Assembly (NCBI RefSeq): GCF_001421515.1
Contig: NZ_LMKM01000012.1
Location: 242,335-306,334 of the forward strand
Direction of reading: 5' to 3'
Source: Pedobacter sp. Leaf216
Lineage (GTDB): Bacteria > Bacteroidota > Bacteroidia > Sphingobacteriales > Sphingobacteriaceae
DNA: 64,000 nucleotides
Program-made: the position numbers and the translations under genes
Shown here: piece by piece, positions 1-64,000 of the stretch
How the letters are laid out: each line of letters starts with the position of its first letter
How positions within the stretch are numbered: position 1 is the stretch's first letter
Notes under the pieces: generated by a model
What the model saw: only the letters and a program-made list of their open reading frames with translations
Database searches by the model: none
What the model was told of the DNA's origin: nothing

Positions 1-336
1 CTCAATCATAGTCTCTAATCCAACATTTCTCAGCTGGGCATCAGCCAAAGCTTTTGTTAGCTCATCGATCTTTTTCTTAAGAAGTTTTGTCTCTTGGTTT
101 TCGTCCATCGCTGAAAGTTCATAAGATGTTTTAGAATGGACTAAGATAGCCAAATTATGTTTCTCCATCCATTTGCCAATGGTACTTGAAGGTAAGCCAT
201 ATTTGCGTCCAGCTGCTCGCTGACTGAGCATACCGGATTTGATCTCGCAAATGATTTTCTCTTTCAGATCATCGCTTAACCGTCCCCAAGGTTTTCTAGT
301 TGCAATTTTTGTTTTGTCTTTGCTTTTTGTTGCCAT
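1..336 (-). CDS. IS3-type transposase OrfA-like HTH protein, cut by window edge
   Basis: I translated this from the reverse strand; it starts with ATG at 336 and stays open to the window edge, giving 112 residues without a stop. Residues about 20-60 form a helix-turn-helix (RLSDDLKEKIICEIKSG, then SQRAAGRKYGLPSSTIGKWM), followed by a predicted leucine-zipper coiled coil from about residue 85 (ETKLLKKKIDELTKAL). This HTH plus coiled-coil layout is typical of OrfA of IS3-family elements, which pairs with an OrfB integrase made by frameshifting. OrfB would lie outside the window, to the left. The neighbouring tRNA-Asn fits an insertion near a tRNA. The IS end was not located. A stand-alone HTH protein is the alternative. 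Confidence 0.65.
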   Translation of the reverse strand, partial: MATKSKDKTKIATRKPWGRLSDDLKEKIICEIKSGMLSQRAAGRKYGLPSSTIGKWMEKHNLAILVHSKTSYELSAMDENQETKLLKKKIDELTKALADAQLRNVGLETMIE

Positions 337-476
337 TTTTCAGTTTTTAATGACAAGCTATAGCAGGACGAGACAAAAGGTTTTTCGAAAAGTTTGACAT
401 TTATTAGTGTAAAACTTGACGAATAACAGTAATTGAGAAAGTGTTCGAGTGGGTAGAAGAATTCCTATATGCAAAC

Positions 477-512
477 AAAAACCCCATCCTATTGCTAGAA
501 ATGGGGTTTTTT
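477..512 (-). terminator. Rho-independent terminator after tRNA-Asn
   Basis: Arms AAAAACCCCAT (477-487) and ATGGGGTTTTTT (501-512) surround a 13-base loop. Read on the minus strand it lies 27 bases past the tRNA 3' end and ends in a T-run, so it most likely terminates the tRNA transcript. Confidence 0.75.
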
Positions 513-538
513 GCGATTTTCGGACTTGAAAATCTGAG

Positions 539-612
539 CTCCCTCTGCTGGGCTCGAACCAGCGACCCTCTGATTAACAGTCAGATGCTCTAACCAGCTG
601 AGCTAAGAAGGA
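539..612 (-). tRNA. tRNA-Asn(GTT)
   Basis: The reverse strand folds into a full cloverleaf. The acceptor is TCCTTCT/AGAGGGA with one G-T pair, the D-arm is GCTC/GAGC, the anticodon stem is TCTGA/TCAGA with loop CTGTTAA (anticodon GTT), and the T-arm is GCTGG/CCAGC with loop TTCGAGC. The discriminator base is G, as usual for tRNA-Asn. CCA is not encoded, so it must be added after transcription. The gene is 74 bases and stands alone between an IS fragment and a sugar-kinase gene. Confidence 0.95.
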
Positions 613-756
613 GTGCTGGTTGTTTCCTAAAAACGAGGTTTTTTACACTAATAGCGCACATAGCCTTGTTCGTTTTGGGAATGCAATATTAGGGCTTTTA
701 AATTATTTATGCAATATTTGCAGTGAAAAATTTTAAAAAAAAATTAACACATAGAT

Positions 757-1677
757 ATGAGCCTGATAATCATAGGTACTGTAGCTTTTGATGCTATTGA
801 AACTCCTTTCGGAAAAACGGATAAAATTGTAGGTGGAGCAGCAACTTACGCAAGTTTAGCCGCATCTTACTTTTATAATAAAGCAAAAATCGTAGCAGTT
901 GTTGGTGATGATTTTCATCAAGCAGATATTGATACCTTTACTTCGCATGGGATTGATACCGAAGGATTACAGATTAAAACAGGCGAAAAATCTTTCTTCT
1001 GGTCGGGGAAATACCATAACGACATGAACAGCCGCGATACTTTGATTACAGAGTTGAACGTATTGGAAAACTTCGATCCGGTTATACCAGAAAGCTATCA
1101 GGATTGTGAATATTTGATGCTGGGAAACCTTACTCCACAAGTACAACAAACGGTAATTAAACGCCTTAAAAACCGTCCGAAATTAATTGTAATGGATACC
1201 ATGAATTTCTGGATGGATATTATGATGGACGATTTACTGGAAACCATTAAACTGGTAGATGTATTAACCATTAACGACGCAGAAGCCCGTCAGCTATCTG
1301 GCGAATACTCTTTAGTTAAAGCGGCAAAGAAAATCCTTGCCATGGGGCCAAAATACCTGATTATTAAAAAAGGAGAACATGGTGCTTTATTGTTCCATGA
1401 AGATCAGATTTTCTCTGCTCCGGCATTGCCTTTGGCTGAAGTATTCGACCCAACTGGTGCCGGTGATACTTTTGCGGGTGGTTTTATTGGTTATTTGGCA
1501 AAAGTAGGCACAATTAGCTTTAATAATATGAAAAATGCAATCATATATGGTTCAGCATTGGCATCGTTCTGCGTAGAAAAATTTGGAACTGAAAAGCTAT
1601 TAAATTTAACAGATGAAGAAGTTGCAGCCAGAATTCAGGAATTTGTAAGTTTAAGTGCTTTTACAATAGAAGCATAG
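757..1677 (+). CDS. PfkB-family carbohydrate/nucleoside kinase
   Basis: This 306-residue cytosolic kinase belongs to the ribokinase/PfkB family, which moves the ATP gamma-phosphate to a sugar or nucleoside hydroxyl. The N-terminal GG pair (residues 26-27, in VGGAATYAS) matches the substrate-binding signature. DPTGAGDTFAGG (231-242) is the second PfkB signature, with D237 as the expected catalytic base and the GAG anion hole next to it. The length is normal for the family. It is a single-gene unit with a strong terminator downstream. Substrate cannot be read from sequence; adenosine-kinase-like and ribokinase-like members are both possible. Confidence 0.9.
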   Translation: MSLIIIGTVAFDAIETPFGKTDKIVGGAATYASLAASYFYNKAKIVAVVGDDFHQADIDTFTSHGIDTEGLQIKTGEKSFFWSGKYHNDMNSRDTLITELNVLENFDPVIPESYQDCEYLMLGNLTPQVQQTVIKRLKNRPKLIVMDTMNFWMDIMMDDLLETIKLVDVLTINDAEARQLSGEYSLVKAAKKILAMGPKYLIIKKGEHGALLFHEDQIFSAPALPLAEVFDPTGAGDTFAGGFIGYLAKVGTISFNNMKNAIIYGSALASFCVEKFGTEKLLNLTDEEVAARIQEFVSLSAFTIEA

Positions 1678-1678
1678 T

Positions 1679-1722
1679 CAGTTTACAGTTGACAGTTTTC
1701 AGTTAACAGTTTACAGTTGATT
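1679..1722. repeat. Short CAGTTTACAGTT-type repeat run
   Basis: The spacer after the PfkB gene repeats variants of CAGTTTACAGTT and CAGTTAACAGTT several times. Related words, often as the complement AACTGTAAACTG, recur at 49170-49200 and 53480-53500. They look like a dispersed intergenic repeat without coding potential. Confidence 0.55.
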
Positions 1723-1733
1723 GCAGATAAACG

Positions 1734-1779
1734 AACCGCAGATTTAGAGATAAATTTCTTTTAAATCTGCGGTTTTTTT
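1734..1779 (+). terminator. Rho-independent terminator after PfkB gene
   Basis: Arms AACCGCAGATTTA (1734-1746) and TAAATCTGCGGTT (1762-1774) are perfectly complementary over 13 bases and are followed by a T-run. The rest of the gap to 1934 holds one possible 30-codon reading frame (1834-1926) that I do not support as a gene. Confidence 0.85.
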
Positions 1780-1933
1780 CATTACAACTTATTTAACCAG
1801 ATTGATGTGCTGAGTTTATTTTAGTATTTTGTTATGGCAAAATTTCCTGATCAGAGGTTAAAAGATTTATTACATGCAGCCATCGCTTTAAGATTACGTA
1901 TTGCCCAAAATGAGGGTTTTTGCTAATGGTTAC

Positions 1934-3529
1934 TTAAAATCCTGCCGCTGCAGGTTGTTTGTTTCTCAAATTAATCACCGTTTTGCTAATTACCGGCTGC
2001 AATGTTATCAGGATGATAGATAAAAAACAAAGGGCTGCAATCCATTCATAATAGCTTACACAAAACTGTAGGAATGTTTGTTTTTGCAGGGCTTTGTTCA
2101 GCAAACCCACAGCTACTTTACCCGCTTCATCGTGAGGCAAACCCTTGCCAATTAAAGCAGATTGATACATTTTTAATCTTTCCGGCAGGTTAAAATCCAA
2201 CAAGGTGATACCGCTACGCAGATCATCGCTCTGTTCTCCTTTAAAATAAAGCTGATAGAAATTAATTAAAGCCAAACTGAGACTAAAAGTAGAAAAACGC
2301 ACAAATACACCAACAGATGATGCAGATTGGCTTAAATTTTCGGGAACAGATGACATAATGAACATCACAATTGGCGACATCACCATCCCAGCGCCCACAC
2401 CTTGCAAAAAAAGCGGTACGTAAAAGTTTTCTGTTCCTGCTTCACTGGCAAACAGTTGGCACATCCATAAAAAAAACACAAAAAGCAATACAAAACCACT
2501 TATCCACAACACCCTTAAATGTTTTTTACGGATCAAAAATCGAATCGCAACTACTGAGCCCACTACAACCCCTGCAATATTGAAGATCATAATCTCGTTG
2601 GCATGCAAAGAATCCATCCCCAAAACATTAATAAAATATGAAGATGTTAAACTGAAAGCACCACGAACAATATAAAGAATAACCAGGAAAACAATTCCGA
2701 TGGCAAAATTCCTCGATCTGAAAATACTGAGGTCAACTGCCGGCCTTTTTAGGGTAAGCTGCCGGCTAATAGAAACCACAAACAAAAATAAAATCGCTAA
2801 AATAGCGTAACGGATACTTGTATCATCCAGCCAATCGTATTGCTGACCATAAACCAGAACATAGGCAATAAGTACAAGCATGGCAGAAAAAAGCACAAAA
2901 CTCAGCCAATCAATTTTATAAAGTGGTGTTTTGCGTAACAAATGTACCCTGTTCATTACACTAAAAAGCAATATTGCACTAGGTAAAAAACAGAATATAA
3001 TGGCTTTATATAAAACATTATATTCATAATTTTCAACAATTGGAACAGAAAAAAGTGCCGTAACCGGAGATACACAGAGAATCATTCCATAAAAAATGGT
3101 ATAACCAGTTTCTTTTGCGTGTTCGGATTTTAACCTGCTAAAAAGTAAATTTAGTGATATACTGGTAAGGCCGCAATTCACAATTCCTTGTAGAAACCTC
3201 AATGTAAAAACCAACCAGATTTCGCGGGTATGGTAACACCAGTACGCAATAAGAATTTCAAGAATGATGCAGATCAATAAATAATCTTTAGTAACTACCC
3301 TGGCAAAAAAACGGCGTTCTACAACGGCAAAACTGGCAACTGCGGCATAAAACATCAATAATGAAAACTGAACATCCGATGCACTTGCACCATAATAGCC
3401 AGCCGCAGCGGTCCCATCAGCGGTAGAGAGTGCAAAAAGCAATACCGACGATAAAAGTACCGCAAAAATGCTCAGAATTATCACCCATTCGGGTACTTTA
3501 ACTTTAAATATAAGCAAATGATCAGTCAT
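1934..3529 (-). CDS. MFS multidrug efflux permease (EmrB/QacA-like, DHA2)
   Basis: A 531-residue integral inner-membrane protein with about 14 hydrophobic segments, the number expected for the DHA2 (EmrB/QacA) drug:proton antiporter group. It is the last gene of a three-gene operon, TolC - HlyD - MFS, which together would form a channel from cytoplasm to outside. Its ATG overlaps the end of the adaptor gene by 8 bases, so the two are probably translationally coupled. The loop between the last two membrane segments is long and partly polar. The exported compound is unknown. Regulation is probably by the divergent AraC protein. Confidence 0.88.
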   Translation of the reverse strand: MTDHLLIFKVKVPEWVIILSIFAVLLSSVLLFALSTADGTAAAGYYGASASDVQFSLLMFYAAVASFAVVERRFFARVVTKDYLLICIILEILIAYWCYHTREIWLVFTLRFLQGIVNCGLTSISLNLLFSRLKSEHAKETGYTIFYGMILCVSPVTALFSVPIVENYEYNVLYKAIIFCFLPSAILLFSVMNRVHLLRKTPLYKIDWLSFVLFSAMLVLIAYVLVYGQQYDWLDDTSIRYAILAILFLFVVSISRQLTLKRPAVDLSIFRSRNFAIGIVFLVILYIVRGAFSLTSSYFINVLGMDSLHANEIMIFNIAGVVVGSVVAIRFLIRKKHLRVLWISGFVLLFVFFLWMCQLFASEAGTENFYVPLFLQGVGAGMVMSPIVMFIMSSVPENLSQSASSVGVFVRFSTFSLSLALINFYQLYFKGEQSDDLRSGITLLDFNLPERLKMYQSALIGKGLPHDEAGKVAVGLLNKALQKQTFLQFCVSYYEWIAALCFLSIILITLQPVISKTVINLRNKQPAAAGF

Positions 3530-4580
3530 TTTTTTTCACTTTAACACTAGCACTCATTCCCGCACTTAAAAGCTCAATGCCCTGGTCATTTTTACCCAAA
3601 CGGATGCGAACCGGGATACGCTGTGCAATTTTTACAAAGTTTCCGGTAGCATTATCTGGGGGCAATAGCGAAAACCTTGAGCCTGTAGCACCAGATAGGG
3701 ATTCAATTTCTCCAATAAACTGTCGACCAGGAAAAGCATCAACCTCAACATTTACTTTTTCGCCAACATGCATTTTAGCAATCTGGGTTTCTTTAAAATT
3801 AGCCACCACCCATTTTCCAGCTGTCCGATCAACCAGATAAGCAATAGTTTGGCCGATTTGAACCAATTGACCTGCCTGGATGGTTCTTCTACCCATTTTA
3901 CCATCATAAGGCGCAACAATTACCGTATAGGAAGTATTCAGGTTGTTTCTTTTTACAACGGCCTGTCTTCGCTTTATTTCAGATTCCAGCACATCACTTT
4001 GGGCCTTAATATCATTCGTTTTGGAGATAGCAGTTAAATAATCTTCTCTTGATGCCTGATATTCTGCCTGTGCAACCTGCAATAAACTCTCAACCGTTTC
4101 CAACTGTTGGCGGGTAGCCGATTCAGCATCAAAAAGTTTTTTATAGCGGGCATATTCCGCCTGCTGTTTCCAGAGCTTTGCCTTTGCAGCAGCAATTTTA
4201 GCTTCCGCAACCAAGGCCGTACTTTGGGCTGTTTTAATATTACTTTGTTGTACCGAAACCTGTGCCTTCGCATTTAGCAAAGAAGCCGCTGCCTCATCTT
4301 GTTGAACGGTATAATCATCATCATCTATTAAAACCAGGGTATCACCCTTTTTCACTTCCTGGTTCTCTTCAAATTTCACTTCTTTAATGTAACCACTCAC
4401 TCGTGCAGTTACCGGATTGATGTATTCATCCACCTGTGCATCGTTTGTTTCTTCAAATTTCATATAGCCGATGAGCGTTTTTCCACCCCATATCATCAAT
4501 ATCACTAAAACGATGAGTGCTATTATTGTGGTAATTCTACTGATGATTTTATCGGCTTTGCTTTGTTTCTGTGTGTTCAT
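3522..4580 (-). CDS. HlyD/EmrA-family periplasmic adaptor
   Basis: A 352-residue membrane-fusion protein that links the inner-membrane MFS pump to the outer-membrane channel. There is one N-terminal membrane anchor (about residues 15-36), then a split lipoyl half (NPVTARVSGYIKEV, then EEN), an alpha-helical coiled-coil hairpin (about 90-215, rich in Ala, Gln and Lys) and a beta-barrel part with the second lipoyl half (IVAPYDGKMGRRTIQAGQ). This order is typical for EmrA. It starts 2 bases after the TolC gene and overlaps the MFS gene by 8 bases, which confirms one operon. Confidence 0.9.
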   Translation of the reverse strand: MNTQKQSKADKIISRITTIIALIVLVILMIWGGKTLIGYMKFEETNDAQVDEYINPVTARVSGYIKEVKFEENQEVKKGDTLVLIDDDDYTVQQDEAAASLLNAKAQVSVQQSNIKTAQSTALVAEAKIAAAKAKLWKQQAEYARYKKLFDAESATRQQLETVESLLQVAQAEYQASREDYLTAISKTNDIKAQSDVLESEIKRRQAVVKRNNLNTSYTVIVAPYDGKMGRRTIQAGQLVQIGQTIAYLVDRTAGKWVVANFKETQIAKMHVGEKVNVEVDAFPGRQFIGEIESLSGATGSRFSLLPPDNATGNFVKIAQRIPVRIRLGKNDQGIELLSAGMSASVKVKKND

Positions 4581-4582
4581 TT

Positions 4583-5920
4583 TTATAAGTTTCCTACGGC
4601 TTTTTGTAATTGATAGTATTGTATTTTAGCATTCACCTTTGCAGTGGTGAGTTCGAACCGCGATTGCAATAATTGCGTTTCTGCATCCAGCAAGTCGGTT
4701 AAAAGCGACAGTTGGTTGAAATAGGTATTTTGTACAATCCGATAACTTTCTGTGGCCTGCTTAATGTTTTCTTCTGCAAGTGCAATGCGTTGTACCGATT
4801 CTTTATAGCGGATATAATTTTCCTGCACTTCCTGGCGGATCTGATCTTTCACATCTTCATCTTCAACTTCCTGCTGATGCACCTTAATCTCCGCCTCCTT
4901 AACTTTGTGTTGATTGGTATACCAAGATGAAATCGGAATTTTAAGTTTTAATCCAACCATACCATTACTATAAAGCGATAACGCATAAGGATAAAACTGA
5001 ATTTGCGGGTATGCAAAGGCATATTCCCCAAAAAAACCCAAAGAGGGCATAACATTGGATTTTACATTCTTTAGTTTCAATTTTGCGAGGGCCTGTTCTT
5101 TCTCCGAAATTTTTATTTTGTAAGAAGTTGTTTCGGCATCATTAAAATATTCGTCAATCTGCTTTAGTGCAATGGCGTCTGTTTCATTGTCAGATATTTG
5201 AGGATTCAGAGGCGCATCATCTGCCCTGCCAATTAAAATATTAAGTTTCTGTTTAGCGATTTTGATGCTATTGTTAATTTCTGTTAACAACATGCGCTGC
5301 TTAGAAAGGCGCAATTCTGCCCTCAATACATCACTTTTTAATATCGTTCCGTTTTTATATAACTGGTTAATTTCTGCCAATTGCTTTTCGCGGTCGCGGA
5401 TGTCTTGTTCCAATAAATCCTGGTAAGAAATATTACGGAATACATCGTAAAAATAAACCGCAACTGTATAATGGATTTCCTGTGTACTTTGTCCTTTTTG
5501 TACCCTGCTCAATTCGCTTTCCACTTTCGAGGCATTAATTTCAGTACTGGTTTTTCCTCCATTATAAATATTGAAATAAGCATCAGCACCTGCTTTATAA
5601 TAAGTTGGTGCAACCGGAAACTGGCTAGGGGTATGAAAAAGTCCGTTTTCGTAAATAGGTAAGGGTAAAACATGAGCATAAACTCCTTCGGCAGCAATTT
5701 CGGGTAACCTTTCGGCCTTGCTTACCTTTACATGCGCATCAGCAGCCTGCACATTGAGGCCCTGCATTTGTATTTTTTTATTGTTACTATCTGCAAGTGC
5801 CCAAACCTGGTTAATGGTAAAATTATCCTGATGCGGAATGGCTTGTGGATGAACAAAAATTGATGATAAAAGAAGTGCGATGCACAACCAAAACGATCTT
5901 TTATTTCTGTTAAAATTCAT
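4583..5920 (-). CDS. TolC-family outer-membrane efflux protein
   Basis: A 445-residue outer-membrane channel with an N-terminal signal peptide (cleavage expected near residue 28, after SIFVHPQA). Two internally similar halves of long helices, as in TolC, end with the typical LLDAETQLLQSRFELTTAKV stretch near the C-terminus. It is the first gene of the efflux operon, 85 bases from the divergent AraC gene, so the promoter lies in 5921-6005. In many operons the channel gene is last; having it first is common in Bacteroidota. Confidence 0.9.
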   Translation of the reverse strand: MNFNRNKRSFWLCIALLLSSIFVHPQAIPHQDNFTINQVWALADSNNKKIQMQGLNVQAADAHVKVSKAERLPEIAAEGVYAHVLPLPIYENGLFHTPSQFPVAPTYYKAGADAYFNIYNGGKTSTEINASKVESELSRVQKGQSTQEIHYTVAVYFYDVFRNISYQDLLEQDIRDREKQLAEINQLYKNGTILKSDVLRAELRLSKQRMLLTEINNSIKIAKQKLNILIGRADDAPLNPQISDNETDAIALKQIDEYFNDAETTSYKIKISEKEQALAKLKLKNVKSNVMPSLGFFGEYAFAYPQIQFYPYALSLYSNGMVGLKLKIPISSWYTNQHKVKEAEIKVHQQEVEDEDVKDQIRQEVQENYIRYKESVQRIALAEENIKQATESYRIVQNTYFNQLSLLTDLLDAETQLLQSRFELTTAKVNAKIQYYQLQKAVGNL

Positions 5921-6005
5921 ATTCGTTAATTAATGATGCAAATTTCGTTACAGATTTGTTACTTTGTTTTATCTAAACTGACAGATATTTATTCAAACCA
6001 GCCAA

Positions 6006-6833
6006 ATGATAAAAGTTAGCAACGAAGACCTTTTATTTGCAATAGACGAAAAACCAGAAACCATGTACGTTTGGCATAGCCGGTTTGAAGACCGGTTTCA
6101 AGACCACAGCCATTTAAAAGGACAACTCACTTATGTAGAGGGAGGCATTATTTTTTTGTATACAAAAGAGAAATCCTACTTTTTGCCTGCACGGCACTAT
6201 GTTTGGATTCCGGCCGGAGTAGAACATCATTTACAACACCGGTACCATGCCGCAATTGTTCGGAATATTTATTTTGATACCGCTACGGATGATGAAAATC
6301 CGTTTTATAAACAAATCGGAATATATCCTGTAAATAACCTCTTGTTAGAAATGTTCCTTTTTTCTGAGCGTTGGAATGGAAATATTGTTCCAAAAACGAA
6401 AGAATACGATTTTTTAAATACACTTAAGAATATTTTGCCTGTGGTGAGCGAACACCCCCTCCCTATTGCGTTGCCAACTACAGAAAACCAGCGTTTAAGA
6501 CCTGTGTTACAACATATTGTAAATGGACTTGCAGATGATGGCATGAGTTTGGAAAGTGTGGGCAAAGCGATGGGTTTTAGCGAACGTACCCTATCAAGAT
6601 TATTTCAATCGGCTTTGGATACTTCCTTTTTTCAATACCTAAAACTGGCCCGGATGATAAAGGCAATGGAAAAATTATTGGAAAGCGATGCCACAATCAG
6701 CGAGGTTGCCTACCAGGTGGGCTACAATAGCATTTCTTCTTTCAGTAATACTTTTTATAAGATGGTGGGTAAAAGACCCTCAGAATTTAAAGAATTAAAA
6801 CAATCAACTCTTACTAAAATTAACCTGGTTTAA
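6006..6833 (+). CDS. AraC-family transcriptional regulator
   Basis: A 275-residue regulator. The N-terminal half (about 20-100) is a cupin-like sensor domain with several His residues (HSRFEDRFQDHSHLKG, then HHLQHRYH). The C-terminal 100 residues carry two helix-turn-helix motifs: SLESVGKAMGFSERTLSRLF and ISEVAYQVGYNSISSFSNTF. The second is the conserved AraC signature. It is divergent from the MFS/HlyD/TolC efflux operon and most likely controls it in response to the exported compound; this is inferred from position only. Its 3' end overlaps the convergent cytochrome b5-like gene by 14 bases. Confidence 0.92.
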   Translation: MIKVSNEDLLFAIDEKPETMYVWHSRFEDRFQDHSHLKGQLTYVEGGIIFLYTKEKSYFLPARHYVWIPAGVEHHLQHRYHAAIVRNIYFDTATDDENPFYKQIGIYPVNNLLLEMFLFSERWNGNIVPKTKEYDFLNTLKNILPVVSEHPLPIALPTTENQRLRPVLQHIVNGLADDGMSLESVGKAMGFSERTLSRLFQSALDTSFFQYLKLARMIKAMEKLLESDATISEVAYQVGYNSISSFSNTFYKMVGKRPSEFKELKQSTLTKINLV

Positions 6834-7062
6834 CCAGCATCGCAATAGGTACAAATTTTTCAAAAACAGCATCAGTATGGGGTGCATCGGGCAATTCATC
6901 AGTTAAATCCTGCCCTGCCCAATGCTCATAATGTTTACCGTTTCTCCAAAGCCTGCTCTCAGTCATATCGTAGATAAGCCCCTTATAAGCCACCCAGATC
7001 TGAGGTTTATCCTGTCCGTTGCGTAAGGCGAGCTGTTGCTTGGTATAAGCTGGTAAATCCAT
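6820..7062 (-). CDS. Small cytochrome b5-like heme/steroid-binding domain protein
   Basis: An 80-residue single-domain protein. The pattern of YTKQQLALRNGQDKPQIWVA, GLIYDMTESRLWRNGKHYEH and GQDLTDELPDAPHTDAVFEKF matches bacterial stand-alone cytochrome b5-like domains. The classical HPGG heme ligand is replaced by a KHYEHWAG segment, with a second His at the APHTD site, as in the small bacterial branch. Heme binding is therefore plausible but not certain. No signal peptide is seen. It is convergent with the AraC regulator and overlaps its last codons, an arrangement that could let the two transcripts interfere. Confidence 0.75.
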   Translation of the reverse strand: MDLPAYTKQQLALRNGQDKPQIWVAYKGLIYDMTESRLWRNGKHYEHWAGQDLTDELPDAPHTDAVFEKFVPIAMLVKPG

Positions 7063-7192
7063 TTAAATCAATTTCGGGTTGAAGATAATCAAAAGGTTTT
7101 TAAACATATATAAAATAGAAAGCAGTGAGCTTATATGATTTTACATGCCTTGTATAGTCAAAGCTTCGATTCATTATTAAAGAGAAAAAATT

Positions 7193-7661
7193 TTAATCAC
7201 AGATATACACAGAGATCAGTTTTTGCCACGGAAGCACGGAAATTCATAGATGATCATACTACATCGTCCTCGTTTGCAACGAGGATGTACGAGAAAAGCG
7301 ATTTTATCGCTCTTAAAGGAATTATTTTCGCATTGCAAATGCGTACCTCAAAAATCCTCGTTACAAACGAGGACTATTTAAGACTTTAACCACAGATTTA
7401 CACAGAGATCAGTTTTTGCCACGGAAACACAGAAAGCACGGAGAATTCATAGATGATCATACAACATCGTCCTCGTTTGCAACGAGGATGTACGAGTAAA
7501 GCGATTTTATCGCTCTTAAAGGAATTAATTTTGCATTGCAAATGCGTACCTCAAAAATCCTCGTTACAAACGAGGACTATTTAAGGAGAAATAATTTTAA
7601 CCACATATCGACACAGAGATCAGTTTTTGCCACGGAAGCACGGAAATTCATAGATGATCAT
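7193..7661. repeat. Tandem array of about 200-base units made of hairpins
   Basis: Three units begin at 7193, 7386 and 7597 (spacings 193 and 211; the third stops at 7661). Each opens with TTAAYCACAGATWTACACAG or a close variant, then GATCAGTTTTTGCCACGG. The two full units then carry GTCCTCGTTTGCAACGAGGA, AGCGATTTTATCGCT and GCATTGCAAATGC hairpins, and finally TCCTCGTTACAAACGAGGA. The layout resembles REP/BIME-type elements. Frames such as 7135-7389 open inside the repeat and are not supported as genes. The rest of the 7063-7746 gap shows only a short AT-rich inverted stretch near 7690-7730. Confidence 0.85.
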
Positions 7662-7746
7662 CCCTTAGTTGTGTCATCCTGAGGGATAATTTATTTATAA
7701 AAATCAAAATAAATTACAGGGCACTTAAAAAACAAATCTCTTCAGA

Positions 7747-8424
7747 TTATCGTCGCTTGTTTTTAAAAACCTCGTACAGGTAAATATTCATCAACAACAA
7801 ACTCATTAAATAAAAATGATCCTCAAAAGGAATCGTGCCCACTCTGAAACCCAGGTTCTGCTTATCGTTATACATCACTATCGGAATGGAAGTCAAAAAT
7901 CCATTAACAACATAAAAAGGTATTAAAGAAACCAAATAAGCCCTGTAAAACCTGTACATAAACCTATACTCAACATTGATGTATTCTACATAAGCCAATA
8001 CTACAAACAAAAAGCCGAAATTAATTAGCGTATACCACCTGCTGTAACCAAAAAAAAGAATGGCCACACAAAGACCAAGAAATAAATTACTTAGTGCCAG
8101 ACTATATTTCTGCAAATCATTTTTCGGGAAATAGGCATTTAAACATTCATAAATAAATACACACGCGTACGGAACCGTTAAAAAGAAGAGCATTTCTTCC
8201 AGGGGCAATCCTAAAAGATTTATTCCAACCAGGTAATCGGGGTTAAACGACCATACATTTAGTTTGGTAAAAAGGATATCCCATACTAAAAACACAATTC
8301 CGGTAATCAGTATTGCAGGAAATATAAATTTCCACTTGCTAAAAAAATGAACCTTTTTATCGAAGGATAAAACCAGCGGAAAGAAAATTACGGCAAGGTT
8401 TATGAATAAATAGGTATAATGCAT
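7747..8424 (-). CDS. crtYcd: Lycopene beta-cyclase, fused two-domain CrtYcd type
   Basis: A 225-residue membrane protein with about seven hydrophobic segments. Two repeated cyclase domains are visible by their acidic motifs: PLEE (74-77) in the first and PFED (199-202) in the second. This matches the heterodimeric CrtYc/CrtYd lycopene cyclases fused into one chain, which close the ionone rings of lycopene to make beta-carotene in the inner membrane. It begins directly after the stop of the upstream unknown gene (stop at 8425, start at 8424), so translation is probably coupled. crtI and crtZ lie nearby. Length is normal for the fused type. Confidence 0.88.
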   Translation of the reverse strand: MHYTYLFINLAVIFFPLVLSFDKKVHFFSKWKFIFPAILITGIVFLVWDILFTKLNVWSFNPDYLVGINLLGLPLEEMLFFLTVPYACVFIYECLNAYFPKNDLQKYSLALSNLFLGLCVAILFFGYSRWYTLINFGFLFVVLAYVEYINVEYRFMYRFYRAYLVSLIPFYVVNGFLTSIPIVMYNDKQNLGFRVGTIPFEDHFYLMSLLLMNIYLYEVFKNKRR

Positions 8425-8955
8425 TTATAGGTGTTTCTTTAAAATTTTAACTTCTGCCGGCGTACACTTTTTACTATCAATCATAAATTTGGCAACGTTT
8501 TTAACCAAGTCTTGGTCGGCAAGGCCAAAATTTTCATTTTGATAATGCTTAACAATTTCCTTTTTATCAACAGCCAAATCTTTACTGAAACCCAAAAATG
8601 AAGGCGTATAAAATTCGATAGAAAAGCGCATAAAACGAATTTCCATATTTTCTTTATCCATATCAATAGCCTTTTGCAGGGTTTTAAGCGAGCTGCCAAC
8701 ATATTTGATCTTGTTATATGGATTCCAGGAATGTTTTGCCTTCAAAGCTTCCAATGTTCCGGTATAGCCCGTAATCAGTGCTGTTTTATTAGGCAATTTA
8801 TTCAATTGCGTAAAAAGAGAATCAGTTAGCTTTGAATTTTCTACCGCTTTTACCATATTGGCTTTTAATACCGCAATTTCTTGAGTAGATAACTGGGCAT
8901 AAGTAATATTGCTTGCCGCTAGGAGCAGAAAACATATAAGGCTTAGTTTAATCAT
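8425..8955 (-). CDS. Unknown exported protein upstream of lycopene cyclase
   Basis: I take the ATG at 8955 (176 residues) rather than the in-frame TTG at 8985, because it puts a clean signal peptide (MIKLSLICFLLLAASNITYA) at the N-terminus. The mature part is helical and charged, with no motif I recognise. It is co-transcribed and translationally coupled with the cyclase gene. Similar small exported proteins occur beside lycopene cyclase genes in related bacteria as I recall, so a link to pigment synthesis is possible but unproven. Confidence 0.75.
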   Translation of the reverse strand: MIKLSLICFLLLAASNITYAQLSTQEIAVLKANMVKAVENSKLTDSLFTQLNKLPNKTALITGYTGTLEALKAKHSWNPYNKIKYVGSSLKTLQKAIDMDKENMEIRFMRFSIEFYTPSFLGFSKDLAVDKKEIVKHYQNENFGLADQDLVKNVAKFMIDSKKCTPAEVKILKKHL

Positions 8956-9203
8956 GTTTAGCCGCAAAGGTAATAAATCTATCAAGAGTTCTCTCGGCAG
9001 ATATCCACTCTTTAATATAACTATATTGATAACGTTAAGAAAACTCGCTCAACCTCCTTAAACCCTTAAAAATAAAAGAGATAACCTGGAGTAATCACCT
9101 AGATTCGACATCCTCTACAAATTCCCCATTGCATTTAAAATAACCGATGCCCTGAATGACAAAAAAACAAAACAAAACAAGATAAATTTCCTTTATTTAC
9201 ACC

Positions 9204-10685
9204 ATGGAGAAAAAACTTCAGGTTACTATAATTGGTGCCGGTTTTGCAGGTTTGGCCGCGTCAGCACTGTTGGCTAAAGATGGTTACGAGGTTACCGTAA
9301 TCGAAAAAAATGGAATGGCAGGCGGCCGGGCCAGAACCTGGGAAAAAGACGGTTTTACTTTTGATATGGGGCCAAGCTGGTACTGGATGCCAGATGTTTT
9401 TGAAAACTATTACAATATTTTTAATAAAACAGCATCCGATTTTTACGAACTCAAAAGATTAAGCCCTTCCTATCGTATTTATTTTGACAAAGATGAACGC
9501 ATTGATGTGCCTGCTACACTGGATGAACTATATGCATTATTTGAAAAGCTAGAGCCTGGCAGCACTAAAAACCTTCAATCTTTTCTCGATCAGGCCAAAT
9601 ATAAATATGATGTTGGCATGAATGAATATGTTTTTAAACCTTCACACAGCGTAATGGAATATTTTGATCCGCGATTGGCCATTAGCGGAGTAAAACTGCA
9701 GTTACTGGGCAACATGCGGAAACATGTACATCAATTGTTTAAAAATGAGCAATTGAGGAAACTTCTGGAATTTCCGGTTTTATTTTTAGGTGCCACACCG
9801 CAAAATACTCCTGCTTTATACAGCCTGATGAACTATGCAGATCTTGTTTTAGGTACCTGGTACCCCATGGGCGGGATGCATAAAATTGTGGCTGCCATGC
9901 AAAACATAGCTGAAGCTGAAGGCGTAAAATTTATTTTTGATACAGAAGTAACCAAAATTGAAGTTCAAAATAACATTGCTGAAGAAGTGATTACTGATAA
10001 GGGCACATTTAAAAGTGACTTTGTAGTGGGCAATGCTGATTATCAACATATAGATCAGCATTTATTTGAAAAACCATACCGCAATTACAGCGAAAAATAT
10101 TGGAACAGTAGAACAATGGCTCCCTCATGCCTTTTATTTTATATTGGGCTTAACACAAAGCTAAAAAACGTTTTACACCACAATTTATTTTTCGATGAAA
10201 ATTTCGATCAACATGCAGAAGAAATCTACACGGATCCGAAATGGCCGGCTAAGCCCTTATTTTATGCCTGCTGCCCTTCAGTTACCGATCCAAGCGTTGC
10301 ACCTCAAGGTTGCGAGAACCTATTTTTTTTAGTTCCGCTTGCACCTGGTTTAAAAGACAGTGAAAGCAAAAGGGAAGAATACTTTAATTTATTACTTAAA
10401 CGCTTCAAAGATTTAACAGGAAACGACATTACTGATCATATTTTATTTAAACGCAGTTACGCTATGGATGATTTTGTTGCAGACTATCATGCCTTTAAAG
10501 GAAATGCGTATGGACTAGCAAACACTTTGAAACAGACCGCTTTCCTAAAACCTAAAATGAAAAGTAAGGTAACAAATTTTTTATATACCGGACAATTAAC
10601 CGTTCCAGGCCCTGGAGTGCCACCTGCAATCATATCTGGACAAGTGGTAGCAAAAGAAATAAAAAAAAAGTTAAAAAAAGCTTGA
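9204..10685 (+). CDS. crtI: Phytoene desaturase (CrtI family)
   Basis: A 493-residue FAD-dependent amine-oxidase-fold enzyme that introduces double bases into phytoene to make lycopene at the membrane. The N-terminal dinucleotide-binding motif is VTIIGAGFAGLAASALLAKD (about 8-27), followed by GGRARTWEKDGFTFDMGPSW, the typical CrtI second motif. The C-terminus has the carotenoid-dehydrogenase signature around TGQLTVPGPGVPPAIISGQ (about 465-483). It is divergent from the cyclase gene pair. Phytoene synthase, which usually follows crtI directly in this group, is absent; instead a candidate small-RNA promoter overlaps the stop codon. Confidence 0.92.
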   Translation: MEKKLQVTIIGAGFAGLAASALLAKDGYEVTVIEKNGMAGGRARTWEKDGFTFDMGPSWYWMPDVFENYYNIFNKTASDFYELKRLSPSYRIYFDKDERIDVPATLDELYALFEKLEPGSTKNLQSFLDQAKYKYDVGMNEYVFKPSHSVMEYFDPRLAISGVKLQLLGNMRKHVHQLFKNEQLRKLLEFPVLFLGATPQNTPALYSLMNYADLVLGTWYPMGGMHKIVAAMQNIAEAEGVKFIFDTEVTKIEVQNNIAEEVITDKGTFKSDFVVGNADYQHIDQHLFEKPYRNYSEKYWNSRTMAPSCLLFYIGLNTKLKNVLHHNLFFDENFDQHAEEIYTDPKWPAKPLFYACCPSVTDPSVAPQGCENLFFLVPLAPGLKDSESKREEYFNLLLKRFKDLTGNDITDHILFKRSYAMDDFVADYHAFKGNAYGLANTLKQTAFLKPKMKSKVTNFLYTGQLTVPGPGVPPAIISGQVVAKEIKKKLKKA

Positions 10686-10710
10686 CAAATTTAAAATTTC
10701 CCTTATCTTT
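10682..10710 (+). promoter_or_regulatory. Bacteroidota-type promoter at the end of crtI
   Basis: TTG (10682-10684), 19 bases, then TATCTTT (10704-10710) fits the TTTG-N19-TAnnTTTG consensus of Bacteroidota primary sigma promoters, with A instead of G in the last place. Transcription would begin near 10717, in a gap without a gene. Confidence 0.45.
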
Positions 10711-10716
10711 ATAACC

Positions 10717-10875
10717 ACAAAACAAAAACACTGCAATAAAGCTTTAAAACACATAATTGTTCGAGGTTTGCATTTGTTTCGAAATAAGAGAGAAGGCGAA
10801 TTGTTGAAAGCAAAAATAAGAATCAACTAACCAAATATATGATAAGCAAAAAGGCCTGATAATTCAGGCCTTTTG
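10717..10875 (+). ncRNA. Candidate small RNA between crtI and the sigma factor gene
   Basis: The promoter at 10682-10710 and the terminator at 10850-10875 would bound a transcript of about 160 bases. It has no convincing reading frame; ATG at 10838 gives only six codons. Possible internal pairings are TTCGA with TCGAA near 10760-10790 and AGCTTT with AAAGC. I do not recognise a family. A long crtI 3' UTR is the alternative. Confidence 0.3.
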
Positions 10876-10876
10876 C
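10850..10876 (+). terminator. Terminator after crtI / candidate small RNA
   Basis: GCAAAAAGGCCTGA and TCAGGCCTTTTGC flank the loop TAAT and are followed by a T-run. The stem is strong and would end transcripts from crtI or from the candidate small RNA. The rest of the gap to 11106 contains only a 10-base inverted repeat, CATGATCCTT (10990-10999) and AAGGATCATG (11086-11095). Confidence 0.8.
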
Positions 10877-11108
10877 TTTTTACAGAAAACTTCAAATATC
10901 CAGTTCAATAGCTGATCGTCATTTAGGCCGGGCAACCAGGCAGAGGTAAATCAATACCATTATCGAAAGCCGTGATTGGCAATTCAATTCATGATCCTTA
11001 AAAAAGATGCTTAGATAATTTTGTCAACCAAATATTAAGATCCGGCAAATAGATTTCTTAACTGCATTGCAATACGCCAGAAATCAAGGATCATGTATAT
11101 AAGGGAAC

Positions 11109-11138
11109 AAAAAAAGGGCCCAGATAAAATCTGAGCCC
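11109..11138 (-). terminator. Terminator after ECF sigma gene
   Basis: On the minus strand GGGCTCAGAT and ATCTGGGCCC pair with one G-T wobble around a 3-base loop and are followed by a T-run. It lies 23 bases after the stop of the sigma factor gene. Confidence 0.75.
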
Positions 11139-11160
11139 CAAGTTTTTCAATCGATGTATC

Positions 11161-11691
11161 TTAAGCCATTTCGCTAACGGCAACTTCTTTAGAGTACGTT
11201 TTAAGGTATTTTTTCAAAATTCCTCTTGCAACGTGAATACGGGTTTTAACTGTTCCGATTGGAATTTCCAACATATCAGCAATTTCGTGGTATTTATAGC
11301 CTTCAAAATAACGGATAAACGGCACATAATATTCTTCAGGTAATTGTGATAATGCTTTATCAATATCACCTAATACAAATTTACTTTCAGCCTGATTTTT
11401 TGTAGCACTATATGAAAGGTTAGCAGAAGAAATATCCTCGCTTTGTGTAATTAATGTATTCGTTTTCACTAAACGGCGGTAGTTATTGATAAAAGTGTTT
11501 TTCATGATGGTAAATAACCAACCTTTTAAATTCGTACCCTCTTTAAACTTATTATAATAAGTGATCGCTTTCAGCATGGTATCCTGAACCAAATCATTAG
11601 CGTCTTCTGCGTCTTTTGTAAAATTTAAAGCATAAGATCTAAGTGATACCGAGTGATGATTAACCAGATGATTGAATTCAAATTTTGTCAT
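11161..11691 (-). CDS. ECF-type RNA polymerase sigma factor
   Basis: I choose the ATG at 11691 (176 residues, MTKFEFNHLVNHH) over an upstream in-frame start at 11724. Region 2 is visible as DANDLVQDTMLKAITYYNKF with the following LKGWLFTIMKNTFINNYRR. Region 4 is ALSQLPEEYYVPFIRYFEG plus the helix-turn-helix YHEIADMLEIPIGTVKTRIH. No anti-sigma gene is adjacent. In Bacteroidota an ECF sigma of this type is often found among carotenoid genes, so it may control pigment synthesis or a stress response; this is inference. Two palindromes and a TAAGTTTG box lie just upstream. Confidence 0.9.
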   Translation of the reverse strand: MTKFEFNHLVNHHSVSLRSYALNFTKDAEDANDLVQDTMLKAITYYNKFKEGTNLKGWLFTIMKNTFINNYRRLVKTNTLITQSEDISSANLSYSATKNQAESKFVLGDIDKALSQLPEEYYVPFIRYFEGYKYHEIADMLEIPIGTVKTRIHVARGILKKYLKTYSKEVAVSEMA

Positions 11692-11755
11692 GATGTTTAG
11701 CTTTAGGGGATTTAAAAAAAACAAATGAATTTATGCTCATTCCCTTATTTGTAAA

Positions 11756-11791
11756 CAAACTTAGTACCAAAAATTTTTGGCATGGTGCCAA
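11756..11791 (-). promoter_or_regulatory. Palindromes and TAAGTTTG box upstream of ECF sigma gene
   Basis: On the minus strand TAAGTTTG (11756-11763) matches the -7 consensus TAnnTTTG. Directly upstream are two overlapping perfect palindromes: CCAAAAATTTTTGG (11767-11780) and TTGGCATGGTGCCAA (11777-11791, 6-base arms, 3-base centre). This placement suits an operator. I see no good -33 element at the expected distance. Confidence 0.45.
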
Positions 11792-11822
11792 AGGCGTACA
11801 ACTACGCTAAGGCATGGTTTCG

Positions 11823-12839
11823 TCACAGAATATTTACTTCTCTTTCTAAAGTGACTCCAAAAGTGGACTTTACACTGTCTATAATCTGTTCAGAAAAAGC
11901 ATACACTTCCGTGCCAGTTGCACCACCATGATTAACTAAAACCAAAGCCTGATTTTTCCAGGTGCCTGTTTGCCCAACAATTTTACCTTTCCAGCCACAT
12001 TGTTCAATCAACCAGCCTGCAGCCAATTTAATTTTATTGTCAGCTGTAGCGTAATGAACCACATCGGGGTGTTTTGCTACAATATCTGCAAACTCATACT
12101 TTTCAATCACAGGATTTTTGAAGAAACTCCCGGCGTTTCCAATGGTTGATGGATCTGGCAATTTGCTTACGCGGATATGTGATACAGCCGCCGATACATC
12201 TGCAATAGTTGGATTTTCGATCCCTCTATTATGCAATTCTGTTTCGATTGCACCATAAGAAGTATTTATTTTCGCTTCGGAAGAAAGGCGGAACGTAACA
12301 GATGTAATAATATATTGGCCTTTTAATTCGCCTTTAAAAATACTTTCACGGTAGCCGAAGTGGCAATCTTCATAATTAAAAGTTTTAATTTGCCCGGTGC
12401 TGATCTCAAATGCAGTACAGCTTTCAAAAACATCTTTAAGCTCTACCCCATATGCACCAATATTTTGTATGGGCGATGCGCCTACCGTGCCTGGAATCAA
12501 ACTTAAATTTTCTACACCAGCAAAATGATGCTGAACACAGTAGTTTACAAAATCATTCCAAACTTCTCCGGCACCTGCAGTTACGAGGACCTTATCTGCA
12601 AGAACCACTGATTCTATGCCCATAATACTGATTTTGATTACCAAACCATCGTAATCTTGGGTAAACAACACATTGCTGCCTCCACCTACAATCAGAAGTT
12701 TTTGAGATTTTACCAGCTCATTTTCAAATAATTTAACCAGGTCTTTTTCAGCAAATACCTCTGCGAAATATTTAGCTTTAACATCGATACCAAATGAATT
12801 GTATGGTTTTAGCGAAATATTTTCCTGAATCTGAAGCAT
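11823..12839 (-). CDS. murB: UDP-N-acetylmuramate dehydrogenase MurB
   Basis: A 338-residue cytosolic FAD enzyme that reduces UDP-GlcNAc-enolpyruvate with NADPH to UDP-MurNAc in peptidoglycan synthesis. The FAD-binding part has IVGGGSNVLF (about 51-60) and the segment around NLSLIPGTVGASPIQNIGAY. The YRESIFK segment and the catalytic Ser in GNAGSFFKNPVI are present, which with the overall length fits type I (E. coli-like) MurB. Its position among carotenoid genes seems incidental. It may be read with the lipoprotein and crtZ genes upstream. Confidence 0.95.
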   Translation of the reverse strand: MLQIQENISLKPYNSFGIDVKAKYFAEVFAEKDLVKLFENELVKSQKLLIVGGGSNVLFTQDYDGLVIKISIMGIESVVLADKVLVTAGAGEVWNDFVNYCVQHHFAGVENLSLIPGTVGASPIQNIGAYGVELKDVFESCTAFEISTGQIKTFNYEDCHFGYRESIFKGELKGQYIITSVTFRLSSEAKINTSYGAIETELHNRGIENPTIADVSAAVSHIRVSKLPDPSTIGNAGSFFKNPVIEKYEFADIVAKHPDVVHYATADNKIKLAAGWLIEQCGWKGKIVGQTGTWKNQALVLVNHGGATGTEVYAFSEQIIDSVKSTFGVTLEREVNIL

Positions 12840-12880
12840 AGTGATTTTATGTTATGCTGCAAAAGTAAAATAAAAATTAA

Positions 12881-13336
12881 TTAAGGAACGATTTTGGTAA
12901 TCTCCTTATCAAAATTAAAACTCAACCCCTTCGCTTTCGCATCTTCTGATTTTACCCCAGAAAGTTTCCAGCCAATAAATTCTGGTTTGGTTTTGGCCAG
13001 ATCCAGCAGGCGGTACCGCTCTTTAGTCAATTGCGCGCTGATCAATCCTACACTATCAGATTCTTCCTGACTTAAATGTTCTATTTCACTTTCAAGCAAA
13101 GCCAAAGTTGTATCCAATTTATTTCCTTTTTTTAAGCTATCGGTATAAGCTTTAGGAGAAATAGTATAGAGACTATCTAAACTTGCTTGATCAAAATCCA
13201 GGTCTTCATCACGGTTATCATAGCGGGCTTCTACAAGTGCAATGGCGCGATCTTTATTGGTTTTAGTTTTCTTACCACATGAATACAATAACAATGAAGC
13301 AGTACAAATAAGAATGATCAGAGAATAATTTTTCAT
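12881..13336 (-). CDS. Unknown lipoprotein
   Basis: A 151-residue protein with a lipoprotein signal peptide; the lipobox is LLLYSCGKK with Cys near residue 20. The mature part is highly charged and rich in Asp, Lys and Leu, probably helical, without a family I recognise. It sits between crtZ (8 bases upstream) and murB, so it is probably co-transcribed with crtZ. Function unknown; small lipoproteins like this are common in the group. Confidence 0.75.
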   Translation of the reverse strand: MKNYSLIILICTASLLLYSCGKKTKTNKDRAIALVEARYDNRDEDLDFDQASLDSLYTISPKAYTDSLKKGNKLDTTLALLESEIEHLSQEESDSVGLISAQLTKERYRLLDLAKTKPEFIGWKLSGVKSEDAKAKGLSFNFDKEITKIVP

Positions 13337-13344
13337 ATTGTAAT

Positions 13345-13785
13345 TTAGCTTTTTAAAACATCTTTCCTCACAAAAAGCAGCCCAAAAGCTTTCCCTTTTT
13401 CTTTAGCCCTATTTTTATGATGAATTTTATGTGCTTTCCGAACGGCCTGCAAATAGGTGTTGTTGCTCTTAAAAGTTTTAAACCGACGGTGCACAAACCA
13501 ATCGTGTACCACAAAATAAATAATACCATATAAAGTAATACCCAGGCCGATAAAAAACTTATAGCTTAAGTGATCGCGATCTATATACATTAAATACAAT
13601 GACAGTGCAGCAAATAAAACCGCAAAAACATCATTCCACTCAAAGAATGATTTCGCTTTTTGATGGTGGCTTTTATGCATAAACCATAGCGGGCCATGGA
13701 ATAAATATTTATGTATAAACCAGGAGAAACACTCCATTATTATAATGGTAAATAGTACCGTTAGGAAATTGATAATAACTGACAA
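13345..13785 (-). CDS. crtZ: Beta-carotene 3-hydroxylase (CrtZ, sterol-desaturase superfamily)
   Basis: A 146-residue membrane-bound non-heme di-iron hydroxylase that converts beta-carotene to zeaxanthin. The eight-histidine pattern is complete: HKYLFH (25-30), HKSHH (37-41), HDWFVH (94-99) and HKIHH (119-123). Four hydrophobic segments are visible. The start is TTG at 13785; the next ATG (residue 17) would cut the first membrane helix, so TTG is preferred. It is followed 8 bases later by an unknown lipoprotein gene. Confidence 0.88.
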   Translation of the reverse strand: MSVIINFLTVLFTIIIMECFSWFIHKYLFHGPLWFMHKSHHQKAKSFFEWNDVFAVLFAALSLYLMYIDRDHLSYKFFIGLGITLYGIIYFVVHDWFVHRRFKTFKSNNTYLQAVRKAHKIHHKNRAKEKGKAFGLLFVRKDVLKS

Positions 13786-13912
13786 GTTTTATAAATGATT
13801 GGTTTGTAAAGATATATAAACACGCTAAGATTAAAAATTATGTCATCCCATTGTAAGCTTAATCTACTTTTCAATAAACCATTCCTGACAAATCATTTTT
13901 TAGCACTATTTT

Positions 13913-13935
13913 TGACTAAAATATTAAAAAAGTCA
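13913..13935. promoter_or_regulatory. Inverted repeat before the TetR gene
   Basis: TGACT (13913-13917) and AGTCA (13931-13935) are separated by 13 AT-rich bases, 18 bases upstream of the regulator start. It could be its own operator. The arms are short, so this is a weak call. Confidence 0.3.
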
Positions 13936-13952
13936 GAAAGTAGAAAAGTAAA

Positions 13953-14564
13953 ATGATTGTAGCCGATAAAAAGAGAGAGCAAATTATTGATGGTGCTATA
14001 AAACGCTTTATCCATTTTGGGATTGGTAAAACAACGATGAATGATATTGCTGAAGACCTGTCAGTTTCCAAACCATCACTCTATTATTATTTTCCGGATA
14101 AAAAGCATTTAATCATTGGTGTAATTGAACGGGTATTTCACGATTTTTTTGAGTTGATAAAAAAGAAATACAATCCGGACCAACCCCTGGATGAAATACT
14201 TTTTAACACCATAGATGTAAGAAATACATTTTTTCAAAAATATTACATGTTAAGAATTACAGAAGGTATTCCTGATTTATTAAATGATGATGTAATTAAA
14301 GGCAAGTTACAAACACTTAAAAGATCTGAAAAAGATTTTTTTGCAGAAATATTCAGTCAGGCAAAAGCCAAGGGAGAAATAGAACATGATGATACGGCCC
14401 ACGTTGCCGAACTCTACCTGGAAAGTTTGATGGGCCTTTGTACCATGTGCATTATGGAAACCGGAAAAGATCTGTTCCCTGATAAAAAAGCTTTCAACAG
14501 GATGACCCTTAAACAAAAAAACCTCACCAGCATTTTTGTTAGGGGTTTAAGGTGTGCAGACTAA
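13953..14564 (+). CDS. TetR-family transcriptional repressor of the RND operon
   Basis: A 203-residue regulator. The N-terminal DNA-binding domain is typical of TetR: IIDGAIKRFIHFGIGKTTMN, DIAEDLSVSKPSLYYYFPD and KKHLIIGVIERVF (about 10-58). The C-terminal helical domain would bind an inducer and form the dimer. It stands directly before and in the same direction as a TolC/adaptor/RND gene set (70 bases), the usual arrangement for a repressor that controls both itself and the pump. The inducer is unknown. Confidence 0.92.
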   Translation: MIVADKKREQIIDGAIKRFIHFGIGKTTMNDIAEDLSVSKPSLYYYFPDKKHLIIGVIERVFHDFFELIKKKYNPDQPLDEILFNTIDVRNTFFQKYYMLRITEGIPDLLNDDVIKGKLQTLKRSEKDFFAEIFSQAKAKGEIEHDDTAHVAELYLESLMGLCTMCIMETGKDLFPDKKAFNRMTLKQKNLTSIFVRGLRCAD

Positions 14565-14634
14565 CAGAAAATAAAATCTTCGGCTATTACAGAAGAACTT
14601 AAATAAGAACCCAAAAACAAAAAAACAATACATT

Positions 14635-15975
14635 ATGCTTAGAGTAAAAATGGTAAAATTAATGCTCATACTCCTTATCGGTTCGGTTTTGCCGCAACTG
14701 GTGGTTGCTCAGCAGCAAATTACCTTAAAAGATGCGCTAACCTTTGCGCTCCAAAACAACACCAAGGTTCGGAATGCGAAACTGGATATTGAAGGCGGAC
14801 GTTATAAGGTAGAGGAAGTTAGGGCTCAGGCCTTACCTCAGCTTACAGGAAACGTAGGCTTAACCTATAACCCAATTATCGGCCAGTTGGTTGCTAACTT
14901 TGGCGGACAAACACAGGCGATTAAATTAGGCCAAAACTGGAATTCGACTGCAGGTGTTCAGCTTTCGCAACAGCTGTTTAACCAACAGGTTTTTACTGGT
15001 TTACAGGCGGCTAAATCAAGCGAGGAATATTATAACCTTACTTCTCAATACACAGAAGAGCAGATTATCGAATTGGTTGCCAACAATTATTACCAGGTTT
15101 TGGTAAACAGACAGCAGCTAAACGTAATTGATACAAACATTAAAAATGTAAAGATTGTAGAAAAAATTGTTTCCAATCAGTATAAAAACGGTTTGGCAAG
15201 AAAAATCGATGTAGATCGTATTACTGTAAATTTAACCAACCTGAACACACAACGCGAACAGGTAATTAACGCGATTACCCAACTGGAAAATCAGTTAAAA
15301 TTTTCAATGGGGATGCCGGTTTCTACACCAATCAGTTTACCTGCCACCGAATTAACTGAAGTAACTACTTTACCTGTTTTTACAGATTCTATTGATTTGG
15401 CGAACAGAACTGAGGTAAAACTTTTGGATAACCAGGATAAACTCTTATCGCTGCAAAGAAAAGCATATGTTGCCGAATATTATCCATCGTTGGCTTTAAC
15501 GGGTAATTATACTTACTCCAGTCAGAGCGATAGTTTCGACTTTTTAAAATCCAATGCGGCAGCAATTGGTTACGGGGCATCAGCAATTGGCTTAACCCTG
15601 AGAATCCCTATTTTCAATGGCTTTTTAACACGCTCTAAAATCCGCCAGGCAGATGTTGATATCAGAAAAGCAAAAGAAAGCCGAAAGGAATCGGTAAACT
15701 CTTTAAATCTTGCTTATGAAAATGCAAAGATTCAATTGCGCAATAACATCAATACCATAAAATCGCAGCGTAAAAATGCTGATTTAGCTCAGGAAATTTA
15801 CAAAAGCACCCAAAATAACTACAACAATGGTTTAGCTTCATTAACCGATCTTTTGGATACGGAAAATGCACTTACCTCGGCACAAAACAGCTATACACAG
15901 GCTTTATTAAATTATAAAATAGCCGAAATACAATTAATCAAATCAAACGGAAATATTAAATCGCTAGTTAAATAG
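14635..15975 (+). CDS. TolC-family outer-membrane efflux protein of the RND system
   Basis: A 446-residue outer-membrane channel with a signal peptide ending about residue 25 (SVLPQLVVA, then QQQITLKDAL). It has two helical halves, and the second contains NNYNNGLASLTDLLDTENAL, the typical TolC-family sequence. It is the first pump gene after the TetR regulator and ends 2 bases before the adaptor gene, so they form one transcript. This channel shares only the family fold with the one at 4583-5920. Confidence 0.92.
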   Translation: MLRVKMVKLMLILLIGSVLPQLVVAQQQITLKDALTFALQNNTKVRNAKLDIEGGRYKVEEVRAQALPQLTGNVGLTYNPIIGQLVANFGGQTQAIKLGQNWNSTAGVQLSQQLFNQQVFTGLQAAKSSEEYYNLTSQYTEEQIIELVANNYYQVLVNRQQLNVIDTNIKNVKIVEKIVSNQYKNGLARKIDVDRITVNLTNLNTQREQVINAITQLENQLKFSMGMPVSTPISLPATELTEVTTLPVFTDSIDLANRTEVKLLDNQDKLLSLQRKAYVAEYYPSLALTGNYTYSSQSDSFDFLKSNAAAIGYGASAIGLTLRIPIFNGFLTRSKIRQADVDIRKAKESRKESVNSLNLAYENAKIQLRNNINTIKSQRKNADLAQEIYKSTQNNYNNGLASLTDLLDTENALTSAQNSYTQALLNYKIAEIQLIKSNGNIKSLVK

Positions 15976-15977
15976 AA

Positions 15978-17045
15978 ATGAAAAGAGTAATTATCATAAT
16001 TGTCGTAATTGTTGTTGCCATTGGCGCAATAGCTTATGTTTTAAGCAACAATAAAAAGAAGAACGAAGAAAAAACTGCTTTCATTGCTAAAGGCGGTGGC
16101 GCTGTTGCTGTTCGTATTGCTGAGGTAGAGAAAAAAGCAGTGAATTTAGATTTCAGTGCAAATGGAAACTTTATTCCTAAGCAGGAACTTAATTTCTTAT
16201 CAGAAAATGCTGGTCGAGTTACTGCCATTTATGTGGATGAAGGTGACCGCGTAAGCAAAGGACAGGTTTTGGCACGCGTTGATGCTGAAATTATCAATAC
16301 CGACAGGGAAACTGCAGAGGCTAATTACCAAAATGCGGTTAAAGATGAAGCGAGGTATCAAAGTTCTTTCTCAACAGGTGGTGTAACCCAACAACAGTTG
16401 GATCAGGCTAAATTGGCTACCAGAAATGCAAAATTGCGTTTACAGGCTTCGCAACGTAAATTAAGTGATGCCAATATTAAATCGCCAATTAATGGAATTG
16501 TTAACAAAAGATACATCGAAGTTGGTGCTTTTGTAAATACCCAGGGTACACAATTATTTGAACTGGTTGATGTTTCCAAATTAAAACTAAAGGTTAATGT
16601 GAACGAATCGCAGGTGGCCAACCTTAAAGTTGGAGATCAGATTGAAATTAAATCGTCGGTTTTCCCAACTGATAATTTCTCAGGAAAAATAACTTTCATC
16701 GCTGCTAAAGCTGATGCAACTTTAAACTTCCCGATTGAAATTGAGGTAGATAACAGCCATAAAAATACGCTTAAAGCAGGTATGTATGGAACTGCGGTAT
16801 TTAAATTCCCTAAACAGGCACCGAGCATCCTAATTCCACGTACCTCATTTGTTGGTAGTGTAAGCAGCAACCAGGTTTTTGTATTGGATAAATCGAACAA
16901 CACAGCCAAAACCCGCACAGTTGTAGCTGGCCGTATTTTGGGAGATAATGTTGAAATTCTTGATGGCTTAAAAGAAGGTGAAACAGTAATTACCAGCGGG
17001 CAGATTAACTTAACTGAAGGTACTGCAGTGAGTATCGTAAAATAA
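15978..17045 (+). CDS. RND efflux periplasmic adaptor (AcrA/MexA-like)
   Basis: A 355-residue membrane-fusion protein, with an N-terminal hydrophobic anchor (residues 4-23, IIIIVVIVVAIGAIAYVL), a biotinyl-lipoyl half (SENAGRVTAIYVDEGDRVSK), a short coiled-coil hairpin (about 105-165), the second lipoyl half (INGIVNKRYIEVGAFV), a beta-barrel and a membrane-proximal domain ending in GLKEGETVITSGQINLTEG. The short hairpin is typical of RND adaptors rather than EmrA. It would join the TolC protein before it and the RND pump after it. Confidence 0.92.
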   Translation: MKRVIIIIVVIVVAIGAIAYVLSNNKKKNEEKTAFIAKGGGAVAVRIAEVEKKAVNLDFSANGNFIPKQELNFLSENAGRVTAIYVDEGDRVSKGQVLARVDAEIINTDRETAEANYQNAVKDEARYQSSFSTGGVTQQQLDQAKLATRNAKLRLQASQRKLSDANIKSPINGIVNKRYIEVGAFVNTQGTQLFELVDVSKLKLKVNVNESQVANLKVGDQIEIKSSVFPTDNFSGKITFIAAKADATLNFPIEIEVDNSHKNTLKAGMYGTAVFKFPKQAPSILIPRTSFVGSVSSNQVFVLDKSNNTAKTRTVVAGRILGDNVEILDGLKEGETVITSGQINLTEGTAVSIVK

Positions 17046-17107
17046 GTTAGGGGATTTTTTGGCTTTAAAACGCGGTACGCCAATCGCAAAACGCAATACT
17101 AATTAAA

Positions 17108-20100
17108 ATGAAGATAACAGATATATCTATAAAAAGGCCTTCGCTGGTAATTGTGGTATTTACCGCATTAACCTTGCTTGGGCTACTAAGTTACTTTTCG
17201 TTGGGTTATGAATTACTTCCAAAATTCTCTAACAACGTAGTATCTATTTCGACCATCTACCCTGGTGCTTCACCAAATGAGGTAGAAAATACCGTAACCA
17301 AAAAGATTGAGGATGCGGTATCATCGATGGAAAACATTAAAAAGATCAACTCGGTATCGTTTGAGAGTTTATCAACTGTTACCATCACCTTAACTGATGC
17401 AGCAAACATTGATATTTCCTTAAATGATGCACAAAGAAAGGTAAATGCCATTCTTTCTGATCTGCCTGAGGATGTAAAAACGCCATCATTAAGTAAATTC
17501 TCTCTGGATGATTTACCGGTAATTACCATGTCTGCTTCGGCAAATATGGACGATATTACCTTTTACGATTTAATCGATAAACGTATTGCCCCGGTAATTT
17601 CGAGGGTAAGCGGTATTGCACAGGTAAACTTGGTTGGTGGTTCGGAACGCGAAATCCAGGTTTCGTTAGATGCTGATAAATTACAGGGTTATAACCTCTC
17701 TGTTCCACAGGTGCAGCAATTAATTCTGAGTTCTAACTTAGATTTCCCTACAGGAAGTGTTAAAACGCAAAACCAGGATGTACTGATCCGTTTATCGGGT
17801 AAGTACAGAAGTATGGAAGAGTTGAGAAACCTTGTTTTAACAACAACTAAAGATGGCGCACAAATTCGTTTAGGTGATGTTGCTGATGTTCAGGATTCAC
17901 AAAAAGAAACTGAAAAACTGGCGCGTATCGACCGTAAAGCTTCTATTGCAATCCAGATTATTAAACAAAGTGATGCAAACGCGGTAGAAGTAAGTAAAGG
18001 TGTGCATGCTATTATTGCTAAGCTTAAAAATGAATATGCTGCAAATAAGTTGGATATCAGAATTGTTAACGATAGTTCAATTTTCACCTTAGAATCTGCT
18101 GATGCGGTAATTCACGATTTAATACTTGCAGTTATCTTGGTGGCTTTCGTAATGCTTTTCTTCCTACACAGTTTACGTAACGCGTTAATTGTAATGGTAT
18201 CAATTCCGGTTTCATTAATTGCTACGTTTATCGGAATCAGCTTATTTGGCTTTACCTTAAACTTAATGTCGTTATTGGGGCTATCACTCGTGGTGGGTAT
18301 CCTGGTGGATGATGCGATTGTGGTACTGGAAAATATCCAGCGACACATGGAGATGGGTAAAAATAAAGTAAGGGCAGCATCTGATGCAACAAGAGAAATT
18401 GGTTTTACCGTAGTATCCATTACTTTCGTAATTGTGGTGGTATTCTTCCCGATTGCGGTAAGTACAGGTTTGGTATCGAACATTCTTCGCCAGTTCTGTA
18501 TTGTGGTAATTATTGCAACTTTGCTATCATTGGTAGCCTCATTCACCATTGTACCACTTATTTTCTCACGTTTTGGTAAGTTAGAACGTATTGAAGGTAA
18601 AAACCTATTTGGCCGTTTCATCCTTTGGTTCGAAAAACAGTTAAAGAAATTTACACTTTGGATCACCAGCATCTTAACATGGTCATTAAACCATAAAGCA
18701 CTAACATTGGTTGCCGTAGTAGTAATGTTTTTAAGTTCATGTGGTTTATTAGTTGGCGGCTTTATTGGATCAGAATTTTTCCCTAAATCAGATAAAGGAG
18801 AGTTCTTGGTGCAGTTGGAATTACCAAAAGATGCATCTTTAGAACAAACCAACTTTTTAACCCAAAAAGCTGAAGCTTATTTAGATAAACAACCAGAAAT
18901 TACTCAGTTAATTACTACAGTTGGACAATCAACCGGTGATTTTGGTGGTACGCAAGCTACGGCATATAAATCGGAGATTAACGTAAAATTAGTTGAACGC
19001 GATCAGCGTGAAGGCGTTTCTTCGGATATTTTCGCTACAAAAATGAGTCGTGCATTGGCTAAAGAGCTTGTTGGTGCCAAAGTTAAAACTGTGCCGATTA
19101 GTATTTTGGGTATTGCAGAAAATGCACCGATCCAGTTGGTGGTAATGGGATCTGATTTAGATAGTGCATTGAAATATGCTGAAGGTGCACAAAAAGTACT
19201 TGCTTCTATTCCCGGCGCAACTGAGATAAAATTATCAGTAGAAAAAGGTACACCAGAGATTAATGTTCAGGTAGATCGTGATAAGATGTCGGCTGTTGGC
19301 TTAACGTTACAAACGGTTGGATCTACCATGCAAACCGCCTTTGCCGGTAATACCGATGGTAAATACCGTAAAGGTGAGTACGAATACGACATCAATATCC
19401 AATATCAAAACTTTAACCGTCAGAATATCGACGACGTAAGGAACCTGATTTTTGTAAACAGCGATAATAAACAGATTAAGTTATCACAGTTTGCAACCAT
19501 TACAGAAGGTTCAGGACCAAGCCAGTTAGAACGTTTAAATAAATCTACTTCAGTATCTGTTAAAGCCCAATCAATTGGTAGGCCAACAGGAACCGTGGTT
19601 GCAGAATTCCAGGCAAAACTGGAAGATATGCAGAAAAACGGCAAATTAAAGGCACCGGTTGGCGTAAGTTATAGCTGGGCAGGTGATCAGGAGAATCAGA
19701 GCGAAGGTTTTGGTACTCTGGGTATCGCTTTATTGGCTTCGATTATTTTGGTTTACCTGATTATGGTTGCACTTTATGATAGTTTCATCTATCCTTTGGT
19801 GGTAATGTTCTCGCTTCCTTTGGCAGTAATCGGCGCATTGTTAGCCTTAGCATTAACCAATAACTCAATCGGTATCTTCACCATTTTAGGTTTAATTATG
19901 CTAATGGGTCTGGTAGCGAAAAATGCGATTATCCTTGTCGATTTTACCAACCACTTAAAAGCAGAAGGTAAAGAAACCAAAGAAGCGCTTGTTTTAGCCA
20001 ACCACGCACGTTTACGCCCAATTTTAATGACCACCATTGCCATGGTATTCGGTATGCTTCCTATTGCATTGGCAAGCGGCGCAGGTGCCGAGTGGAAAAA

Positions 20101-20302
20101 TGGTTTGGCCTGGGTTATTGTAGGCGGTTTAACCAGTTCGTTATTTTTAACCCTGATTGTTGTACCTGTAGTATACTTAATATTCGATAGAATGTTAGAA
20201 CGTTTAGGCTTCAATAAAAAAGGCAAAACAATTGATGAACTGATGGAAGAACCATACGATCATAAAGATGTAAATGAATACGATCTAGATCACGGACATT
20301 AA
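17108..20302 (+). CDS. RND multidrug efflux pump, inner-membrane permease (HAE1 type)
   Basis: A 1064-residue AcrB-like transporter driven by the proton gradient. It begins with the typical TDISIKRPSLVIVVFTALTL, has two sets of six membrane segments, and carries the proton-relay Asp pair in VGILVDDAIVVLENIQRH (about 397-414) with GLVAKNAIILVDF in the second half (Lys relay region). Two large periplasmic loops follow TM1 and TM7. The operon TetR-TolC-adaptor-pump is complete. It ends with an acidic His-rich tail, EYDLDHGH. Drugs, solvents or fatty acids are likely substrates, but this cannot be read from sequence. The minus-strand frame 18112-18852 is a shadow. Confidence 0.95.
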   Translation: MKITDISIKRPSLVIVVFTALTLLGLLSYFSLGYELLPKFSNNVVSISTIYPGASPNEVENTVTKKIEDAVSSMENIKKINSVSFESLSTVTITLTDAANIDISLNDAQRKVNAILSDLPEDVKTPSLSKFSLDDLPVITMSASANMDDITFYDLIDKRIAPVISRVSGIAQVNLVGGSEREIQVSLDADKLQGYNLSVPQVQQLILSSNLDFPTGSVKTQNQDVLIRLSGKYRSMEELRNLVLTTTKDGAQIRLGDVADVQDSQKETEKLARIDRKASIAIQIIKQSDANAVEVSKGVHAIIAKLKNEYAANKLDIRIVNDSSIFTLESADAVIHDLILAVILVAFVMLFFLHSLRNALIVMVSIPVSLIATFIGISLFGFTLNLMSLLGLSLVVGILVDDAIVVLENIQRHMEMGKNKVRAASDATREIGFTVVSITFVIVVVFFPIAVSTGLVSNILRQFCIVVIIATLLSLVASFTIVPLIFSRFGKLERIEGKNLFGRFILWFEKQLKKFTLWITSILTWSLNHKALTLVAVVVMFLSSCGLLVGGFIGSEFFPKSDKGEFLVQLELPKDASLEQTNFLTQKAEAYLDKQPEITQLITTVGQSTGDFGGTQATAYKSEINVKLVERDQREGVSSDIFATKMSRALAKELVGAKVKTVPISILGIAENAPIQLVVMGSDLDSALKYAEGAQKVLASIPGATEIKLSVEKGTPEINVQVDRDKMSAVGLTLQTVGSTMQTAFAGNTDGKYRKGEYEYDINIQYQNFNRQNIDDVRNLIFVNSDNKQIKLSQFATITEGSGPSQLERLNKSTSVSVKAQSIGRPTGTVVAEFQAKLEDMQKNGKLKAPVGVSYSWAGDQENQSEGFGTLGIALLASIILVYLIMVALYDSFIYPLVVMFSLPLAVIGALLALALTNNSIGIFTILGLIMLMGLVAKNAIILVDFTNHLKAEGKETKEALVLANHARLRPILMTTIAMVFGMLPIALASGAGAEWKNGLAWVIVGGLTSSLFLTLIVVPVVYLIFDRMLERLGFNKKGKTIDELMEEPYDHKDVNEYDLDHGH

Positions 20303-20329
20303 TAAACATCCAGATTAACAATCAATTTA

Positions 20330-20356
20330 GCCCCGACCCCAAATCGGGGCTTTTTT
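20330..20356 (+). terminator. Terminator after RND operon
   Basis: GCCCCGA (20330-20336) and TCGGGGC (20344-20350) surround a 7-base loop and are followed by six T. The GC-rich stem stands out in AT-rich DNA. Confidence 0.85.
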
Positions 20357-20414
20357 GTGGATTTAAAAATCAGGAACAGTGGTTTAGCGAGCGATGAATG
20401 CTCTTGATGCACTA

Positions 20415-21848
20415 TTAGGGCAAAAACAAATCATCCATGGTAACTGCATTCTGCACCAGCCCAATAGAATACATATTATTTTTAACACCATAAGTTGTAA
20501 CCATGGCTAGAAATAATGCTTTTTTTGTTTTGCTCTGCCCACGGAATATCTCAAGTTTGTATTTTAACGCTGCAGCATAGGCTTTATCTATTGCGAATTC
20601 AGTATTCGAAAATTTCATTTCACATACACTGATCACATTATCTTGCCTGTCTAACAACAGATCCACCTGTGCGCCGTTTCCATCTTTTGGCGCATATCGC
20701 CAAGCTGATGTTTCAGTAAACACTCCAGAGATGCCCAGTGCCTGTTTAATATTAACTGTATGTTTCATGCAAATCCCTTCAAATGCATAACCACTCCAGC
20801 TCCTCCAGGAAGACGTTGATGATTTTTTAAGCCACGTACCTGCACCAGTGGCGCGGGAGTGTTCGATAAATTTAAGATAGAAAAAGCTGTATTCGTCGCT
20901 GAGTTTGTAAATGCTCTGATTTGCATTTTTCTGAAAAGGCAGGTGCGGAGTAATGAAGCCAGATTCCACTAGTTCCTCAAGTAAAAGACTGGTAGTTCCC
21001 CCACTCTGTAGGTTACACACCGCAATGATTTCGTTTCTTGTTAAGCCCGAGGGTTTTTCTGCAAGTGCTTTGACTACCGAAATGTGCCTGTCTGCGTTTT
21101 CGAACAGCGAACGGTAAAGGTTAGCGAATTCTGTTGAAAGGAGGCCGTCCTTGGTGAAGCAAAGCCTGTCGATGGCCTGAGTAGCACTTTCCCCTTTTTT
21201 GATTTCTTTCAGGTAATGTGGCACACCGCCCATCGCCATAAAAATGGTCAGCATCTGGTAACGGTCAAGTTGGATATTATTGCTTTTTAAGTACTGTTCT
21301 GTTTCATGCAAGGTGAAAGGCAACAAGCGTATTTTTCGCGTTAACCGATTGTGCAGGCCACCTTTGTTGTTTACAACTTTTTTAATCATCCAGGTGGCAG
21401 CAGATCCACATATCGCAACAATCAGATTCGGCTGTTGTGAGGCCCACTGGTTCCAAAAATATTCAAATGCAGAAAGAAAGCCTGATTTATGTGAACTTAA
21501 CCATGGAAATTCGTCAAAGAAAATTACAGCTTTTCTTTTTTTAATTATTGGCGTTGCGAATTCTCTAAGTTGCCAAAAGGCTTCTGTCCAGTTTTTAGGC
21601 ACTGCAGGAGTTAATGGCGAACCTAATGCTTCTGCAATAGCTTTGCTAAAATTAAGGAGTTGTTCGGCAGCATTTGCATCATGAACGCCCGAAAGTTCGA
21701 AAATGAGCTGTTTCTGGAAAACTGAGCGGATCAGGAAAGTTTTTCCTACCCTTCTCCTGCCAAACACCGCCAATAGTTCTGATGAAGATGAGGTAAGTGC
21801 CTCTAATAATATTTTTTTCTCAGCTATTCTTCCAATAAGCAATTCCAT
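20415..21848 (-). CDS. AAA-type ATPase with nuclease-like C-terminal domain (ATPase_2/DUF234 type)
   Basis: A 477-residue protein. The N-terminal STAND/AAA-like ATPase has Walker A GRRRVGKT (30-37) and Walker B AVIFFDEFPWL with DE at 112-113. A winged-helix part follows in the middle (about 245-310, LTRNEIIAVC). The C-terminal part has D396 (QVDLLLDR) and E410-M-K412 (CEMKFS), which matches the D-ExK core of PD-(D/E)XK nucleases, as noted for the DUF234/DUF4143 families. Such proteins are widespread in archaea and Bacteroidota but have no settled function. It is a single-gene unit, and two paired palindromes lie immediately upstream. A mobile or defence role is possible. Confidence 0.85.
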   Translation of the reverse strand: MELLIGRIAEKKILLEALTSSSSELLAVFGRRRVGKTFLIRSVFQKQLIFELSGVHDANAAEQLLNFSKAIAEALGSPLTPAVPKNWTEAFWQLREFATPIIKKRKAVIFFDEFPWLSSHKSGFLSAFEYFWNQWASQQPNLIVAICGSAATWMIKKVVNNKGGLHNRLTRKIRLLPFTLHETEQYLKSNNIQLDRYQMLTIFMAMGGVPHYLKEIKKGESATQAIDRLCFTKDGLLSTEFANLYRSLFENADRHISVVKALAEKPSGLTRNEIIAVCNLQSGGTTSLLLEELVESGFITPHLPFQKNANQSIYKLSDEYSFFYLKFIEHSRATGAGTWLKKSSTSSWRSWSGYAFEGICMKHTVNIKQALGISGVFTETSAWRYAPKDGNGAQVDLLLDRQDNVISVCEMKFSNTEFAIDKAYAAALKYKLEIFRGQSKTKKALFLAMVTTYGVKNNMYSIGLVQNAVTMDDLFLP

Positions 21849-21887
21849 TTTTTATCCCTTTTAACGTTAACGATTGAAAACAATTTT

Positions 21888-21987
21888 ATCCGCAGCCAAA
21901 ATACGCTTCAAATATATAGTTTTGGCTGTGGATAAAAAAACATCCGCAGCCAAAACATGCTTAAAATTTATAATTTTGGCTGCGGAT
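21888..21987. repeat. Two paired palindromes (four ATCCGCAGCCAAAA half-sites) before the ATPase gene
   Basis: Half-site ATCCGCAGCCAAAAT occurs at 21888-21902 and 21942-21956, and its complement (TTTTGGCTGYGGAT) at 21919-21933 and 21973-21987. Each pair can form a 15-base-arm hairpin with a 16-base loop, and the pairs repeat with a period of 54. They begin 39 bases upstream of the ATPase start. The remaining gap to 22155 holds TACAATATTGTA (22105-22116). Confidence 0.85.
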
Positions 21988-22104
21988 AATGAATTATATT
22001 TAAATCCTGCATTTTTTGATATAATCGGAACCAATTATTTATTAAATCCGTGAACACTGAAATTACTTTTAAATTAAGTGTACTGAACCCTGCGCGGATA
22101 ATTC

Positions 22105-22145
22105 TACAATATTGTATCCAAACAAATTATAACGCAATATTGTAT
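22105..22145 (+). promoter_or_regulatory. Repeated CAATATTGTAT motif before unknown exported protein
   Basis: CAATATTGTAT occurs at 22107-22117 and 22135-22145, 28 bases apart, the first inside the perfect palindrome TACAATATTGTA. The second copy ends 10 bases before the start codon. A regulator site is plausible; a chance AT-rich repeat is possible. Confidence 0.3.
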
Positions 22146-22155
22146 ATTAGGGATT

Positions 22156-22959
22156 ATGTTTAAATTCATTTTTAGCCTGTTAATAGTCTGCTCGGTTCTC
22201 ATAGTAAAAGCTCAACACCCTCCCGTATTTGCGGCAATGACTACTGATTCCAGTTTCATTAAACTTTCCAATCTTGATATTACCCTGGTAAAATACAGTT
22301 ACAAACCCAATGGAATTAAATTTTTAGTGGTACATGATAATGAAGATACTGGCGTAAAAGCAGGCTTTGATTACATCCGTTGGAGTGGTGGCGAATTAAT
22401 TGATAGTCAGTACGGTAGTGTTAGGGATTATTATTTCAGTTATATGGATGATCAATACCGCATAGATCCGAATGCAATTTACACAGAGGTGGGTGTTAAT
22501 ACCCGATTAAAAAAGGATCTATTCAGTTCGAACGAAGTAGAAAAGGCAATCCTAAAGGCAGGTAAACAGATAGTTGATTTTTACGACCCAAAAGCTACCG
22601 GTTACTTTTTAACGCTACACAATAATGCAGATGGCGGCTTTGGAATTTCTTCTTATTTACCAGGTTATGATTTGGCCAGCACTGCAGATTCCGTTTACAT
22701 CAACTTCCAGATGGACGGCGATGACCTTATATATGTAACTGAACCCAGATTATTTTCAAGTTTGAAAAAAGCCAATGTGAATGTAATCCTGCAATCTAAA
22801 TTCGCTTCTAATGATGGTTCACTTTCCATTTACGCCATGCAAAATAACATTCCCTACATCAATGTTGAAGTGCAGCACGGGCATCAAGATGAAAATTTGC
22901 GCCTTATTGAATTAGCCGTTGCCACACTAAAAGAACATGGCTTGGTAAAGAAGGAGTAA
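22156..22959 (+). CDS. Unknown exported protein, possibly a metal-dependent amidase-like fold
   Basis: A 267-residue protein with a signal peptide (cleavage near residue 19, VLIVKAQH). I do not recognise the family. Conserved-looking polar motifs are VVHDNEDTG (about 60), TLHNNADGG (about 155) and VEVQHG (about 243); His and Glu spaced in this way recall zinc amidases or succinylglutamate-desuccinylase-like enzymes. This is a visual impression only. It forms its own unit, divergent from the ATPase gene, with a repeated motif in front of the start. Confidence 0.7.
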   Translation: MFKFIFSLLIVCSVLIVKAQHPPVFAAMTTDSSFIKLSNLDITLVKYSYKPNGIKFLVVHDNEDTGVKAGFDYIRWSGGELIDSQYGSVRDYYFSYMDDQYRIDPNAIYTEVGVNTRLKKDLFSSNEVEKAILKAGKQIVDFYDPKATGYFLTLHNNADGGFGISSYLPGYDLASTADSVYINFQMDGDDLIYVTEPRLFSSLKKANVNVILQSKFASNDGSLSIYAMQNNIPYINVEVQHGHQDENLRLIELAVATLKEHGLVKKE

Positions 22960-23087
22960 AATCTGCTTTCGTTATGGTAACGTTGAAAAGTAAACCAAAA
23001 AGGCGTACAGCCAATGCCTTTAAGATGAGCACATAATAATCTATTGAATTTTCTTTTGAAAGCAAATCAGGTTCTATCAATAAAAAA

Positions 23088-24153
23088 AAATTATTTGGTA
23101 AGTTTAGTTGGAACTGGATATACCACACCATTAGGCAATAAGATAACCTGTTGCAGCGAAGTGATTTTCCCTTTATCATCGCGGATCACATAAAGCCTTG
23201 TACTATTTTCACCATAGCTTGCATTATAGCCTTTAATTGTTAGCATATCCTTACTCACTTCCCTTATCTTATAATCTTCGGATGGTTTACCAGCATCAGC
23301 CCTTCTCCAGATAAGGCCTTCCTTTGTTGCAATTATATACCGGTTATTGTTGTATTTACCAATGATGCCAGCATATCTTTTTTCCCAGCCAATGTTCATT
23401 TTATCTCCTGCCTTGCTATCTTCCAACTGCCATTTAACACTTGCTATTAAATCCGAATCTTTAGAGTTTTTAATGATGTCTTCAAAGATTATTTGACGCG
23501 TTTTGGATAAGGACAGTTGACTTTTCACAACTGAATCGGGGATAACGCCTGTACCCTCCCAACCCACCTGTGAGTTTGGTGCAACTACCATTTTAACTGA
23601 TAAAAAAAGCGACAAGATTGTTTTTCAACGGAATGTAAGAGCCAGCAATTCCTGCTCCAGCTGAGGCTTCACCTATTATGGTTGCCCGGTGCATTTTCTG
23701 CATGGCATAAGCAAACCCTTCTGCAGCCGAACCTGTATTCGGACTTATCAATATAAATACTTTGCCGTTAACATTCCGCCTGCCAGGTACAAATGAATAG
23801 GTCCATTCCTGTTCATCATGGGTACGATCTTTATAAAATCCGTTTAAATAAAACTTTTCATCCCCGGCTGCGAAAAAATAAGAGGCCAGAAATCTTCCCA
23901 TTTGTAAAATGCCGCCACCGTTCGCCCTTACATCTATAATTACATATTGGCTATAAGCTGCGGTATTCATTACTGCGGCGGCTGTTTCAAACGCTTCTTG
24001 AGTGGCGTAAAAAAGGGCCTGGGATGTTAATATACGCTGTTGAAGATGAGGGATCGATATCTACACCGCGGAATCCGTAATTTTGTTTACGTAAAATGGT
24101 AGTTCAATGATAGGCTTAAACAGATCAGTTTTATTATATACCGGAAAAATTAT
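23088..24153 (-). pseudogene. Decayed S41-family (C-terminal processing) peptidase
   Basis: Read from right to left the protein needs several frame changes: FPVYNKTDLFKPIIELPF, ILRKQNYGFRGVDIDPS, TAYINIPGPF, then FYATQEAFETAAAVM with YVIIDVRANGGG and SPNTGSAAEGFAYAM, then VGWEGTGVIPDSVV. The motifs around IIDVRANGGG and TGSAAEGF (catalytic Ser) identify a serine peptidase S41. Frameshifts lie at a 7-base A run (23602-23608), a 6-base A run (24009-24014), and about 24080-24100. The N-terminus is missing; the remnant begins right after the stop of the MFS gene. The fragments 23091-23615 and 23593-23970 are the largest open parts. Sequencing error could explain one shift, not all. Confidence 0.85.
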
Positions 24154-25359
24154 CTAGTTTATACTCTTAATCTTAGTAACCAAAAAAGTAATCAGCAATC
24201 CAAACACGGAAATGATCCCGAAAGAATAACGCAAACTTGATAGCTGCGAAACATAGCCAATTAATGGCGGACCGAACAAAAACGCAAAATAACCAATGCT
24301 CGAAACCATTGTAATGGCCTTACCTGATGGCACTTTTTTATTGTTACCTGCAATACTGTAAACCATCGGTACAATACTGGAAACACCTAGCCCAATAAGC
24401 ATAAAACCTAAAATGGCCACAATAATATGAGGGAATATTACAGCAAGGGCCATACCTACCGATATAATTGCACCACTGATTTGCAACAGGTTTTTACGCC
24501 CGAACCTATTGATCAGATAAACACCTAAAAACCTACCGCTGGCCATCATAAACATAAATGATGCATAGCCGATTATGGCCTTGTTGTGCGGCAGTTTAAC
24601 CACATCTTCAAAGTAAATTGCACTCCAATCGAACATTGTTCCTTCGGTTGCCATACTGCAAAAAGCAACAACGCCCAATAACACTAATATACCTTGTGGC
24701 CGGGTAAAAAATTTTGCTTTCTCCATCAGCACATCGGGCTTACTGTAGTTCAATAATTTTTTCCCGTTAAATGCTACATTGGTTAAAGAGAATAAAGCAA
24801 TTACCCAAAAATGGGTATACATGCCCAACTTTAAGTTTACCAAACCGAGTGCAATTAATGCCCCGGTTAAATTGCCTATGCTCCATGCACCATGAAAAGA
24901 ACTCATAATGGGTTTACCATAAAAGTTTTCGCCTGCTACACCCTGTGTATTTAAGGCAATATTGCATAGATTACCTGTGATACCGAACAGCACTAAAAAA
25001 GCGGCCAGTTGTAAACCTGTGGTAGCCAGGGCTAAAAATGTTAATGCAATTGCATAGAGTGGTGCGGTTGCCCTTAACATTTTCTTGCTTCCAAAATGTG
25101 TGGTCAATTTTGCAGAAAAAAACATCGTAATAATCTGTCCTGCCGGCAATGCAAAAAGAATGGAACCTAATTCTGCATCATTAAGCCCCATAGATGCTTT
25201 GAAAGTTGGTATTCTACTTGCCCAACTGGCAAAACAAACGCCTTGCATAAAGTAAAATGCGGAAATAGCGAAACGTACTTGTTTTGGAGAGCTTTGTGCT
25301 GTTACAGGTGTATTTTCTTGTTTTATTAGAATTTCCTTTTCTTGCTTGCTTTCTTCCAA
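24154..25359 (-). CDS. MFS transporter (YbjJ/FucP-like)
   Basis: A 401-residue membrane protein with 12 hydrophobic segments. The N-terminal SWASRIPTFKASMGLNDAEL is typical of the YbjJ-type branch of the major facilitator superfamily. The start is TTG (no ATG is available upstream in frame), preceded by an unrelated Lys/Glu-rich leader of about 25 residues. It follows tenA by 108 bases and may be read from the thiD-tenA transcript, but this branch is not a known thiamine transporter. Substrate unknown. Its stop codon touches the S41 pseudogene. Confidence 0.85.
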   Translation of the reverse strand: MEESKQEKEILIKQENTPVTAQSSPKQVRFAISAFYFMQGVCFASWASRIPTFKASMGLNDAELGSILFALPAGQIITMFFSAKLTTHFGSKKMLRATAPLYAIALTFLALATTGLQLAAFLVLFGITGNLCNIALNTQGVAGENFYGKPIMSSFHGAWSIGNLTGALIALGLVNLKLGMYTHFWVIALFSLTNVAFNGKKLLNYSKPDVLMEKAKFFTRPQGILVLLGVVAFCSMATEGTMFDWSAIYFEDVVKLPHNKAIIGYASFMFMMASGRFLGVYLINRFGRKNLLQISGAIISVGMALAVIFPHIIVAILGFMLIGLGVSSIVPMVYSIAGNNKKVPSGKAITMVSSIGYFAFLFGPPLIGYVSQLSSLRYSFGIISVFGLLITFLVTKIKSIN

Positions 25360-25467
25360 AATGATGTTTTAATTATAGATTGAGCTACAAAGTTCTTTAA
25401 ATCTATTGTAAAAACCGACAATTTTTTAACATTTATCCGAATTTCTGTCTGCAAACTGGTTAAAATC

Positions 25468-26121
25468 TTAAATTTTCCATTTTTCAAGTTGATAAGCACT
25501 ATCCCAAAACATCCACTCCAATCGTGTAGCCATTTCAAAAGCCTCAAACATTTTCTGCCGGGTTTCGGTATTGGCAACAGCCGCCAGTTGATCTGCAATG
25601 GTAATCGCTTTTTCCACTGCGGTTGCAAATTCTGCTCCTGCATACATATCGATCCACCTTTTATATGGATTTTGATCTCCGCTTTGCTGTGAAAAAATAT
25701 AATCGCCAACTGCTTTGTAAATCCAGAAACATGGTAAAACCGCGGCAACTGCAATTTCTACATTGGCGTAAGCAGCCTGACTAAGGATATAATTTGTATA
25801 CAATAAGGTAGATGGTGTAGGCTGAATATTTGTTGCTAAGCCAAATTCTACAAAATAACTTTCATGTAAACTCCGCTCTGCGAAAATTGCTCCTGTAGAA
25901 AATCCGGCAAAAGCCATTACCAGGTCGGCATGCTGCATCCGGCTGCTAATTGTACTTAATGTCCGCCCGAATTCCAACAAATAATAGGCATCCTGCGCCA
26001 GGTAAAAAAGGAATTTTTCTTGCGGTAAGGTACCATTGCTAAGTTCGGCATTAAAAGGCATTGTTAATATTTTGGCATAAATGGGTGCTACCTTTTCCCA
26101 TGCCTGTTGGCTCCACATCAT
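25468..26121 (-). CDS. tenA: TenA-family aminopyrimidine aminohydrolase
   Basis: A 217-residue all-helical cytosolic enzyme of thiamine salvage. TenA proteins hydrolyse the amino group of degraded thiamine pyrimidines to give HMP. The catalytic Cys lies in VAAVLPCFWIYKAVGD (about 133-148), and the C-terminal EWMFWDSAYQ matches the conserved Glu/Tyr end. The gene overlaps the end of thiD by four bases (ATGA type), so translation is coupled and both are under the TPP riboswitch. The reading frame at 25326-25754 is a shadow. Confidence 0.92.
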   Translation of the reverse strand: MMWSQQAWEKVAPIYAKILTMPFNAELSNGTLPQEKFLFYLAQDAYYLLEFGRTLSTISSRMQHADLVMAFAGFSTGAIFAERSLHESYFVEFGLATNIQPTPSTLLYTNYILSQAAYANVEIAVAAVLPCFWIYKAVGDYIFSQQSGDQNPYKRWIDMYAGAEFATAVEKAITIADQLAAVANTETRQKMFEAFEMATRLEWMFWDSAYQLEKWKI

Positions 26122-26936
26122 TGAATAATTAGTTTTAGCGGATTAAAAAAATGATTTAACGGGCCATTGCCCTTACCAGTTGTTACATTACTTCCACTTT
26201 GTAGTGCCTCGCTGATATATTTTTTTGCAAGTTTTATAGCCGTTAATAGATCATAACCTTTTGCCATCTCGGCAGCTATGGCTGATGATAAAGTACACCC
26301 CGTTCCATGCAGGTTTTTTGAAGCAATAAATGCACTTTCGAGTATAACTGGTGCATCTTTTCCATTTATGAAAACATCGTAAATAATTGGTCCGGCCAAG
26401 TGCCCGCCTTTCAGTAATATAGCGTTTGCGCCTTTTTGGATAATTTTGTACCCTGCCGCGATCATATCTTCAAGGTTGTGGATCGGTTGCCCGGAAAGTA
26501 TAACGGCTTCATCAATATTTGGGGTTACTAAACTAACAATAGGAAACAATTTTTCAATCAGCAGGTTCACGGTATCGGGTTCTATTAAACGATGACCGCT
26601 GGTAGCCACCATCACAGGATCTAAAATTATCGGAGCAGGATTACTATAACTGCTTAATGCCTTTACAATTACCTGTACCACTTCTGCACGGTTAATCATC
26701 CCGATTTTAATTGCAACAGGTGCAATATCATCCATCACGGCCTGCAATTGATCTTTGATGATTTCTGTCGGAATGCCGTGTACCGACTTTACACCCATTG
26801 TATTTTGTGCCGTTACTGCTGTAATTACAGAGGTACCAAAGCAGCCCAGTGCCGAAAAAGTTTTTAAATCGGCTTGTATACCAGCACCTCCTCCACTATC
26901 GGAGCCAGCTATTGTTAATACATTAATGTAATTCAT
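26118..26936 (-). CDS. thiD: Hydroxymethylpyrimidine / phosphomethylpyrimidine kinase
   Basis: A 272-residue ribokinase-fold enzyme that phosphorylates HMP and then HMP-P to HMP-PP for thiamine synthesis. The N-terminal [20 protein letters not shown] is the family signature, and the C-terminal [20 protein letters not shown] contains the GTGC anion hole with the catalytic Cys. Length is normal. A TPP riboswitch lies 86 bases upstream. It is the first gene of the thiD-tenA unit; the other thiamine genes are not in the window. Confidence 0.95.
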
Positions 26937-26979
26937 TGCTTAAAGACTTCATTTTGTTTAAACAACTTCAGGAGTCTTC

Positions 26980-26996
26980 AAATGCAGTATGCATTT
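26980..26996 (-). promoter_or_regulatory. Short hairpin between riboswitch and thiD
   Basis: AAATGCA and TGCATTT flank the 3-base loop TAC on the minus strand. A further AAGACT/AGTCTT pair lies closer to the start codon. Either could be the switching element of the riboswitch; no T-run follows, so control of translation rather than termination is more likely. Confidence 0.35.
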
Positions 26997-27022
26997 TACA
27001 CAATATGTGCAGACAAACTAAT

Positions 27023-27176
27023 TTTCCTACGCCGGCATTATCCGGATCAGGTTCCTTTGAGGTTGATGGAGGAAATATTTATGGATAAAGGACATTACCT
27101 TTTACCTCTATAACTTTTACCATTAAACTCAAAATGGGTATGTTCTCAGCCAACTTGTTTTTTGAAGGCACCCCTA
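27023..27176 (-). ncRNA. TPP riboswitch (THI element)
   Basis: On the minus strand the conserved parts appear in order: GGGGTGCC (27169-27176), GGCTGAGAACATACCC (27135-27150), a long extended P3-type insertion, then GAACCTGATCCGGATAATGC and CGGCGTAGGAAAA. These are the signature sequences of the thiamine-pyrophosphate aptamer. It precedes thiD-tenA, the expected target. It probably represses this salvage pair when thiamine pyrophosphate is abundant. Confidence 0.95.
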
Positions 27177-27289
27177 AAGTTTCGTACCGCAATATAGGGC
27201 TTAGATTTTATTCTTTATTTATAAAAATTAATTAAAGAGCTGATATTTAATATTTCAAGGATTTCTTTAATTCGCTAATGATGAAAAAT

Positions 27290-27675
27290 CGTCATTTCTA
27301 GTATGATTGAGTATCTTAATGTCTCTAAAAATGTGTGGTAAGATCCCCGCCTGCGCTAGGATAACGGTACGGAGTAAAATACTTGTTAAATCGTCATTCC
27401 CAAATTAATTGAGCAACCTAATGTTTCTAAAATTGTGTGGTAAGATCCCCGCCTGCGCGAGGATGACGGCACGGAGTATAATATTTGTTCAATCGTCATT
27501 TCGACCGTAGTGGAGAAATCTTTGAACTTGGTTTTTAATAAATTTAAAAGATTTCTCGGCTGCGCTGTGCTTCGCTCGAAATGACGGTCTGGGTGTCCAT
27601 CATCATTCCTAAATTAATTGAGTATTTTAATGTCTAAAAATGTGTGGTAAGATCCCCACCTGCGCGAGGATGACG
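27290..27675. repeat. Dispersed CGTCATT... repeats in tandem
   Basis: Units start at 27290 and 27392 (102 bases apart), another related copy at 27601, and each ends with GTGTGGTAAGATCCCCGCCT and GCGCGAGGATGACG. Between them (27494-27586) lies a different palindrome that begins CGTCATTTCGACCG and ends GCTCGAAATGACG. Such units are common intergenic repeats in this group. No gene is present in 27182-28031. Confidence 0.75.
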
Positions 27676-27719
27676 TCAGAAAGACTTTTGAGATCAACCG
27701 TAAAGCGAATCATTATTAA

Positions 27720-27945
27720 AGAGTTGTCAACTCTAATTGCCAATTTGCTAGGAAGTTGACAACTCTAAATTCAAATCAACTAATCAAACGTATAAAATTC
27801 AATGTTGAAGAGTTGTCAACTTTAATTGCCAACTTGTTAGAAAGTTGACAACTCTGAATTCAAATCAACCAATCAACCGTAAAGCAAATCAATGTTAAAG
27901 AGTTGTCAATTTTAATTGCCAACTTGCTAGGAAATTGACAACTCT
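27720..27945. repeat. Three tandem hairpin units of 89-90 bases
   Basis: Units start at 27720, 27809 and 27899. Each has AGAGTTGTCAACTYT, a short loop that contains ATTGCCAA, and AGTTGACAACTCT, and the spacers (ATTCAAATCAACYAATCAA...) repeat as well. Both the hairpin and the spacer are copied, so this differs from a CRISPR array. A single related hairpin lies at 62046-62093. Confidence 0.85.
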
Positions 27946-27953
27946 GAAATGAA

Positions 27954-27987
27954 AAAAGCCGACAATTTCTTATCGGCTTTTATTTTT
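27954..27987 (-). terminator. Terminator after lpdA
   Basis: AAAAGCCGA (27954-27962) and TCGGCTTTT (27973-27981) form a perfect 9-base stem with a 10-base loop. On the minus strand it follows the lpdA stop by about 45 bases and ends in a T-run. Confidence 0.8.
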
Positions 27988-28031
27988 GCATGATTAAACT
28001 TTATTAATCGACAGTAATACCGCCCAATCAA

Positions 28032-29438
28032 TTAAATATGTATCGCTCTGTTATCAGTTGCAGCAAGTGCAGCTTCTTTTAAAGCTTCTGTATAGGTTGG
28101 GTGAGCATGGCAGGTACGTGCAATATCTTCTGCAGATGCACGGAATTCCATAGCAATAACCGCTTCCGCAATCATATCGGCAGCACGAGGACCAATCATG
28201 TGTACACCTAAAACTTCGTCGGTAGCAGCATCGGCCAAAACTTTAATAAAACCATCGGTATCCATGCTTGCTTTTGCACGTCCGCTGGCTTTGAAAGGGA
28301 ATGAACCTGCTTTATATTTAACGCCTTTTTCTTTTAATTGCTCTTCGGTTAAACCTACAGAAGCCACTTCTGGCCAAGTGTAAACCACACCAGGAATTAA
28401 GTTATAGTTGATATGCGGTTTTTGCCCGGCAATGGTTTCGGCAACATAAGTACCTTCATCTTCTGCTTTGTGGGCCAACATGGCACCGGTAATTACATCG
28501 CCAATGGCATATACTCCTTTAACCGAAGTTTCTAAATGTTCGTTAACCGGAATTTTTTTACCTCTTTCTTCAATAGTGATTCCAATTTTATCTAAGCCCA
28601 AACCTTCGCTATAAGCGGTACGGCCAACGGCTACGATACAATAATCGGCATCAAATGATATGGTTTCGCCTTTTGGTGTTTCGGCAGTAACTGTTACAGT
28701 TTTACCTTTGTTGGTAGCGCCGGTAACTTTATGCCCCATATAAAACTCCATGCCTAAGTTTTTCTTCAACACGCGTTGCAGCTCTTTACCTAAACCAGCA
28801 TCCATTGTGTTAATAATTGATGGTAAAAACTCTACTACAGAAACTTTTGTACCTAAACGGGCATATACAGAACCCAACTCTAAACCGATTACACCGCCAC
28901 CGATTACAACCATCGTTTTAGGTACTTCTTTAATATTTAAAGCCTCGGTAGAGGTAATGATGCGTTTTTTATCGATTGGCAAAAACGGTAAAGCTGTTGG
29001 TTTAGAACCAGTAGCAATAATTACGTTTTTAGCTGATAGGGTTTCGGTAGAGCCATCGGCTTTGGTAACGAGTATGGTATTTTTATCAACGAAAGAGCCA
29101 ACTCCTTCGAAAGAATCGATTTTGTTCTTTTTAAATAAATAAGTAATACCAGCAGTATTTTGTGCAACAACATCATCTTTACGGGCGATCATCTGTGGCA
29201 TATCAACCTTTAAATCTTTTATGTTGATACCGTGGGTAGTAAATGTGTGGGCAGCGTTGTGGTAGTGTTCTGATGAATCCAACAAAGCTTTAGACGGGAT
29301 ACAGCCTACGTTTAAGCAGGTACCTCCAAAAGTTTTATATTTTTCAATAACTGCAGTTTTTAAACCTAACTGAGCACAACGGATTGCGCCTACATAACCG
29401 CCCGGCCCTGAACCGATAACAACGACATCGTATTGCAT
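28032..29438 (-). CDS. lpdA: Dihydrolipoyl dehydrogenase (E3)
   Basis: I take the ATG at 29438 (468 residues); a longer frame to 29549 adds 37 residues with no counterpart in the family. The start MQYDVVVIGSGPGGYVGAIR is the FAD-binding motif, GGTCLNVGCIPSKALL carries the redox-active Cys pair, VVIGGGVIGLELGSVY binds NAD, and HAHPTYTEALKEAA holds the C-terminal His-Glu base. The enzyme reoxidises lipoamide of the pyruvate, 2-oxoglutarate and glycine-cleavage complexes. No E1/E2 genes are adjacent, but gcvT lies further on (60751). Confidence 0.95.
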   Translation of the reverse strand: MQYDVVVIGSGPGGYVGAIRCAQLGLKTAVIEKYKTFGGTCLNVGCIPSKALLDSSEHYHNAAHTFTTHGINIKDLKVDMPQMIARKDDVVAQNTAGITYLFKKNKIDSFEGVGSFVDKNTILVTKADGSTETLSAKNVIIATGSKPTALPFLPIDKKRIITSTEALNIKEVPKTMVVIGGGVIGLELGSVYARLGTKVSVVEFLPSIINTMDAGLGKELQRVLKKNLGMEFYMGHKVTGATNKGKTVTVTAETPKGETISFDADYCIVAVGRTAYSEGLGLDKIGITIEERGKKIPVNEHLETSVKGVYAIGDVITGAMLAHKAEDEGTYVAETIAGQKPHINYNLIPGVVYTWPEVASVGLTEEQLKEKGVKYKAGSFPFKASGRAKASMDTDGFIKVLADAATDEVLGVHMIGPRAADMIAEAVIAMEFRASAEDIARTCHAHPTYTEALKEAALAATDNRAIHI

Positions 29439-29669
29439 AATTTCTTGATAATTTTGATTAGTCAAATGTAGGGAAAAAAGGCCGAAAGCTGAAAGCGCAT
29501 CAGGCAATAGAAGCACTTTCTTAGTCATTGTTTTATCAGTTATTTGCACTTCATCAATCGGCTATAGCCAATACATGTTTAGCTTAAGCGTAATTTTTTA
29601 GAAAAACAATCGATTAATCAATTGATACGCTTTGCCCAGTATGATTTTAAAATTTACTGGGGTAAGCGC

Positions 29670-30335
29670 TTATATCAATTCTTTTTGAAGCATAAATTCT
29701 TTCGCGTTTGCAAAACTTAAAAACAATTCATCAGCAATTTTTAATTTTTGATGTGCGCGCACATTATTTTGGATGGCATAACAGGTAATGCCCGCAGCCA
29801 AGGCAGATTTAACACCGTTTAATGTATCTTCAAAAACTATGCATTCGTCTTTTTGTAAGCCCAAACGCTCTACACAAAGGTTATAACTTTCGGGGTGAGG
29901 CTTAGAGTTGCTTACATCGGTACGGGTAATAAACAATTTAAAGTACTTGGCCAATCCGTTGCGCTCAAAAACAGCTTCGACATCAATTTTAGGGCTTGCA
30001 GTAACCACAGCCAGCATTAATCCCCTTGCGTATGCAAACTGGATAAAATCCAACGCAAAAGGCATTAGTTCAATATCGGTTGTTCTAAAACCATCGAAAG
30101 TAATCTTCTCCCTCCTGTTGATGAAACCTTCAAGCTCTTCGTTAATTTTATACCTGTCTATTATCGTTTTGGCATTTTTAGGCAATGGGATGCCTGCATA
30201 ATTGCTTAGCCAATCTTTAAAATCGATAGCCACTCCATAATCGCATAAAAAGGTGTTCCAACAATCGAAATGAAACTTTTCCGAATCAATTAATGTGCCG
30301 TCTAAATCGAACAGCAATGCTTTTATTTTACTCAT
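29670..30335 (-). CDS. HAD-superfamily phosphatase (beta-phosphoglucomutase-like)
   Basis: A 221-residue cytosolic hydrolase of HAD subfamily IA. Motif I is FDLDGTLIDSE (8-18, with D10 as nucleophile and D12 as acid/base), the threonine/serine motif II is AVVTASPK, the lysine is in NSKPHPESY and motif III is CIVFEDTLNGVKSALAAG. The cap domain lies between motifs I and II. Family members act on sugar phosphates such as beta-glucose 1-phosphate or 2-deoxyglucose 6-phosphate; the substrate is not readable here. Confidence 0.9.
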   Translation of the reverse strand: MSKIKALLFDLDGTLIDSEKFHFDCWNTFLCDYGVAIDFKDWLSNYAGIPLPKNAKTIIDRYKINEELEGFINRREKITFDGFRTTDIELMPFALDFIQFAYARGLMLAVVTASPKIDVEAVFERNGLAKYFKLFITRTDVSNSKPHPESYNLCVERLGLQKDECIVFEDTLNGVKSALAAGITCYAIQNNVRAHQKLKIADELFLSFANAKEFMLQKELI

Positions 30336-30356
30336 TATAATTTATAAAGGAATGAT

Positions 30357-31517
30357 TTATGGGATGATCTCGAAGAGAAAAAATTGTTGTACCTGCGATT
30401 TCCCAAAGTTATTATCAACACAAAAGATTAGAGATTGATGTCCGTTAGCCAATTTTGGACCAAAAGTTACGCCTTCAAAGTTGTCGATATGCCTGTTTAA
30501 AGTATCAAAATCGAAAAGCAGTTTTTTAGTTAACGGTTTTGGCGGATTTTTCACGAACGATGGGTTATCAATTTCATTTTCTGCCCCGTTTAAATCAACC
30601 AGGTAAAGTTTTACAAAGCTATGGTCATCATGGCCTTTTGCCCAGGCCCTTTCCATAACCAAAAGCGTATGGTTATTTACCGCCAGTATTTCTGAAATGC
30701 CGTTTACATTCCAGTCGTTTTCTACAGTTGGCTTAACTGGTAAAGCGCCAAGGTTATAAGCATATTGCGCAGTATTCTTTTTGCTTGCCACATCAAATTT
30801 CAGAATACGTGTTAAAGCTTTATCATATTCAAAAGCTGCCTGTAAACCATCTTCATATCTTGGCTCCTCTAAACTGGCATATAATGTTTTATAACCATCG
30901 GCATAAGTTAGGCCTTCAAACAGTGCATTTTTGCGTGGCCCGTTTTCGGTTTTGGTAAAATGAAAACCTTTGGGCAGTGGGATGGTATCCAAAAACTTCC
31001 CATCAGTAGAAATAAAAGTTAAACCAGGTTGAACGATTGTTGTATCACCATTTTTAAATAACCTTTCGCCTTCACTACTCCAAATTAATTGCTTGCTTAA
31101 TGGGTTATACCTTACCGATTCGCCATCTGGTTTAACGCTCTTATCAGTACCAAATTTAGGATATTGTTTCCCACTTTCCTGGAGCATATAAGTTACGCCC
31201 GTTATGCGAACAGTATCTATTTTATTTTCATTGATCTCAATTTGCGCGGTATAAATCCTCGCCGGACTAAATTGCGAAGGATCATCGCTGATCATATAAT
31301 ATTGGTTTTGTTTTACATCATAATCAATACCTGATAATCCGCCTACTACCGAATTTTGGAAATTTGGATTTAAAGGCATAATGTACTCATCCAAAAACTT
31401 AATGGCTGATACACTGCTTTCATTTTGCTTTACCGCAGCATACTTGGTTGCAGAACAAGATGAAAGAACGATGGAAAGAATAGAATAAACAAGGAAGAGC
31501 TGTGATACAGATTTCAA
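30357..31517 (-). CDS. Esterase-like activity of phytase family lipoprotein
   Basis: I choose the TTG at 31517 (386 residues) because it gives a clean lipoprotein signal, VYSILSIVLSSCSATK; a longer TTG start at 31562 would put 15 polar residues in front. The mature protein looks like the phytase-like beta-propeller family PF13449: GGLSGIDYDVKQNQYYMISDD, KPDGESVRYNP, NALFEGLTYADGYKTLYASL and FEGVTFGP are the typical strand motifs. It should be lipid-anchored at the cell surface or periplasm. Substrate unknown. Confidence 0.82.
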   Translation of the reverse strand: MKSVSQLFLVYSILSIVLSSCSATKYAAVKQNESSVSAIKFLDEYIMPLNPNFQNSVVGGLSGIDYDVKQNQYYMISDDPSQFSPARIYTAQIEINENKIDTVRITGVTYMLQESGKQYPKFGTDKSVKPDGESVRYNPLSKQLIWSSEGERLFKNGDTTIVQPGLTFISTDGKFLDTIPLPKGFHFTKTENGPRKNALFEGLTYADGYKTLYASLEEPRYEDGLQAAFEYDKALTRILKFDVASKKNTAQYAYNLGALPVKPTVENDWNVNGISEILAVNNHTLLVMERAWAKGHDDHSFVKLYLVDLNGAENEIDNPSFVKNPPKPLTKKLLFDFDTLNRHIDNFEGVTFGPKLANGHQSLIFCVDNNFGKSQVQQFFLFEIIP

Positions 31518-31799
31518 ATCGTGATGTTTAGGCTGTAAAAATATGGTTTTTTGATGGCACAAGGTACGTCACCCTTAATTTATTTCAGGGCCTTAACAGT
31601 GATGATTGTTGTTTACGTTTAACTAAAATAAATTTCTAATTTCATAACGATTAACGGAACAGTCGGATTCTACCATTTAACTGCACACTTAATAACTCGA
31701 TATGCTTAACTTCTTACAACATTATGAAAACCTGATTTTTCTCTATAAAAAGAAACAGTCGAACGTTACCATCCGACTGCACAGTTATTGTATAATGTA

Positions 31800-31830
31800 G
31801 TGTCAGATGTTGTTATCTGACACTGATAAA
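31800..31830 (-). terminator. Hairpin after DUF6515-like gene
   Basis: AGTGTCAGAT and ATCTGACACT flank the loop GTTGTT. There is no T-run on the minus strand, so this may be an mRNA-end protector or weak terminator. The gap 31563-31799 otherwise shows two related GTTYACYRTCCGACTGC-like tracts with no gene. Confidence 0.5.
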
Positions 31831-31839
31831 ATTTAAGAT

Positions 31840-32688
31840 TTAAAACAACTTACCAATAACACGGTAAGTAACATTGTTTCCATCTACAATCTCCTCATAA
31901 TATACATCATCAGGAGAAACAAAATATTTTTCATTTTTAATAGTCACTTCCCTGCATCCTTCTGGCAACTCGTTAATTACATCACCTATATTGTGCGAAT
32001 CAACACTTCCTCCATCAGTATTTAGAACCCCATCTTTACCTGCAACAACATATACTGCTTTACCATCGGCATTTTCTTTTTGGGTGTAATAAACGCCCTT
32101 ATATTCGTAATAATCTACCCCGTTAATGGTAACCTGGGTGGCATCAGAAGGTAAATTCGGAACTTCGGCACCAACAGGTGGAGTTACCACTTCATATTGT
32201 TCGTTATTTTGTTGATAGAATAATCCACCTGAGTAATAAAACTGATTGGCACCATAGTAAAACGGATAATAACCATAAGGCAATACACCAATTCTGATAC
32301 CTAAAAACGGACGGTAATAATTGTAATAGCTATAATACGGACGGTAATAAGGTCTGCCATATCCAGGGCGATATGCATAACCTGGTCGGCTATACCCTGG
32401 TCTGCCATAACCTGGTCGGTAACCCGGTCTGTTATAACTGTAATTTGGTCTGGCTACACGCCCTCCATAACTTGGGCTATAACTTCCTCTGCCTGGTGCA
32501 CGCATTGATGGCTGCCTGGAAATAGAACCTCCACCTCTTGATGAACTTATCGAACCAGATCTTCCTCCTCCAGAAAATCCTCCTCCACCCCTACTTGCCC
32601 TTTGTGCAGAAACACTTTCGATGTTTAAGGTTGCAATCATCGCTGCTGCAGCGAAAACAACCAATCCTTTATTTAATAACCTATTCAT
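31840..32688 (-). CDS. Gly/Arg/Tyr-rich exported protein (DUF6515-like)
   Basis: A 282-residue protein with a signal peptide (cleaved near residue 29, SVSA). Residues about 32-75 are Gly/Ser/Arg-rich, about 75-130 are repeated RPGYGRPGYSRPGYAYR-like units rich in Tyr, Pro and Gly, and the C-terminal 110 residues contain three similar short beta modules: VTINGVDYYEYKGVYYTQ, then VAGKDGV and VTIKNEKYFVSPDDVYYEE. The repeats suggest a surface or periplasmic structural role. DUF6515 family membership is from memory. It stands alone, divergent from the CocE genes. Confidence 0.8.
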   Translation of the reverse strand: MNRLLNKGLVVFAAAAMIATLNIESVSAQRASRGGGGFSGGGRSGSISSSRGGGSISRQPSMRAPGRGSYSPSYGGRVARPNYSYNRPGYRPGYGRPGYSRPGYAYRPGYGRPYYRPYYSYYNYYRPFLGIRIGVLPYGYYPFYYGANQFYYSGGLFYQQNNEQYEVVTPPVGAEVPNLPSDATQVTINGVDYYEYKGVYYTQKENADGKAVYVVAGKDGVLNTDGGSVDSHNIGDVINELPEGCREVTIKNEKYFVSPDDVYYEEIVDGNNVTYRVIGKLF

Positions 32689-32937
32689 TTTATTGTGTTT
32701 AACTTGATTACGAATATGACGATGAAAACGGTTAAAAGATTATCCCTTAACAAGATTTAACTAAATTTTGATACAGCAATGACGAATGTAGCCTTTGGAA
32801 TTACCTGCTCATGCATGGAAATTGTAAAACACCTTTCCCATCAATCCCATCCATGCTAACAAACCTTTTACGGGTTGTTTTTTTTTATCAATCGTTAATC
32901 ACCTATATTTAAATTTTATTCCTTAAAACTAGCTTAA

Positions 32938-34809
32938 ATGAACCTTACCAGAATTTTTAGCCTTTTATTTTGCCTGCTTATTGCTAACCAATTAATGGCC
33001 CAGCAAACCGATTCGGCTTATGTGAGAGAAAACTACACTAAAATAGAGCGCCAAATACCCATGCGCGATGGGGTTAAACTATTCACTTCCATTTATATAC
33101 CCAAAAATCAATCCAAAAAATATCCATTTTTAATTAACCGCACACCATACACTGTTGCACCCTATGGCGAAGACAAATACAAGCTTAGTTTAGGTAACTT
33201 TCCGGCAATGATGCGCGAAGGATTTATTTTCGTTTATCAGGATGTACGTGGCCGTTGGATGAGTGAAGGCACCTTTGCCGATATCCGCCCGCAACAAACT
33301 GGCAAAAAGAGCAAAAATGCCATTGATGAAAGCACCGATACCTACGATACTATTGACTGGCTGGTTAAAAATGTGAAAGGCAACAATGGTAATGCCGGAA
33401 TTTATGGAATATCCTATCCTGGTTTTTATTCTACCACATCACTACCAAACGCGCACCCGGCCTTAAAAGCTGTTTCGCCGCAGGCACCTGTTACCGATTG
33501 GTTTATGGGCGACGATTTTCACCACCGTGGAACTTTATTTTTAATGGATGCCTTTAGCTTTATGGGAAGTTTCGGTGTTCCGCGTCCTAAACCCATCACA
33601 CCAGATAAAGGCCCTAAGGGTTTTCAATTCCCGATAGAAGACAATTACCGTTTTTACTTAGAAGCCGGATCGGTTAAAAGCCTTAAAGACAAATATTTTG
33701 CCGATAGCATTAAATTTTGGAATGATTTATTTAAACACCCAAACCTTGATACGTTTTGGAAAGCACGCTTAATTACGCCGCATTTAACCAATGTAAAACC
33801 TGCCGTAATGGTGGTAGGCGGTTTTTTTGATGCTGAAGATGCTTACGGAACCTTTGCAACTTATAAAGCAATTGAGAAGCAAAATCCCGGAGCCAATAAT
33901 ATACTGGTTGCAGGTCCTTGGTTCCATGGCGGCTGGGTACGTAGCGATGGATCTTCTTTTGGAGATATTCCTTTTGGTAAAACCACCAGTATTGATTATC
34001 AGGAGCAATATGAACTGCCATTTTTTAAACACTATTTAAAGGGTGAGGGAGATTTTAATGCCGCAGAGGCAAATATTTTTGTAACCGGCAGCAACGAATG
34101 GAAAAAGTTTAAAACATGGCCACCACAGGGTGTAGAAAGCAAAAACCTGTATTTACAGCCTAACGGAAAACTGGCCTTCGAAAAAGTTGGCAGAACCGAC
34201 AGTTGGGATGAATATGTGAGCGATCCGAATAACCCTGTGCCTTATCAGGATGGCATTCAATCCAAACGTACCCGCGAGTATATGATAGACGACCAACGCT
34301 TTGCAGCCCGCAGGCCAGATGTAAAATCTTACCAAACTGATGCCTTAACAGAAGACATTACCCTAACCGGACCTGTTTTAGCCAACCTTGTAGTTTCTAC
34401 CACCGGAACCGATGCCGATTACGTAGTGAAATTGATTGACGTTTACCCGGAAGATGCACCAAACCCTGAACCTAACCCTAAAAATTTAATTATGGGTGGT
34501 TACGAAATGTTGGTACGCGGAGAGATTATGCGCGGCAAGTACCGCAACAGTTTCGAAAAACCCGAAGCTTTTATTCCAGGCACCATTACCAAAGTAAATT
34601 ATCCATTGCCTGATGTGGCCCACACCTTTAAAAAAGGACACAAAATCATGATTCAGATTCAAAATTCATGGTTCCCTTTGGCCGATCGCAATCCGCAGAA
34701 ATTTATGGATATTTATCAGGCAGAACCACAGGATTTTCAGAAAGCAACACATAAAATTTACCATGATGTACACAACAGTTCATATATAACCGTTTCAGTA
34801 TTGAAATAA
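32938..34809 (+). CDS. CocE/NonD-family serine hydrolase, copy 1
   Basis: A 623-residue exported alpha/beta-hydrolase (signal peptide residues 1-21, ANQLMAQQ) of the X-Pro dipeptidyl peptidase S15/CocE family. The catalytic Ser is S159 in GISYPGFYS, the acid is Asp in VVGGFFDAEDAYG and the His is in GPWFHGGWV. The C-terminal jelly-roll (about 430-620) is typical. It probably cleaves Xaa-Pro peptides, acyl esters or beta-lactam-like amides in the periplasm; the substrate is not certain. A close paralogue follows at 34950 and a peptidase at 36881, which points to peptide use. Confidence 0.92.
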   Translation: MNLTRIFSLLFCLLIANQLMAQQTDSAYVRENYTKIERQIPMRDGVKLFTSIYIPKNQSKKYPFLINRTPYTVAPYGEDKYKLSLGNFPAMMREGFIFVYQDVRGRWMSEGTFADIRPQQTGKKSKNAIDESTDTYDTIDWLVKNVKGNNGNAGIYGISYPGFYSTTSLPNAHPALKAVSPQAPVTDWFMGDDFHHRGTLFLMDAFSFMGSFGVPRPKPITPDKGPKGFQFPIEDNYRFYLEAGSVKSLKDKYFADSIKFWNDLFKHPNLDTFWKARLITPHLTNVKPAVMVVGGFFDAEDAYGTFATYKAIEKQNPGANNILVAGPWFHGGWVRSDGSSFGDIPFGKTTSIDYQEQYELPFFKHYLKGEGDFNAAEANIFVTGSNEWKKFKTWPPQGVESKNLYLQPNGKLAFEKVGRTDSWDEYVSDPNNPVPYQDGIQSKRTREYMIDDQRFAARRPDVKSYQTDALTEDITLTGPVLANLVVSTTGTDADYVVKLIDVYPEDAPNPEPNPKNLIMGGYEMLVRGEIMRGKYRNSFEKPEAFIPGTITKVNYPLPDVAHTFKKGHKIMIQIQNSWFPLADRNPQKFMDIYQAEPQDFQKATHKIYHDVHNSSYITVSVLK

Positions 34810-34825
34810 AGCGAAAAAATGCCCT

Positions 34826-34909
34826 CACACTCGTTTCTACGAGTGTGTAAATAGTCAATCGTTTTCAACGATGCAAAAACATTACCCGGTTCGTGCCCCC
34901 ACGAACCGG
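34826..34909. repeat. Three-hairpin intergenic element between the CocE paralogues
   Basis: CACACTCGT/ACGAGTGTG (34826-34847), ATCGTTTTCAACGAT (34857-34872) and CCGGTTCGTG/CACGAACCGG (34886-34909) form three hairpins in a row, in a spacer without a gene. The order resembles the units of the arrays at 7193 and 45061. A decayed form of the last hairpin follows the second paralogue (36832-36856). Confidence 0.75.
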
Positions 34910-34949
34910 AAGCTTATTAAATATCCGCTTAACCACCTAACTTATCCAA

Positions 34950-36815
34950 ATGAAATACTTTAAACTAATCATCATTCTGCTTTCAGCATCATCAGCATTT
35001 GCGCAAGGCGATGCCGGATACCCTAAAGCAAACTACACCAAAAAGGAAGTATACATCCCTATGCGTGATGGAACAAAACTTTTTACGGCAATTTACTCTC
35101 CTAAAAATGCCTCGAAAGATAAAAAATACCCGATGATTATGCAGCGTACCTGCTATAGTGTAGCCCCATACGGAGAAGATAAATTTCCTGCCCGCTTGGG
35201 TCCATCAGAACTCATGATGAAAGAAGGCTATATTGTGGTAATGCAGGATGTGAGGGGCCGTTGGAAAAGTGAAGGTACCTGGACCAACATGACACCTGTA
35301 ATTGATAATAAAAAGAGCAAAAAGGATGTTGATGAAGGATCAGATACTTACGATACCATCGACTGGCTGGTTAAAAACGTAGCCAACAATAATGGTAAAG
35401 TTGGTCAATGGGGAATTTCCTATCCGGGTTTTTATACCGCAGCAGGAATTCTGAGTAATCATCCAGCATTGAAAGCATCATCCCCACAAGCACCAATTTC
35501 CGATTTCTTTTTTGATGATTTTCACCATAATGGGTCATTCTTACAAAGTTATTTCTTCACCTTCCCGGTATTTGGGGTACAAAAAACCGATACCACATCT
35601 AAACCCTGGTACAATAACCAGATAATTTTGCCAAAAACAAAAGATGGTTACCAGTTTGCTTTAGATCTTGGCCCTTTAACCAATGCAGATAAATATTATA
35701 AGAATAACTTTTTTTGGCAGGAAACTGTAAACCATCCAAACTACGATGAGTTTTGGCAAAAACGCGGTTTATTAAAACATTACAATACTGTAAAACCTGC
35801 GGTAATGTTGGTTGGCGGCTGGTATGATGCTGAAGATTTATCAGGCCCCTTAAACATTTATAAAACTATAGAAAAGAAAAATCCTAATGCTTACAATACA
35901 ATAGTGATGGGGCCGTTTGGCCATGGAAGATGGAGCCGCGAAACTGGCCATACCATGCACAGCAATGTATATTTTGGCGATAGCATCGCTACCTTTTACC
36001 AAAAAGAAATCGAATCTAAATTTTTTAATCACTTTTTAAAAGGCAGTGGCGACAAAAACTCTGGTTTACCAGAAGCCTACATGTTTGATACCGGCAAAAA
36101 AGAATGGGAAACTTTTACCAAATGGCCAACAGAGAAAGCTGCTAAACAGAAATTGTATTTAGCTGCCGATGGTAAACTCAGCATGACTGCCCCTGCTGCC
36201 GCTGGTTCCTTAAACTACATCAGCGACCCTTTAAAGCCTGTTCCTTATACAGAAGATTTAACCACAACATTGGGTTTTACGCCACATAATTACATGAGCG
36301 AAGACCAACGTTTTGCCGGAAGAAGACCAGATGTATTGGTTTATCAAACCGAAGTGTTGGATAACGACATTACATTGGGTGGTGAAATTATGTCGCACCT
36401 TAAAATTGCAACCACAGGTACTGATGCCGATTTTATTGTAAAACTGATCGATGTTTATCCTGCCGATGAACCCAACAATGCTTATATGCCCAATAAAAAC
36501 ATTACCCTTAGCAATTACTGGCAAATGGTACGCTCGGAAATAATGCCTGCACGTTTCCGTAACAGTTTCGAAAAACCTGAAGCTTTGGTTGCCAATAAAA
36601 AAACCGATGTAAACTTTCAGTTGCAGGATGTATTGCACACCTTTAAAAAAGGACATAGAATCATGATCCAGGTACAAAGCACTGCATTTCCGCTGTTTGC
36701 ACGCAATCCACAAAAATTTGTAGAAAATCCTTATAAAGCAACAGAAGCAGACTACATTAAAGCCACTCAAACGGTATTTAACGATAGCTTTATCGAAGTT
36801 GATATTATAAAATAG
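34950..36815 (+). CDS. CocE/NonD-family serine hydrolase, copy 2
   Basis: A 621-residue paralogue of the gene before it, aligned along its full length. It has a signal peptide (SASSAFAQ, residues 12-19), catalytic Ser S157 in GISYPGFYT, the acid in LVGGWYDAEDLSG and His in GPFGHGRWS. The C-terminal domain ends in similar YLPNTAFPLFARNPQKF-like sequence. Divergence between copies is clear in the middle, where the lid and substrate pocket are expected, so substrate ranges may differ. The two genes and the M1 peptidase point to one exported peptide-degrading cluster. Confidence 0.92.
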   Translation: MKYFKLIIILLSASSAFAQGDAGYPKANYTKKEVYIPMRDGTKLFTAIYSPKNASKDKKYPMIMQRTCYSVAPYGEDKFPARLGPSELMMKEGYIVVMQDVRGRWKSEGTWTNMTPVIDNKKSKKDVDEGSDTYDTIDWLVKNVANNNGKVGQWGISYPGFYTAAGILSNHPALKASSPQAPISDFFFDDFHHNGSFLQSYFFTFPVFGVQKTDTTSKPWYNNQIILPKTKDGYQFALDLGPLTNADKYYKNNFFWQETVNHPNYDEFWQKRGLLKHYNTVKPAVMLVGGWYDAEDLSGPLNIYKTIEKKNPNAYNTIVMGPFGHGRWSRETGHTMHSNVYFGDSIATFYQKEIESKFFNHFLKGSGDKNSGLPEAYMFDTGKKEWETFTKWPTEKAAKQKLYLAADGKLSMTAPAAAGSLNYISDPLKPVPYTEDLTTTLGFTPHNYMSEDQRFAGRRPDVLVYQTEVLDNDITLGGEIMSHLKIATTGTDADFIVKLIDVYPADEPNNAYMPNKNITLSNYWQMVRSEIMPARFRNSFEKPEALVANKKTDVNFQLQDVLHTFKKGHRIMIQVQSTAFPLFARNPQKFVENPYKATEADYIKATQTVFNDSFIEVDIIK

Positions 36816-36831
36816 CGCGCCCGTAAATAGC

Positions 36832-36856
36832 CCCGATTCGTGTCCCCACAAACAGG
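36832..36856. repeat. Decayed CCGATTCGTG hairpin after copy 2
   Basis: CCCGATTCGTG, TCCC, then CACAAACAGG is an imperfect copy of the last hairpin of the element at 34886-34909, and stands in the same place after the second paralogue. The spacer may have been copied with the gene. Confidence 0.5.
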
Positions 36857-36880
36857 AAAATTGATCAACACTGAAAAAAA

Positions 36881-38533
36881 ATGAAAAAATTACTCTTAAT
36901 CCTTGCAACCGCCCTAAGTATTTCAACGGCTCAGGCGCAGCTGCTTGGAAAAAACCAGGTAAACTCCCGCGCCGATAGTCTTCGCGGAACCCTTACCCCA
37001 TTGCGCACCTGTTACGATATCAATTACTACCACTTAGATGTGAAGATTGATATTGATCAGAAATCGGTAAGCGGAAACAATGAATTTGCCTTTACTGCCA
37101 CTCAGGATTTCACTAAACTACAATTCGATCTTTTCGACAACTTAAAAGTTGATAAAGTGGTTTATCAAGGCAATAATTTACCTTTTACACGCGAGTATAA
37201 TGCTGTTTTTGTTACTTTCCCCAAAGCGGTAAAAAAAGGAAGTAAAGATAAATTCACGGTATTTTACTCTGGCAACCCTACCGTAGCAAAAACACCACCA
37301 TGGGATGGCGGTTTCATCTTTAAAAAAGATGCTGCAGGCAATCCTTTTGTATCTGTGGCCTGCCAGGGGCTTGGTGCCAGCGTATGGTGGCCAAATAAAG
37401 ATCACCAAAGTGATGAGGTAGACAGCATGTTGATTAGCATTACCATACCAAACACCTTACAGGAAATATCAAACGGAAGGTTAAGAAACACAGTAGATAA
37501 ACCCGATGGTTACAAACAATACAATTGGTTTGTGAGCAACCCCATTAATAACTATGATGTTACTTTTTACATTGGAAAATATGCACACTGGCAAGACAGT
37601 TACGATGGTGAAAACGGGAAACTGAGCATCGATTATTGGGCTTTACAAACGGATAGTGCAAAAGCGCGCCCACACTGGGATGCAGATGTTAAGCCCATGC
37701 TAAAATGTTTTGAATATTGGTTTGGTCCATACCCATGGTACAAAGACGGTTATAAACTGGTTGAGGCACCACACCTGGGTATGGAACATCAGAGTGCGGT
37801 AGCCTATGGCAATCAATTTAAGAAAGGTTATTTGGGTAGAGATTTGAGCGGAACCGGCCATGGCCTAAAATTTGATTTTATTACCGTACACGAAAGCGGC
37901 CACGAATGGTTTGGCAACAACATTACCGCAAAAGATATTGCCGACATGTGGATACATGAAGGTTTTACCAATTACTCAGAAGTATTGTTTACAGAATGTA
38001 CAGAAAATAAAGCAGCTGCAGATGAATATGTAATCGGACTGCAAAAAATAATCAGCAACGACATTCCCGTAATCGGCCCTTATGGTGTTAATAAAGAAGG
38101 ATCAGGCGATATGTACCCAAAAGGAGCAAACCTGATTAGCACCATACGCCAGTTAATTAATAACGATGAAAAATTCAGACAGATTCTTCGTGGATTAAAC
38201 AAAACATTTTATCACCAAACCGTAACTACTGCACAAATCGAAAATTACATTGCTAAGCAGAGTGGTTTAAAATTAGATAAGGTGTTCGATCAGTATTTAC
38301 GCTATACCAATATCCCTGTACTTGAATATAAAATAGATAACGGAACCTTGTCTTATCGCTGGTTAACCGATGTAAAAGGCTTCGATATGCCTGTACGCGT
38401 TACCTTAAAAACTGGTGCTTATACATTAATCAAACCATCAAATGATTGGAAAACGGTTAAAGTAGACGCCAGTATTAGTGCTGATAATTTTAAACAAGAT
38501 CCATTATTTTACATCAAAACAAAGAAAGGATAA
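36881..38533 (+). CDS. M1-family zinc metallopeptidase (aminopeptidase)
   Basis: A 550-residue exported peptidase (signal peptide residues 1-20, ISTAQAQ). The zinc-binding HESGH (337-341) with E360 in WIHEGFTNYSE is the M1 HExxH-x18-E motif, although the usual ELAH is replaced by ESGH. The exopeptidase motif GAMEN is represented by GMEHQSAVAYGN (about 305). It lacks the large C-terminal helical domain of classical aminopeptidase N, as in the short Bacteroidota branch. It follows the two CocE hydrolase genes in the same direction. Confidence 0.9.
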   Translation: MKKLLLILATALSISTAQAQLLGKNQVNSRADSLRGTLTPLRTCYDINYYHLDVKIDIDQKSVSGNNEFAFTATQDFTKLQFDLFDNLKVDKVVYQGNNLPFTREYNAVFVTFPKAVKKGSKDKFTVFYSGNPTVAKTPPWDGGFIFKKDAAGNPFVSVACQGLGASVWWPNKDHQSDEVDSMLISITIPNTLQEISNGRLRNTVDKPDGYKQYNWFVSNPINNYDVTFYIGKYAHWQDSYDGENGKLSIDYWALQTDSAKARPHWDADVKPMLKCFEYWFGPYPWYKDGYKLVEAPHLGMEHQSAVAYGNQFKKGYLGRDLSGTGHGLKFDFITVHESGHEWFGNNITAKDIADMWIHEGFTNYSEVLFTECTENKAAADEYVIGLQKIISNDIPVIGPYGVNKEGSGDMYPKGANLISTIRQLINNDEKFRQILRGLNKTFYHQTVTTAQIENYIAKQSGLKLDKVFDQYLRYTNIPVLEYKIDNGTLSYRWLTDVKGFDMPVRVTLKTGAYTLIKPSNDWKTVKVDASISADNFKQDPLFYIKTKKG

Positions 38534-38657
38534 TGGTTGATTTTTCTTTACCCCAGACTGGAATTTAAAGAAATTTTCACTTTGTGCAACTTTTCTGCAA
38601 AACAACCGTCTTATTAGAAAAACGACATTATTCCATTTAAAAATAAAATCTATAACC

Positions 38658-39389
38658 ATGAAAAAAGTATTTGCAATATTATTGGCATCATTAACATTAA
38701 CTGCTGGCGTTAACGCAATTGCAAAAAATGGCAGCAACACAAATGAATTCCGTACCAAAAGCGACGATCGCCAGGTTAAAAACTTTAATGGCGTAGCATC
38801 TGCAGGACCAATTAACGTAATTGTAACACTAGGCAATACCGAGAGCTGCCGTTTAGAAGGCGATTCAGAAGCAATTGCTTCAATTATTACGGAGGTAAAA
38901 GGCAACGTGTTGGTTATCCGCCCACAAACAAGTATCACCAGCTGGTCTAGAAAATACGAAGGCAAAAAAATCACAGCATACGTAACCGCAAAAGAGTTGG
39001 CAAGCTTAACAGTAAGTGGCGATGGAAACTTAACTGTTAGCGGCAAAATCAGCACCGGTAGCCTAACCACAACGGTGAGCGGTTCGGGCAGCATTAAAGC
39101 AACAGCAGATGTAGATGATTACAGCGGTGTGATTAGCGGATCGGGCGCAATTAACATCACTGGTGGCGCAGATCATGCAAAAGTAGTTATCAGCAGTTCT
39201 GGTACATTTTCAGGTAAATCATTTTCTACAAAAACCTTAAACAGTACCATCAGTGGTTCAGGAACTGTAAATATTGCGGTTAGCGAAAGCATTAAAGCAG
39301 TAATCAGTGGTTCAGGAAATGTAAATTATTCTGGCAACCCAAGTGTTGATAAAACCGTTATTGGCTCAGGTGGTGTAAGAAAAGTTTAA
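38658..39389 (+). CDS. DUF2807 (GIN-domain) exported protein
   Basis: A 243-residue protein with a signal peptide (cleavage near residue 21, LTAGVNAIA). The rest is the head-GIN-domain beta-helix: repeated short strands with SGDGNLTVSG, TTTVSGSGSIKA, VISGSGAINITG, TISGSGTVNIA and VISGSGNVNYSG (about 120-240). Such proteins are frequent at the cell surface or periplasm of Bacteroidota; the function is unknown. A good terminator follows. The minus-strand frame 38504-39094 is a shadow. Confidence 0.88.
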   Translation: MKKVFAILLASLTLTAGVNAIAKNGSNTNEFRTKSDDRQVKNFNGVASAGPINVIVTLGNTESCRLEGDSEAIASIITEVKGNVLVIRPQTSITSWSRKYEGKKITAYVTAKELASLTVSGDGNLTVSGKISTGSLTTTVSGSGSIKATADVDDYSGVISGSGAINITGGADHAKVVISSSGTFSGKSFSTKTLNSTISGSGTVNIAVSESIKAVISGSGNVNYSGNPSVDKTVIGSGGVRKV

Positions 39390-39409
39390 ATAAAAACCAT
39401 TTAATAGCG

Positions 39410-39440
39410 AACACCTGTAAGAAATTACAGGTGTTTTTTT
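39410..39440 (+). terminator. Terminator after DUF2807 gene
   Basis: ACACCTGTAA (39411-39420) and TTACAGGTGT (39425-39434) form a perfect stem around GAAA and are followed by six T. It is a strong Rho-independent terminator. Confidence 0.9.
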
Positions 39441-39481
39441 GTTGGTAAGGAATAAATTTTTAGTTCCATTCCCCAACACAA

Positions 39482-39515
39482 TCGTTATGATGAACTTGTT
39501 ATAGCATCTTTTTGT
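39482..39515. repeat. Copy of the TGCTGAACTTGTTTCAGCAT-type repeat
   Basis: GTTATGATGAACTTGTTATAG and CATCTTTTTGTAAAAC resemble the sequence at 62001-62039 (GTGATGCTGAACTTGTTTC). Both sit in gene-free DNA. The copy here is imperfect. Confidence 0.45.
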
Positions 39516-39600
39516 AAAACACCCTGATCCAGAAAGCTCTTTGGACAAGACTCGGTATTCAAACTAAAAAATTATCTTCGCTTAACAACATCCCTAGCTA

Positions 39601-40359
39601 ATGAAAAAAACCTTATTTGCACTCCTTTTACTATTTAATATCAGCTTTGGTTACAGTCAAACACTCGATAAAAAGTATCTGCCAGTGGTAAATGCTTTTA
39701 TCGCAACAGTAAAAAGTGGTTCGATAGAAAAATTGAGCGCCAAAATCAAATATCCTTTAACCCGTACTTATCCCATCCCGCCAATTAAAAATAAGCAGGA
39801 ATTTATAAAAAGATATAAAGAGGTTTTTGATGACCAACTCATCAAAAAAATTATCAACTCCAAACCCACAACGAATTGGAGCGATGTGGGCTGGAGGGGT
39901 ATTATGCTTTTAAACGGCAATTTATGGCTCGATACCGATGGCAAAATCATTGCAGTAAACCAGCAATCAAAGCTCGAAGCCAAAGAACAAACTAAGCTAA
40001 TTAATGCCGACAAAAACAAACTTTATTCATCTCTCGCTAATTTTACACAACCGGTTCTGGTTCTCGAAACTGCCCAATACCGGATCAGAATTGACGACCT
40101 TGGAAACAACAATTACAGATACGCCTCCTGGTCGCTAAAAAGTAACATGAGCGAAAAGCCTTCATTGGTATTAACCAAAGGTAGGTTGACGGCCGATGGC
40201 AGCGGCGGAAACCACAACTATCAATTTAAAAGTGGACAATATACCTATACCTGTTATATTACAGTACTTGGAGAAGAAGATTCGCCTCCCGCCCAACTCA
40301 CGATCACTAAATCAGGTAAAGAAATTTTATCTCTAGAAGCAAAAAGACTCACTTTATAA
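39601..40359 (+). CDS. Unknown exported protein
   Basis: A 252-residue protein with a clean signal peptide (MKKTLFALLLLFNISFGYSQ). The first half (about 22-130) contains NAFIATVKSGSIEKLSAKIK and a region that looks like a small alpha/beta fold of the NTF2/SnoaL kind; the second half (about 145-250) is beta-rich. I do not recognise the family. It stands between the DUF2807 and DinB genes, 12 bases upstream of the latter, so they may be one unit. Confidence 0.72.
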   Translation: MKKTLFALLLLFNISFGYSQTLDKKYLPVVNAFIATVKSGSIEKLSAKIKYPLTRTYPIPPIKNKQEFIKRYKEVFDDQLIKKIINSKPTTNWSDVGWRGIMLLNGNLWLDTDGKIIAVNQQSKLEAKEQTKLINADKNKLYSSLANFTQPVLVLETAQYRIRIDDLGNNNYRYASWSLKSNMSEKPSLVLTKGRLTADGSGGNHNYQFKSGQYTYTCYITVLGEEDSPPAQLTITKSGKEILSLEAKRLTL

Positions 40360-40371
40360 TAATGCAAGCAT

Positions 40372-40818
40372 ATGCTTATCGAAACTTTAAAAGCACTTTT
40401 TAACCGTGATTTAAACAAGCTCAAATCCGAAATCGAATCCTATAATAATGAAACTAATTTATGGATTATAGACAGAAACATTGCCAACTCAGCAGGTAAC
40501 CTTTGCCTTCATTTAATAGGAAACCTGAATACATATATCGGTGCAACCTTAGGTGGTAGTAATTACATCCGCAATAGGGAACTGGAGTTTTCTTTAAAAA
40601 ATATCCCAAAGCAAGAACTGATCAACATGATCCAAGCAACTCTGATAACAGTTACGCAAACCCTCGAAAAAATAACCGAAGAACAGCTTAATATTGAATA
40701 TCCGATGTTAGTTCTTCAGGAGAAAACCTCAACCGGATTCTTTATGGTTCACCTTACCACACACTTAGCCTATCATTTAGGGCAGATCAATTACCATAGA
40801 AGGTTGTTGGATGTTTAA
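40372..40818 (+). CDS. DinB/DUF1572-family putative metal-dependent enzyme
   Basis: A 148-residue four-helix protein. The metal-ligand pattern for DinB-type proteins is present: LCLHLIGNLNTYI (His near residue 44) and HLTTHLAYHLGQINYHRR near the C-terminus (four His, residues about 125-143). It probably binds zinc or nickel and may act in thiol-based transfer; no substrate can be named. It follows the unknown exported protein with 12 bases between. Confidence 0.85.
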   Translation: MLIETLKALFNRDLNKLKSEIESYNNETNLWIIDRNIANSAGNLCLHLIGNLNTYIGATLGGSNYIRNRELEFSLKNIPKQELINMIQATLITVTQTLEKITEEQLNIEYPMLVLQEKTSTGFFMVHLTTHLAYHLGQINYHRRLLDV

Positions 40819-41102
40819 AATTATGTTGTTATAAATAGAAGCCAGGTTGGGCATCCAGTAATGCAATCTACGTGCTAAATCATGAATTGCGAGGAGGATT
40901 TCAGCGACAAAGCATTCAATCAAGAGAATGCAATTAATACTTAGAATTACCCATCATGCAACAACCCTTGCTCAAAATGCAATTGTAGTTACCAAAAAAA
41001 AATTAAGCGTTACACTATTTAGAAAAACAAGAGCCAATCGCTCAAAATAAAATAATATCCTCCGTGCCTTTATTTTTCTGTGGCTTTCTACATCCAAAAC
41101 AA

Positions 41103-41128
41103 AAAAGGAGGCTTAAACCTCCTGCCAT
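41103..41128 (-). terminator. Terminator after outer-membrane protein gene
   Basis: On the minus strand AGGAGG, TTTAAG, CCTCCT is followed by TTTTTTG. It is 7 bases after the stop of the 41135-42025 gene. The rest of the gap 40819-41102 holds no gene. Confidence 0.75.
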
Positions 41129-41134
41129 ATCTTT

Positions 41135-42025
41135 TTAAAACTGAACCCCAATCAGCCACATATTTTCAATGTAGTTAATCTTCTGACTGGCATGATCGTA
41201 CTCATCCCATCCAGTGGTATGCACATTTGTTAAATTGGTAGCACCAAACTTAGTGGTGTTCTGCAAATAAACATTTTTCCAAACGTAAAACTTAAGTCCG
41301 ATTTTAGCCGACACCCCATAGCCTGAAATATTCCAGTGGTTGTTGCGGCCAAGTCCGAATAAGCGAACATCAGAACGAGGAACCATAATTCCTCCGCCTA
41401 AGCCAGTTTCTAATGTTAATGAAGTATTTCCACCTGGTGCAACCCAAATATCATCGTAACGTTCAACCTCTATATTGGCATAGTTAAAACCATCAGTATG
41501 TTCATAAGTAAGCATACTTTCTTTAACATTAATATTTTGCCCGTTATAATCACCAGCTAAAGACCCTGTTGCAACATTTTCGGGCGTAATATTGGCACCA
41601 ATGTGCCCAGTAATGGCAACAGTTTGCGGAATATCCATCACATATTTCATGTGGTCCCATCCGATTGAAATGCTGTAGTTATCTTTAATAAAATAACCTA
41701 CGCGAATATTATATTGTGGAACAGTGATTAAGCCCGGGTTTAAATAAGCCCAGCTCAATTTAGACTGCCTATCATGTGCAACAACATCTTTAAGTGTAAA
41801 ATCGTAATTTGGGCCCTGAAACCTGATATCGCTTTTGCCATACCATGAACTGTTATAACCCCAGTGAAAAAAGAAATCGCCCTTGCGCGAAAAATTTCTT
41901 TTATGCTCAGGATTAAATAAACTTTTAGATGTTGGTGTATGGTCAGTTGAAGAGGTTTGAATCTCCTGAGCCTGCATACGCTTGCCGAACAAGAGTGCTA
42001 AAAATAGAATGGTAAGTCTTTTCAC
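41135..42025 (-). CDS. Unknown outer-membrane beta-barrel protein
   Basis: A 296-residue protein that starts with GTG and has a signal peptide (MKRLTILFLALLFGKRMQAQ). The rest alternates short strands that end in aromatic residues, with a final Phe (IGVQF), as in outer-membrane barrels. Asn and Gly-rich turns include VAPGGNTSLTLETGLGGGI. No family name can be given. It is the second gene of a minus-strand pair with the DUF2490 gene (85 bases apart). Confidence 0.72.
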   Translation of the reverse strand: MKRLTILFLALLFGKRMQAQEIQTSSTDHTPTSKSLFNPEHKRNFSRKGDFFFHWGYNSSWYGKSDIRFQGPNYDFTLKDVVAHDRQSKLSWAYLNPGLITVPQYNIRVGYFIKDNYSISIGWDHMKYVMDIPQTVAITGHIGANITPENVATGSLAGDYNGQNINVKESMLTYEHTDGFNYANIEVERYDDIWVAPGGNTSLTLETGLGGGIMVPRSDVRLFGLGRNNHWNISGYGVSAKIGLKFYVWKNVYLQNTTKFGATNLTNVHTTGWDEYDHASQKINYIENMWLIGVQF

Positions 42026-42110
42026 GCGGCAAATTGAGCAAAAAGACCAGTCAATTACAACAGCTTTAACATTTTGTAGGACTTATTGTACAAAAAATGA
42101 CTTTGAAACA

Positions 42111-42818
42111 TTAAAACCTGGTATAAACGGCCAGTTGAATGATATTATTAACTGTATTATTCGTCATGCCCTTACTCGCCTGGTTCATGTAACCTGCTTC
42201 AAGATCAAATTTCTTCGAAAATCGATAACCCGCAGCCACGTACAACCTGTTTTGATCGAAAACGCTATTGTTAATTTGATCTTTATTTTGGAGATTTAAA
42301 AAAACCTCGTTTTGCAAGGCCACAAACGGCCCTTTAGTAAAGGTAGGCTGTGTTTTTTGTAACGGTTGGATGAGCCTTAAAAAATAACGGAAACGCTGCG
42401 AAAAAACATCCTCGCCAGAGCGGCCAATAAAACGTTGCTCTAACCTAACCCTATGACTGGCAAATACTGATTTTATTTTATGAGTGTAAATATATTGCTC
42501 GAAAATACGGTGTTCGTGAAAAAGATTTTTACTGGTACCGATCAGATTCATATCAGTGGTTTGCCACAAATAACCCAAAGCCACATTATGTTTATCGTTA
42601 ATAAAATATTGTACCGCAGGCCGTACCAAGGTATTCCTTAAATGACTCCAATCGTCACCAGAACGCAGCTGAACATCAAACTGAAGTCCCCATTTTTCGT
42701 TAAACTTGGTATTGTTTAAAAACATAAACCAACCCGAATTTTGCTTTTGGGTTTGCGCATAAAGCTTTCCAGATGCCACAATGATCAGCACCATGGCAGA
42801 GAATAATATTTTTTTCAT
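42111..42818 (-). CDS. DUF2490 outer-membrane protein
   Basis: A 235-residue beta-barrel protein with a signal peptide (cleavage near residue 21, SGKLYAQ). NSGWFMFLNNTKFNEKWGLQ, then RVRLEQRFIGR and AGYRFSKKFDLEAGYMNQ match the DUF2490 pattern (PF10677), which is found in Bacteroidota and Proteobacteria without a known role. It ends in RF, the C-terminal aromatic signal for outer-membrane assembly. Upstream, AAGATAAACCGG/TTTTATCT is a short palindrome that could be an operator. Confidence 0.82.
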   Translation of the reverse strand: MKKILFSAMVLIIVASGKLYAQTQKQNSGWFMFLNNTKFNEKWGLQFDVQLRSGDDWSHLRNTLVRPAVQYFINDKHNVALGYLWQTTDMNLIGTSKNLFHEHRIFEQYIYTHKIKSVFASHRVRLEQRFIGRSGEDVFSQRFRYFLRLIQPLQKTQPTFTKGPFVALQNEVFLNLQNKDQINNSVFDQNRLYVAAGYRFSKKFDLEAGYMNQASKGMTNNTVNNIIQLAVYTRF

Positions 42819-43092
42819 AAAAAGATAAACCGGTTTTATCTGTGTGCTGCTAAATTAAAAGAAATATGGCAAAGTGAAAAGAGAGTTGTTAATTAGTTAG
42901 AAAATCAGGAGATCGGAGTCCGCCATTTATTGCCTGCAACAACGTTCCAACCTGGCGTATTTAGCGTTGTTATGGTTGTTGATAAGGTCGCAACCAACTA
43001 CCTGTTCCTGGCCTTAGTGTTAAAAACCTCCAAATCCATTACCTAAACCAGTACGAATCCTTGTGTTAAAAACCCTTATTATTTAAAATTCA

Positions 43093-43104
43093 TTTAACGT
43101 TAAA
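43093..43104. promoter_or_regulatory. TTTAACGTTAAA palindrome before fabV
   Basis: A perfect 12-base palindrome (43093-43104) 104 bases upstream of fabV. FapR-type fatty-acid regulators of Firmicutes bind different sites, so no regulator can be named. The remaining gap 42819-43207 shows no gene. Confidence 0.3.
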
Positions 43105-43207
43105 CGATTAAAAATTTATCTTCGTTAAAGATTTGGGCATTATGGCATCTTTAACTTGCCTTAAATTGCGCTTATTTTAATATTACAAAACGTAAAATAG
43201 AACAAAA

Positions 43208-44401
43208 ATGATTATCGAACCTAGAATGAGGGGCTTTATCTGTTTAACCGCACATCCTGATGGCTGCGCACAAAACGTAAAGAATCAAATTGAATATGTA
43301 AAATCAAAAGGAGCTATAGATGGTCCTAAAAAAGTATTGGTAATTGGTGCATCAACCGGTTTTGGTTTGGCATCACGCATTACTGCTGCTTATGGATCTG
43401 GGGCGGCTACAATTGGCGTATTTTTCGAAAAGGCACCTTCTGAAGGTAAAACAGCATCACCAGGCTGGTACAACAGTGCAGCTTTCGAAAAAGAAGCACA
43501 TGCAGCTGGTTTATACGCAAAAAGCATAAATGGCGATGCGTTTTCTAAAGAAATTAAAGAAAAAACTTTAGCAACAATTAAAGCCGATTTAGGTCAGGTA
43601 GATTTAGTAATTTATAGCCTTGCATCTCCGGTACGAAAACATCCTGATACAGAGGTATTACACCGCTCTACTTTAAAACCTATCGGAGGAACTTACACCA
43701 ATAAAACTGTAGATTTCCATACAGGCAATGTAACCGAAATTTCTATCGAACCTGCTACAGAAGAAGATATAGTGAACACTGTGGCCGTAATGGGCGGCGA
43801 AGACTGGTCGATGTGGATTGATGCTTTAAAAGCAGAAAACCTGCTTGCCGAAGGTGCCACAACAGTAGCATATTCGTACATAGGCCCAGCTTTAACCGAG
43901 CCGGTATACCGTAAAGGAACCATTGGCCGTGCTAAAGATGATTTAGAAGCAACTGCATTTACCATAGCCGATAAATTAAAAGATATTAATGGAAAAGCTT
44001 ATGTATCAGTTAATAAAGCATTGGTTACACAGGCAAGCTCTGCAATTCCGGTAATTCCGCTTTACATTTCATTGTTGTATAAAGTAATGAAAGCTGAAGG
44101 TATACATGAAGGTACAATTGAGCAGATTCAACGTTTATATGCAGAACGCTTATACACCGGCAATCCTGTTCCTGTTGATGAAAAAGGAAGAATCAGAATT
44201 GATGATTGGGAAATGCGCGAAGATATTCAGGATAAAGTTGCCAAACTATGGAACGAAGCAACAACCGAAACACTACCTGCAATAGGCGATTTACCAGGTT
44301 ACAGATCTGATTTCTTAAGTTTGTTCGGTTTCGAAATTGATAAAGTAGATTATCAAAAAGATGCACAGGAAGTGGTAGAAATAGAAGGTTTAGTAAATTA
44401 A
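43208..44401 (+). CDS. fabV: Enoyl-ACP reductase FabV
   Basis: A 397-residue NADH-dependent trans-2-enoyl-ACP/CoA reductase of the FabV (TER) family, for the last step of fatty-acid elongation. VLVIGASTGFGLASRITAAY (about 43-62) binds NADH. The family active site Y-x8-K is Y234 to K243 (YRKGTIGRAK). MGGEDWSMWIDAL and the C-terminal SDFLSLFGFEIDKVDYQKD are characteristic. FabV enzymes are larger than FabI and often resist triclosan. It is a single gene with a strong terminator. Confidence 0.95.
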   Translation: MIIEPRMRGFICLTAHPDGCAQNVKNQIEYVKSKGAIDGPKKVLVIGASTGFGLASRITAAYGSGAATIGVFFEKAPSEGKTASPGWYNSAAFEKEAHAAGLYAKSINGDAFSKEIKEKTLATIKADLGQVDLVIYSLASPVRKHPDTEVLHRSTLKPIGGTYTNKTVDFHTGNVTEISIEPATEEDIVNTVAVMGGEDWSMWIDALKAENLLAEGATTVAYSYIGPALTEPVYRKGTIGRAKDDLEATAFTIADKLKDINGKAYVSVNKALVTQASSAIPVIPLYISLLYKVMKAEGIHEGTIEQIQRLYAERLYTGNPVPVDEKGRIRIDDWEMREDIQDKVAKLWNEATTETLPAIGDLPGYRSDFLSLFGFEIDKVDYQKDAQEVVEIEGLVN

Positions 44402-44475
44402 TTATTCAAATCCATTATCCTCAACCGCTATAGTTATTTCGACTTGAGCAACGCGGAATGGAAAAATCTTATAAT

Positions 44476-44508
44476 AAACGGCTGGCCATATAGCCAGCCG
44501 TTTTTATA
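44476..44508 (+). terminator. Terminator after fabV
   Basis: AAACGGCTGGC (44476-44486) and GCCAGCCGTTT (44493-44503) pair perfectly over 11 bases with the loop CATATA and are followed by T. It lies directly before the acetyltransferase gene. Confidence 0.9.
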
Positions 44509-44517
44509 CCCAAACAC

Positions 44518-45057
44518 ATGAATTTCGATTTACAGCAAACTTTAGAAAACGATTTAATCAAAGCCGTGCCATTAAAACAGGAAGATTTTGAAGTCCTTTT
44601 TGCCGTAGCCTCCGATCCATTAATTTGGGAGCAACACCCCAACAAAGACCGTTATAAACGGGAAGTTTTTGAAAATTTCTTTAAAGGTGCCATCGAATCG
44701 CAAGGTGCTTTTATTGTTTATGAAAAAGGTACCGATAAAGTAGTGGGCAGTTCGAGGTATTACGAACTGGATGAGGCAGATCGATCAGTTGCAGTGGGTT
44801 ATACCTTTATTGCGCGCGAGTTTTGGGGCAAAGGGCATAACAGGGCATTAAAAACACTGATGTTCGATTATGCTTTTCAATTTGTGGATAAAGTGATTTT
44901 GCATATTGGTGCAACGAATTTCCGATCGCAAAAAGCTGCTGAAAAATTAGGGGCTGTTAAAATTGCCGATCTCGAAGTAGCCTATTACGGTGAGCCTGTT
45001 AAATGGAATTTTGTTTACCAGGTGGATAAAGATAAATGGATAAACAGGTCTTCATAA
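44518..45057 (+). CDS. GNAT-family N-acetyltransferase (RimJ/RimL-like)
   Basis: A 179-residue acetyltransferase. The acetyl-CoA binding part is VAVGYTFIAREFWGKGHNRA (about 100-119), then the helix LKTLMFDYAFQFVDKVILHI and the GATNFRSQKAAEKLGAVKI motif (about 142-160). This pattern is typical of the RimJ/RimL branch, which acetylates ribosomal protein N-termini or small amines. The substrate is not readable. It is monocistronic behind the fabV terminator. Confidence 0.85.
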   Translation: MNFDLQQTLENDLIKAVPLKQEDFEVLFAVASDPLIWEQHPNKDRYKREVFENFFKGAIESQGAFIVYEKGTDKVVGSSRYYELDEADRSVAVGYTFIAREFWGKGHNRALKTLMFDYAFQFVDKVILHIGATNFRSQKAAEKLGAVKIADLEVAYYGEPVKWNFVYQVDKDKWINRSS

Positions 45058-45060
45058 AAA

Positions 45061-45339
45061 TTAACCACAGATCAACACAGAAGTTTTTTAAATCTATCGT
45101 CATAGTTTGTAAAGAAGATGACTGGAATTTGCATTTTTAATGCAATAAGCAGCTAATTATTAGCAGTTTTTAACCACAGATTAACACAGATGTTTTTAAA
45201 GCTATCGTCATCGTTTGTAAAGAAGATGACTGAAATTTGCATTTAATACAATAAGAAGCTAATTATTAGCAGTTTTTAACCACAGATCAACGCAATTCAA
45301 GTTATCCTATCTGTGTTCATCCTTTTCATCTGTGGTTAA
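45061..45339. repeat. Tandem array of about 107-base hairpin units
   Basis: TTAACCACAGAT starts at 45061, 45170 and 45276, and its inverse ATCTGTGGTTAA closes the array at 45328-45339. The two full units contain, in the same order, CGTCAT[A/C]GTTTGTAAAG with AAGATGAC (hairpin), GCATTTTTAATGC (only partly kept in unit 2) and GCTAATTATTAGC. The order resembles the array at 7193-7661. The rest of the gap to 45503 contains a promoter element only. Confidence 0.85.
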
Positions 45340-45444
45340 TTATATTGCCACCTATACAAGTTACCTTCCATGTTCCCGTAACCAACGTTATTGATAATGA
45401 CAAGAGCATAACCGAATAAAATCGTATTTATGCTTTAGTATTGT

Positions 45445-45452
45445 TATCTTTG
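45445..45452 (+). promoter_or_regulatory. Promoter -7 element of the cold-shock gene
   Basis: TATCTTTG is a perfect match to the Bacteroidota TAnnTTTG. No good TTTG is present 19 bases upstream, so it is a partial match. It would give a leader of about 45 bases before ATG 45504. Confidence 0.4.
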
Positions 45453-45503
45453 TTTAATTCTCCATTCCACTCACCCTTCAAAACAAAAACAATTAAATAA
45501 TAT

Positions 45504-45956
45504 ATGGCTAAATCTCAGGCAACATACAGTAAAAAAGAGAACGAAAAAAAACGATTAAAAAAGAAAAACGACAAACAAGAGAAAAAAGAAGAACGCCAGG
45601 CAAATGCTAAAAAAGGCTTATCTCTTGAAGACATGATGGCTTACGTTGACGAAAACGGAAACATCTCCTCTACTCCACCAGATCCGAAGAAAAAGAAAGT
45701 GATCAACACTGAAGATATTCAGATCGGTATTTCAAGACAAGAAGACATCATCGACGAAAATCCTGTAAAAAAAGGAACAGTTACTTTCTTTAACGACAGT
45801 AAAGGTTACGGTTTTATTAAAAACACCGAAACACAGGATAGTATTTTCGTTCATGCAAACGGTTTAATCACCCAGATTAAAGAAGGTGATAAAGTTACGT
45901 TTGAAGTAGAAATGGGCCAAAAAGGACCAACTGCTGTTAAAGTATCAAAGGTATAA
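45504..45956 (+). CDS. Cold-shock-domain protein with basic N-terminal extension
   Basis: A 150-residue protein in two parts. Residues 1-85 are low-complexity and Lys/Glu-rich (KKENEKKRLKKKNDKQEKKE), then a short LEDMMAYVDENGNISSTPPD segment. Residues about 88-150 form a cold-shock domain with RNP1 KGYGFI (100-105) and RNP2 IFVH (114-117), which bind single-stranded RNA or DNA. The extension is unlike the usual 65-70-residue CspA. It probably acts as an RNA chaperone with extra basic contacts. It is a single gene. Confidence 0.9.
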   Translation: MAKSQATYSKKENEKKRLKKKNDKQEKKEERQANAKKGLSLEDMMAYVDENGNISSTPPDPKKKKVINTEDIQIGISRQEDIIDENPVKKGTVTFFNDSKGYGFIKNTETQDSIFVHANGLITQIKEGDKVTFEVEMGQKGPTAVKVSKV

Positions 45957-46311
45957 TACCTTGATCCAAATTCTTTTTGCAGTTCTCTAACTGCAAAACA
46001 TGATTAAAATTCTGCAGAAAACTCTGCTGCGCCAGGTTTTATAACCCTATATAATTCCGACTATTTAAGCATAAAACCTAGCGCATAATTTTACTCTCTT
46101 TCTATTACTTTAGAAAATCAGGTTTCTATTGGCATTGGCTATTCAATCCCGCCATAGCTATTAGCCCTCATTTTGATGCGTTGCCATTCCGGGCTATCCG
46201 CTTTGTCGGGTTTATGTAGCTAGCGCAACCACTTTTTTTAATAGACAAATGCCTAAAGTAATATTTGCGCCATAAAAGAATAATATTTTTCAGGTTAAAA
46301 TTTATTCCTAA
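45957..46311. other. Gene-free spacer with degenerate repeat sequence
   Basis: No gene is seen between the cold-shock gene and 46312. The part near 46140-46230 (ATAGCTATTAGCCC, then CCGGGCTATCCGC, CTAGCGC) resembles decayed intergenic repeats of this group. I see no coding signal. Confidence 0.4.
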
Positions 46312-46525
46312 AGCCATTAATTAGGCTGGATCGGTTTTTTTAAAGATCCGCATAATCCTTTGTCAATAAACCCGATAACAACGGCAGCCCCTGATTTTTC
46401 TTCGGGGCTAGATTGTATAGCAGGGAAATTTTGCCACAAACTACTGGCATACATTTCCCTAAAAGATAAAAAAATAATAATCTCGGTGTGGAATTTGTGT
46501 ACGCTTCACATCATTACAGTACACA
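46312..46525 (+). other. Hairpin-rich leader before the SIMPL gene
   Basis: Five possible stems follow each other: AGCC/GGCT (46312-46327), GGATC/GATCC (46328-46348), AGCCCC/CGGGGCT (46387-46409), a nested AGGGAAA/TTTCCCT with TGCCA/TGGCA (46421-46460), and TGTGTAC/GTACACA (46496-46525). The last ends 15 bases before ATG 46541. It could be a structured 5' leader. The reading frame 46360-46647 runs across these stems and is not supported. Confidence 0.4.
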
Positions 46526-46540
46526 CAAAGAAAAATAGAT

Positions 46541-47227
46541 ATGAAAAAGTTAATAGTATTTGCACTGGTTGCATTTTTAGGTTTATCATCAGCGATGGCT
46601 CAACAAGTAGATTTACGCAGAAAAATAAGCGTAAGCGGAACAGCTGAAACAGAAGTTACCCCAGATATTATTTACATCAGTATTTCCTTAAAAGAATATT
46701 TAAACGGAAAGAAAAAGGTAGAAATTACAGAATTAGAGAAACAATTGTTTGCAGCAGTACAAAAAGCAGGCATTGCAAAAGAAAACTTAACCATTAGCAA
46801 TTTAAGCAGCTGGAACTACGCTACTGAGAAAAAGAAAAATCCTGATTTTTTAGCAAGCAAACAGTACCGTTTAAAAGTTAGCGATTTAAACAAATTCAAT
46901 TCAATTTTAGAATCAATAGATGCCAAAGGAATTGCAAACACCAATATCGAAAGCTACGATTACTCTAAAATTGAAACTTTAAAAAAAGAGCTTAAAGTTA
47001 AGGCACTTTTATCAGCAAAAGAGAAAGCTGCTTACATGGTAGAGGCTTTAGGCGATAAATTAGGTGGTGTAATTGAAATACAGGATGGTGGAGACAATGT
47101 GATACAACCTGTTTACAGAAATTTTGCAATGAAAGCTGAAATGGCCGATGCAACAGAAGCACCAGAAATCGATTTCAAAAAAATTAAGCTGAATTTCACA
47201 GTAAATGCCATTTTCGAGATCAAATAA
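46541..47227 (+). CDS. SIMPL-domain (DUF541) exported protein
   Basis: A 228-residue protein with a signal peptide (cleavage near residue 20, SSAMAQQ). The SIMPL/DUF541 domain covers the rest: ISVSGTAETEVTPDIIYISI (about 26-45), the middle helix FNSILESIDAKGI and KAAYMVEALGDKLGGVIEIQ (about 166-185). Members are periplasmic or outer-membrane proteins, such as BP26/OMP28 of Brucella, of unclear biochemical role; some form channel-like ring oligomers. A terminator follows. Confidence 0.9.
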   Translation: MKKLIVFALVAFLGLSSAMAQQVDLRRKISVSGTAETEVTPDIIYISISLKEYLNGKKKVEITELEKQLFAAVQKAGIAKENLTISNLSSWNYATEKKKNPDFLASKQYRLKVSDLNKFNSILESIDAKGIANTNIESYDYSKIETLKKELKVKALLSAKEKAAYMVEALGDKLGGVIEIQDGGDNVIQPVYRNFAMKAEMADATEAPEIDFKKIKLNFTVNAIFEIK

Positions 47228-47257
47228 AAATTTTAACAGTTAAATTAATGCTTTTTT

Positions 47258-47289
47258 AAAACCTACCGGAACATTTTGGTAGGTTTTTT
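47258..47289 (+). terminator. Terminator after SIMPL gene
   Basis: AAACCTACC (47259-47267) and GGTAGGTTT (47278-47286) form the stem, followed by T. The small membrane protein gene starts 37 bases later. Confidence 0.75.
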
Positions 47290-47325
47290 GTTAGGTAGAG
47301 GTTGAACACTAAAAAATTAGATATT

Positions 47326-47640
47326 ATGAAAAAATTCATCTACACGTTAGCCTTGATTTTCGCTTTGGGAATTAGTTTTAATTCAGTTCAGGCGGCTGAT
47401 AAACCTGCAAAAAACCCAACAGAATTAACTGCAGAACAAGCTGTAAAACTTGAAAAAATTAAAACCCGTGTTGAAGAAATCAGAGACATGGACAAATCGA
47501 ACTTAACTAAAGCAGAACGTAAAGCGTTACGTAGCGAGTTAAGAGAATTAAAAGGCCAGGCCCGTGCAGTTTCTGGAGGTGTTTACCTTTCAGTTGGTGC
47601 AATTATCATCATCATTTTATTATTGATCTTGATTTTATAA
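47326..47640 (+). CDS. Small exported membrane-anchored protein of unknown function
   Basis: I take ATG 47326 (104 residues); the frame can be extended to a TTG at 47302, but that only adds polar residues before the signal peptide. MKKFIYTLALIFALGISFNS is a signal peptide, residues about 30-75 are a charged coiled-coil helix (EQAVKLEKIKTRVEEIRDMD), and the last 20 residues (VGAIIIIILLLILIL) form a membrane anchor. Similar proteins are common in Bacteroidota without a function. It ends at a strong terminator. Confidence 0.72.
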   Translation: MKKFIYTLALIFALGISFNSVQAADKPAKNPTELTAEQAVKLEKIKTRVEEIRDMDKSNLTKAERKALRSELRELKGQARAVSGGVYLSVGAIIIIILLLILIL

Positions 47641-47673
47641 TCAATACACAACACTCATCTATCTATAAAAACA

Positions 47674-47708
47674 AAAAAGCTTTGCACTACTGCAAAGCTT
47701 TTTTTTTA
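47674..47708 (+). terminator. Terminator after small membrane protein gene
   Basis: AAAAGCTTTGCA (47675-47686) and TGCAAAGCTTTT (47691-47702) pair perfectly around CTAC and are followed by a T-run. Confidence 0.85.
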
Positions 47709-47718
47709 TGAGGAATAT

Positions 47719-47826
47719 CGTCATTGCGAGAAAATACGACGAAGTAATCTTATCTTTTTAGATTCATAACTGGTTTTTCCTCATTTCGCTACAGCATTAA
47801 GATCGCTTCGTGCCTCGCAATAATGA
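47719..47826. repeat. Palindromic CGTCATTGCGAG element
   Basis: CGTCATTGCGAG at the left and CTCGCAATAATGA at the right border a 108-base element, with ACGACGAAGTAATCTTAT and AAGATCGCTTCGTGCC as inner arms. It is a known type of intergenic repeat in this group. It sits between two convergent genes and is imperfect. Confidence 0.75.
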
Positions 47827-47834
47827 TTTATCAA

Positions 47835-49106
47835 TTAATCAATAATATCAAAACCTGTATATTTTACTAAAGCTTCAGGAATTTTAATACCATGCTCTGT
47901 TTGATAATTTTCTAAAATTGAAGCTACAATACGCGGTAAGGCCAACGCACTTCCATTTAATGAATGTGCAAGCTGTGCTTTTCCTTCTTTTCCTTTAAAA
48001 CGCAATTTTAAACGGTTACTCTGGTAGGTTTCGAAATTAGATACAGAAGAAACTTCCAACCAACGCTCTTGCGCTGCGCTCCAAACCTCCATATCATAGG
48101 TCATGGCAGAAGTAAAGCCCATATCGCCACCGCATAAACGCAGCACACGGTAATGTAAACCAAGTTCTTTCAGTAAAGACTGAACATACAGACTCATATC
48201 TTCTAAAGTTTTATAAGATTTATCCGGGTGGGTAATTTGAACCACTTCAACCTTATCAAACTGGTGTAATCTATTTAAACCACGCACATGCGCCCCATAT
48301 GAACCTGCTTCTCTACGGAAACATGGTGTATAAGCGGTATTTTTAATCGGCAGATCCTCTTCCTTTACAATTACATCACGGTACAAATTGGTAACAGGAA
48401 CTTCGGCTGTAGGAATTAAATATAAATCATCAACAGTTGAGTGGTACATCTGTCCCTCTTTATCTGGCAACTGGCCCGTTCCAAAACCCGAAGCTGCATT
48501 AACCAAATGAGGTACCTGCATTTCTTTATAACCTGCAGCCGTAGCATGATCGAGGAAAAAATTGATTAATGCACGTTGTAACCGTGCTCCTTTTCCTTTA
48601 TAAACCGGAAAACCTGCACCCGTGATTTTTACACCCAGTTCGAAATCAATAATATCGTACTTAGCTGCCAGTTCCCAATGTGGCAAAGCTTTGGTAGGCA
48701 ATTTTGCGGGTTCACCATGGGTTAAAACAATTTCATTATCCTCGGCAGTAGAACCTTGTTTTACCAAATGATGAGGTAAATTAGGTAACTGAACAATTAA
48801 ATTATGTTGGGCAGTTTCCAACTCGGTAAGTTTATCGCCAAGGTTTTTAATGCTTTCTTTATGAGAAGCAGTTTGTGCCTTAATCACTTCAGCTTCTTCT
48901 TTTTTACCTGTACGCATTAAATCGCCAATCTGTTTGGCAGCTGCATTAGCCTCAGCAGAAATTTTATCAAGCGAAGTTTGTGTAGAACGGCGGTCTTCAT
49001 CAATTTTAATGATTTCATCTACCAGTTCTGGCTGTTTAAAATTACGGATACTTAAACGTTCTAAAACTTTCTCTCTATTTTCGCGGATATAGTTAACTTG
49101 CAGCAT
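47835..49106 (-). CDS. serS: Serine-tRNA ligase
   Basis: A 423-residue class II aminoacyl-tRNA synthetase that charges tRNA-Ser. The N-terminal antiparallel coiled-coil arm (about 30-100) binds the long variable arm of the tRNA. Motif 2 is CFRREAGSYG (about 263-272), and motif 3 is LNGSALALPRIVASILENYQ. TAEVPVTN and the conserved Glu before motif 2 complete the active site. Length is standard. Confidence 0.97.
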   Translation of the reverse strand: MLQVNYIRENREKVLERLSIRNFKQPELVDEIIKIDEDRRSTQTSLDKISAEANAAAKQIGDLMRTGKKEEAEVIKAQTASHKESIKNLGDKLTELETAQHNLIVQLPNLPHHLVKQGSTAEDNEIVLTHGEPAKLPTKALPHWELAAKYDIIDFELGVKITGAGFPVYKGKGARLQRALINFFLDHATAAGYKEMQVPHLVNAASGFGTGQLPDKEGQMYHSTVDDLYLIPTAEVPVTNLYRDVIVKEEDLPIKNTAYTPCFRREAGSYGAHVRGLNRLHQFDKVEVVQITHPDKSYKTLEDMSLYVQSLLKELGLHYRVLRLCGGDMGFTSAMTYDMEVWSAAQERWLEVSSVSNFETYQSNRLKLRFKGKEGKAQLAHSLNGSALALPRIVASILENYQTEHGIKIPEALVKYTGFDIID

Positions 49107-49204
49107 TATTTAATTTTTTAAGCAAAGATAGCAAGAGTTTGGAGTTTGGGGTAAGGAGTTTGGAAAAAACTGTAAACCATTAACTGTAAACTGCAAACTG
49201 AAAT

Positions 49205-49918
49205 ATGGATGGCAAACTATTTCTCGTACCAACGCCAATAGGCAATTTGGAGGATATGACCTTTAGGGCAATCCGTATATTAAAAGAATGTGATTTAATA
49301 CTGGCTGAAGACACCCGTACCAGTGCGCCAATGCTTAAACACTTTGGTATTGATAAAAGAGTTTTCTCACATCATCAGCATAATGAGCATAAAGCAACTT
49401 CAGAAATCATTAAGTTTTTAAATGAAGGGCAAAAAATTGCCTTGATTTCTGATGCCGGAACACCTGCCATTTCTGATCCGGGTTTTTTCCTGGTACGCGA
49501 AGCCATAAAAAATGATATTGCTGTAGAGTGCCTGCCAGGAGCAACGGCTTTTGTGCCTGCTTTGGTTAATTCGGGCTTACCTGCTGATGCATTTTGTTTT
49601 GAAGGATTTTTACCTGTTAAGAAAGGAAGACAAACAAAATTTAAAAAACTGGCAGAAGAAGACCGTACCATTATACTTTACGAAAGTCCGCACCGTTTAT
49701 TAAAAACTTTAGAAGAGTTTGCCCAATATCTGGGGGCAGATCGGCAGGCATCAGTAAGCAGGGAACTGACCAAGATGTTCGAGGAAACCGTTCGCGGTAC
49801 TTTGGTAGAAATAAAATCACATTTCGAAAACAATACTTTAAAAGGAGAATTTGTAATTTGCATAGCGGGGAAACCCAATATTAAAAGCAAAAACAAATAT
49901 GATGATGCTGAAGAATAG
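49205..49918 (+). CDS. rsmI: 16S rRNA 2'-O-ribose C1402 methyltransferase RsmI
   Basis: A 237-residue tetrapyrrole-methylase-fold enzyme that uses S-adenosylmethionine to methylate the 2'-O of C1402 of 16S rRNA. LVPTPIGNLEDMTFRAI (6-22), ILAEDTRTS, ISDAGTPAISDPG (about 80-92) and YESPHRLLKTLEE are all family signatures. Length is usual for this lineage, which lacks the C-terminal extension of E. coli RsmI. It is divergent from serS. Confidence 0.95.
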   Translation: MDGKLFLVPTPIGNLEDMTFRAIRILKECDLILAEDTRTSAPMLKHFGIDKRVFSHHQHNEHKATSEIIKFLNEGQKIALISDAGTPAISDPGFFLVREAIKNDIAVECLPGATAFVPALVNSGLPADAFCFEGFLPVKKGRQTKFKKLAEEDRTIILYESPHRLLKTLEEFAQYLGADRQASVSRELTKMFEETVRGTLVEIKSHFENNTLKGEFVICIAGKPNIKSKNKYDDAEE

Positions 49919-49955
49919 CATTTAAACGTAACCACACAACAATTTTAAAAACATT

Positions 49956-50609
49956 ATGATTAGCATAGATAGATTTCTGAGTGACGAACAAGACCCAAAA
50001 GCGGTTGAAAAAGTTATTGGAAAATTAAACGACCTTTTAACCACAGGCGAAGAACTTTTATATTTGGCCGTACAAAAAAAACCTGCGGTAAATTTGTTGC
50101 CAGATAGCATTGCGATTTCGAATAAACGCATTTTTTACTGCGAACCTGGTAATTTAGGTTTGACCATGAACTTTAAAGATATTTCGTGGAAAAGCATTAA
50201 AGAAGTATCATTTAAGGAAGAATTTTTTGGTTCTAAATTTATCTGTGTGCCACAACATGGCGAAAATATTGTAACCGAATTTATCCCAAAAGTACAGGCC
50301 CGCAAATTGCATCAGGCCGCAAATCAGCAATTGGAAGAATATAAAGAATTGCTCCGTCAACAAAAACTGGAAGAAAACCGTGCAACTTCTTCCCCGATTA
50401 ATTTAAATGCGCAACCCATTGCCGAAATTCCTGCTTATGAGCCCACTCCTGAGCCAGAACAACCAGTAATTCAGATTGCTGAAGTTGTAGAAGAGCCTGA
50501 AGATGAAACCACATTAAAATTACGTAAGCTTAAAACGTTGTACGATAAACACCTGATTACCCAGGAAGAATACGAAGCTAAAAAAGCCAATATTTTAGAT
50601 AGTTTGTAA
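49956..50609 (+). CDS. PH-domain-like plus SHOCT-domain protein
   Basis: A 217-residue cytosolic protein. Residues about 1-115 look like a bacterial PH-type domain (LPDSIAISNKRIFYCEPG, then FKDISWKSIKEVSFKEEFFG), residues about 125-180 are a Pro/Glu-rich linker, and the C-terminal 30 residues (LRKLKTLYDKHLITQEEYEA) are a SHOCT oligomerisation motif. Such domain pairs are found in stress or envelope-linked proteins; no function is known. It lies 37 bases after rsmI in the same direction. Confidence 0.8.
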   Translation: MISIDRFLSDEQDPKAVEKVIGKLNDLLTTGEELLYLAVQKKPAVNLLPDSIAISNKRIFYCEPGNLGLTMNFKDISWKSIKEVSFKEEFFGSKFICVPQHGENIVTEFIPKVQARKLHQAANQQLEEYKELLRQQKLEENRATSSPINLNAQPIAEIPAYEPTPEPEQPVIQIAEVVEEPEDETTLKLRKLKTLYDKHLITQEEYEAKKANILDSL

Positions 50610-50617
50610 ACCAAATC

Positions 50618-50690
50618 CGTCACCCTGAATTTATTTTAGATCTTAATAAAAGTTTATTTAAAAGATGCTGAAATAAATTTAGCAGGACGG
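50618..50690. repeat. Palindromic CGTCACCCTGAATTTA element
   Basis: CGTCACCCTGAATTTATTT and its imperfect inverse AAATAAATTTAGCAGGACG border this element, with TTTATTTAAAAGATGC at the centre. It is an interspersed repeat type common in Bacteroidota, in the gap before lnt. Confidence 0.65.
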
Positions 50691-50716
50691 GCATAAAACG
50701 GCGAAAAATAGCAAAA

Positions 50717-52333
50717 ATGAACAAAAAACAAACTTACCTCCTCGCCCTCTTAAGTGCATTTTTACTTTGGCTCGCCTGGCCACCAATGCCGTTTACCACA
50801 CCCTTGCTTTTAATCGGTTTGGTACCATTATTTATTGCGCTAAATTCTATTTCGGGCAATCCGGAAAAAAAACAGGGAAAAAGGATTTTCTTAACAGCTG
50901 GCTTAACTTTCTTAGTTTGGAATACAGGATCAACTTACTGGGTTTATAATGCCATAAGTGCCTATAACGGACCTTTGGTAGCCATACCGGTTTCTTTAAT
51001 TCCTTATGGTTTAGGTGCACTTTTAATGACTTTTGCTTTTTGGTTATATTACCGATTGGGCAAATACGTAAATAAAAAAACCGCTTACCTCGGTTTAATT
51101 GCCTTTTACATTGGTTTAGAATACCTTCAACAAACCTGGGATCTGGCTTTCCCCTGGATGACTTTAGGAAATGGACTGGCGGGCATGCATCAGCTTGCCC
51201 AATGGTATGATTATACCGGCATTTATGGTGGTTCGTTATGGATTTTAGTGAGCAATATCCTGGCTTTTGAAGCTTATAAGAAATTTAAATCACAAAACGG
51301 TTATTTAAGGTTTAGAACCACAGGAATTTGGGTTTTAGTGGTAATTATTCCCATCAGCATTTCATTAGCCAAATACTTTACGGCAGAACAAAAAGGAACG
51401 CCAAGTAATGTAGTAGTGGTGCAACCGAATATTGACCCTTATCAAAAGCTAGAGAGTATTCCTCCTTTGGAGCAGGTTAAAATATTAACACAATTATCCG
51501 ATTCGATCGGGCAAACCAACACCGAATATTTTATCTGGCCAGAAACGGCTATACCAAGTTACGACAATGAAGATCGGATCCGTGAAACTACAACTTTTGG
51601 TACCTTACAAAACTTCATGGGTAAATATAAAAACGGCACATTAATAACCGGGATAGAAAGCATTAAAATCTATCCGGATAAAAAAACACTTTCTGCGCGA
51701 TACGATTCGCAGGCAAACCTTTACGTTGATCATTTCAATACGGCCATGCAGATTGAAAACTCTGCTGATGTTCAGTTTTACCATAAATCCAAGTTGGTAC
51801 CTGGTGTAGAAAAAATGCCTTTCCCGAAAGTCTTTTCATTTTTAGATGTTGTTTTTGCACAATTGGGCGGTGCTGTTGATGGGTGGGGATGGCAGGAAAA
51901 ACCGGATGTGCTTTACGCACAAAGTGGAATTGGGGTTGCGCCGGTAATTTGCTATGAGAGCCTATGGGGTGATTGGATCGGCCAATCGGTTAAAGATGGT
52001 GCCCAATTTATTGCAGTGATAACCAACGATGCCTGGTGGGGAAATACCTCGGGCAAAGATCAGCACATGATGTACGCCAAACTCAGAGCCATAGAAACAC
52101 ACCGCGATGTGGCCCGTTCTGCAAACACCGGAATTTCCTGTTTCATTAATCAACGTGGTGATATTACGCAGCGTACCAAATGGTGGACAAGAACGGCTAT
52201 CAAAGGCAATGTGAACCTTAATGACGATATCACCTTTTATGTAAGAAGTGGCGATATCATTGCAAAAATATTTAGCGTTTTAGCCGTGATCTTAGCCTTG
52301 ATTATTCCTTATAAAAAATGGGTAAAAAAATAA
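50717..52333 (+). CDS. lnt: Apolipoprotein N-acyltransferase
   Basis: A 538-residue integral inner-membrane enzyme that N-acylates the lipoprotein cysteine. Several membrane helices precede a nitrilase-type domain whose triad is visible: Glu in FIWPETAIPSY (about 272), Lys in HKSKLVPGVEKMP (about 357) and Cys in VAPVICYESLWGD (about 414). It lies 28 bases upstream of lspA, the preceding enzyme in the same pathway, so they are almost certainly co-transcribed. Given the many lipoproteins in the window this pair is in constant use. Confidence 0.95.
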   Translation: MNKKQTYLLALLSAFLLWLAWPPMPFTTPLLLIGLVPLFIALNSISGNPEKKQGKRIFLTAGLTFLVWNTGSTYWVYNAISAYNGPLVAIPVSLIPYGLGALLMTFAFWLYYRLGKYVNKKTAYLGLIAFYIGLEYLQQTWDLAFPWMTLGNGLAGMHQLAQWYDYTGIYGGSLWILVSNILAFEAYKKFKSQNGYLRFRTTGIWVLVVIIPISISLAKYFTAEQKGTPSNVVVVQPNIDPYQKLESIPPLEQVKILTQLSDSIGQTNTEYFIWPETAIPSYDNEDRIRETTTFGTLQNFMGKYKNGTLITGIESIKIYPDKKTLSARYDSQANLYVDHFNTAMQIENSADVQFYHKSKLVPGVEKMPFPKVFSFLDVVFAQLGGAVDGWGWQEKPDVLYAQSGIGVAPVICYESLWGDWIGQSVKDGAQFIAVITNDAWWGNTSGKDQHMMYAKLRAIETHRDVARSANTGISCFINQRGDITQRTKWWTRTAIKGNVNLNDDITFYVRSGDIIAKIFSVLAVILALIIPYKKWVKK

Positions 52334-52361
52334 CCCTTCAATAAACTTCAATTATAAAAAC

Positions 52362-52883
52362 ATGCAACATTTTAAAAGCCTTCGGTGGTCTGTTTTATTA
52401 TTACTGCTAACGCTAAATTTTGGTTGCGATCAGATTTCAAAGAATATTGTACGAACCGAGATTTCAGATTATGAACACATCAGCATCATTAAAGACCGTT
52501 TTACACTCACAAAAGTAGAAAATAGTGGCGCTTTTTTAAGTTTAGGCGACAATATGCCTTATATCTTCAGAATTATAATATTAACAGGTTTACCATTGCT
52601 ATTTTTAGCTTACGGATTGTATTTTTTATTCGCTAAACCAAACCTTCCTGCAAGTATGCAAATTGCGATCTGCTTTTTAATTGGTGGTGGTATCGGAAAT
52701 CTTTACGATCGGATTGTACATGGCTCAGTTACGGATTTTATGCACCTGGATTTATACCTTTTTCAAACAGGCGTGTTCAATTTTGCCGATATTTCGATCA
52801 TGATCGGTGTAGGTATATTACTTTTTCAATCTTTTAGAAGTAAAATGGTTAAAGAAGAGCCAACAGAAGCAGAGACTGAGTAA
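52362..52883 (+). CDS. lspA: Lipoprotein signal peptidase II
   Basis: A 173-residue inner-membrane aspartic protease that removes the signal peptide of diacylated prolipoproteins. Four membrane helices are visible; the catalytic Asp pair lies in GGGIGNLYDRIVHG (about 108-121) and GVFNFADISIMIG (about 136-148). The N-terminal DQISKNIVR is also conserved. It is coupled with lnt. An acidic C-terminal tail (EEPTEAETE) is lineage-specific. Confidence 0.95.
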   Translation: MQHFKSLRWSVLLLLLTLNFGCDQISKNIVRTEISDYEHISIIKDRFTLTKVENSGAFLSLGDNMPYIFRIIILTGLPLLFLAYGLYFLFAKPNLPASMQIAICFLIGGGIGNLYDRIVHGSVTDFMHLDLYLFQTGVFNFADISIMIGVGILLFQSFRSKMVKEEPTEAETE

Positions 52884-52972
52884 TAGCATCATTTCTTAAC
52901 AAAGAATTGCTACCATTAAACAAACATATTTTTATCTTTAGGTGTTAAACAATCTAAAAATAAAATCCCATC

Positions 52973-53389
52973 ATGAAAAGAAATGCAACAGCCGTATGGC
53001 AAGGTTCTATTAAAGAAGGTAATGGCAGTATTACTACCCAAAGCACTACATTAAACAACACACAATATTCTTTTAATTCTCGTTTTGCAGAGGGTGTTGG
53101 CACCAATCCTGAAGAATTAATTGCTGCTGCACATGCAGGCTGTTTTACGATGAAATTATCTGCAAACTTAACTGAAGCAGGATTTACAGCTGATAAATTA
53201 GAAACAAAATGCGAAATCAACCTTGATCCATCGAAAGGTGAAATTGTAGAATCGCATTTAACTTTAACAGCTTCTGTACCTAACCTAACACAAGAAAAAT
53301 TTGATGAACTGGTTGCCGATGCAGAAAAAAACTGCCCGATCTCTAAATTATTAAATACAACGGTTACTGTTGATGCTACTTTAGCATAA
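52973..53389 (+). CDS. OsmC-family peroxiredoxin
   Basis: A 138-residue OsmC-like hydroperoxidase. Both peroxidatic and resolving Cys are present: C57 in AHAGCFTMKLS and C121 in EKNCPISKLL. RFAEGVGTNPEELIAAAHAG is the family signature. It would detoxify organic hydroperoxides in the cytosol. It is a single gene between lspA and the convergent nadE, ending at a hairpin terminator. Confidence 0.93.
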   Translation: MKRNATAVWQGSIKEGNGSITTQSTTLNNTQYSFNSRFAEGVGTNPEELIAAAHAGCFTMKLSANLTEAGFTADKLETKCEINLDPSKGEIVESHLTLTASVPNLTQEKFDELVADAEKNCPISKLLNTTVTVDATLA

Positions 53390-53398
53390 ATAAATTTT

Positions 53399-53434
53399 AA
53401 ACCTCGCAGGTTTTGAAAAACATGCGAGGTTTAT
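53399..53434 (+). terminator. Terminator after osmC-like gene
   Basis: AAACCTCGCA (53399-53408) and TGCGAGGTTT (53423-53432) form a 10-base stem with a 14-base loop, followed by T. The stem also works as a terminator for nothing else nearby. Confidence 0.75.
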
Positions 53435-53534
53435 CATTATGAAAAAATAATATAAGCTGACGATTTTCTTCACACAGTTTCCCGGTTTTCAGTTTACAGC
53501 TTAATCAAACCTAATAATTAGGCCGTTAAATAAC

Positions 53535-55175
53535 TTAAGCCATATATTTACCTACTATTGGCATTCTTCTGCCCATACCAAATGCTTTTGGCGATACCCT
53601 TAAAATTGGTGGCGTTTGATAACGTTTAAATTCAGCGATATTGACCATCTTTAAAATGCGCTTAACTAATTCTGCATCATAACCCTGGGCTATAATGGCT
53701 TTCGAGCCTTGCTTTTTTTCGATATGCTGGTACAATATTCTATCCAGAATTTCATACTCAGGAAGTGAATCAGAATCTTTTTGATCAGGTCTTAACTCCG
53801 CTGATGGCGGTTTAACAATCGTATTAACCGGAATAATTTCTCTTTCTTTATTGATGTATTTTGCCAACTCAAAAACCTGCATTTTATATACATCACCAAT
53901 TACCGCTATCGCACCACACATATCGCCGTATAAAGTACCATAACCTACCGCACACTCGCTTTTATTGGAGGTATTTAATAAAATATAACCAAATTTGTTG
54001 CTCATGGCCATATTAATAATTCCGCGGATACGGGCCTGGATGTTTTCTTCTGTAAGGTTAAAAGGCATGCCTTTAAAAGCTGGTGCCAATATCTGATCAA
54101 AAGCTTCAGCTGCATCTTTAATCGGCACAATTTCGTGCATGCAACCAATATTATTTACCAGGTCCAGGGCATCTTGTACAGAGTGGTCAGAAGAATATTT
54201 TGATGGCATTAAAACCGTCATCACATTCTCAGGCCCCAATGCCTTGCAAGCTAATGCACAAACCACAGCCGAATCTATCCCGCCAGAAAGACCCAAAACG
54301 GCTTTACTGAAACCAGATTTCTTAAAATAATCGCTGATTCCTAAAATCAGTGCATCATGAATCTGCTCAATATCCGTCATTCTTTCCAGTTGAGGATATT
54401 TGTTTCGTACATTTTCAACTTCTTCCAAATCAAAAACCTGAAGATCTTCTTCAAAATATTTCATTTCGGCTTTCATTGTTCCATCTGCATCGAAAACCAT
54501 CGATCCACCGTCGAAAATAATTTCAGTTTGTGCGCCAACCTGGTTTACATAAAATACCGGAAGTTTATACTTTTTCGCATTATCCGCCAATACCTGTATC
54601 CGTTCATCATCGTGTGTATAAGAAAAAGGCGATGCTGCAATATTGATCATCACATCAGGCTGCTCTTTAATCAGCTCATCCATCGGATTGGATACATACA
54701 ATGGATTATCATTTATATTCCATAAGTCTTCACAAATGGTTAGCGCAATCTTTTTCCCTTTAAAATCAATACAGCTAAATTGAGTGGCGGGCTCGAAATA
54801 ACGGTATTCATCAAAAACATCGTAAGTTGGTAAAAGTGCCTTTCTAACCACCGCTTTAATCTTTCCTGCCTCAATAAAATAGGCCGCATTAAACAAATCC
54901 TTACCTTGTAATACTTTGTTTTTAATCGGCAAACCAACAATGCAAGCAATATCCGTGCAATGTTTGGCTATTTCCTCCACAGCGGTTTGGCAATGGATTA
55001 TAAACTCATCAAATTCTAAAAAATCTCTTGGTGGGTACCCACAGATAGCCAGCTCAGCAAAAACAACAAGATCAGCACCTTTATTTTTCGCCAATTGAAT
55101 ATTTTCAGTTATTTTTTGGGTATTATGCTCAAAGTTTCCAATGTGATAATTGAGTTGTGCCAGTGCTATTTTCAT
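53535..55175 (-). CDS. nadE: Glutamine-dependent NAD+ synthetase
   Basis: A 546-residue two-domain enzyme. The N-terminal nitrilase-type amidotransferase (about 1-245) releases ammonia from glutamine: Glu in VVFAELAICGYP, Lys in VRKALLPTYDVFDE and Cys in IALTICEDLWN. The C-terminal synthetase (about 260-546) binds ATP through the P-loop GLSGGIDSAVV (about 290-300) and makes NAD from deamido-NAD. Length matches the glutamine-dependent type. It is next to gldB, a pairing I recall from Flavobacterium but could not check. Confidence 0.96.
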   Translation of the reverse strand: MKIALAQLNYHIGNFEHNTQKITENIQLAKNKGADLVVFAELAICGYPPRDFLEFDEFIIHCQTAVEEIAKHCTDIACIVGLPIKNKVLQGKDLFNAAYFIEAGKIKAVVRKALLPTYDVFDEYRYFEPATQFSCIDFKGKKIALTICEDLWNINDNPLYVSNPMDELIKEQPDVMINIAASPFSYTHDDERIQVLADNAKKYKLPVFYVNQVGAQTEIIFDGGSMVFDADGTMKAEMKYFEEDLQVFDLEEVENVRNKYPQLERMTDIEQIHDALILGISDYFKKSGFSKAVLGLSGGIDSAVVCALACKALGPENVMTVLMPSKYSSDHSVQDALDLVNNIGCMHEIVPIKDAAEAFDQILAPAFKGMPFNLTEENIQARIRGIINMAMSNKFGYILLNTSNKSECAVGYGTLYGDMCGAIAVIGDVYKMQVFELAKYINKEREIIPVNTIVKPPSAELRPDQKDSDSLPEYEILDRILYQHIEKKQGSKAIIAQGYDAELVKRILKMVNIAEFKRYQTPPILRVSPKAFGMGRRMPIVGKYMA

Positions 55176-55236
55176 TTTGCTTTTCTAGTTTTTGTTATAA
55201 AGAGATTGTATCAGGCGGCATATGTGTTTCCTCCGA

Positions 55237-55911
55237 TTAGAAGAAAACACCGAAATTAAGTGCCAGGTAGTGATTTTTAACATTCCTGCCTTTATCCGAT
55301 ACAATATTAGTAAAGCCGTTATTAAAAGTTAAACCAGCTACAATACTGGTATTGCCAGAAATATCAAATTCACCACCACCACCAATAATTAATCCGGCGC
55401 GATAAAGTTTGATATTATCTGATACATTTTGATTATCGCCAACAGTAGTACCGCCCGTTACAGCATCTTGTTTAGCACTGATATTAATCGAATTAGACAA
55501 GCCAAACTGACCGTACCAACGCTTTCCATCAGCCTTTACCGTTTTTAATTTAACAGTTAAGGGTAGATCTACATATTGCAATTTATACTTTAAATCGTAA
55601 GCTTTAGGGGCAGTACTGGTACCGCCTGTATAATATGGCAAAACATTTGCCTCCGTGCTTTTACCGTTAATTGAAGTAATGGTTAACGCGGTAGAAAAAC
55701 TATAATTGGGTGCAAAGTTAAAATCGCCGATCAATCCATAAGAGAAACCCAATGCTAAACCGTCGGTTTTTCCTTGTTCAGGTTTAATCCATCCAAAAGT
55801 TGGCGTAGCGGTTAAGCCCAACCTAAAACCATAGCTGGTTAAAGGAGAATTTTGCGCCCAGGCACCAATAGTTAATAGAGATAAAATTAAAATGGTCGAT
55901 ATTCTTTTCAT
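55237..55911 (-). CDS. PorT-like outer-membrane beta-barrel protein
   Basis: I take the internal ATG at 55911 (224 residues), as it gives the signal peptide MKRISTILILSLLTIGAWAQ; the longer frame only adds polar residues. The rest looks like the outer-membrane beta-barrel family common in Bacteroidota: GFRLGLTATPTFGWI, KAYDLKYKLQYVDLPLTVKL, GLIIGGGGEFDISGN and the final LALNFGVFF with C-terminal Phe. It starts 30 bases from the divergent gldB start codon, so both promoters overlap. Confidence 0.8.
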   Translation of the reverse strand: MKRISTILILSLLTIGAWAQNSPLTSYGFRLGLTATPTFGWIKPEQGKTDGLALGFSYGLIGDFNFAPNYSFSTALTITSINGKSTEANVLPYYTGGTSTAPKAYDLKYKLQYVDLPLTVKLKTVKADGKRWYGQFGLSNSINISAKQDAVTGGTTVGDNQNVSDNIKLYRAGLIIGGGGEFDISGNTSIVAGLTFNNGFTNIVSDKGRNVKNHYLALNFGVFF

Positions 55912-55941
55912 GCTATAGCTGATTATATATATTTGTTCTAC

Positions 55942-56976
55942 ATGATGTATAACGTAAAACACTGGCAAATTTATCTAATTTTTCTTTTTGCCATCGCATT
56001 TATTTCCTGCAAGCAAAACAACAGGCCAGATGTTAGTAATACACAGGTAAATATCAAAATAGAACGATTTGATAACGAGCTATTTACAGGTAAAAACAAA
56101 AATATTATTGATGTAGATAAGCAGTTGAATATGAAATATGGTGTATTTTATGACGACTTTATTCATAGAATCCTTGATAGCAAATATTCAAATACCGAAT
56201 CGTTGGCGAATTTGTACCACGATCAGGCCTACACGGATTTAAGCAAAGAAGTTGACAGCGTTTTTCCAAATTTAAAGGCACAGGAAGAAGGACTAAATGA
56301 AACTTTTAAATACATCAAATATTACTATCCAAAAGTAAAAATTCCTAGGTTTATTTCTTTTGCTTCGGGTTTTGCTTATCAGATGCCTGTGGGTGATAAT
56401 TACCTGGGTATCGGTTTAGACATGTTTCTTGGCAAAGACAGCAAATTTTACAGGGCCATTGTGCAAAGTGTTCCATTATACCTTTCAAGGAGATTTGCTC
56501 CCGAATATATTGTACCACGCGTGGCAGAAACCTTTGCACACGAAGAACTTTTTTCCGAACCTGATGAAAACAGGACCCTGCTTTCTAAAATGATTTTTCA
56601 GGGAAAGATTTTATACTTTTTAGACCAGGTTTTACCTGAAAACACAAGCGACTCTACAAAAATTGGATACACTCAGCAACAATTGGATTGGGCACAAAAT
56701 TTCGAGGGGGATATTTGGGCATATTTTTTGGAGAACAATTATTTATATGAAACGGATTACCAAAAGATTCAGGTATTCTTATCAGAAGGTCCATTTACTC
56801 CAGGTTTAGGAGAGAATAGAGATTCGGCACCAAAATTGGGTGTTTGGACGGGTTGGCAAATTGTTAGAAAATATATGAAAGCACACCCTGAAGTTACTTT
56901 ACAAAAATTAATGGCCGATCAGGATGCGCAAAAAATTTTAACACAATCGAAATACAAACCTAAACAACAGAAGTAA
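55942..56976 (+). CDS. gldB: Gliding-motility-type lipoprotein GldB
   Basis: I take ATG 55942 (344 residues). The lipobox is AIAFISCKQ with C23. The mature part resembles GldB: KIERFDNELFTGKNK, then PRFISFASGFAYQMPVG, YLGIGLDMFLG and FAHEELFSEPDENRTLL are typical segments. GldB is needed for gliding and for type IX secretion in Flavobacterium; here no gldC follows. The AHEELFSE region looks like a metalloprotease-like zincin helix, as in other GldB proteins. The role in this organism is unknown. Confidence 0.82.
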   Translation: MMYNVKHWQIYLIFLFAIAFISCKQNNRPDVSNTQVNIKIERFDNELFTGKNKNIIDVDKQLNMKYGVFYDDFIHRILDSKYSNTESLANLYHDQAYTDLSKEVDSVFPNLKAQEEGLNETFKYIKYYYPKVKIPRFISFASGFAYQMPVGDNYLGIGLDMFLGKDSKFYRAIVQSVPLYLSRRFAPEYIVPRVAETFAHEELFSEPDENRTLLSKMIFQGKILYFLDQVLPENTSDSTKIGYTQQQLDWAQNFEGDIWAYFLENNYLYETDYQKIQVFLSEGPFTPGLGENRDSAPKLGVWTGWQIVRKYMKAHPEVTLQKLMADQDAQKILTQSKYKPKQQK

Positions 56977-57065
56977 CTGCATTTTTTAATAGTTCATTTA
57001 TGTACGCAGGTTAAATACAATTACACAATCAAGCAGTTTTTAAACAATTATCCCAAAGTAAATCT

Positions 57066-57836
57066 ATGAAAGTTGGCATTGTATTATCAGGCGGAGGCAT
57101 AAGGGGAATAGCGCATTTAGGTGTTTTAAAAGCTTTTAGCAATTTAGGCATTACCTTTAGTCACATTAGCGGAACAAGCGCTGGAGCAATTGCGGGAGCA
57201 TTTTTTGCTGCAGGAATAGATCCGGAAGAAGGTTTGAGCATTTTCTTAAAAACAAAATTATGGCGTTTTGTTAGACCTGCAGTAGGCTCTTTGGGTTTGA
57301 TTAACATAGAAAATACTTCATTAATTTTAAAAGAATACTTTCCCGACAATACAATTGAAAAGTTAAAAATACCTTTAACCATTGCGGCAGTAAACTTTAG
57401 CGAAGGCCGGTTGGTTTATTTTACCAAAGGCCCGTTAATTAGGGCTATTCATGCTTCGAGCTGCATCCCAGGTATATTTAAACCCATTATGATTGATGGT
57501 CAGATGTATGTAGACGGCGGCATTTTAAATAATTTTCCTGTAGAACCTTTAATGGAAGATTGCGATTTCATTATTGGATCATCTTGTAATCACCTCAAAC
57601 CTGTTGATAAAATTACCGGCATAACCAATTTAATGGGACGCGCCGGTATCATGTCAATCAACCACGACATGGAAAGAAAAGCGAAATTTTGCAATGTTTT
57701 AATTGAACCAAAAGGTTTGGGCGCCATTAGTACCTTTGATATGAAACGTGCTGAAGATATTTATTGGCTAGCCCATGAAGAAGCCTTAATTACAATCAAA
57801 AACAGCCCGTTTATCTCTGATTTAATAACGAAATAA
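57066..57836 (+). CDS. Patatin-like phospholipase
   Basis: A 256-residue esterase of the RssA/patatin group. The oxyanion hole is SGGGIRGIAHLGVLK (9-23), the nucleophile S38 lies in GTSAG, and the Asp of the dyad is D150 in DGGILNNFPVEP. Length is short, near the RssA-type. It would hydrolyse acyl lipids in the cytosol or at the inner membrane; it is not obviously linked to gldB, although it follows it by 89 bases. Confidence 0.92.
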   Translation: MKVGIVLSGGGIRGIAHLGVLKAFSNLGITFSHISGTSAGAIAGAFFAAGIDPEEGLSIFLKTKLWRFVRPAVGSLGLINIENTSLILKEYFPDNTIEKLKIPLTIAAVNFSEGRLVYFTKGPLIRAIHASSCIPGIFKPIMIDGQMYVDGGILNNFPVEPLMEDCDFIIGSSCNHLKPVDKITGITNLMGRAGIMSINHDMERKAKFCNVLIEPKGLGAISTFDMKRAEDIYWLAHEEALITIKNSPFISDLITK

Positions 57837-57916
57837 ACATCCAGATATTTATTTCATTACCGGATAAAATATAGTATTTATAATACACATATATTTATAT
57901 TTATTACAAATTTATA

Positions 57917-57935
57917 AAGTGTATAATATACACTT
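57917..57935. promoter_or_regulatory. AAGTGTATA palindrome
   Basis: AAGTGTATA (57917-57925), one base, then TATACACTT (57927-57935) is a perfect 9-base inverted repeat in the very AT-rich gap 57837-58151. It could bind a regulator or end the patatin transcript. Confidence 0.35.
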
Positions 57936-57960
57936 ATGCAATAAAAATATTACAATTCTC

Positions 57961-57991
57961 TTGGTGATGATGTAATATTATTCTATTTTAG
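57961..57991 (+). promoter_or_regulatory. Candidate promoter of the astacin gene
   Basis: TTG (57961-57963), 20 bases, TATTTTAG (57984-57991, one mismatch to TAnnTTTG). It would give a leader of about 150 bases before ATG 58152. It is near-consensus only. Confidence 0.3.
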
Positions 57992-58151
57992 GATTATACT
58001 TTGCAAATGCAGAGCCAATCATCCTAAATTCTATCTATGTTTTTCAACCTTATTATTCTTTTCCAAAAAAGAAGAATTCCTGTTTTTACAATTTTCTAAC
58101 TTGAGTTTCAGACCGAAAAAGATCATTAATTTTTACCTAAAAACCTAAACC

Positions 58152-58946
58152 ATGAAATTCTTAAAATTAAACAAAACGCTATTAACTGCATTAGCGTTAA
58201 CCACAGTATTATTTGCCTGTAAAAAAGAAAAACCAACAGAAATAACAGACTTAGATAAACCAGAATTAACAGCCGTTAATCCACTTGGTGATATCAAAAT
58301 CTGTACAGAAAGATCTTTGGATGGTACTACTCCAAGGGGTGCTGTTTTAAAATCTACAAAATGGGCACCAGGAACCACAATTAAAGTAAGTTTAAACGGA
58401 AGCACAGCGGCAATCCGTGCCAAAGTAATCCAGTTTGCAAAACAGTGGGAAACCTATGCCAATATAAAATTCAATTTTGTAACCAATGATAACACTGCCA
58501 AAATTAGGGTAAGTTTTGTTAGTGGTGATGGATCTTGGTCTTATATTGGTAAATCGACTCCAAGCACCGGTGCCACCATGAATTACGGTTGGTTAACCGC
58601 CACTACAGCAGATTCGGAGTATAGCCGTGTGGTAATTCACGAATTTGGCCATGCTTTAGGCTTAATCCATGAGCACCAACACCCATTGGTAGCCATTCCT
58701 TGGGATAAACCAGCAGTTTATGCTTATTACGCGGCCGCGCCAAATTATTGGAGCCAAGCTGATGTTGATAACAACCTATTTGCTAAATACAGCACAACAC
58801 AAACCAACTATAGTGCTTACGACAAAAGTTCGATTATGCATTACTCGGTTCCAAACGAATTAACCATTGGTGATTTCGAAGTGGGATGGAATACCGTATT
58901 ATCACCAACTGACAAGTCATTTATCGCTACAGTATATCCATTTTAA
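58152..58946 (+). CDS. Astacin-like (M12A) zinc metalloprotease lipoprotein
   Basis: A 264-residue protein with a lipoprotein signal (TTVLFACKKEK). The extended zinc motif HEFGHALGLIH (163-173, zinc ligands H163, H167 and H173) with E174 and the Met-turn SIMHYSVP (about 236) define astacin/M12A metzincins. No prodomain or C-terminal module is present, so this is the minimal catalytic type. It is anchored in a membrane by the lipid, probably facing outside. The preceding gap holds one promoter candidate. Confidence 0.92.
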   Translation: MKFLKLNKTLLTALALTTVLFACKKEKPTEITDLDKPELTAVNPLGDIKICTERSLDGTTPRGAVLKSTKWAPGTTIKVSLNGSTAAIRAKVIQFAKQWETYANIKFNFVTNDNTAKIRVSFVSGDGSWSYIGKSTPSTGATMNYGWLTATTADSEYSRVVIHEFGHALGLIHEHQHPLVAIPWDKPAVYAYYAAAPNYWSQADVDNNLFAKYSTTQTNYSAYDKSSIMHYSVPNELTIGDFEVGWNTVLSPTDKSFIATVYPF

Positions 58947-59016
58947 AAAATAATCAATACACATAGTGGTTTAAATCAACACTATGTGTATTTTGCTTGT
59001 ATAAACTGAAAAAAAT

Positions 59017-59934
59017 ATGTCTATCGCTTTGCGAAACTTTTCTTTAAAACCATTTTTTGCCTGCTTAATTCTTATCCTCTTTTACCAGGTTTCGTTTGCA
59101 CAAGATGTGTTGCATAAATGGGAAGTAAAGCCATATGTTGGCATAGAACAGGCCAGATTCGATTGGTCTATTGCAGGAAATACTGCCGGAACCAATCCGA
59201 ATATATTGTCAGAGTTGATTTGGAAAAATCTTAAAGGACCAGGTTTTGGCTTAAATGTAAAATACCTCATCACCAATAGGCTAAGCGTTAAGGTAAACAA
59301 CCAGTATAGTAATATTACCAAAGGTGATGCAGAAGATACCGATTATGCAGATGATAACAGGCAAAATGCATTCTATTTCGACCTGCTAAATGCGAATAAA
59401 GGGTACTTGTACAATGCTGATTTACAATTTAGCTACCAGCTTTTAACTTTTGGGCAATTTAACATTAAACCGATTATTGGTGTATCGTACAATCAGCAAA
59501 AATTTTATCTTTTGGAAAGCGCAAACAATCCAGACAGCAAAGGTTTAAATTCTACTTATCAGGCACGATATAAAGGTTTTGATTTTGGCTCTGAATTTAT
59601 TTTTAAAACACTAAAATTCAGTATCGGCGCAACAATTCTAGCTGGATTTTACAATTATTCGGCAAAAGCCAACTGGAATTTAATTCCTGACTTTGCAAAA
59701 CCCATAAGCTTTACGCATAAGTCTAATTCTTTCGCACTAGGTGGAAATGTAAATCTTTCTGTCCCTCTGAACAAAAGTTTAGGTTTGCAGCTTGACTATC
59801 AATTGAATAATATTAAAACTTATTCTGGCGTAGATAAAGCCTATTTTAATACGCAACCTACTGAAGAAACCCAATTTAACGGCGCAAATTTTAGAAAAAA
59901 TGCGGTTTTGCTCGGCTTAAACTTTAGCTTTTAG
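59017..59934 (+). CDS. Unknown outer-membrane protein
   Basis: A 305-residue protein with a signal peptide (cleavage near residue 28, QVSFAQDV). The rest alternates amphipathic strands with Asn/Gly/Lys-rich turns (KVNNQYSNITKGDAEDTDY, then SFALGGNVNLSVPLNKSLGL) and ends with GLNFSF, a beta-barrel C-terminal signal. I do not recognise a family. It follows the astacin gene by 70 bases and may be part of one transcript with it. Confidence 0.7.
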   Translation: MSIALRNFSLKPFFACLILILFYQVSFAQDVLHKWEVKPYVGIEQARFDWSIAGNTAGTNPNILSELIWKNLKGPGFGLNVKYLITNRLSVKVNNQYSNITKGDAEDTDYADDNRQNAFYFDLLNANKGYLYNADLQFSYQLLTFGQFNIKPIIGVSYNQQKFYLLESANNPDSKGLNSTYQARYKGFDFGSEFIFKTLKFSIGATILAGFYNYSAKANWNLIPDFAKPISFTHKSNSFALGGNVNLSVPLNKSLGLQLDYQLNNIKTYSGVDKAYFNTQPTEETQFNGANFRKNAVLLGLNFSF

Positions 59935-59949
59935 CCCCATTTTGGTGCT

Positions 59950-60666
59950 TTAATGCTGTAAGGCCACTAAACGTGCTCCATCTAGAACAGGTATTGCTTT
60001 GCAAAGATTTAACTGCAAACAGAAAACCACGTCTTCTTCAATATTCAATTGGGCTAAACGATGGCTATGTGAAGATTTATGCAGGTATTTTCGTAAATCT
60101 GTTTTTGCCAGTGAATATAAATCTTCAACAGCTACACTAGAATCATCGAAATGTTCAAAATTCTGTCGCAGTTTACTCACTACCGCTCCGGCAAAAAGAG
60201 TATCTTCTAAATTAAACTGATCTTTCCATCCGGCACACAGCAAAAGCACATTTTTATCCTGACTTTTCAGGTAATCGCAAAGTGCATCAAGATTTAAGAA
60301 TGAGCCAATAATTACCTGGTAAGCTCTTTTCTGTGCCAAATGCAACGCTTTAGTACCATTTGTAGTTGTTAAAACAACAGTTTTTCCACCTACTTTTTCT
60401 TTGGTGTATGAAAAAGGTGAGTTTCCGAAATCGTACCCTTCTACTACTTCACCATTTCGTTCTGCAGCCAATAAAAATCCACTGTCGCTATACGTTAAGC
60501 AATCTTCCACGTTGGCAACAGGAATAATGGCCTCAGCTCCGTTATCTATTCCATAAGTAATGGATGATGTAGCCCTTAAAATATCGATAACCACCACAAT
60601 ACTTTCCTCGATATCATATAAATCGATCAAGGCTGGTGTTAAACAAACTTCTATTTTTTTTGACAT
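59950..60666 (-). CDS. comB: 2-phosphosulfolactate phosphatase
   Basis: A 238-residue enzyme of the ComB family. ALIDLYDIEESIVVVIDILR (13-32), TSSITYGIDNGAEAIIPVAN, EVVEGYDFGNSPFSY and KTVVLTTTNGTKAL are family signatures, with Asp/Glu residues for Mg2+. ComB removes phosphate from 2-phosphosulfolactate. It was found in methanogen coenzyme M synthesis, but many bacteria have it and may use it for sulfolactate or related sulfonates. No other sulfonate gene is visible nearby. Confidence 0.9.
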   Translation of the reverse strand: MSKKIEVCLTPALIDLYDIEESIVVVIDILRATSSITYGIDNGAEAIIPVANVEDCLTYSDSGFLLAAERNGEVVEGYDFGNSPFSYTKEKVGGKTVVLTTTNGTKALHLAQKRAYQVIIGSFLNLDALCDYLKSQDKNVLLLCAGWKDQFNLEDTLFAGAVVSKLRQNFEHFDDSSVAVEDLYSLAKTDLRKYLHKSSHSHRLAQLNIEEDVVFCLQLNLCKAIPVLDGARLVALQH

Positions 60667-60668
60667 TT

Positions 60669-60752
60669 GACGAGATATGAGGTGTGAGATATGGGATATG
60701 AGATTTTAGCGGTCAAACCGTCTCAAATCTCATATCTATTGTCTCAAATCTT
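60669..60752. repeat. GAGATATGAG / CTCATATCT repeat stretch
   Basis: Between comB and gcvT purine-rich words GAGATATGAG, GAGATATGGGATATGAG and their complements (TCTCAAATCTCATATCTATT) form an imperfect long hairpin. It may be an intergenic repeat; I see no coding role. It could also weakly end the gcvT transcript. Confidence 0.5.
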
Positions 60753-61830
60753 ATTTATAAAAAGGAAACTTAACTACTTTAGCCTTAATTGGCGTATTAC
60801 GGATTAAAATAAAAACTTCAGTTCCTTCTTTAGTAAATTCTTTAGCGATATAACCCATACCTATTGCTTTTTGCAATGAAGGGGCCTGCGTACCTGAAGT
60901 TACTTTACCAATAATATTTCCTTCAGCATCAGCAATTTGATAATCATGACGTGGAATACCTCGATCGATCATTTCAAAGCCAACTAATTTCTTTTGAATA
61001 CCCGCTTCTTTTTGTGCCAGTAACGCCTCAGAATTGGTAAAGGTTTTAGAAAATTTGGTAATCCAGCCTAAACCTGCTTCAATTGGCGAAGTGGTATCAT
61101 CAATATCATTTCCGTATAAACAGAAACCCATTTCTAAACGTAAAGTATCGCGGGCACCTAAACCGATTGGCTGAATATTGTAGGATGCACCAGCTTTAAA
61201 AATGGCATCCCAGATTTGATCAGCATATTGATTTTCAAAATAAATCTCGAAACCACCAGCTCCAGTATAACCTGTTGCAGAAATCACCACGTTATCTATA
61301 CCAGCAAAAGTACCTTTTACGAAAGTGTAATATTCCATTGAAGCCAGATTTACATCAGTTAAGCTTTGTAAGGCATCTGCAGCTTTCGGCCCCTGAATAG
61401 CCAAAAGGGAGGTTTGATCGGAAATATTATGCATTTCTACATCTTTCGAATTAAACTGTTGAATCCAGTTCCAATCTTTTTCGATGTTTGAGGCATTCAC
61501 CACCAACATATAGGTTTTATCGTCTATTTTATAAACCAGAAGATCATCTACAATACCGCCATCTTTATTTGGCAGGCAGGAGTATTGAACCTTGCCATCA
61601 TATAATTTAGAAGCATCATTACTGGTTACACGTTGAATAAGATCCAGTGCATTTTCACCTTTAAGGATAAATTCGCCCATGTGGCTTACATCAAAAACAC
61701 CTACACCATTACGAACAGTTGCATGCTCGGCATTAATACCTTCGTAAGTAACAGGCATATTGTAACCTGCAAATGGAACCATTTTAGCGCCTAAAGCGAT
61801 GTGTTTTTCAGTTAATGCGGTGTTTTTCAT
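60751..61830 (-). CDS. gcvT: Aminomethyltransferase, T-protein of the glycine cleavage system
   Basis: A 359-residue folate-dependent enzyme that takes the aminomethyl group from the H-protein and gives methylene-tetrahydrofolate. The N-terminus [38 protein letters not shown] (about 46-63), [14 protein letters not shown] (about 190-203) and [17 protein letters not shown] are typical. gcvH and gcvP are not adjacent. No glycine riboswitch is visible upstream. Confidence 0.95.
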
Positions 61831-62101
61831 CCGTAAGTTTATTTTTTTATGATAATGAAGCTATTTGATCTATATTATTTAACGCATTAGGCTTTGAATA
61901 AAGGTTTCCAGCCTAATCTTTCTGGGTGGCAAAACTACTAAGAAAAAGACAAAATTTTGAGGTTAATTTTAAGGAGTTTATTAGCAGAATTCTTCTCGTA
62001 ATCGTGATGCTGAACTTGTTTCAGCATCTATTTTACGAAATTTCCAGAGTTGACAACTTTTCTTTCTAAATGCATAGAAAAGTTGTAAACTCTTATTATA
62101 G
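61831..62101. other. Gap between gcvT and glycosyltransferase with two repeats
   Basis: A short AGGCT...AGCCT stem lies at about 61891-61916. GTGATGCTGAACTTGTTTCA with GCATCTATTTTACG (62001-62037) matches a dispersed repeat. AGAGTTGACAACTTTT and AAAAGTTGTAAACTCT (62046-62093) form a hairpin related to the array at 27720. I see no gene here. Confidence 0.6.
62046..62093 (-). terminator. Hairpin after glycosyltransferase gene, related to the 27720 repeat
   Basis: A 16-base stem with two mismatches and a 16-base loop, just after the stop of the glycosyltransferase gene (62102, minus strand). It may act as terminator. Its arms share AGTTGACAACTTT-type sequence with the array at 27720-27945. Confidence 0.45.
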
Positions 62102-63304
62102 CTATGCGCTCACCAATTCTTCGTAAATCTTTAGCATTTTACTGGAGATTAAATGAACACCGTGGTCGTTTTCTACCGTTTTTCGTGCATTTTCACCAAT
62201 TTCCATCCAGCGTTTTGGATTGATGATACACTGTAATATTGACCGGTAAAATTCATCTGCAGAATCTGCAATCAAAATATCATGTCCATGCCTGCAATTA
62301 ATACCCTCTGCCGCTGTAGTGGTAGCAATAATGCATTTTTTCATAGCCATACCTTCAATAATTTTTACCCGCATGCCGGTTCCTGAAATTAAAGGGACAA
62401 TCATAATGGCTTTTGAGTTCATAAATTCTACGGCATCAAACACCTCTCCTTCTACAATAAGGTTTTCGGAATCGTATTCGAAGAAATGTTTTTGCATATT
62501 TTTCCCTGCGATATAAAAGCGGAGATCTTTATTTAATTTCTCTATATCGGGCCATATATCATCCAAAAACCATTCTAAACCTTCCTGATTCGGACGCCAA
62601 TCCATAGCACCCAGATGAAAAAGTGTTGGAAAACTGGTTTTACTTTTATCTACTTTGTATTTTTCTAAATCGATGGCAACAGGAAAAACTGTCATGGGCA
62701 CTTCGCAGCCAAACATCAGTATACTTTGGCGGTCGGGCTCAGAAATGGCAAAAATTTGGTGAAAACGGTTAATTTGATCAGTTTCGTAAGCTTTTAACCT
62801 TTGTGCCAAAAAGGCGAGGTACTTTCGGCGTATTAGAAACTTTTCTGAATGTGAAAGTCGCTCCCAAAGTGTAAATTCGATATTATGCGCACGGTAAATT
62901 AACTTCGCATTGCTATTTGCCTTTACTACATCTAAATAGGGAACAACAAAAAGACCTTCAAACTGGATAATATCAAATGCATTTTCGCGCAGGAGATTTT
63001 CTAACTGACGGGCGGCATCTTCGCTGTAATACCTGGAAACATTATAAGATTCGTTAGTGAAAATATTAAAAAATGCCGACCATACGTTTACTTCGGTATC
63101 TAAATCGTAGGTATGGTATTTAATCTGTTCAAAAATAGGATCATAGATATCTTCCATATCTATTTTTCCTTTTGTTGGGTTAAGGCTAAACAAAGTAATA
63201 TCCGCACCAAGTTGCAGTAAGCCTTTTATGGTATTGTAAACCACAATGGGATAACCACTATTTGGCGGAAAGGGAACCCGCTTAGTAATCAACAGAATTT
63301 TCAC
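62102..63304 (-). CDS. GT4-type glycosyltransferase
   Basis: A 400-residue GT-B-fold protein with GTG start. The N-terminal Rossmann half begins MKILLITKRVPFPPNSGYP, and the C-terminal half has the EGxGMRVKIIEGMAMKKCII type nucleotide-sugar motif with IVPLISGTGMRVKIIEGMA (about 305-323) and E near the C-terminal side. VYRAHNIEFTLWERLSHSEK is typical of the family-4 members with an acceptor loop. It probably adds a sugar to a polysaccharide or lipid. It lies 22 bases downstream of rnhB on the same strand. Confidence 0.88.
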   Translation of the reverse strand: MKILLITKRVPFPPNSGYPIVVYNTIKGLLQLGADITLFSLNPTKGKIDMEDIYDPIFEQIKYHTYDLDTEVNVWSAFFNIFTNESYNVSRYYSEDAARQLENLLRENAFDIIQFEGLFVVPYLDVVKANSNAKLIYRAHNIEFTLWERLSHSEKFLIRRKYLAFLAQRLKAYETDQINRFHQIFAISEPDRQSILMFGCEVPMTVFPVAIDLEKYKVDKSKTSFPTLFHLGAMDWRPNQEGLEWFLDDIWPDIEKLNKDLRFYIAGKNMQKHFFEYDSENLIVEGEVFDAVEFMNSKAIMIVPLISGTGMRVKIIEGMAMKKCIIATTTAAEGINCRHGHDILIADSADEFYRSILQCIINPKRWMEIGENARKTVENDHGVHLISSKMLKIYEELVSA

Positions 63305-63326
63305 AATGTTGTGAAAATACGAAAAT

Positions 63327-63935
63327 TTAGGCGTTTTTTGAAAACAGTTCCAATTGGGGATCGCTCACGTTAAAAGTTTTGCGGTGAAAAGGCGATAAGC
63401 CGATTTCTATCACGGCTCTGCGGTGTGCTATTGTTGGGTATCCTTTATTCTGCTGCCAATTGTAATGGGGATAATCAATATGCAGATTAGTCATATATTC
63501 ATCCCTATGTGTTTTGGCCAATATAGATGCCGCAGCGATATTTAAATATTTGCCATCGCCTTTAACAATACAGCTATGTGGAATTTGGGGATAGGTTTTA
63601 AAACGGTTGCCATCTATTACCAGGTATTTTGGTTGGGTATGCAATTTTTCTATCGCCCTGTGCATAGCCAGAAATGAAGCATTTAGAATATTAATCTGGT
63701 CAATTTCTTCGTGATCGCATGAGGCCACAGCCCAGGCCAGAGCTTCTTTTTCAATAATTGGCCGTAACACGTCTCTCTGCTCATGAGATAATTGTTTCGA
63801 ATCATTTAATCCTTCCAACACAAAGCCTTTTGGTAAAATTACCGCAGCTGCAAAAACAGGCCCTGCAAGGCAACCTCTTCCAGCTTCATCACACCCGGCC
63901 TCTAATAATTCTTCCTGATAGCAGTTTAACAACAT
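63327..63935 (-). CDS. rnhB: Ribonuclease HII
   Basis: A 202-residue enzyme that cuts RNA in RNA-DNA hybrids and removes misinserted ribonucleotides. [20 protein letters not shown] (about 10-29) carries the D-E pair, LVIDGNRF and [21 protein letters not shown] hold the remaining Asp and the basic patch, which are all conserved in RNase HII. It is followed by the glycosyltransferase gene 22 bases later. The last 65 bases of the window show nothing further. Confidence 0.95.
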
Positions 63936-64000
63936 GTTGCAAATTTACTGAAATAGAGATACTAAGAAAATTATTTTGTTCAACATCTTTTAAACATTAA

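Follow-up and report, generated by a model that had tools for sequence, protein, structure and literature searches.

What is encoded between the end of the carotenoid gene crtI and the sigma factor gene that converges on it in Pedobacter sp. Leaf216? Bacteroidota small RNAs have been studied mainly in gut Bacteroides. A first-pass annotation of the window (the whole stretch of 64,000 nucleotides analysed here) had proposed that a regulatory RNA, or else a 3' UTR that is made independently, lies directly behind crtI. Our results support that reading, in that the element has a putative promoter of its own and recurs across the genus. It is very probable that bases 10682-10881 form a conserved non-coding RNA gene of one Pedobacter lineage, here called RNA-A, and that the RNA exists. 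The features of the locus are as follows.

9204..10685, plus strand: crtI, encoding the bifunctional phytoene desaturase CrtID; parent gene of RNA-A, with the RNA-A promoter in its 3' end
10682..10710, plus strand: predicted promoter TTG-N19-TATCTTT overlapping the crtI stop, near the Bacteroidota primary-sigma type
10715..10880, plus strand: RNA-A, predicted non-coding RNA, from alignments and a covariance model
10715..10727, plus strand: conserved 5' block CCACAAAACAAAA, its first 10 alignment columns invariant in 26/26
10771..10812, plus strand: second conserved block, containing GTTTCGAAATAAGAGAGAAGG, with 90.0% mean identity to the window over 25 relatives
10819..10840, plus strand: invariant block AGAATCAACTAACCAAATATAT (26/26), mostly unpaired and computed to pair with the RNA-B seed (below)
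10849..10881, plus strand: intrinsic terminator common to RNA-A and any crtI read-through, from a terminator scan and stem changes
11161..11691, minus strand: ECF sigma factor gene, convergent to crtI and RNA-A (Pfam Sigma70_r2/r4_2)

A conserved element at the end of crtI

The crtI product is identified as CrtID by NCBIfam NF058655 (744 bits against a cutoff of 640), also matches Pfam Amino_oxidase, and is encoded near a gene with a lycopene cyclase domain (7747-8424). The first-pass annotation had read a TTG-N19-TATCTTT promoter over the crtI stop, a terminator behind the gene and no gene between the two, and all three observations hold. The promoter consists of TTG at 10682-10684, a 19-base spacer and TATCTTT at 10704-10710, its TTG overlapping the TGA stop codon at 10683-10685. 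The terminator stem at 10849-10874, which is the first terminator-like site 3' of crtI, has 11 pairs (5 G-C) and a loop of 4, followed by GCTTTTT. The interval from crtI to the ECF gene contains no ORF of at least 60 aa, and the longest frames overlapping the stretch reach at most 51 aa. A further terminator-like site at 11115-11139 belongs to the convergent ECF gene. Of the 46 named loci (described below), 41 have that gene on the far side of RNA-A, as far as the sequence of each reaches. Its product keeps 94-99% identity in the other RNA-A loci where the gene is present, which is higher than for crtI, and the sole NCBIfam model that it passes, with 25 models shown, is that of the general sigma70-ECF superfamily.

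Neither signal is convincing by itself. The consensus for sigma-ABfr, as quoted in PMC7366714, is TTTG near -33 and TAnnTTTG at -7; here the elements are CTTG and TATCTTTA, each one base off consensus, and the arrangement is conserved. Chance predicts 12.0 copies of the TTG-N19-TATCTTT motif in the window, where 9 are found, a level that rules out any significance drawn from the motif alone. An E. coli-type scan of 8800-13200 returned 15 promoter-like sites where 14.5 were expected, and 6 terminator-like ones for an expectation of 3.9 (sd 1.8). With counts so near chance, neither motif alone constitutes proof. RNA-A stands above chance because it is conserved in relatives and because this conservation collapses right after the terminator.

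When 10700-10890 was compared by BLAST with 99 relatives (own genome included; 60 from the same genus), 25 long matches of 80-100% identity were obtained, the window's own among them, together with a diverged copy in G005. The first-pass annotation had named conservation in relatives as a check; RNA-A is kept in 26/26 BLAST-found relatives, nearly full-length in 25 and diverged in the middle in G005, as well as in the wider genus. Two other loci were rejected as relatives (L039, where the match stands before a hairpin, and L034), both matches being short. Each of the 26 loci has crtI directly upstream, and a crtI of 77% identity or more is found in exactly those 26 of the 99 genomes that have RNA-A. 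No RNA-A-like element was found behind crtI in G038, which has the next closest crtI (66%) and, beyond it, an ECF gene 92% identical.

Averaged over the 25 other relatives, identity with the window copy delimits the element. The promoter (10682-10717) reaches 98.4%, the 5' block 94.6%, the middle of RNA-A 79.3% and the 3' block (10820-10848) 99.2%, while the terminator, at 85.2%, falls below both the promoter and the AGAATCAACTAACCAAATATAT block. Third positions of crtI average 68.1%, and past the terminator (10885-10985) identity drops to 33.3%. Within the second conserved block the minimum among the 25 relatives is 52%, and the block is lost in G005 (L026).

A covariance model (R1) built from the 26 BLAST-found copies located RNA-A in 57 of the 145 genus genomes analysed, with one copy each; the covariance searches ran with stricter filters, which lose weak matches, for RNA-A as for RNA-B. 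The exact 22-mer AGAATCAACTAACCAAATATAT was also scanned through a one-genome-per-species collection (84,980 species by its own description) and was present in 46 contigs, all Pedobacter but one labelled as a Sphingobacteriaceae MAG. In 45 of these 46 named loci a same-strand crtI is present no more than 220 nt upstream; in the other, L308, the sequence starts 192 bases before the block. As the named loci were fetched by the block, its invariance among them is circular; the evidence for it comes instead from the copies found by BLAST (26) and by the model (57). The conservation of the promoter there is not circular, and TTGAC-N17-TATCTTTAT is present in 46/46, with a terminator pattern detected in 43/46. 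The named loci overlap the 145 genus genomes, many being of the same species, and the two sets are not independent.

Five terminator pairs show two-sided changes in one relative or more, one of the five standing at 14 G-C to 12 A-U. A small hairpin upstream has one such pair, and the covariation term amounts to a modest -0.22 kcal/mol. A conserved terminator placed behind crtI is what one would expect if the region gave rise to no RNA of its own and were simply a 3' UTR serving to protect or terminate the crtI mRNA. We consider this improbable, since termination needs neither a conserved promoter nor an unpaired block, and the terminator is less conserved than either. Conservation delineates a putative promoter, body and terminator, and RNA-A is presumably transcribed from that promoter.

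The predicted RNA is roughly 165 nt long, its 5' end being an estimate from the -33/-7 spacing and its 3' end being placed at the terminator. Its fold z-score of -3.65 owes much to the terminator. The 22-nt block AGAATCAACTAACCAAATATAT, whose 15-nt core AATCAACTAACCAAA was found in 57/57 RNA-A copies, has a mean probability of being unpaired of 0.75, against 0.50 across the whole RNA (47 sequences). In Rfam 15, no family reaches its gathering score anywhere in the window except tRNA at 539-612; families retrieved at low threshold on the RNA-A locus were rejected as far below their cutoffs, several of them centred on the terminator hairpin. That the element encodes a small protein is highly improbable. 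A 20-aa TTG frame at 10768-10830 stays open in the window and many of its close relatives, but L014, L015 and L020-L026 have lost it or carry a stop in it; a 6-aa frame from the ATG in AGAATCAACTAACCAAATATAT ends as such in just 9 of 26 relatives, and the invariance of the element ignores codon positions.

A predicted partner RNA with a complementary seed

The own genome was searched for complements of AGAATCAACTAACCAAATATAT with up to 3 mismatches, which gave 28 sites against 8 for the reversed pattern. Among the 20 of these 28 sites that were examined, no clear antisense mRNA target was found, many of the sites being sense-leader copies of the motif or chance-like, and direct mRNA targets read from this search were rejected. 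Two places on contig C7 contain a second predicted RNA, designated RNA-B. The two copies lie 3.3 kb apart (L090:3274-3386 and 6570-6681; G000 C7:197773-197885 and 201069-201180), each with its own ECF-like promoter, and close pairs also occur in G027, G034, G125 and G127.

RNA-B has a uniform layout, consisting of AAACAAT-N13-CGTTTA, which we take to be an ECF-type promoter, a hairpin TTCCGG..CCGGAA, the single-stranded segment GTTTGGTTAGTTGATT and a terminator. AAACAAT, CGTTTA and GTTTGGTTAGTTGA are invariant in 13/13 aligned copies. A covariance model matched 29 of the 145 genomes; the match in G159 (E 3.3e-4; locus L192) was dropped for want of the seed, and the remaining 28 genomes, with 35 copies, all carry RNA-A. 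RNA-B thereby accompanies 28 of the 57 RNA-A genomes, leaving 29 without a match, and the Fisher P of 2e-14 for this co-occurrence is overstated since both RNAs follow one clade. The 13-nt seed TTTGGTTAGTTGA is kept in 27 of the 29 copies examined (of 35). In the diverged copies of G141, G048 and G142 the promoter has changed, as has the seed in G141 and G142. Rfam gave no match at RNA-B (E up to 2). By these features RNA-B is a predicted independent, conserved sRNA.

The AAACAAT-N13-CGTTTA promoter occurs exactly at three sites in the own genome, namely the two RNA-B copies and a third RNA, RNA-C, considered below. A search for a promoter regulon with one mismatch was uninformative beyond these three (37 sites against 28 for the reversed control). 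The ECF factor next to RNA-A was considered as the regulator of RNA-B and set aside: the 64-kb window contains no AAACAA-N12..18-CGTTTA site, and nothing ties the two.

The computed duplex between AGAATCAACTAACCAAATATAT and the RNA-B seed comprises 17 contiguous pairs (one G-U) and, after a mismatch, 4 more, at -26.6 kcal/mol; over 29 RNA-B copies the energy ranges from -19.1 to -26.6 kcal/mol. Binding of the full RNAs is computed at -27.3, against -9.6 (sd 2.9) for dinucleotide-shuffled RNA-B, with none of 200 shuffles reaching that low. Since RNA-B came from the complement search itself, this match is a posteriori. An exact search for the 15-mer complement in the 145 genomes returned 105 sites, of which 57 are in RNA-A, 26 in RNA-B and 22 elsewhere, with 9 of the 22 in the 88 RNA-A-negative genomes and some of the 22 being leaders; the reversed 15-mer gave 15 sites. 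As a side observation, AACCAC at 10713-10718, the 5' edge of RNA-A, is complementary to an invariant GTGGTT loop of RNA-B; this may be a second contact or chance, and AACCAC may sit partly upstream of the RNA-A start.

The same duplex could form in cis, the crtI 3' UTR being bound by RNA-B or its kin in a way that sets the stability of the crtI mRNA and makes carotenoid synthesis the target of an sRNA with an ECF-like promoter. There is no terminator-like site from the crtI stop to 10849, so read-through from crtI should include the block, and the block stands directly behind crtI in 26/26 and 45/46 loci. Against this, such a 3' UTR would have no need of its own promoter, which is conserved at 98%, and on balance we think pairing in cis unlikely.

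Possible leader mimicry and a set of related seeds

The block AGAATCAACTAACCAAATATAT resembles a Pedobacter gene leader, CAACTAACCAAAT..ATGA, so that RNA-A looks, as far as its sequence goes, like a decoy leader, ATG included. Exact TTTGGTTAGTT occurs at 26 sites in the own genome, against 13 for the reversed pattern; one is in RNA-A, two are in RNA-B, one is in RNA-C, 12 are antisense to leaders and 10 are other. The 12 leader sites lie 4-40 nt before the ATG of an ORF of at least 145 codons, as far as the sequence of each reaches, the control here being the reversed pattern and its number of sites. Genes behind such leaders encode TonB-dependent plug proteins (L048, L053 and L055 in the own genome, L194 and L195 in another), a ferritin-like protein (L051) and an H+-pyrophosphatase (L038), the leaders of L048, L051 and L055 being near rather than exact matches. 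The leader type of the TonB/SusC plug (L048, L053), ferritin-like and H+-pyrophosphatase genes is AACTAACCAAAT.

This resemblance could instead mean a shared ligand, such as the ribosome, S1 or an RRM protein. On such an account RNA-A would act in trans or bind protein, its block acting on mRNAs, on S1 or on an RbpB-like RRM protein, and the match to RNA-B would be incidental, both RNAs referring to one leader sequence. The leader-like character of the block (12 of the 26 own-genome sites) speaks for it, as does the core, which is no less invariant where RNA-A occurs without an RNA-B match (29 genomes, among them G005, whose RNA-A is diverged elsewhere). The match to RNA-B, however, extends over 17 pairs and exceeds the generic leader core; outside RNA-A, 26 of the exact 15-mer sites are in RNA-B and 22 in all other places; and the own-genome sites examined include no clear antisense mRNA target. 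We regard this account as rather unlikely. Since the core is fixed in those 29 genomes, the block must serve something more general than RNA-B, either the sponging of RNAs of the RNA-C and RNA-D types through the shorter AACCAAA core or the binding of a protein.

RNA-C has the promoter of RNA-B in the own genome (L216, minus strand; G000 C14:48108) and a related seed, TAGTTTGTTTGGTT in aligned relatives. Strong matches, defined by our own cut of E below 1e-9 and with L273 left out of the locus reading, occur in 46 genomes, all with RNA-A; weak matches (E 4e-6 to 8e-4) in six RNA-A-negative genomes are counted apart. Its computed binding to RNA-A is weaker than that of RNA-B (-14.9, with 10 of 200 shuffles as low), and its seed pairs with AGAATCAACTAACCAAATATAT at -18.2 in the own-genome form and at -12.4 in the extra-T form of most other copies.

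The 14-mer TAGTTTGTTTGGTT itself is present in at least 126 of the 145 genomes, against 0-2 occurrences per genome for a reversed control. Thirty of its loci were returned, which by a crude rule divide into 18 sRNA-like with a terminator, 6 leaders and 6 other; four of the latter (L367, L368, L373 and L391) are RNA-C-like by eye. Many TAGTTTGTTTGGTT loci represent a fourth type, RNA-D, defined by TTCATAAATAGTTTGTTTGGTTTATT plus a terminator and occurring both with and without RNA-A; in the examples L396, L400, L402, L409, L388 and L395 it is short, with an anti-leader seed before the terminator. RNA-D was present in 6/6 genomes sampled from the 11 RNA-A genomes that have neither RNA-B nor a strong RNA-C match, and it is computed to pair weakly with the RNA-A block (-10.2 kcal/mol). 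Rfam gave no match at the RNA-C and RNA-D elements of eight loci (E up to 0.1).

Three side observations concern these loci and their surroundings. By eye, GTGG stands in many hairpin loops of RNA-B, RNA-C and their relatives in RNA-A-negative genomes. Sub-threshold TPP riboswitch matches (L395:2765-2910, 41.4 bits; L388:2836-3014, 34.7 bits; cutoff 54.3) stand about 1.3 kb from RNA-D copies. The own genome also has a repeat array (L042/L043; G000 C9, about 113.2-116.7 kb) of 'CGTCCTGCTGAACT...GTTTCAGTCATTCACA' units with an N.

A sponge model and its relation to known RNAs

In the mechanism that we propose, a promoter of the primary-sigma type at the crtI stop would give rise to an RNA-A of about 165 nt ending at the terminator behind crtI. 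Its 22-nt leader-mimic block would serve as bait, pairing with the seed of RNA-B. The free seed GTTTGGTTAGTTGATT would otherwise pair with real leaders, those of TonB/SusC transporters and others, and RNA-A would titrate RNA-B and perhaps, more weakly, other sRNAs that share the seed (RNA-C, RNA-D). The capacity for an RNA-A:RNA-B duplex is computed; titration, the direction of regulation and the targets are suggested by the conserved complementarity.

Each part of this model has precedent. sRNAs made from promoters at the ends of coding genes are known, DapZ and MicL among them, and the conserved promoter of DapZ lies just upstream of the dapB stop codon, according to the part of PMC9438474 available to us. 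RNA-A has a conserved promoter at the end of a coding sequence and a terminator in common with its parent gene. It resembles DapZ, MicL and MicX in that the promoter lies at or inside the end of the parent gene and the 3' end coincides with the parent terminator; it differs in that those RNAs come from other bacteria and unrelated parent genes, whereas the RNA-A promoter is near the Bacteroidota type and overlaps the stop.

The same part of that source describes 3'-end sponges, SroC and SkatA, which titrate GcvB or PrrF1; SkatA protects its parent mRNA, and SroC is processed from a longer transcript (PMC9438474). What RNA-A has in common with such sponges is a computed base-pairing with the seed of another sRNA, the sponging itself being reported for SroC and SkatA and proposed for RNA-A. 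Unlike SroC, RNA-A is predicted to have its own promoter.

Within the phylum the closest systems are the FopS and GibS sRNAs of Bacteroides thetaiotaomicron, of which the FopS sRNAs repress SusC-like genes at translation starts (PMC11697453, in the part available). RNA-B, RNA-C and RNA-D are like FopS in being short, with a single-stranded seed, a terminator and seeds aimed at translation starts; the likeness to FopS lies in the layout and the targets as described there. RNA-A itself was rejected as a member of the FopS family, since it is not multicopy and has no anti-leader seed; it is a single-copy RNA that carries the complement of one. In the available part of PMC7366714, UTR-derived sRNAs are reported from B. 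thetaiotaomicron and sponges there are named as a concept only. Among the matches listed in literature searches on Pedobacter, Sphingobacteriaceae, crtI sRNAs and sponges, none describes RNA-A in the portion of text given.

RNA-A is a new RNA, of already known kinds. That it is an independently transcribed, DapZ-like 3'-end sRNA sponging FopS-like sRNAs is to us a credible reading, falling just short of an even chance. The fuller statement, in which a crtI-borne leader-mimic RNA sponges FopS-like sRNAs that have anti-leader seeds and ECF-like promoters, is put forward more tentatively.

These predictions give an environmental genus a conserved 3'-end RNA and a partner sRNA with a complementary conserved seed, within what appears to be a genus-wide set of sRNAs in Pedobacter with related anti-leader seeds. 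If the sponge reading is true, RNA-A would be a sponge RNA in Bacteroidota, and control by RNA titration would extend to a phylum whose described RNA-binding regulator, RbpB, is an RRM protein (PMC11697453, in the part available). RNA-RNA titration would then couple the expression of a pigment gene to the translation of outer-membrane transporters.
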